Shown here: positions 1 through 23,016 of the stretch, piece after piece
Layout: each line of letters begins with the position of its first letter
How positions within the stretch are numbered: position 1 is the first letter of the stretch
Assembly: GCA_937863205.1 (NCBI GenBank)
Contig: CALMGA010000234.1
Location: 1-23,016 of the forward strand
From: an uncultured Beijerinckiaceae bacterium
Lineage (GTDB): Bacteria; Pseudomonadota; Alphaproteobacteria; Rhizobiales; Beijerinckiaceae
Direction: 5' to 3'
DNA length: 23,016 bases
Program-made: the position numbers and the translations under genes
The notes under the pieces: model-generated
Database searches by the model: none
What the model was told of the DNA's origin: nothing
What the model saw: only the letters and a program-made list of their open reading frames with translations

Positions 1-778
1 AGGCGCCGAGCGGGAAGCCGCCGCCGATGCCCTTGGCCACCGCCATGATGTCGGGATCGACCCCCCAATGTTCGCAGGCGAACAACCTGCCGGTGCGCCC
101 GATGCCGGTCTGCACCTCGTCGAGGATCAGCAGCAGCCCATGGCGATCGCACAGCTCGCGCAGGCCGGGCAGGAAACCCGGCTCCGGCACGCGGATGCCG
201 CCTTCGCCCTGGATCGGCTCGACCAGCACGGCAGCCGTTTCCGCCGTCACCGCCGCCTCGACGGCTGCCAGGTCACCGAAGGCGACGCGGTCGAAGCCGG
301 GCGCCTTGGGGCCGAAGCCCTCGATGTACTTGTCGGTGCCTCCCGCCGCGATGGTCGCGTAGGTGCGTCCGTGAAAGGCGCCGGTGAAGGTGACGATGCG
401 GTACCGTTCGGGATGGCCGCCGACGGCGTGGTACTTGCGCGCCGCCTTGATCGCCCCTTCCATGGCTTCCGCGCCGGAGTTGGTGAAGAACACGTAGTCG
501 GCGAAGCTCGCCGCCACGAGGCGCTGCGCCAGGCGCTCGGCTTGCGGGATCTCGAACAGGTTCGACGTGTGCCAGAGCCGCCCGGCCTGCGCGGTCAGGG
601 CTTCAACGAGATGGGGGTGGGAATAGCCCAGCGAGGCGACGGCGATGCCGCCGCCGAGATCGAGGTATCGCTCGCCCTCGGCCGTTTCGAGCCAAGCCCC
701 CTCGCCGCGCGCGAAGGCGATGGGATAACGGGCGTAGGTCGGCAGGAGAGAGGAGGTCGGAAGAAGGGAGGAGGTCAT
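1..778 (-). CDS. argD: Acetylornithine/succinyldiaminopimelate-type aminotransferase, 3' end outside the window
   Basis: PLP-dependent class III aminotransferase that converts N-acetylglutamate semialdehyde to N2-acetylornithine in cytoplasmic arginine synthesis, and in many bacteria also acts in lysine synthesis. The frame is open from the left edge to an ATG at 776-778, about 259 codons. Visible family motifs are the [16 protein letters not shown] block that binds the cofactor phosphate, FHGRT, the [13 protein letters not shown] block with the PLP-binding Asp, and [10 protein letters not shown] at the window edge, which follows the Schiff-base Lys of the AKG motif. An AGGAGCG ribosome-binding site lies just before the ATG and fixes the start. 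The N-terminus holds a short internal repeat, TSSLLP twice. The C-terminal third is missing only because the window ends. Substrate choice (argD versus another class III aminotransferase) is inferred from overall similarity; family assignment is secure. Confidence 0.92.
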
Positions 779-841
779 GGCGCTCCTGGTCTCCGGGCGG
801 CGGCTCCGCGAGAAGCCCTTGCACGAGGCGGCCCGGAACAG

Positions 842-863
842 AAAAGCCGCCCGGCAGGGCGGC
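842..863 (-). terminator. Leader hairpin with short T-run upstream of argD (possible attenuator)
   Basis: A perfect 7-bp stem (GCCGCCC and GGGCGGC, 846-852 and 857-863) with a 4-base loop is followed on the minus strand by TTTT (842-845). It sits inside the argD leader, between the promoter at 894-922 and the start codon at 778. The right arm with its neighbouring bases (846-854) is also perfectly complementary over 9 bases to 793-801, close to the ribosome-binding site, so two alternative structures are possible. It could instead simply be a weak terminator for mobA. Confidence 0.5.
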
Positions 864-893
864 GCTGCGAGACCGTTCGTCGTTCGTCCTCAA

Positions 894-922
894 GATGTAG
901 GGTCTTCCCCCGGCAGGGTCAA
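894..922 (-). promoter_or_regulatory. Sigma-70-type promoter for argD
   Basis: On the minus strand a -35 TTGACC (917-922) and a -10 TACATC (894-899) are separated by exactly 17 bases. The predicted transcript starts near 887 and gives argD a leader of about 108 bases. It lies downstream of the mobA stop codon, so argD can be transcribed independently of mobA. Read by eye, not tested. Confidence 0.55.
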
Positions 923-1064
923 ATGGCCGGAACGGCGACGACCCACCCGTCGCGGCCGCGCCCCGGAGACGCCTCCGCATGCTCTCCGAAGCCTCGATTT
1001 GGGGTCATCGCCCCACCCGGCGGAGAAGAGGCGACGCTCGGCGTCTCGGAGATTCCGGGGCCGG

Positions 1065-1670
1065 TCAAGGACGACTCCTGGCAAGACGGTCGGCCGCGCG
1101 CAGATCGTCCGGCGTGTTGACGTTGACGAAGGGATCGACCGGCTGGCACGGCCAGCTCACGGTGGCAAAGGGGTGACGGGCAAGGAAAACCTCGACCTTG
1201 CGCAGGCCTTCCTCCACCAGGGCGCGGCGCAGGTCGGCACGCAGCTGCACCGACCAAAGGGCGACAACGGGGTGGGTCCGCTCGCCCGAGCGGGCGCACA
1301 CGATGGCCGCCCGGTCGGCGATCCGGCGGTCCTGCAACCGGGCAACCAGATCGAGCGGCAGAAACGGCGCGTCGTTGGGCACGCTGACGGCGTAGGCGAC
1401 GTCGGGGGCGGTCCGGGCGATATGGTCGAGGGCGGCGAGCACGCCGGCCAGCGGGCCGAGACGGCCATCCTCCTCATCAGGTACGACCGCGAGGCCGAAG
1501 CGGGCGAAGCGGGCGGGATCGCCGTTGGCGCTGATCACCAGCCCGTCGCATTGGCCGCGCATCGCGGCGATCACGCGATCGAGGATCGGCTCGTCGGCGA
1601 CACGGTGGTCACCCTTGTCGCCCCCACCAAGCCGCGTGGCGCGTCCGCCAGCCAGAATGATCCCGATCAC
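1065..1670 (-). CDS. mobA: Molybdenum cofactor guanylyltransferase MobA
   Basis: Cytoplasmic enzyme that adds GMP from GTP to molybdopterin-Mo to make the guanine dinucleotide cofactor (MGD) used by DMSO-reductase-family enzymes. The 201-residue product fits the usual MobA size of about 190-210. It opens with the nucleotide-binding motif LAGGRATRLGGGDKG (residues 6-20), followed by LGPLAG, the metal-binding region VPNDAPFL, and the C-terminal VNVNTPDDL signature. I chose the GTG at 1668-1670 because it places the LAGG motif at residue 6, as in the family, and a GGGAGAA ribosome-binding site lies upstream; an in-frame ATG at 1799 would add 43 residues unlike the family. No mobB or molybdoenzyme gene is adjacent, so the gene appears to be single here. 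Confidence 0.9.
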   Translation of the reverse strand: MIGIILAGGRATRLGGGDKGDHRVADEPILDRVIAAMRGQCDGLVISANGDPARFARFGLAVVPDEEDGRLGPLAGVLAALDHIARTAPDVAYAVSVPNDAPFLPLDLVARLQDRRIADRAAIVCARSGERTHPVVALWSVQLRADLRRALVEEGLRKVEVFLARHPFATVSWPCQPVDPFVNVNTPDDLRAADRLARSRP

Positions 1671-2095
1671 GCCCGTTCTCCCGGGGTTGCAGGTCAACGA
1701 ACGCCCGAGCGATCCGGCCGATCCATATGCGTTGCATAGCTGCATTGATGTCATCGCAGATCGGCATGATCGCGTCCTGCGGTCGACGTCGCGCCACATT
1801 CGCCGGTGCGATTGTGACCGGCGCGACGCCGTTGGCGCGCAGCCGCAAGCAGGGCGGTTTTCAACTGGCCGTACTTTGCCCGATACTCACCGCGCAAGCC
1901 GATGGGCGACAACCGCAAGTCTCTTCCTGCCGTGCTGTATTTCAGGGTCGAGCAGGCTTTCGCGGACAAGCCACGACAATATCGCCATCAATCGGCTCGA
2001 TCCATGTCTTCAGTCGTGCTGGGCGGCTGCGCCAAAAGAACTGTCGCGTCAATCTTTCCATCGCACGACCGACTCAATAGAGCGCCCCGACCGAA
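1671..2095. other. Gap between mobA and the rlpA-like gene, no gene recognised
   Basis: About 425 bases between two divergent genes. Short open frames exist on both strands, for example a minus-strand frame at 1751-1969, but none has a recognisable motif or a convincing ribosome-binding site. It must hold the promoters of mobA and of the gene at 2096, but I could not pick either with confidence. Confidence 0.4.
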
Positions 2096-2650
2096 ATGGT
2101 ATGGGGTCGTGCAGACTTGTTCAGGAACGTCATTCTTCTCGCGCTGATGATCGCCGCCGTGGCGGCCTGGAGCAGCCCGGCCTCGGCAGGCGGCCATCGC
2201 ATAGGCCATGGCAGGGGCCACCGCATGTCCCACGCCACCCATCTCGCCAGCCGCTCAGCCCTCCTCCCGCATCGCCGATGGCGCCTCGCAGGTCACGATC
2301 GAAGATCACGTCATTCCCTCGCCAGGGCCGGTCGGCCAACCAGCCCTGCGAACGAGGCTGGAGCGGCAAGGGCTTCGACCGGACGGGCGTCCTTCTACAG
2401 CGGCGGACGCACGGCGTCCGGAGGTGTGGTCGGCGCCGCCACCTGCGCGCACCGCTGGCTGCCGTTCGGCACCAGGGTGCTGGTCACCAACCTCGCCAAC
2501 CTCAAGCAGGCCGTGCTGACCGTCAACGACCGCGGCCCCTTCGTGCGCGGGCGCCTGGTCGACGTTTCGCGTGCCGCCGCCGCCACCTTGGGAATGCTTG
2601 AGGGCGGCATCGCCACCGTGCGGATGGAGGTGATCGGCGGCCGGGTTTGA
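2096..2650 (+). CDS. RlpA-like double-psi beta-barrel secreted protein
   Basis: Exported protein of 184 residues with an RlpA-like barrel, a fold used by septal lytic transglycosylases that cut naked glycan strands. Residues about 9-32 form a signal peptide ending ASA. A basic, low-complexity linker follows to about residue 97. The barrel occupies residues 98 to the end, with the family blocks ASFYSGGRTASGG, AHRWLPFGT, VTVNDRGPFVRGR, and VDVSRAAAATLGM. There is no SPOR domain and no lipobox Cys, so it is shorter than classical RlpA. The catalytic His of AHRWLPFG is kept, but the Glu and Asp that normally precede it (GExxD) are replaced by small residues and the loop is shorter, so activity is doubtful. 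The ATG at 2096 is the only start that includes the full signal peptide; its ribosome-binding site is weak. Confidence 0.8.
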   Translation: MVWGRADLFRNVILLALMIAAVAAWSSPASAGGHRIGHGRGHRMSHATHLASRSALLPHRRWRLAGHDRRSRHSLARAGRPTSPANEAGAARASTGRASFYSGGRTASGGVVGAATCAHRWLPFGTRVLVTNLANLKQAVLTVNDRGPFVRGRLVDVSRAAAATLGMLEGGIATVRMEVIGGRV

Positions 2651-2658
2651 GCGACCCT

Positions 2659-3357
2659 TCAGATCAGGCCGGAGGCGATGTTGATGGTCAGGGCGAGGAT
2701 GGCCGAGTTGAAGAAGAAGGCCACCACCGAATGGCCGAGCGACGTCAGCCGGATCGCCTTGGAGGTGATCGACACGTCGGCCGTCTGCGCGGCGACGCCG
2801 ATGATGAAGGCGAAGTACAGGAAGTCCCAATAGTCGGGCTCGTCCGTGCCGGGAAAGGCGATGCCGCCCTGCACCTCGGTCGAGCCCTGCCCGGCCGGCC
2901 CGAAATATTCGTGGGCGTAGTGCAACGCGAAGGTGAGATGGATGAGCACCCAGGCGCTCACGATCGTCAGCACGGCGAGGGCGAGGTGCAGGCCCTTGCC
3001 GAGGCCGTGCAGGTCCTTGAGGAGACCAAGCTGCACCACGATGGCGCCCATGGAGGCCAGTGCCGCCAGCGCCACCAGGACCAGGATGACGAAGCGTCCC
3101 TCGTCGGTGATGCAGGCGCGTCGGCGGATGCTCTGCTCGCTCGCCTGCGCCATCGTGATGAGATTAAGCGAGATATACAGCGCCGTGCCGACATTCCAGG
3201 CGATCAGCAGGCGCGTCACCGGCAGGACGTGCTGGGGCTCGACGGCGTAGGTGACGAGGGCGACGAGGAGACTGGAGAACAGGCGGGGACGCCCGACGAG
3301 CAAACGACCCATCACCGTCCGCGGCAGGCTCGGGGCCGCCGACGGCTCCCCCGCCAT
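2659..3357 (-). CDS. DUF1345 family inner-membrane protein
   Basis: Integral membrane protein of 232 residues and unknown function. Hydrophobic segments lie near residues 27-39, 48-68, 89-112, 124-143, 175-193 and 208-230. The conserved DUF1345 signature is clear: HYAHEYF (146-152), FPG followed by PDYWDFLYFAF (174-184), then QTADV and the C-terminal FFFNSAILALTINI. Its ATG overlaps the stop codon of ispA in a TGATG arrangement, so it is probably translated by coupling from the ispA message. DUF1345 proteins have no established role; a link to isoprenoid or envelope metabolism is only suggested by this pairing. Confidence 0.88.
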   Translation of the reverse strand: MAGEPSAAPSLPRTVMGRLLVGRPRLFSSLLVALVTYAVEPQHVLPVTRLLIAWNVGTALYISLNLITMAQASEQSIRRRACITDEGRFVILVLVALAALASMGAIVVQLGLLKDLHGLGKGLHLALAVLTIVSAWVLIHLTFALHYAHEYFGPAGQGSTEVQGGIAFPGTDEPDYWDFLYFAFIIGVAAQTADVSITSKAIRLTSLGHSVVAFFFNSAILALTINIASGLI

Positions 3358-4295
3358 CAGCTCTTGCGGGCGACGGCGAAGCGGGCGGCGTCCTTCAGCA
3401 CGCGGGCGGCGGAGTCGTTGGAGCCGGCGATCCCGTCGAGCGCGGCGATGGCCTCCTCGGCGAGAGCGTCGCGCCGCGCGCGGGCCGCTTCCAGGCCGAG
3501 GGCGGCGACGAGCGTGGCCTTGTTGCGGTCGGCGTCCTTGCCGGTCTTCTTGCCGAGCGCGGCCTCGTCGGCCTCGACGTCGAGGATGTCGTCGGCGACC
3601 TGAAAGGCGGCGCCGACCGCGCGGCCGTAGCGCGACATGGCAATGGTGGCGTCGGCATCGGCGCCGCCCATCCGCGCGCCCGCGAGGACGGCGTAATGCA
3701 GCAGGGCGCCGGTCTTCATCGACTGGATGCGGATCACGTCGGCGGCGGCGTGGCGGCTCGTCGCCGCTTCGGCTTCGAGATCGAGGATCTGGCCGCCGAC
3801 CATGCCGCCGAGACCGGCGTGGCGGGCGAGCTGCAGAACCAGCTCGGCACGGACGCCCGCGTCGGGATGGGTGGCGGGATCGGCGGTGACGTCGAAGGCG
3901 TAGGTGAGCAGGCCGTCGCCTGCGAGGATGGCGGTGGCTTCGTCGTAGGCCTTGTGGGTGGTCGGGCGACCGCGGCGCAGATCGTCGTCGTCCATCGCAG
4001 GCAGATCGTCGTGGACGAGCGAATAGCAGTGGATCATCTCCAGCGCGCAGGCGGCCCGCAGCACGCCCTCGCCGCCCGCGCCGAACAGCCTCGCCGCCTC
4101 GATCAGCAGGAACGGGCGCAGCCGCTTGCCCCCGCCCAGGCTGGCGTAGCGCATCGCCCCCATGAAACGGGTCGGGCGCGCGACCTCGCCGGGCAGCGGC
4201 ACGTCAGCGAGCAGCCGATCCAGCATGGATTCGGTCGCCTCCGCCACGGCGGCGAGCCGTTCCCTGAACTCGTCGCTTTCCTCCCAGCGCGTCAT
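3357..4295 (-). CDS. ispA: Farnesyl diphosphate synthase (polyprenyl synthetase family)
   Basis: Cytoplasmic prenyltransferase that condenses DMAPP or GPP with IPP, giving farnesyl diphosphate for undecaprenol, ubiquinone and, where present, hopanoids. The 312-residue product has GGGKRLRP (54-61), the first Asp-rich motif HDDLPAMDDDD (Asp96, Asp97, Asp102) with the two-residue insertion typical of bacterial FPP synthases, and the second motif ADDILD (Asp225, Asp226, Asp229), followed by the GKKTGKD lid motif. It is the first gene of a two-gene unit with the DUF1345 gene. Unlike many relatives it has no dxs directly downstream and no xseB immediately upstream. Product chain length (C15 or C20) is inferred from motif type, not proven. 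Confidence 0.9.
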   Translation of the reverse strand: MTRWEESDEFRERLAAVAEATESMLDRLLADVPLPGEVARPTRFMGAMRYASLGGGKRLRPFLLIEAARLFGAGGEGVLRAACALEMIHCYSLVHDDLPAMDDDDLRRGRPTTHKAYDEATAILAGDGLLTYAFDVTADPATHPDAGVRAELVLQLARHAGLGGMVGGQILDLEAEAATSRHAAADVIRIQSMKTGALLHYAVLAGARMGGADADATIAMSRYGRAVGAAFQVADDILDVEADEAALGKKTGKDADRNKATLVAALGLEAARARRDALAEEAIAALDGIAGSNDSAARVLKDAARFAVARKS

Positions 4296-4465
4296 TTCGA
4301 CTCCGGCCCCATCCCTCGCCCGCTTGCCTCATACGGCATGCCCGGTCAAGGCTGGGGCGGAGGCCGGCTCGGACCACCCGAGCCACGCGGAGCCACCCAC
4401 ACACTCGCCCCCACACTTGCCCCGAAGCCGGGCTTGCGGCATGTGCTGCGCCCTATGGTCGAACC

Positions 4466-5179
4466 ATGCGGCTGAAACGACGCGGCCCAGGCCTCCTCGG
4501 CTTCGTGCTCCGGGGCCTCCTCACCCTTGCCGTGGCGTTCGCCGCCGCCTTCGCCGGGCTGCTCGCGCTCGACACGGCGGCGGCGCCGGTTTCCACCCTG
4601 ATGCTCGGCCGCGCCCTCGAAGGCAAAGGCTACCGGCGCGATTACGTCCCGCTGTCGGCCGTGGCGCCGGTGGCGCTGGCGGCGGTGATCGCCTCGGAGG
4701 ACGCCCGCTTCTGCCGCAACGACGGCGTGGACTGGGATTCGCTCAAGGAAGTGCTGTCCGACGCCGACGGCCCTTCGCGCGGCGCCTCGACCATCACCAT
4801 GCAGACGGCGAAGAACCTGTTCCTGTGGCCGGGCCGGTCGTCGGTCCGCAAAGGCATCGAGATCGGCGTCGCCCTCCTCCTCGGCAAGGTGTGGAGCAAG
4901 GCGCATACGCTTGAAGTCTACCTCAACGTCGCCGAATGGGGCGAGGGCGTCTTCGGCATCGAGGCGGCCGCCCAGGTGTACTTCAACAAGAGCGCCAGGG
5001 ATCTCGACGCCCGCGAGGCGGCGCTGCTGGCCACCAGCCTGCCGAACCCGAGCGAGCGCGACGCCGGCAATCCCGAACCCTTTCAGCGCCGGCTGGCGGC
5101 GGGGCTGATCGCGCGGGCGCGGGGGATGCCGGAGTACTTCGATTGCCTGCCGCAGGGGAGCCGGTACGGCGGCCCATAG
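4466..5179 (+). CDS. mtgA: Monofunctional peptidoglycan glycosyltransferase
   Basis: GT51 enzyme that polymerises lipid II into glycan strands on the periplasmic side of the inner membrane. The 237-residue protein has a single N-terminal transmembrane anchor (about residues 12-35) and the GT51 motifs in order: SEDARFCRNDGVDW with probable catalytic Glu78, GASTITMQTAKNLFLW, then LEVYLNVAEWGEGVFGIEAAA with the second catalytic Glu150, and AALLATSLPNP. It has no transpeptidase domain, as expected for MtgA. The ATG at 4466 gives the expected short basic cytoplasmic tail before the anchor. It is divergent from ispA across 170 bases and convergent with acnA; the hairpin at 5187-5217 lies just past its stop. 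Confidence 0.93.
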   Translation: MRLKRRGPGLLGFVLRGLLTLAVAFAAAFAGLLALDTAAAPVSTLMLGRALEGKGYRRDYVPLSAVAPVALAAVIASEDARFCRNDGVDWDSLKEVLSDADGPSRGASTITMQTAKNLFLWPGRSSVRKGIEIGVALLLGKVWSKAHTLEVYLNVAEWGEGVFGIEAAAQVYFNKSARDLDAREAALLATSLPNPSERDAGNPEPFQRRLAAGLIARARGMPEYFDCLPQGSRYGGP

Positions 5180-5184
5180 AAAGC

Positions 5185-5217
5185 AAAAAGGCCGGACGCG
5201 GTGTGCGAACGGCCTTT
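5185..5217 (-). terminator. Rho-independent terminator between acnA and mtgA
   Basis: A perfect 8-bp stem, AAAGGCCG (5187-5194) with CGGCCTTT (5210-5217), encloses a 15-base loop. On the minus strand it is followed by a run of five T (5185-5189, partly in the stem), so it should end the acnA transcript. On the plus strand the T-run is only three bases, so for mtgA it would be weaker. It lies between the two convergent stop codons. Confidence 0.75.
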
Positions 5218-5274
5218 CCGTCAGGTGTACTTGGGTTCGGCCCTTGCTGAACCGCTCCTTCTACGCCGCCATGC

Positions 5275-8010
<2,736 letters not shown>

Positions 8011-8122
8011 GGATCTCGTGTTCCCGGACGTGAGGGGGGCGCCGCCGCGCTTATAGATAATCCAAACTGGACGCGCTACGACCCGCTCCGGTTCCATTCG
8101 ATGCAAGAACGGCTCCCGCCCG

Positions 8123-8809
8123 GTGTCCTCTCCAGTGTTCCCGCCCTCAAGCGTCCCGCTGCTGTCCGTGGCGGACCTGACGGTGGAGCGTGGCGGGCGG
8201 ATGGTTCTGGCGCAGCTCAGTTTCGTTCTCGCGGCCGGCGACGTCCTTCTCGTCACCGGGCGCAACGGCGCCGGCAAGTCGACGCTGATGCGGGCGCTGG
8301 CCGGCCTGCTGCCGCCGGCCTCGGGGCGCATCGACTTCGGCCTCGCCGGCGCGGAGGTGCGCGGCGTCGAGACGGCGCACTACCTCGGCTACGAGGATGC
8401 GCTCAAGCCGTCGCTGACGGTTGGCGAGAACCTGGCGTTCTGGGCGGCGATGCTGCCGGCCGCCGCCCCGCCCGGCCCGTCCGGCGAGGGTCTCGACCCG
8501 CGCGAGGCGCTGGCTGCCTTCGGCATCGCCCGGCTGATCGACCTTCGCGCCGGCTACCTGTCGGCCGGACAGAAGCGCCGTGTCGCCCTCAGCCGGCTGC
8601 TGCTGACCCCGCGCCCGCTGTGGCTGCTCGACGAGCCGCTGATCGCCCTCGATGCGGAAGCGCAGGTGACGCTGAACGCCCTGATGGCCGCTCATGCGGC
8701 CGGCGGCGGCGCCATCCTGGTCGCCTCGCACCAGCCGCTGGCCGTCGGGCACCGCACCATCGACCTTGCCGCCAAGCGGCGGGCCTCACCCGCGTCCGTC
8801 GAAGCGTGA
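8123..8809 (+). CDS. ccmA: Heme exporter ATP-binding subunit CcmA
   Basis: ATPase of the CcmABCD complex, which frees holo-CcmE (heme chaperone) during c-type cytochrome maturation; cytoplasmic face of the inner membrane. The 228-residue protein has Walker [10 protein letters not shown], the ABC signature LSAGQKRR, Walker B LLDEP and the switch His in ASHQPL. The substitution of GQ-K for the usual GQ-Q/R region and the small size are typical of CcmA. The start is taken as GTG at 8123; downstream GTG codons are possible because no strong ribosome-binding site is seen. It overlaps ccmB by four bases (GTGA), so the two are translationally coupled. Its neighbour acnA is divergent. Confidence 0.93.
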
Positions 8810-9516
8810 GCGAGCCGACGACGGCTGAAACAAGCGCAAGGCCACGCGCGGGGCCGCTGCTGGCGCTGTTCCTGCGCGACCTGCGCGTCGGCCGCCGGCT
8901 CGGCGGCGGTGCCGCGCTGGGCGTGATGTTCTTCCTGATCCTGGTGGCGCTGGTGCCCTTCGCCGTCGGGCCCGGCGCCGAGCTGCTGGCGCGCATCGGC
9001 GCGGCCATCCTGTGGATCGCCGCCCTGCTCGCAACCCTTCTCGGCCTCGACCGCCTGTTCGCCGGGGATCGCGACGACGGCTCGCTCGACCTGCTGCTGA
9101 TGAGCCGAACCCCGGCCGAGCTGATCGTGCTGACCAAATGCGCGGCGCACTGGCTCCTGACCGGCCTGCCGCTCGTCGCCGCGTCACCGCTGTTCGGGCT
9201 GATGCTGGGCATGAACGGTCCGGCGCTGGGACAGGTCACCGCCTCGCTCGCCGCCGGCACGCCGGCGCTCACCATGCTGGGCGCGGTCGGCGCCGGGCTC
9301 ACGGTTGGCCTGCGCAAGGGCGGCCTGCTGATGGCGGTGCTGATCCTGCCGCTGTGCGTGCCGGTGCTGATCTTCGGCGTGTCGGCGGCGACCGCCGGCC
9401 TCGGCAACCCCGTGCCCTTCGCCACGCCGTTCCTGGTGGAATGCGCGCTCAGCCTGGCGGCGGTCGCCGGCGCGCCCTTCGCCGCCGCCGCCGCCCTGCG
9501 GGCGATGAACGACTGA
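8806..9516 (+). CDS. ccmB: Heme exporter membrane subunit CcmB
   Basis: Permease partner of CcmA in cytochrome c maturation. The start is GTG at 8806, overlapping the ccmA stop in GTGA; this gives 236 residues, close to the family length of about 220. Six hydrophobic segments can be seen, the first around the FFLILVALVPFAVG stretch. The family signatures ALFLRDLR near the N-terminus, the FAGDRDDGSLDLLL loop and LGAVGAGLTVGLRKGG are present. A longer open frame in the same phase begins at 8101, but its first 235 codons merely shadow ccmA. The operon normally continues with ccmC and ccmD; here ccmB is the last gene and the next gene is convergent, six bases away. Confidence 0.93.
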   Translation: MSEPTTAETSARPRAGPLLALFLRDLRVGRRLGGGAALGVMFFLILVALVPFAVGPGAELLARIGAAILWIAALLATLLGLDRLFAGDRDDGSLDLLLMSRTPAELIVLTKCAAHWLLTGLPLVAASPLFGLMLGMNGPALGQVTASLAAGTPALTMLGAVGAGLTVGLRKGGLLMAVLILPLCVPVLIFGVSAATAGLGNPVPFATPFLVECALSLAAVAGAPFAAAAALRAMND

Positions 9517-9522
9517 TCGGGA

Positions 9523-10284
9523 TCATCCGCGTCGCCGCGCACCCGGTCGGAGGCTTGCGGGATGCGACGGCGGCTCCGGCGTGTGCCGCGTTTTGCGCCA
9601 ATGGTGCGGTCGGCGGACGAGGTCGGCGAGTCCGCCCCAGGCGGCAGCGCAGACCATCAGCTGGTAGAGGATCATCAGCGGCAGGCTGGCGAGGAAGCGC
9701 GGGTGGCTCAGCCCCCTGGCGCGGCACCCGGCATAGCCGCACCACACCGGCGTCACCGCCCCGAGCAGCAGCACGGAGGCGGCCAGCGTGGCCTCGGCGA
9801 GAGCCTCCCAGCCCTGCGGCGCCGGCAGCCCGGCGCGGGCGAGGTGAACGGCGACACCGGCGAGGGCGAGCGGCGACAGCAGCGGGCCGAACACGAGGTT
9901 GACCAGCATCAGCGCCACGGCCAGCGAGCGAAGAAGGCCGAGATCCCGCGCCGCGCCGGACCCGCGACCCAGCACCAGGGCTGTCTGCATCCAGCCCATC
10001 GTCCAGCGGCGGCGCTGATTGAACCATCCGCCGAGCGAAGCCTCGGCGCGCTCCCCCGTCGTCGAGGCGAGGTCGCCGACGCGCAAGCCGAGCCGGGCGA
10101 GACGCAGCCCGAGGTCGGCATCCTCCGTCACGTTGAAGGCGTCCCAGCCGCCGGCGCGGCGCAGGGCGGCCGTGCGGAAATGGTTCGAGGTGCCGCCCAA
10201 CGCCATCGGCAGCCCGAGCCGGCTGATGCCGACGTTGAGGTTATCGAACAGCCCGGCGTATTCGATCGCGAAAAGCTGGGGCAG
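9523..10284 (-). pseudogene. 3' part of a glycosyltransferase family 2 gene split by the transposon
   Basis: This is the C-terminal 253 residues of a membrane glycosyltransferase whose first 399 codons lie at 14254-15450. It starts inside the target duplication and reads LPQLFAIEYAGLFDN, then LGGTSNHFRTAALRRAGGWDAFN, the acid/base motif TEDADLGLRL, and the QRRRW motif, followed by several transmembrane segments around residues 110-215 of this part. It is convergent with ccmB. The two parts join in frame when the 3,961-bp element and one 8-bp duplication are removed. Separation of the DxD-type motif (other half) from TED and QRRRW should abolish activity. An internal ATG at 10206 could start a fragment but it would lack the nucleotide-binding half. 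Confidence 0.9.
10277..10284 (+). repeat. Target site duplication, left copy (TGGGGCAG)
   Basis: The eight bases TGGGGCAG abut the left inverted repeat and are repeated exactly at 14246-14253 after the right inverted repeat. Eight bases is the duplication length typical of the IS1595 family. Confidence 0.95.
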
Positions 10285-10299
10285 CGGTATTATGGAGCA
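10285..10299 (+). repeat. Left terminal inverted repeat
   Basis: CGGTATTATGGAGCA, a perfect inverted match to 14231-14245. The next bases differ (AACGCC on the left, CCTGCC on the right, read inward), so the match can be followed for 15 bases plus scattered identity. Confidence 0.95.
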
Positions 10300-10321
10300 A
10301 ACGCCATAAGCACTCCGACCC

Positions 10322-10345
10322 CATGCCGCCTAGATAAACGGCATG
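10322..10345 (+). promoter_or_regulatory. Inverted repeat spanning the start codon of the first cargo gene
   Basis: CATGCCG (10322-10328) and CGGCATG (10339-10345) form perfect 7-bp arms around a 10-base loop. The loop holds TAGATA (10331-10336), a possible -10 box that would put the transcript start at about the A of the ATG at 10343. It may be an operator or an mRNA hairpin hiding the start codon. No good -35 is visible. Confidence 0.4.
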
Positions 10346-10837
10346 TCCACCGACCTCGTTCCCGATCCCTACAGCACCCACACCCCCGCCCGCGAGCAAG
10401 GCAACCAGTACGCCTTGCGTGCCCTTCGGGAACGCCGCGCCTTCATGACGGGCGAGCTGCAGAAGCTTGAGGAGCGCCGCCGCTGGCTCAAGGAGTCCCT
10501 GGCCCATCTCGACGCGACTTTGGCGATCATGGTCCCCGGCTGCGATCCCACGCTCATCAAGGCGAAGTACCCCCGACGCAAGAGCAAGCTGTTCGGGGCC
10601 GGCAAGCTCAACTTTTTGATTTTGGGCGTTCTCAGGAAGGGCGAGCGGGCGATGAGCTTGGATGAAATCGTCGCGGGCGTTGTCGCCGACGCGGGCTGGG
10701 ATGCAAGCGATCCGACCGCGCTCAAAGGCATGAAGCCGCGTGTGCGGTCGAACCTGTTATACCTGACGAGCGTGCGGGGGCTTACGGCGAAGGAGGGGGA
10801 GCGGACGGAGGCGCGGTGGCGCTTGACCTCTAACTAA
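10343..10837 (+). CDS. Coiled-coil plus winged-helix-like protein, first gene of the transposon
   Basis: A 164-residue cytoplasmic protein of unknown function. Residues about 18-62 are a charged helix, probably a coiled coil (ALRALRERRAFMTGELQKLE and onward), ending HLDATLAIM. A basic hinge, KAKYPRRKSKLFG, leads into residues 88-160, which look like a winged helix: LNFLILGVLRKGERAMSLDEIV, then a helix and RVRSNLLYLTSVRGLTAKEG with a final strand. I recall similar proteins of this plan as unnamed alphaproteobacterial families, but no role is established. Base composition is host-like (39 of 60 G+C at 10441-10500), unlike the next two genes. It could be a DNA-binding accessory or regulator of the element; this is inference. 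No ribosome-binding site is seen, consistent with a leaderless message. Confidence 0.75.
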   Translation: MSTDLVPDPYSTHTPAREQGNQYALRALRERRAFMTGELQKLEERRRWLKESLAHLDATLAIMVPGCDPTLIKAKYPRRKSKLFGAGKLNFLILGVLRKGERAMSLDEIVAGVVADAGWDASDPTALKGMKPRVRSNLLYLTSVRGLTAKEGERTEARWRLTSN

Positions 10838-10965
10838 AGAATCCCCATCTCGGCGTGGCGTGAATGCCGCAACCCTGCTCCAATGAACGGAGTGGGGCCT
10901 TCTGCGTTGGTTGCGCTAAGAAGGTGCGTGATAAGTCAAGGCCGACAGCGTGCCTTAGGTGGGAT

Positions 10966-11544
10966 GTGAACGACTCATTTTTACCCCTAGTGGGATTCAG
11001 ATCGGAAAAGGCGGCGCAGATATGCGTCTATTTCACCGATGCCTGGGGCAGTCGAATCGATAAGCTTGCGCTGATTAAGCTCGTCTACATCGCCGAGCGC
11101 GAAAGCGTTCGGCGTCGAGGGAGGCCCATGATCTATGATGAGTGTTACTCACTCAAAGACGGGCCAATCTGCCGCAGCGCTCTAGACGGTATTAATGGTC
11201 ATATAGATACTGATATATGGAGTGATTACATCCATCTTGATGGCAAAAAGGATGTCTATTCGATCAAAGACGCTTCTCTGAGACTGGACGAACTAAGTGA
11301 GTCCGACTTAGAGATACTAGCGTCTATAGTAGACACTCATCGCGGCAAGAGCGGTGGCCAGCTCCGACAGTGGACTCACGTGCCTAGTAATGTGCCGGAG
11401 TACACTGAGGTTACTGAGAAGGAGAGGCTGCCTATCACCTATAGCGACATAGCAATTGGTGTCGGTATTAAGCACCCTGCGGACGTGGCAGAAGGTGTTC
11501 GGGAGCATAGGTTATCCGAAGCTGTCTTTCCAAGAGTGAAGTAG
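10966..11544 (+). CDS. Panacea-domain (DUF4065, SocA-like) antitoxin
   Basis: Probable antitoxin of a type II toxin-antitoxin pair. The domain runs from about GFRSEKAAQICVYF through KLALIKLVYIAERESVRRRG, YDECYSLKDGPICRSALDGI, the LDELSESDLEILASIVDTH stretch and the C-terminal QLRQWTH with VPEYTEV, which is the order seen in SocA and Panacea antitoxins. These bind and neutralise a neighbouring toxin; in Caulobacter, SocA is also a proteolytic adaptor. The start is uncertain: GTG at 10966 has an AGGTGGG site in front and keeps the domain whole; an in-frame ATG at 10864 would add 34 residues rich in Cys and Arg with no match to the family and no ribosome-binding site. The stop lies five bases before the next gene, on the same strand. 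Composition is lower in G+C than the host. Confidence 0.8.
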   Translation: MNDSFLPLVGFRSEKAAQICVYFTDAWGSRIDKLALIKLVYIAERESVRRRGRPMIYDECYSLKDGPICRSALDGINGHIDTDIWSDYIHLDGKKDVYSIKDASLRLDELSESDLEILASIVDTHRGKSGGQLRQWTHVPSNVPEYTEVTEKERLPITYSDIAIGVGIKHPADVAEGVREHRLSEAVFPRVK

Positions 11545-11549
11545 GGCCT

Positions 11550-11981
11550 ATGGTCTGTGAGTGCGACGCCTTCAAGTACAAAGGGACTGGGCCTGCCCAC
11601 AACCCGAAGGTGCCGCACTCCTTTGTAGTTGTTGGAGTTTTGAATGACTTGGTAATTCTCATTCCAATTAGCTCCGAGCAATCCAACTACGATCCGGTGT
11701 GCCCCATAGAACCTAATGAGGGCTGGAATCCGCCAGTGTGGAAATCAAGTTTTGCTGCATATTTTCATGCTTTAAAAACATCAGTTGCTTCTTTCGAAGC
11801 AAATATTAAAGACGGTAAAATTATTAAGATCACAAATCCACCTCAAACAATCTACGAACGTCTCATAAAAGGTATTTGCGTAAGTAAAAACGCTGAGCCT
11901 TGGCTCAGAAATGCTTTTGGCTGCCAAATCGATACAAAAGTGCCGCCGAGAGCACGCATATTAAGGGCGGTGAACGATTAG
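11550..11981 (+). CDS. Probable toxin, PemK/MazF-like fold, partner of the Panacea antitoxin
   Basis: A 143-residue cytoplasmic protein starting five bases after the antitoxin stop, so co-transcribed. I do not recognise a named family with certainty. The pattern HSFVVVGVLNDLVILIPISS, then PVCPI with NEGWNPPVWKSSFAAYFHA, and ERLIKGICVSKNAEPW resembles the SH3-like barrel of PemK/MazF toxins: two strands ending in a (T/S)S turn, a Pro- and Ser-rich substrate loop, and a C-terminal helix. Catalytic Arg and Thr/Ser could not be assigned. Position beside a Panacea domain, which is known to pair with many unrelated toxins, is the strongest evidence. The gene is AT-rich (17 of 60 G+C at 11761-11820). 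Its stop overlaps the transposase stop on the other strand. Confidence 0.65.
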   Translation: MVCECDAFKYKGTGPAHNPKVPHSFVVVGVLNDLVILIPISSEQSNYDPVCPIEPNEGWNPPVWKSSFAAYFHALKTSVASFEANIKDGKIIKITNPPQTIYERLIKGICVSKNAEPWLRNAFGCQIDTKVPPRARILRAVND

Positions 11982-12964
11982 GCGCGATGCCGCTGCCAGT
12001 ACCCCACGAAATCCGGGCTGGTCGCCTTCATGGTCGCCAGCTTGGTCAGCCGAGCGAGCTGATCGCCGTTTGCCACGCGGCGGTTGTCCTCGCGCCATGA
12101 CATCTCTTGCGCGTAGCGAAGCAGGTAGGCGCCGGCGATATGATGGTGATGCCCTGCCTCGGCGCGGCGAAGGCGGCTGAAATACTCCTCCGCCATGTTC
12201 GTGCAGGCGCCGTCCAGGCTGTACGCCTTGGAGTGATCGATGCGCTTCATCTCGAAATTGGTATGCAGGCTATCCCACCCCGGCGCCGCGTCGGCATGCA
12301 CAACGGTGCCCTTGGCGATGCGGGACTTGATGAAGCCGGCAGCGGCGCTTTCCGACCGGAATACGGCCGGGACGGAGTTTCCTCCGCGCTCGCGAATGAT
12401 GATGACCGACTTGCGCTTGCCGTTCTGGTTGATGGCGAGGCCGCGATGGATGCGGTTCTCCTTGAGGTTGCGAGGCTTGATGTAGCCGCCGAAGTAGGCA
12501 CCATCGACCTCGGCCACCTTGCCCTCGCCGCCGATCGTGCGGCCCTTCATCTCTTCGGCCATCGCCTCGCGGAGCTTGTGAGCGAGCACGAAGGCCGTCT
12601 TGTAATCAACGCCGAGGTCGCGAGAGAGGGCGAGCATGGACTTGCCCTTGACCTCGTTGACGAAGATCGCGACGGCGAGGAGATAGGTGGCGATCGGCAG
12701 CTTGTGGAAGGCGAACAGGGTGCCGGAGGTGAGGGAGAAGTCGCGGGCGCATTCCTTGGACTTGCAGCGCCAGCGGGGCGCCCCGTTCGGCCGGCGGCAG
12801 TTGTAGGCATCGAGGCAACCGCAGTGAGGGCAGACCGGCTCGCCGTTCGTCTCAGACCAGCGGATCGCGGCGAAGGTCGTTTCGGCTTCGTCCTTCGTCA
12901 GGCGCGCGACCTTGGCGAGGCTGATCGTCTTGGCGCGAGGGGAAAGCAGGAAGTGGACGGACAT
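11978..12964 (-). CDS. IS1595-family (ISXO2-like) DDE transposase
   Basis: Full-length 328-residue transposase that should bind the 15-bp ends and move the element. The N-terminus has a zinc-ribbon with Cys45, Cys48 (CPHCG), Cys67 and Cys72 (WRCKSKEC). A helical region follows (LAVAIFVNEVKGKSMLALSR), then the catalytic core: Asp154 in VAEVDGAYFGG, Asp225 in VVHADAAPGWDSL, His244 in IDHSKAY, and CTNMAEEYFSRLRR with Asn256 and Glu259/260 at the third catalytic position, ending with a YLLRYAQEMSWR helix typical of the family. No frameshift or stop interrupts it. Composition is close to that of the host. Its ribosome-binding site GAGAA lies in the arm of an inverted repeat (12968-12985), which may control its translation or transcription. 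Confidence 0.95.
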   Translation of the reverse strand: MSVHFLLSPRAKTISLAKVARLTKDEAETTFAAIRWSETNGEPVCPHCGCLDAYNCRRPNGAPRWRCKSKECARDFSLTSGTLFAFHKLPIATYLLAVAIFVNEVKGKSMLALSRDLGVDYKTAFVLAHKLREAMAEEMKGRTIGGEGKVAEVDGAYFGGYIKPRNLKENRIHRGLAINQNGKRKSVIIIRERGGNSVPAVFRSESAAAGFIKSRIAKGTVVHADAAPGWDSLHTNFEMKRIDHSKAYSLDGACTNMAEEYFSRLRRAEAGHHHHIAGAYLLRYAQEMSWREDNRRVANGDQLARLTKLATMKATSPDFVGYWQRHRA

Positions 12965-12967
12965 GAT

Positions 12968-12985
12968 GTTCTCGTTTATGAGAAC
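12968..12985. promoter_or_regulatory. Inverted repeat abutting the transposase start (operator or RNA hairpin)
   Basis: GTTCTC, six bases, GAGAAC: a perfect 6-bp inverted repeat ending four bases before the transposase ATG. On the minus strand the arm GAGAAC is also the ribosome-binding site. It shares 13 of 18 positions with the repeat at 13020-13037, and a third GAGAAC half-site occurs at 13052-13057. Confidence 0.6.
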
Positions 12986-13006
12986 AGCTTACCGCATACG
13001 GTATCA

Positions 13007-13034
13007 TTGGCAAGAGGATATTATCAGTTATGAT
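13007..13034 (+). promoter_or_regulatory. Promoter for the DUF6471 gene
   Basis: A -35 TTGGCA (13007-13012) and a -10 TATGAT (13029-13034) with a 16-base spacer, each one mismatch from consensus. The -10 lies inside the second near-palindrome (13020-13037), so a protein bound there would block it. The start codon follows at 13066. Confidence 0.6.
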
Positions 13035-13037
13035 AAC
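13020..13037. promoter_or_regulatory. Second near-palindrome, overlapping the -10 of the DUF6471 promoter
   Basis: TTATCA, four bases, TGATAA is a perfect inverted repeat (13021-13036). With one flanking base on each side it aligns to the 18-bp repeat at 12968-12985 with 13 identities. The centres are 52 bp apart, about five helical turns, which suits cooperative binding on one face of the DNA. Confidence 0.55.
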
Positions 13038-13065
13038 GCCGGATCGTATCTGAGAACGGATCGGC

Positions 13066-13308
13066 ATGGCGAAGCAGGCGACGACGGAACGGGAATGGGC
13101 GGAAAGGGCAGCGCAGCATCTCAAGGCGGAGATGAAGCGGGCCAGCGTGACTTACGACGGCTTGGCCGAACGCTTGAAGGCCCATGGGTTCGAGGAGACA
13201 AAGGCCAGCATCGCGAACAAGCTGGCGCGGGCGACGGTGCCGGCGGCGTTCTTTCTCGCCTGCCTTGCCGCATTGGAACTTGAGGGGGTACGTCTAGAGG
13301 AACTTTAG
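13066..13308 (+). CDS. DUF6471 small protein, HTH-like, divergent from the transposase
   Basis: An 80-residue cytoplasmic protein matching DUF6471: WAERAAQHLKAEMKRASVTY, GLAERLKAHGFEETKASIANKL, and AAFFLACLAALELEGVRL. The helix pattern (a helix, then VTYDGLAERL, then KASIANKLARAT) resembles a Cro/XRE-type helix-turn-helix, so a small DNA-binding regulator is likely; function in the family is not established. It is divergent from the transposase across about 100 bp that hold two related palindromes, so autoregulation and repression of the transposase is the natural hypothesis. Its composition matches the transposase, unlike the AT-rich cargo. Its stop is one base from the convergent stop of the next gene. 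Confidence 0.85.
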   Translation: MAKQATTEREWAERAAQHLKAEMKRASVTYDGLAERLKAHGFEETKASIANKLARATVPAAFFLACLAALELEGVRLEEL

Positions 13309-13309
13309 T

Positions 13310-14095
13310 TCAAATTGTCTTTTGCCCAACCATAATATGTATAATATCTTTATTCAAATGAAGTCCTAATGCTCCCTCGTTTCTTTTATCTTCTTCTATT
13401 TCAATACGAGATTTAATATCTGCAGCCTGCAAAGCGTTAGATAGTCCTACCGCTGGCTTTGAAAGCGTATCTGAAGCTGATCTGATATAAATCACAACAA
13501 CCCCCTGCTCGAAAGAAGAACCGACCGTTGGCTTTCCATCTCTTAAATGAATAAAGGTTCCTGCCACCCAATCAATCTCTTTCCAACTTGCTTTATTTAA
13601 TACTCCTTCAATCTTCTCTAAGAACCGATAAGCCTCAGTATCTCCTTCATTAAAGGAAATATCATATTTTGTATTCTCAAATTGAGAGCACGCCTTGATA
13701 ATTACTTCTATCTGCGCTTCGCTTAAAAGCCTGTCTTGTAGCAACAGTTTAAGCTTTTTTGAATCAAAATCCAACTTGTCTTGCATTTCTCTTATTTGCT
13801 TAGCGGCTTCATCAGGAGTAGCTCCTTTCAGTCTGTCTTTATAGGCGCCAAGCTGATCGTTGAGAAAGCTTATTCTCTCGTCTTTGACTTTAACCAGTTC
13901 TCCAGACTCGTTTGATCCGTATCGATAAGCCAGAAAGGCAAAAAGCGCGATAGCCCCCCAGACGGCAGGCTTCATCAAAGCCTCCCGACTTGAGCGGGCG
14001 TGATGCCAAGCGAATGGTATCCACTTGAATGCTTCAGGCGTCTCAGGCGCCTCGATGGCTTCTGGGAGCGCGGGTTTTTCTGCTTCTTCTGCCAT
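13310..14095 (-). CDS. Membrane-anchored coiled-coil protein of unknown function, transposon cargo
   Basis: A 261-residue protein with one transmembrane segment at about residues 43-58, after an acidic Pro-rich N-terminus and a basic stretch. Residues about 64-120 are highly charged and probably a coiled coil. The C-terminal domain (about 130-261) has alternating strands and helices: KYDISFNEGDTEAYRFLEKI, GVVVIYIRSAS, AVGLSNALQAADIKSRIEIE, and IIHIMVGQKT at the end. Many uncharacterised alphaproteobacterial membrane proteins have a similar tail, where DxEA, a Val-rich strand and a final VGxKP recur; this recollection is not a database result. The gene is strongly AT-rich (20 of 60 G+C at 13321-13380), a sign of acquisition from another source. 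No partner gene is adjacent. Function unknown. Confidence 0.75.
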   Translation of the reverse strand: MAEEAEKPALPEAIEAPETPEAFKWIPFAWHHARSSREALMKPAVWGAIALFAFLAYRYGSNESGELVKVKDERISFLNDQLGAYKDRLKGATPDEAAKQIREMQDKLDFDSKKLKLLLQDRLLSEAQIEVIIKACSQFENTKYDISFNEGDTEAYRFLEKIEGVLNKASWKEIDWVAGTFIHLRDGKPTVGSSFEQGVVVIYIRSASDTLSKPAVGLSNALQAADIKSRIEIEEDKRNEGALGLHLNKDIIHIMVGQKTI

Positions 14096-14230
14096 ACGGA
14101 CAGGCTAGAGCCACAAAGACACCAAGCCAACCGCTCTAAAGACGGCGGCGCCACATCCCGCCCAATCACCTCACACCTCCTTGCGAAGGCGGGCAGATAG
14201 GAGCGGGGCCGTTAGGCCGCTTGTGGCAGG

Positions 14231-14245
14231 TGCTCCATAATACCG
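14231..14245 (-). repeat. Right terminal inverted repeat
   Basis: TGCTCCATAATACCG, the exact complement of the left end at 10285-10299. The sequence from 14096 to 14230 carries no gene; it is non-coding right-end DNA of the element. Confidence 0.95.
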
Positions 14246-14253
14246 TGGGGCAG
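14246..14253 (+). repeat. Target site duplication, right copy (TGGGGCAG)
   Basis: Exact repeat of 10277-10284. It belongs to the interrupted glycosyltransferase gene. Confidence 0.95.
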
Positions 14254-15512
14254 CAGGCTGGCACCACCGCCGTTGGAGACGGTCAGCCGCGCTTGCAGGC
14301 AGACGAGGTCGTCGGGGGCGAGGGCGAACCGGGCGGCGGCACGGCGGAGCTGGTCGCGATCGGGACGGTCCTCGGCGTCGTACACGGTGAGAAGGGTGCC
14401 CCGCGCGAGCAGCAGCCCGGCGTTGAGGGCCCGCGGCTTGGTCCGCGGCGCGCCGGCCGGCACGGTGAAGACGCGCATGTGCGGGGCGACCCCGGCGGCA
14501 AGAAGGGCGAGCCGGGTCGAACCGTCGTCGGCTTCCACCAGGAACACGATGTCGAGCTTGGCTCGGGGATAGTCGAGCGCGGCCAAGGCGGCGACGAGGC
14601 CCGGCACCACGGCGGCCTCGTCGCGCAAGGGCACCAGCACGCTGTAGAGCGGGAGCCTTTCGTCCGGCAGGGCCGGCTCGGACCTCCCGTGAGCCCGCAC
14701 GTTCCCCTCCCGACCTTGCCAGCCGGCGGCAGACACCAGGAGCCGGAACACCAGGGCGGCGAAGAAAACGAGGCCGAAGAGGTCGGCGACGGGGCGCACC
14801 CCGGAGGCGAGGCCGGCGAGACAGAGGGTGGCCACCAGGCAGCAGGCCGCACCGTTGAGGCCGCGAAGGGCATCGCGCGCCGACAGATGCGGCGCCGCTT
14901 CGGCGAGGGCGCTGCCGACGCGATGGGCGATCTGGACGGGTAGCCGCCGCCCGACAAGGGCAGCCAGATGGGCCGGCGTGGCGATCGCGATCGTTGCGGG
15001 AAGCGGGAGGCCGAGCCGGCGGGCGGCGAGCAGGACGCGCAACGCTTCGGCGGTCGGCGCCAGCAGCCAGCCGTCATCGGCCAAACGAACCCGTCCGGTT
15101 TGCAGGGCGCGCGCCGCATCCTGACCCCGATCGAGTTCGGGCCAGCCTTGCACGAACGGCAGGGCGAGGTGGCGAGCGAGACTGCAGAAGTACACGGTGT
15201 CGCTGACGCCGCCCCCGGCGAGAAGCGCGGCCGTCACATCGGATCCGCGCGCGTTCCGCGCGGCGGCGTGGAGGATGCGCTCATCGCTGATGTAGGGCCG
15301 AAGAAAGGCGATCGCCTCGGGCAGGCCGGCGCGCCTCGGCCAAGCTGTGATCGGCCAAGCCCCCTCCGACCGAGTTCCGTCCACGCGGCAAGCGGCGGTC
15401 GGAGCGGGGTGCGGTCCGCGAGGCCGGGACGAGATCAAAGATGCGGTCATGCCAGAAGAAGGCCCGAGTCAAGGCAGCATGGTCGACTCAGCATGTCGGA
15501 AGTGCGTCGACG

Positions 15513-15527
15513 TTAACTTTTTGCTAA
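15513..15527. promoter_or_regulatory. CtrA-box-like site upstream of the DUF3828 gene
   Basis: TTAA, seven bases, CTAA differs by one base from the TTAA-N7-TTAA box bound by the alphaproteobacterial cell-cycle regulator CtrA. It lies about 90 bases before the DUF3828 start and just past the glycosyltransferase start. Such short sites occur by chance, so this is tentative. Confidence 0.3.
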
Positions 15528-15616
15528 TCCTTTGCCGCATCATTCGCGTTGCGACGGGCTGAGCGCCGCCACCTGCGGCGCCAGCTTGAGCGCTCAAAAA
15601 TTCCAAGGAGAGGCCG

Positions 15617-16246
15617 ATGCGCCGTTGCCAGCCCACCGTTCTTCTCTCGATCTGCCTCGTTTCGTTCTGCCTCGCGGCAACGGCTGCCGCCGCCCAAGCG
15701 CCCGCCACGGCCGCGAAATCGGCGCCGGTGATCGTCGAGGAACCGCGCGACATCGTTGCTGCCATCTACAAGCTCGCCATCGTCGAAGCGAAGAAGGCCA
15801 GTCCGACGAGCCCCTTCTTCGACCGCAAGGCCCGCGAGAAGTACTTCTCGAAGGGCTTCGACCTCCTTGTCACCGCAACCGAAACCACGGCGGCGCACGA
15901 AGGCGACGCCAGCCTCGACTTCGACCCGATCTCCGCCTCGCAGGATGCGGAAATCCAGAAGGTGACGCTGAAGACGGACGTGATCGAACTCAACAAGGCG
16001 GTGGTGTCGGCGACGTTTCTCAACCGCAAGCAGCCGACGGTGGTGAGCTACGACTTCATCCGCGAGGATGGCGAGTGGAAGATCAACGACATCAAGGGCA
16101 CGACGGAAAAGGAAGCGTGGTCGGTGCGCAAGATCCTGAAAACCAGCGCCAAGGAGCCGACGACGCTACCGGGCATGCCCGACGCCAAGGCCGCGCCCGA
16201 TGCGTCGGCGCCGCTGCCGCCCAGGAAAGGTACGACAGCCAAGTAG
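15617..16246 (+). CDS. Secreted DUF3828 family protein
   Basis: A 209-residue exported protein of unknown function. A signal peptide (about residues 8-26, ending TAAAA) is followed by the DUF3828 core: PRDIVAAIYKLAI, SPFFDRKAREKYFSKGFDLL, FDPISASQDA, IQKVTLKTDV, then AVVSATFLNRK, VVSYDFIREDGEWKINDIKG and AWSVRKIL. DUF3828 has a cystatin/NTF2-like alpha-beta layout and no known catalytic residues. The C-terminal 30 residues are Pro/Ala-rich and probably disordered. A clear AAGGAGAGG ribosome-binding site precedes the ATG at 15617. It stands alone, divergent from the broken glycosyltransferase gene. Confidence 0.85.
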   Translation: MRRCQPTVLLSICLVSFCLAATAAAAQAPATAAKSAPVIVEEPRDIVAAIYKLAIVEAKKASPTSPFFDRKAREKYFSKGFDLLVTATETTAAHEGDASLDFDPISASQDAEIQKVTLKTDVIELNKAVVSATFLNRKQPTVVSYDFIREDGEWKINDIKGTTEKEAWSVRKILKTSAKEPTTLPGMPDAKAAPDASAPLPPRKGTTAK

Positions 16247-16772
16247 CGGCGGCCGAATGGGCGGCCAGGTCGCTGCAAGTCAGGGCCCTGCTCGGGACAA
16301 GTGACCCGGCCTTGCCGGGAAAGGGTTGACGAGGGCGGCGTCCGCGCTCCCTAACGTCAAGTATCCTTGGAAATCGACGCCGCGAAGCAGTACCTCGCTG
16401 CCGTCGGTGCGCGTGCCGGGTCGTCTCACGCGGGCGGCGATGTTCTCGGAGGAAGACTGCCGCGATGACCTGGAGCGCTGGCTCGCGGCAATCCTAAGCA
16501 GGTTCGCGCCGCCGGCGCGGCGCGTGTCCGATCGACCTCGATGGCCCGGTCGGCCTGGGCGAGCTCGAAGGTGTTCAGCCGCTGACGGAGTGTTTCGGTT
16601 CGCCGAGCCATGGCGGCCTGCCCCATGTCGTCGCCACCGGCCTTTGGGACGGTTCCCCGCCCGCTGCCGAGCTGCTGATCCAGGCCGAGCGACCGGTGGG
16701 CGGCTCCGACGCCGTGCCGGCGGTCGATGACGCGGCGTTGCCCAAGAGGGCGGGTGTTGGAGGCCGCGGCTC
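16247..16772. other. Gap after the DUF3828 gene, no gene recognised
   Basis: About 525 bases. A 6-bp hairpin (CCCGGC, CTT, GCCGGG, 16305-16319) follows the DUF3828 gene but has no T-run on either strand. A possible promoter (TTGACG at 16326-16331, CCTAAC after 18 bases) follows. Open frames exist on both strands, the longest at 16326-16730 (plus) and 16426-16776 (minus), but neither gives a protein I recognise and each could be a G+C-rich artefact or a decayed gene. Confidence 0.4.
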
Positions 16773-17378
16773 TCAATCGCCGTGGCCGGCGCCGAGGCCG
16801 TTGACCGCGAAGAACAAGCCGGTCACCCCTGGCAGCACCGGCGGCTGCTCGCGGGGATCGTGGCCGGAGGAGAACGGGGACGTGACGTAGGCCGGGTTGT
16901 ATGCGTAGGCCAAGCCGTAGCCTGGCAATCCTTGGCCGGGCACGCCGGCCGGGGGGCCGCAGCGGTAGGCTGCGACGCCGGCGGAGCGCGGGTCGCAGGG
17001 GAACTGGACGCTCAAGACGCGCGCGTCGGCGCCACCCGCACCGCTCTCGCGGAAGCGGTCTTGGCCGCGCGACGCTTCCCGCCCGAGGACGCGCGCGCGG
17101 GCGTAGGCGGCATCGCCGTAGGTTTGTTCGAGCGTCGAAAGGCGGGTCGGTGGTGCCAACGTGCCCAGGCCAACCGCGTCGCGGCTTGGCGGGGATGCCG
17201 CGTATCCCCCTACATCGTCAGGCTGATGCGCCGCCGTCCGATGCGCGGGCCGCCGCGCGCGCGCCGCGGCTTCGCCGGCGAGCGGTCCCGCAGCCAAGGC
17301 CAGCGCCAGGAGCAGCGGCGTCGCGGTCATGACCGTCGCAGTCATGGCCGTTGAAGACGTGAACGTGGCGCGCGGCAT
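16773..17378 (-). CDS. Secreted protein of unknown function
   Basis: About 201 residues, not recognised. From the ATG at 17378 there is a signal peptide with the core PLLLALALAAGPLAG and an AAA cleavage region, then a basic His-rich stretch, a middle region with LSTLEQTYGDAAYARARVLG, two Cys (FPCDP and YRCGPP) that could form a disulfide, and a Gly/Tyr/Pro-rich tail (YGLAYAYNPAYVTSPFSSG). The ATG at 17378 is chosen because AGGGGA lies just upstream; an in-frame ATG at 17414 or 17345 is also possible. It is divergent from the response regulator over about 165 bases. The signal peptide is the main support that the frame is real. Confidence 0.6.
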   Translation of the reverse strand: MPRATFTSSTAMTATVMTATPLLLALALAAGPLAGEAAARARRPAHRTAAHQPDDVGGYAASPPSRDAVGLGTLAPPTRLSTLEQTYGDAAYARARVLGREASRGQDRFRESGAGGADARVLSVQFPCDPRSAGVAAYRCGPPAGVPGQGLPGYGLAYAYNPAYVTSPFSSGHDPREQPPVLPGVTGLFFAVNGLGAGHGD

Positions 17379-17542
17379 CGGAGGTCCCCTGCTGTTCCCC
17401 AGCGATCCACGCAATCACGTCGCGGCGATGGAGGCAACGCCGCGGCGTTCGGGGCGAGCGGGGCATGGAACGCCGTCGCCATTGACAGCGAGGACGCCTC
17501 GCGCGAGCCAGACGGCTTCGGCCCTTCGCGCAGAGCCACGCC

Positions 17543-18286
17543 TTGTTCGCCGCTCCAAACGTTTCCCCTGCCAAAAGCGACGCCGCCCGTCGCGACGCCC
17601 TTCTCCTGTACGAGGACGACGACGCCCTCGCGGGGGAGATCGCCCTCGCCTTCGCCGGCGAAGGCCAGTGCGTCGAGCGCATTGTTGACGAGGCCGCCTT
17701 GCGCGCCCGTCTCGCGCAGGGCGCCGGCGCACTCATCCTCGACCGGCTCGTCGGCGGCCGCGATGCCATCGTCCTTCTGGCCGAGCGACGCGACGCGGGC
17801 GACGGCACGCCGGTGCTGGTGATCTCCTCGCTGGCGGCGGTGGACGACCGCATCCGCGGTTTGAAGGCCGGCGGCGACGACTATCTCGTCAAGCCCTTCG
17901 CGATGGGCGAACTGGTCGCCCGGGTCGCCGCGCTGCGCCGCCGCGCCGCCGCCCGGCCCGGCGAAGCGGCGGTCGGCGTCCTCGTGACCGGCCCGCTGCG
18001 GATGGACCTGATCGCCCGAACGGTCAGCCGCGACGGGCGCCCGGTCCCGCTTCTGCCGCGCGAGTTCACCCTGCTGCATTACCTGATGCGCCACGCCGGC
18101 CTCGTGGTCACCCGCGCCATGCTGCTCGAAAACGTATGGCGGGTGCATGCCACCACCCACACCAACGTCGTCGACGTCCACATCGGCAATCTGCGCCGCA
18201 AGATCGAAGAAAACGGCGAAGCGCGCCTCATCGAAAGCGTGCGCGGTCTCGGCTTCGTGCTCGGCGGCGCGAAGCAGGACCCGTGA
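17543..18286 (+). CDS. OmpR/PhoB-family response regulator
   Basis: DNA-binding half of a two-component system. The receiver domain (about residues 18-132) has the acidic pocket Glu24-Asp25-Asp26, phosphoacceptor Asp67 in ALILDRL, a Ser pair near 95 in VLVISSL, and Lys117 in DDYLVKPF. The winged-helix domain (about 145-243) has LLPREFTLLHYLMRHAGLVVTR, then HTNVVDVHIGNLRRKIEE and VRGLGFVL. The start is uncertain: no ATG or GTG precedes the receiver domain in frame after the stop at 17483-17485, so TTG at 17543 is taken; its ribosome-binding site is weak. It is followed after 30 bases by the histidine kinase on the same strand and then by an RND permease, which it probably regulates. Confidence 0.92.
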   Translation: MFAAPNVSPAKSDAARRDALLLYEDDDALAGEIALAFAGEGQCVERIVDEAALRARLAQGAGALILDRLVGGRDAIVLLAERRDAGDGTPVLVISSLAAVDDRIRGLKAGGDDYLVKPFAMGELVARVAALRRRAAARPGEAAVGVLVTGPLRMDLIARTVSRDGRPVPLLPREFTLLHYLMRHAGLVVTRAMLLENVWRVHATTHTNVVDVHIGNLRRKIEENGEARLIESVRGLGFVLGGAKQDP

Positions 18287-18316
18287 TGGGGGTTCTGCGA
18301 TGACCCAGTCGCCGCG

Positions 18317-19765
18317 ATGATCCGGCTGCTCCGGTCGAGCGCCTTCCGCATCGCGCTCGCCTTCGCCGGCGGGCTCGTCGTGCTCACCTACCTCGTCTTC
18401 GCCATCCTCGATTGGCAGCTCTACCGCGAGAACATCGCCCTGACCCGCTCCGTGCTGGAAGACGAGGCGGCAAAGGCGCTGGCCGACAGCTCGCGCCAGC
18501 TCGAGGACCGCCTGAAGCTTCGGTTGACGGAGGACCTTCGCCATCTCGACATCGTCGGGCTTTACGACACCGACGGCCGGCTCGTCTTCGGCAACGCCGC
18601 CGCGACGCTCGCCGTACCGGCCGACGGCCGGGCGCACGTCCTGCGCATCCCGCCGCTGCCCGGCACCTCCGCGTTGACGCAGCGGAGCGAGCCTTGGCAG
18701 AGCGAGACGACGGTCCTCGTCGCCCGGCCGCGGCGGGACGGCTGCATCCTGCTGCTCGGGCGATCGCTCGTCTACGTCGACCAGCTGAGGGCGGCGGCGT
18801 TGCGCGTCTTCGCCGAAACGTTGGGTCCCGTCACCGCCGCGGCGCTCGCCGTCGGCGTGGCCGTCAGCGTGCGCGCATCGCGGCGCCTGCAACGACTGAA
18901 GGAGGCGATCACGCAGGTGATGGCGGGCGAGCTCGATCGCCGCCTACCGGTGCGGGGCTCGCCCGACGACCTCGACGAGCTGTGCCGCGAAGTCAATCGC
19001 ATGCTCGACGAGATCGGCCGCCTCGTCGGGCAGATCCGGGCGGTTGGCGACAACATCGCCCACGACCTGCGGGCGCCGCTGGCGGTGATGCGGGCGCGGC
19101 TGGAGCGAGGCATCGCCGGCGACGACGAGGCGCTGCTCCGCGCCCTCGCGGCGGCCGCGCTCACCGACCTCGACGGGGCGATGACCGCCGTCACCGCGCT
19201 GCTGCGCATCTCCCAGCTCGAAAGCGGCGTGAGGCGCGGCGCCTTCGCCGCGATCGACCTCGCCGGCATCTGCCGCGACGCCTTCGACCTGCTGGAGCCG
19301 CTGGCCGAGGTGAAAGGGGTGGCGATGCGCCTCGAGGGAGGCGACGCCACGCTCCTCGGCGACGCCGACCTGCTGCGAGAGGCCGTGGTCAACCTCGTCG
19401 ACAATGCCGTGAAGTTCACCCCCGCAGGCGGCGCCGTGACGATCGGCTGCGGGCATCCCGACTTCCTGGTGCGGGTCGGCGACACCGGCCCCGGCATCGC
19501 CGCGGAGGAGCGCGTCAAGGTTGTGCGCCGCTTCTACCGCTCGACCAAGACCGCCGCGGCGGGCGGCGTCGGCCTCGGCCTGTCGATGGCGAACACCATC
19601 ATCGAGCTGCACGGCTGCCACCTGGAGATCGCCGATGCCCGGCCCGGATCCGCCAGCCCCGGCGCTCTGTTCACCATCCGCCGAGGTTCTGCCGATCCGC
19701 GGATGAATCCTTCTCCGGCATCACCGTCCTTTGCGTCGCTTTCGCCCGCGCGGACCCTTGATTAA
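18317..19765 (+). CDS. Membrane sensor histidine kinase
   Basis: Partner kinase of the preceding regulator, 482 residues. A transmembrane segment at about 12-31, a periplasmic sensor region (about 32-160), and a second transmembrane segment at about 166-186 lead to a HAMP linker (about 187-240). The phosphoacceptor is His249 in NIAHDLRAPLAVM. The ATP-binding domain shows the N box with Asn363 in NLVDNAVKFTP, the G1 box DTGPGI starting at Asp389 and the GVGLGLSM G2 box near 417-424. About 40 residues follow the ATPase fold with no motif. The ATG at 18317 is used because a slightly earlier ATG (18300) is out of frame. Its stop codon lies inside an inverted repeat upstream of the RND gene. The inducing signal is unknown. 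Confidence 0.94.
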   Translation: MIRLLRSSAFRIALAFAGGLVVLTYLVFAILDWQLYRENIALTRSVLEDEAAKALADSSRQLEDRLKLRLTEDLRHLDIVGLYDTDGRLVFGNAAATLAVPADGRAHVLRIPPLPGTSALTQRSEPWQSETTVLVARPRRDGCILLLGRSLVYVDQLRAAALRVFAETLGPVTAAALAVGVAVSVRASRRLQRLKEAITQVMAGELDRRLPVRGSPDDLDELCREVNRMLDEIGRLVGQIRAVGDNIAHDLRAPLAVMRARLERGIAGDDEALLRALAAAALTDLDGAMTAVTALLRISQLESGVRRGAFAAIDLAGICRDAFDLLEPLAEVKGVAMRLEGGDATLLGDADLLREAVVNLVDNAVKFTPAGGAVTIGCGHPDFLVRVGDTGPGIAAEERVKVVRRFYRSTKTAAAGGVGLGLSMANTIIELHGCHLEIADARPGSASPGALFTIRRGSADPRMNPSPASPSFASLSPARTLD

Positions 19766-19779
19766 AGAAAATCTTAATC
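19760..19779. promoter_or_regulatory. Inverted repeat GATTAA-N8-TTAATC upstream of the RND permease gene
   Basis: Perfect 6-bp arms around eight bases, AT-rich in a G+C-rich surrounding, located at the end of the kinase gene and about 145 bases before the RND start. It could be a binding site for the response regulator or another factor. A TTAA pair spaced by eight bases is one base too long for a CtrA box. Confidence 0.4.
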
Positions 19780-19843
19780 TTGCCGGCCGGCTCGGCGCTT
19801 GATCGCCCGGGGTGGCCGGGGCACGACGGCGCGGGCGGACGCG

Positions 19844-19882
19844 CCCGGTTGTCTTCCCCGGTCGTCTTGCCCGGTCGTCTTG
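19844..19882 (+). repeat. Three tandem 13-bp repeats before the RND permease gene
   Basis: CCCGGTTGTCTTC is followed by two exact copies of CCCGGTCGTCTTG; the first differs at two positions. They sit in the presumed leader of the RND gene, about 40 bases before its ATG. Confidence 0.6.
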
Positions 19883-19924
19883 CCCACCCATTCTGCCCGT
19901 CCATTACGGGGTTCCGCCAACCGC

Positions 19925-22900
19925 ATGCTCGCCATCGTCCGCATCGCCCTGTCGCGACCCTACACCTTCGTGGTGATGGCGATGCTGATCCTGCTGTTCG
20001 GGATCATGTCGTGGTTCAAGACGCCGACCGACATCTTCCCCAACATCGGCATCCCCGTCGTCTCGGCGGTTTGGACCTACAACGGCCTGCCGCCCGATGA
20101 GATGTCGGGGCGCATCGTGTACTACTACGAGCGCACGCTGACCTCGCAGGTCAACGACATCCAGCACATCGAGTCGCAGTCGCTATCGGGCTACGGGGTG
20201 GTGAAGATCTTCTTCCAGCCCACCGTCAACATCAACACCGCCATCGCCCAGATCACCGCCGCCTCGCAAACCGTGCTGAAGCTTCTGCCGCAGGGCGTGA
20301 CGCCGCCCTACGTGCTGCTGTTCAACGCCTCCTCCGTGCCGATCCTGCAGCTCGCGCTCTCCTCGGCGACGCTTTCGCAGGCCAAGCTCGCCGACTTCGC
20401 GCAGAACTTCATCCGGCCGCAGCTCGCCACCGTGGCCGGCGCCGCCGTGCCCTCGCCCTACGGCGGCAAGATCCTGCAGGTCAACGTCGACCTCGACCCG
20501 ACCAAGCTGCAGTCCTATCACCTGACCGCCTCCGACGTGGTCAATGCCTTCTCGCAGGAGAACCAGATCACGCCGGTCGGCACGCAGAAGATCGGCCGCT
20601 TCGAGTACATCGTCGCCCTCAACGACGCCCCCGACGAGATCGACAAGCTCAACGCGCTGCCGATCAAGAGCGTGGAAGGCACGGTGGTCTACGTCCGCGA
20701 CGTCGCTTTCGTGCACGCCGGCTCGCCGCCGCAAACCAACATCGTCAACGTGGACGGCAAGAAGGCCGTGCTGATGACCATCCAGAAAGCGGGCTCCGCC
20801 TCGACGCTGGAGGTGATCGACGGCGTGAAGAAGCTGCTGCCGCTGATCCGCGCCGGCCTGCCCAAAGACATCGACCTCGTCGCGGTCGGCGACCAGTCCG
20901 CCTTCGTCAACGACGCCGTCGACGGGGTGCTGCGCGAGGGCGTCATCGCCGCCACGCTCACCGGCCTGATGATCCTGGTGTTCCTCGGCTCGTGGCGCTC
21001 GACGATCATCATCATGATCTCGATCCCCCTCGCCATCCTGTTCTCGGTCGCGGCGCTGTCGCTGCTTGGGCAGACGATCAACGTGATGACGCTCGGCGGC
21101 TTGGCGCTCGCGGTCGGCATCCTCGTCGACGACGGCACGGTGACCATCGAGAACATCAACTACCACCTTGAGCAGGGCAAGACGATCCATGATGCGATCA
21201 TGGACGGCTCGCGCCAGATCGTGGTGCCGGCCACCGTATCGCTCCTTTGCATCTGCATCGTGTTCGTGCCGATGTTCACGCTGGGTGGCGTTTCGGGCTT
21301 CCTGTTCAAGCCGCTCGCCGAAGCGGTGATCCTGGCGCTGGTCGGCTCCTACATCCTGTCGCGCACCCTGGTGCCGACGCTCGCCGCCTACCTCCTCGCC
21401 AACGTCCACCATGGCGAGGGGCACGGGGACGGCCACGGGGTCGGCCATGCTGAGGGCGCCGCGGCGCCGCGGCCCCGCAACCCGTTCAAGCGCTTCCAGC
21501 TCGCCTTCGAGCACCGCTTCGAGCAGCTCCGCGCGGGCTACCGCGCGCTGCTCCTGATGGCGATCGGCGCGCCGCGGCGCTTCGTCGGCGGCTTCCTCCT
21601 CTTCGTCGTTGTGTCCTTCGCCCTGGTGCCGTTCCTCGGCCAGAACTTCTTCCCGACGGTGGTCGCGGCGCAGCTCAAGCTGCATGTGCGCACGCAGACC
21701 GGCACCCGCATCGAGGAAACGGCGAAGGTCGTGCAGCAGGTCGAGGACGCGATCCGGCACGTCATCCCGCCCGACGCCATCGAGTCGATCGTCGACAACA
21801 TCGGCATGCCGATCTCCGGCATCAACGTCGCCTACGGCAACTCCGGCACCATCGGCGTGATCGACGCCGACATCCTGATGAGCCTGCACGACGACGTTGC
21901 CGGCAAGACCGCCGGCTACCAGACGGCGCTGCGGGAAAAGCTGCCGCGACTTTTCCCCGGCACCACCTTCTCGTTCCTGCCGGCCGACATCACCACCCAG
22001 ATCCTGAACTTCGGCCTGCCGGCTCCGATCGACGTGCAGGTGATCGGCAACAAGCGCGAACCGAACCGCCGCTACGCCGAGATGATCTACCGGCGGATCA
22101 AGCAGGTGCCCGGCATCGCCGACGCCCGCATCCAGCAGGTGTTCGACTACCCGACCCTGAACGTCGACGTCGACCGTTCGATCGCCAACCAGATCGGGCT
22201 GACCGAGCAGGACGTGACCCGCAACATGCAGGTCAACCTCGCGGGATCGATGCAGACCAACCCGACCTACTGGCTGAACCCGGCGAACGGCGTGTCCTAC
22301 CCAATCGTCACGCAAACGCCGCAGTACTGGCTCGACACGCGCAACAAGCTCGACAACATCCAGATCAACGGCAAGAACGGGCCGATGCTGCTGTCGGGCG
22401 TCGCCAGCACCAAGCGCTCGGTCAGCCCCGGCGTGGTGTCGCACTACAACGTGCAGCCGGTGATCGACACCTACGCCTCGATCTACGACCGCGACCTCGG
22501 CGCCGTCGCGGGCGACATCCAGAAGATCCTCGACGACACGAAAGGCGAGGTGCCGCCCGGCTCGACGGTGAAGCTGTCGGGACAGGTCACCACGATGACC
22601 GCCGCCTACGATCAGCTCTACGTCGGCCTGGCAGTCGCCGTCGTGCTGATCTACATGCTGATCGTCGTCAACTTCCAGTCCTGGGTCGACCCCTTCGTCA
22701 TCATCACGGCCCTGCCGGCGGCGCTGGCCGGCATCGTCTGGGTGCTGTTTGCGACCCGCACCACCCTGTCGGTGCCGGCCCTCACCGGCGCGATCATGTG
22801 CATGGGCGTCGCCACGGCGAACTCGATCCTCGTCGTTTCCTTCTGCCGGGAAAAGCTCGCCGAGGGGCTGTCGCCGATCGAGGCCGCGATCGAGGCCGGG

Positions 22901-23016
22901 GCAACGCGCTTCCGTCCGGTGCTGATGACCGCACTTGCCATGATCATTGGAATGGGGCCGATGGCGATCTCGGTGGAGCAGAACGCGCCGCTCGGCCGCG
23001 CCGTGATCGGCGGCCT
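19925..23016 (+). CDS. RND-family efflux permease (AcrB-like), 3' end outside the window
   Basis: Inner-membrane pump driven by protons, 1,030 codons visible. It starts LAIVRIALSRPYTFVVMAML, an RND first transmembrane helix, with IFPNIGIPVV after it. Two periplasmic porter regions and the helix groups follow; TM4 carries the proton-relay Asp pair in VGILVDDGTVTIENIN. The TM10 motif reads GVATANSILVVSF, where the relay Lys of AcrB (AKN) is replaced by Ala, as in one subgroup of these pumps. A His- and Gly-rich stretch (HHGEGHGDGHGVGH) occurs in the cytoplasmic loop between TM6 and TM7. The end and any outer-membrane or adaptor genes lie to the right. No membrane-fusion gene precedes it. The two-component genes just upstream are the likely regulators. 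Substrate unknown. Confidence 0.93.
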   Translation, partial: MLAIVRIALSRPYTFVVMAMLILLFGIMSWFKTPTDIFPNIGIPVVSAVWTYNGLPPDEMSGRIVYYYERTLTSQVNDIQHIESQSLSGYGVVKIFFQPTVNINTAIAQITAASQTVLKLLPQGVTPPYVLLFNASSVPILQLALSSATLSQAKLADFAQNFIRPQLATVAGAAVPSPYGGKILQVNVDLDPTKLQSYHLTASDVVNAFSQENQITPVGTQKIGRFEYIVALNDAPDEIDKLNALPIKSVEGTVVYVRDVAFVHAGSPPQTNIVNVDGKKAVLMTIQKAGSASTLEVIDGVKKLLPLIRAGLPKDIDLVAVGDQSAFVNDAVDGVLREGVIAATLTGLMILVFLGSWRSTIIIMISIPLAILFSVAALSLLGQTINVMTLGGLALAVGILVDDGTVTIENINYHLEQGKTIHDAIMDGSRQIVVPATVSLLCICIVFVPMFTLGGVSGFLFKPLAEAVILALVGSYILSRTLVPTLAAYLLANVHHGEGHGDGHGVGHAEGAAAPRPRNPFKRFQLAFEHRFEQLRAGYRALLLMAIGAPRRFVGGFLLFVVVSFALVPFLGQNFFPTVVAAQLKLHVRTQTGTRIEETAKVVQQVEDAIRHVIPPDAIESIVDNIGMPISGINVAYGNSGTIGVIDADILMSLHDDVAGKTAGYQTALREKLPRLFPGTTFSFLPADITTQILNFGLPAPIDVQVIGNKREPNRRYAEMIYRRIKQVPGIADARIQQVFDYPTLNVDVDRSIANQIGLTEQDVTRNMQVNLAGSMQTNPTYWLNPANGVSYPIVTQTPQYWLDTRNKLDNIQINGKNGPMLLSGVASTKRSVSPGVVSHYNVQPVIDTYASIYDRDLGAVAGDIQKILDDTKGEVPPGSTVKLSGQVTTMTAAYDQLYVGLAVAVVLIYMLIVVNFQSWVDPFVIITALPAALAGIVWVLFATRTTLSVPALTGAIMCMGVATANSILVVSFCREKLAEGLSPIEAAIEAGATRFRPVLMTALAMIIGMGPMAISVEQNAPLGRAVIGG

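Follow-up and report, generated by a model that had tools for sequence, protein, structure and literature searches.

Dedicated protein target selectors are described mainly from Tn7-like elements, as the relevant parts of PMC10293859 indicate. The IS1595 family is on record as carrying passenger genes, and the parts of PMC11891212 that treat the family name ISNha5 as carrying transcription regulators. Other mobile elements integrate into competence genes (comM, comEC, comFA, and comYC), which, according to the passages of PMC4774983 that deal with them, has been proposed to prevent their removal by transformation; excerpts of two further sources place Tn7-like AbaR islands in comM (PMC11472951) and describe Piscirickettsia comEC as broken by various transposable elements (PMC12955456).

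Here, we analyzed a 23,016-nucleotide stretch of DNA from an uncultured Beijerinckiaceae bacterium, the whole of which we call the window. Comparison with related elements leads us to think it likely that the window contains a complete, targeted IS1595-family transposon, in which a small protein, ORF1, would steer the transposase to its target gene.

A complete transposon within a GT2 gene

The element measures 3,961 bp (10285 to 14245) and lies inside a GT2 glycosyltransferase gene, with perfect 15-bp ends and an exact 8-bp target duplication. The terminal sequence CGGTATTATGGAGCA occurs at 10285 to 10299 on the plus strand and as its reverse complement at 14231 to 14245, both copies being exact; with up to 3 mismatches allowed there is no third match within the window, and shuffled sequence contained 0.19 matches on average (100 shuffles). 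The inverted repeat reaches 27 bp imperfectly at 85% (left, 10285 to 10311, plus strand, pairing with the right repeat, 14219 to 14245, minus strand). The duplicated 8 bp, TGGGGCAG, border the element on both sides (10277 to 10284 and 14246 to 14253), and the interval 10277 to 14253 given in a preliminary description of this DNA is the element plus both duplication copies. The exact ends and duplication reported there were right to the base.

The interrupted gene lies on the minus strand, its N-terminal part at 14246 to 15450 (with a start codon taken from the ORF call only) and its C-terminal part at 9523 to 10284. Without the element and one duplication copy, the gene reads as one uninterrupted 658-codon frame from stop to stop; this rejoined frame, the boundaries, and the transposase family all agree with the preliminary claim that a complete IS1595-type transposon splits a GT2 gene. 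The two parts are contiguous over the site in 9 of 9 homologues, which consisted of the 8 best-scoring matches plus L028 and were hence picked for good matches, and also in the two of 99 sampled genomes that aconitase comparison placed closest. The preliminary description would have fallen had no relative carried an empty site; the gene is unbroken in the 11 relatives examined, and empty sites thus exist. In both genomes nearest by aconitase, acnA, ccmA, and ccmB stay together; we did not find the GT2 gene next to them, and an uninterrupted GT2 gene lies elsewhere in both. The perfect duplication and the stop-free gene halves are consistent with a recent insertion.

Transposase, backbone, and cargo genes

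The 328-aa transposase (11978 to 12964, minus strand) is of the IS1595 DDE type (PF12762, 113 bits, cutoff 27; NF033547, 128.5 bits, cutoff 75) and has an N-terminal zinc ribbon (PF12760, 30 bits, cutoff 25.4), while NF050000 scored 17.5 bits, under its cutoff of 28. Both the 8-bp duplication and the terminal inverted repeats expected of the IS1595 family are present. In ISfinder, the ends of the ISNha5 subgroup begin with CGGnnTT and its members measure about 3.4 to 7.9 kb; the window element, with ends beginning CGGTATT and a length of 3,961 bp, would fit such a definition (CGGnnTT, several kb, passengers) and may belong to this subgroup. None of the element's six proteins matched a Tn7-type family (TnsB-type transposase, TnsC ATPase, or TniQ/TnsD).

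ORF1 (164 aa; 10343 to 10837, plus strand), the predicted target selector, starts 58 bp inside the left end. AlphaFold gives it a long N-terminal helix, which is probably a coiled-coil dimer, followed by a winged helix (pLDDT 88). Forkhead and KAT6A winged helices are among its best Foldseek matches (E 0.013 to 0.04), with no match under E 0.001; comparison with PDB sequences gave nothing convincing, and Pfam and NCBIfam assigned no family to the window ORF1. Among 19 ORF1 members, Pfam returned weak matches only (for example, HARE-HTH in 2, best E 0.0053; Forkhead in 1), and an NCBIfam match of two of the 19 to alpha-xenorhabdolysin B (best E 0.0029) was set aside as a chance coiled-coil match. 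We found at least 1,790 clusters of ORF1-like proteins.

An 80-aa DUF6471 protein (PF20075; 13066 to 13308, plus strand) is encoded divergently from the transposase gene and is perhaps its repressor. All 66 sister elements with defined ends carry an ORF1 homologue, and 17 of the 19 sister elements of our first set have a DUF6471 gene, showing that ORF1, the usual DUF6471 gene, and the transposase form the backbone of this lineage around variable cargo. Where the preliminary description counted five cargo genes, three look variable (10864 to 11544, 11550 to 11981, and 13310 to 14095), and ORF1 and DUF6471 belong to the backbone. The first cargo gene (10864 to 11544, plus strand) encodes a SocA/Panacea-domain protein, a probable antitoxin by its Panacea domain (PF13274, 53.5 bits, cutoff 25.7), which scores far below the cutoff of the NCBIfam SocA equivalog (12.7 versus 190). 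ORF3 (143 aa; 11550 to 11981, plus strand) follows 5 bp later and is, by position only, a candidate toxin partner; it has 2 homologues, no family match, no relative among PDB sequences at E ≤ 1, and a poor predicted structure (mean pLDDT 44.6, from a three-sequence alignment). ORF6 (261 aa; 13310 to 14095, minus strand) occupies cargo slot 1 and has 6 matches, counting itself. PADLOC matched none of the five non-transposase ORFs.

Sister elements at recurrent sites

We compared 67 elements, the window element and 66 sisters, each defined by paired ends and an 8-bp duplication with at most one mismatch. Duplicates were removed (L071, L072, L077, L091, L097, L109, and L110), short loci L028 to L061 were replaced by longer stretches, and the end pair of L016 was dropped as spurious before counting. 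Loci without recognizable ends were left out (L006, L019, L020, L021, L022, L024, L025, L074, L076, L078, L089, L108, L117, and the second transposase in L001), L019 having been listed as an element in the first set of 19 sisters; L026 and L027 yielded no row in the end search. Outside these counts, L024 abuts the first GT2 site (GT-s1) at a contig end, and a likely left end in L016 abuts GT2 at the window's site, with no matching duplication at its other end. The sisters span 2.8 to 8.4 kb; the remark in the preliminary description that the element is far larger than a plain IS1595 element is correct as to size, but passengers are on record for this family. That description could not see that the insertion site is non-random, nor that two of its five cargo genes are backbone.

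With target labels assigned by hand, 31 elements lie in GT2 genes (at three sites), 9 in dprA, 4 in comM, 1 in comEC, and 22 elsewhere. Members of the window's ORF1 type insert at the codons preceding F-A-x-(E/D)-Y of the GT2 gene. In a base-exact tally that adds L124, L125, L130, and L134 to the set, all nine dprA insertions share one register, GT-s2 (6/6) and GT-s3 (5/5) are each entered at one base, comM is entered at one base in six of seven cases with the seventh shifted by one base, and GT-s1 has two registers one base apart (8 and 13 insertions). An ordinary IS1595 transposon with passengers, inserted at random and in GT2 by chance, would look just like the window taken on its own, and the 22 of 67 elements outside the recurrent genes suit such a reading. 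However, four genes receive 45 of the 67, with positions inside a site identical or differing by a single base, across several genera and in both orientations; on this recurrence we rejected both random insertion and a purely passenger role and regard them as highly improbable. It is extremely unlikely that insertion is random and that only hits in dispensable genes are observed: GT2, dprA, comM, and comEC genes are indeed probably dispensable, but survivorship leaves unexplained both the recurrence at the same base and the match of ORF1 type to site.

Nor do we give much weight to the very unlikely possibility that these are old, vertically inherited insertions whose transposase and cargo recombined while the ORF1-bearing end was kept. 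A few close kin do share a site (L007 and L012@7998; L069 and L070@13293) and were merged in the copy-corrected test below, but elements enter one site in opposite orientations (15 and 6 at GT-s1; 6 and 3 at dprA) and in two registers at GT-s1, four loci (L012, L070, L093, and L106) have two different elements within one GT2 gene, and GT2 frames are long and open in most among the matches listed.

Association of target with ORF1

Tests of recurrent targets used 44 of the 67 elements, leaving out the 22 others and the single comEC element. For all 44, the closest ORF1 encoded at a different locus belongs to an element with the same target; for the closest transposase this holds in 27 (at most 23 in 500 shuffles, whose mean was about 12); with likely copies merged, the figures are 42/42 versus 24/42. 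On trees of the 44, the target changes 4 times along ORF1, the minimum for five targets, versus 16 times along the transposase. In the 31 elements with a detected DUF6471 gene, the nearest DUF6471 shares the target in 12, the transposase in 17, and ORF1 in all 31; DUF6471 was rejected as target determinant on this count.

That the transposase itself picks the target, with ORF1 traveling along as a passenger or regulator, would account for the 27 of 44 agreements, well above the shuffled mean. We nevertheless consider it unlikely, given the 16 target changes against 4 and given two sets of pairs. Eight transposase pairs are 86 to 91% identical and enter different genes, each with unlike ORF1s (17 to 26% identical), although five Methylocystis elements forming a single group account for six of the eight, leaving about three independent contrasts; conversely, 150 pairs share a target with transposases at most 60% identical. 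The target is thus tightly associated with ORF1 and much more loosely with the transposase or DUF6471 in the sequences compared.

Exceptions and held-out elements

The association has exceptions. Many of the 22 elements outside the recurrent genes carry ORF1s inside the clade of a recurrent type, and with all 67 elements and seven labels the target changes 15 times on the ORF1 tree (minimum 6) versus 31 on the transposase tree. The ORF1 of L105 is almost identical to that of L106@12533 (GT-s3), yet L105 sits elsewhere, at a site unlike GT-s3 (0.39), and L115 lies in comEC, yet its ORF1 belongs to the dprA group. ORF1 identity ranges overlap slightly, reaching down to 30.7% within a target and up to 33.1% between targets. 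The sites of stray elements are more similar to the site belonging to the element's own ORF1 type than to sites of the other types (21 versus 84 comparisons, one-sided p 0.0018). This test covered 16 of the 22, the comEC element L115, and held-out L122, L123, L126, and L138, with ORF1 types assigned by hand from the ORF1 tree and ORF1 matches; L011, L014, L018, L065, L087, and L114 have ORF1s outside the recurrent types and were left out.

Under a rule noted beforehand, that an ORF1 with at least 40% identity to a recurrent type predicts the site, six new two-ended elements were held out, and the prediction gave the exact site in 3/6 and the right gene in 4/6: L124, L125, and L134 are at the predicted site, L123 has entered the predicted gene but at a different position, and L122 and L126 are elsewhere. 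L127, L128, L129, L131, and L137 also reach 40% and have neither ends nor an adjoining target gene. Taken together, these correlations suggest that ORF1 may be a swappable, leaky target selector.

Discussion

We propose that ORF1, with its long helix and winged-helix DNA-binding domain, attaches to a conserved motif within the coding sequence of its target gene and there brings in the transposase, which would recognize CGGTATTATGG(A/C)GCA-like ends and make an 8-bp staggered insertion. Exchange of ORF1 between elements would re-aim them, and widely conserved, dispensable target genes would offer a landing place in many hosts. Insertions in dprA, comM, and comEC may, in addition, compromise natural transformation, a process that might otherwise purge the element. 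We lean modestly toward the broader proposal that this is two-part targeting outside Tn7, in which an IS1595 DDE transposase works with an exchangeable winged-helix selector roughly 145 aa long, every type of which homes to one fixed motif of codons in a conserved gene (GT2, dprA, comM, or comEC) and whose swapping re-aims the element, and that part of the lineage has specialized in breaking transformation genes, protecting the element.

If this is true, a large unnamed ORF1 family aims single-transposase elements at fixed codons, a separate and much smaller solution to target selection. Since transposases can be nearly constant while selectors differ, the question of which selector region reads which DNA becomes open to direct testing. 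The recurrent dprA and comM insertions, with one in comEC, likewise offer a fresh test of whether mobile elements disable natural transformation.

The ISNha5 subgroup shares the IS1595 transposase, the 8-bp duplication, and the passengers; in contrast to the elements here, our literature search gave no report that it enters genes at exact bases or carries an accessory gene for target selection. The passenger named there as a "regulator" could correspond to ORF1 or DUF6471. The competence-gene integrators break the same class of gene as the dprA, comM, and comEC insertions here, but the relevant parts of that literature concern integrases, prophages, islands, and Tn7-like elements and mention neither IS1595 elements nor recurrent dprA insertion.

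Tn7 inserts beside glmS in one orientation and leaves the gene unbroken, whereas these IS1595 elements enter both ways and break their target. Tn6022 and Tsy, which target comM through TnsF, also use a transposon-encoded selector that recognizes a conserved coding motif, and our comM insertions fall between FLDELP and EF (6/7, the seventh one base away), which we take to be the TnsF motif. TnsF, however, includes a tyrosine-recombinase domain, and its partners are Tn7-like proteins or a tyrosine recombinase, in contrast to the DDE IS1595 transposase and the roughly 145-aa protein of long helix and winged helix in this lineage. With TnsD/TniQ of Tn7, as the relevant parts of PMC10293859 present them, the likeness lies in a sequence-specific protein that guides insertion to a conserved gene and in modular selectors. 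By analogy, we read ORF1 as a protein that would work like TnsD of Tn7 or TnsF of Tn6022 while being differently built.

Results

The element occupies positions 10285 to 14245 (3,961 bp), and an end-motif search of the window that tolerated as many as 3 mismatches returned its two exact 15-bp ends and nothing else; the full inverted repeat extends over 27 bp, being imperfect beyond 15 bp, and one copy of the duplication TGGGGCAG lies on each side. The exact ends and 8-bp duplication of the preliminary description are thus borne out, as is its IS1595-type assignment, with the element belonging to the IS1595 family and likely to its ISNha5 subgroup. The split glycosyltransferase gene was confirmed as well: removal of the element and one duplication copy leaves an open frame of 658 codons (counted from stop to stop), whose N part matches PF00535 and PF13641 and whose C part matches PF13632 and PF13641 (GT2 glycosyltransferase; Pfam). 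A search of 397 sampled genomes from a single order found a homologue of the N part (E ≤ 1e-20) in 287, and the uninterrupted gene that the preliminary description proposed to look for in relatives is indeed present there, the two parts being contiguous in 9/9 homologues compared (the 8 top-scoring places from the 397-genome search and locus L028) and in the two nearest genomes by aconitase (84% identity; 99 genomes sampled). Because the parts are contiguous in relatives, the GT2 gene of the window was interrupted by insertion, and empty sites exist.

From the left, the element encodes ORF1 (10343-10837, +), a SocA/Panacea-domain gene (+, PF13274), ORF3 (11550-11981, +), the IS1595 transposase (-), a DUF6471 gene (+, PF20075), and ORF6 (13310-14095, -). 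Relatives of the transposase were located at 27 loci (L numbers) when genome contigs were scanned; 18 of these loci have paired ends, and one has two elements. Read with the transposase forward, the usual layout is end, variable gene (slot 1), DUF6471, transposase, variable cargo (slot 2), inward ORF1-like gene, and end, the exceptions being L003, L017, L019, and the second element of L012. DUF6471 was detected in 17 of the 19 sister elements of this first set, and in 15 of the 19 elements tabulated, window included, the distance between the end and the ORF1 start is 57 to 59 bp (58 bp in the window itself). In the enlarged set described below, each of the 66 sister elements contains an ORF1 homologue, which in 57 is opposite to the transposase and starts about 47 to 95 bp from the end. 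One element carries two tandem ORF1-like genes (L107:10353-11228). A TAGATA stretch just 5' of the window ORF1 start (10330-10342), with TATCTT- or TAGATT-like stretches seen by eye at the same position in many sisters, may be a -10 box whose transcript, nearly leaderless, would begin beside the terminal repeat.

Slot-2 cargo varies: a family search of ten proteins from nine elements found an MmeI-type restriction-modification protein (L001), a DNA methylase with an Mrr domain (L012), a ParA-like ATPase (L005), an M78 peptidase (L003), a DUF1902 protein (L009), and a DUF4760 protein (L014), with no family match for the other four, and none of ten slot-1 proteins scored above the cut-off of any Pfam family. 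Slot 2 of the window holds the Panacea gene and ORF3, which by layout only look like a toxin-antitoxin pair; ORF3, with only two homologues in a protein search, is a candidate new toxin type for the Panacea antitoxin domain.

Queries with the window GT2 halves revealed that sister elements interrupt the same gene, and the set was then enlarged with transposase queries that took no account of the target. Automatic end-finding in 78 loci (paired inverted repeat and 8-bp duplication, at most 1 mismatch) defined 66 sister elements, a few with poorly matched ends (e.g., L104 and L067). Together with the window, these 67 elements lie in GT2 (31), dprA (9), comM (4), comEC (1), and other places (22). 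Pfam supports DprA in L013 (PF02481, PF21102, PF17782), ComM in L082 and L096 (PF01078, with PF13541 or PF13335), ComEC in L115 (PF03772), and GT2 in the uninterrupted L142 (PF13632). Within GT2 there are three sites: GT-s1 at the L-D-Y-P codons (21 elements), GT-s2 just 5' of the F-A-x-(E/D)-Y codons (5 elements, window included), and GT-s3 at the S-N-H-F-R codons (5 elements). In an alignment of the sites in gene sense that includes the later-found L124, L125, L130, and L134, the first base of the duplication is identical in position in dprA (9/9), GT-s2 (6/6), and GT-s3 (5/5) and in 6 of 7 comM sites, the seventh being one base off, while the GT-s1 elements fall into two registers (8 and 13 elements) that differ by one base. 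Every site is entered in both orientations, comM only when the added elements are counted.

Four loci (L012, L070, L093, and L106) have two elements per GT2 gene. In L012:2055-10216, two different elements, with transposases 58% and ORF1s 46% identical, are adjacent at the same L-D-Y-P site. The elements of L011 and L114, whose ORF1s are related, share as target an apparent palindromic repeat (ttccctg..cagggaa; L011:6639-6677, L114:6938-6976) and perhaps represent a further selector type; the ORF1s of L014 and L018 fall in the same clade. The element at L102:7217-10834 sits near the 3' end of a gene read by eye as pyrF (OMP decarboxylase).

The target is tracked by ORF1. Among the 44 elements at the recurrent targets (GT-s1, GT-s2, GT-s3, dprA, and comM), compared only with each other and across loci, the closest ORF1 has the same target in 44/44 and the closest transposase in 27/44 (maximum of 500 label shuffles, 23); with likely copies merged to 42 insertions, the values are 42/42 and 24/42. 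Of the pairs whose transposases share 75% identity or more, the 64 with a common target have ORF1s identical at 40% or above, and the 88 with different targets have ORF1s identical at 31% or below, although over all pairs the ranges touch (within-target from 30.7%, between-target up to 33.1%). Maximum-likelihood trees built in quick mode require 4 changes of target on ORF1, the minimum possible for five targets, and 16 on the transposase; for all 67 elements and seven labels, with "other" as one label, the counts are 15 (minimum 6) and 31, the "other" elements being spread among the ORF1 types, i.e., the groups assigned to one recurrent target. DUF6471 was considered as the determinant and rejected, as its nearest neighbor matches the target in only 12 of 31 elements, for which the transposase matches in 17 and ORF1 in all 31.

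If ORF1 reads DNA, stray insertions, those outside the recurrent targets, would be expected at sequences similar to the proper site. A matrix was built for each target, and 21 stray sites were scored with these matrices relative to background positions scanned in the same way; tail fractions were lower for own-type than for other-type matrices (median, 0.20 versus 0.48; one-sided p 0.0018), with fractions below 0.01 in 5/21 and 3/84, respectively; we take this as supporting evidence only, because the comparisons are non-independent and ORF1 types were assigned by the analyst. The clearest resemblances are L009 (dprA), L062 (GT-s3), and L080 (GT-s1), and the comEC site of L115 scores best with the dprA matrix (0.0005; GT-s3, 0.003; comM, 0.006). 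Five stray sites (L005, L063, L064, L066, and L075) show no resemblance (0.70 to 0.86), and neither does L105 (0.39).

A rule that ORF1 identity of at least 40% predicts the target was set before 385 genomes of the class were searched with an ORF1 profile, a search that gave 23 matches, 20 at new places. Ends were defined in 10 of these 20, and 6 of the 10 reach 40% to a recurrent type. The predicted site was confirmed in three of the six, namely, L124 (comM), L125 (GT-s2), and L134 (comM); L123 (41 to 42% to the comM type) is in comM but at another place than the predicted FLDELPEF site, and L122 (54%) and L126 (40%), with these identities likewise to the comM type, are inserted elsewhere. 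The overall closest ORF1 of L123 and L126 is that of L083, an element without an assigned target, and setting such cases aside, a post hoc condition, gives 3/4 instead of 3/6. A separate ORF1 group can be seen around L083 (L123:7736-11704, L126, and L131). Below 40%, L130 (34% to the comM type) is at the comM site, L138 (36.7% to the GT-s3 type) lies outside GT2, and tblastn placed L139 and L140 in none of GT2, dprA, comM, and comEC. Among the ten held-out loci without ends, L135 (69% to GT-s3; at a contig edge, with no transposase visible) carries ORF1 immediately behind a GT2 fragment ending at or near GT-s3; L127, L128, L129, L131, and L137 reach 40% to a recurrent type with no target gene beside ORF1, and L132, L133, L136, and L141 are below 40%. 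The rule hits base-exact sites far above chance, and it leaks.

The AlphaFold model of ORF1 (69 sequences; pLDDT 88.2, pTM 0.58) has one helix at residues 16 to 63 followed by a winged helix. Foldseek found nothing in the PDB below E 0.001, the best five matches being three forkhead proteins, the KAT6A winged helix, and a MarR protein (E 0.013 to 0.04; probability, 0.90 to 1.00). Pfam and NCBIfam searches gave the family no name, and a protein search found at least 1,790 ORF1-homologous clusters.

Discussion

Our results lead us to consider it quite probable that the window holds a targeted IS1595-family transposon with ORF1 as a swappable target selector. Element anatomy, site recurrence, and the ORF1-target association are the established steps of the mechanism we propose, in which ORF1 would dimerize via its long helix and bind a conserved coding motif of the target gene, and the transposase, presumably contacting ORF1, would insert the element a constant distance away by an 8-bp staggered cut; DUF6471, encoded divergently from the transposase, may repress the transposase gene. 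Conserved motifs in these genes would give the element a place to land in many hosts, which probably tolerate losing the genes. For dprA, comM, and comEC, lost natural transformation may also protect the element, a benefit that PMC4774983 proposes for other mobile elements.

We found no report of this IS1595 targeting among the matches listed from the open-access literature, for which the search on comM/dprA specificity was weak (many off-topic matches), and the founding IS1595 paper could describe it; the same literature gave no paper on DUF6471. These elements cut comM between FLDELP and EF, which we take to be the same motif targeted by Tn6022/Tsy TnsF; while that motif would be common to both, the IS1595 elements use other machinery. 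On balance, we lean slightly toward a two-part system outside Tn7, in which an IS1595 transposase works with interchangeable winged-helix selectors, part of the lineage being specialized in breaking transformation genes.
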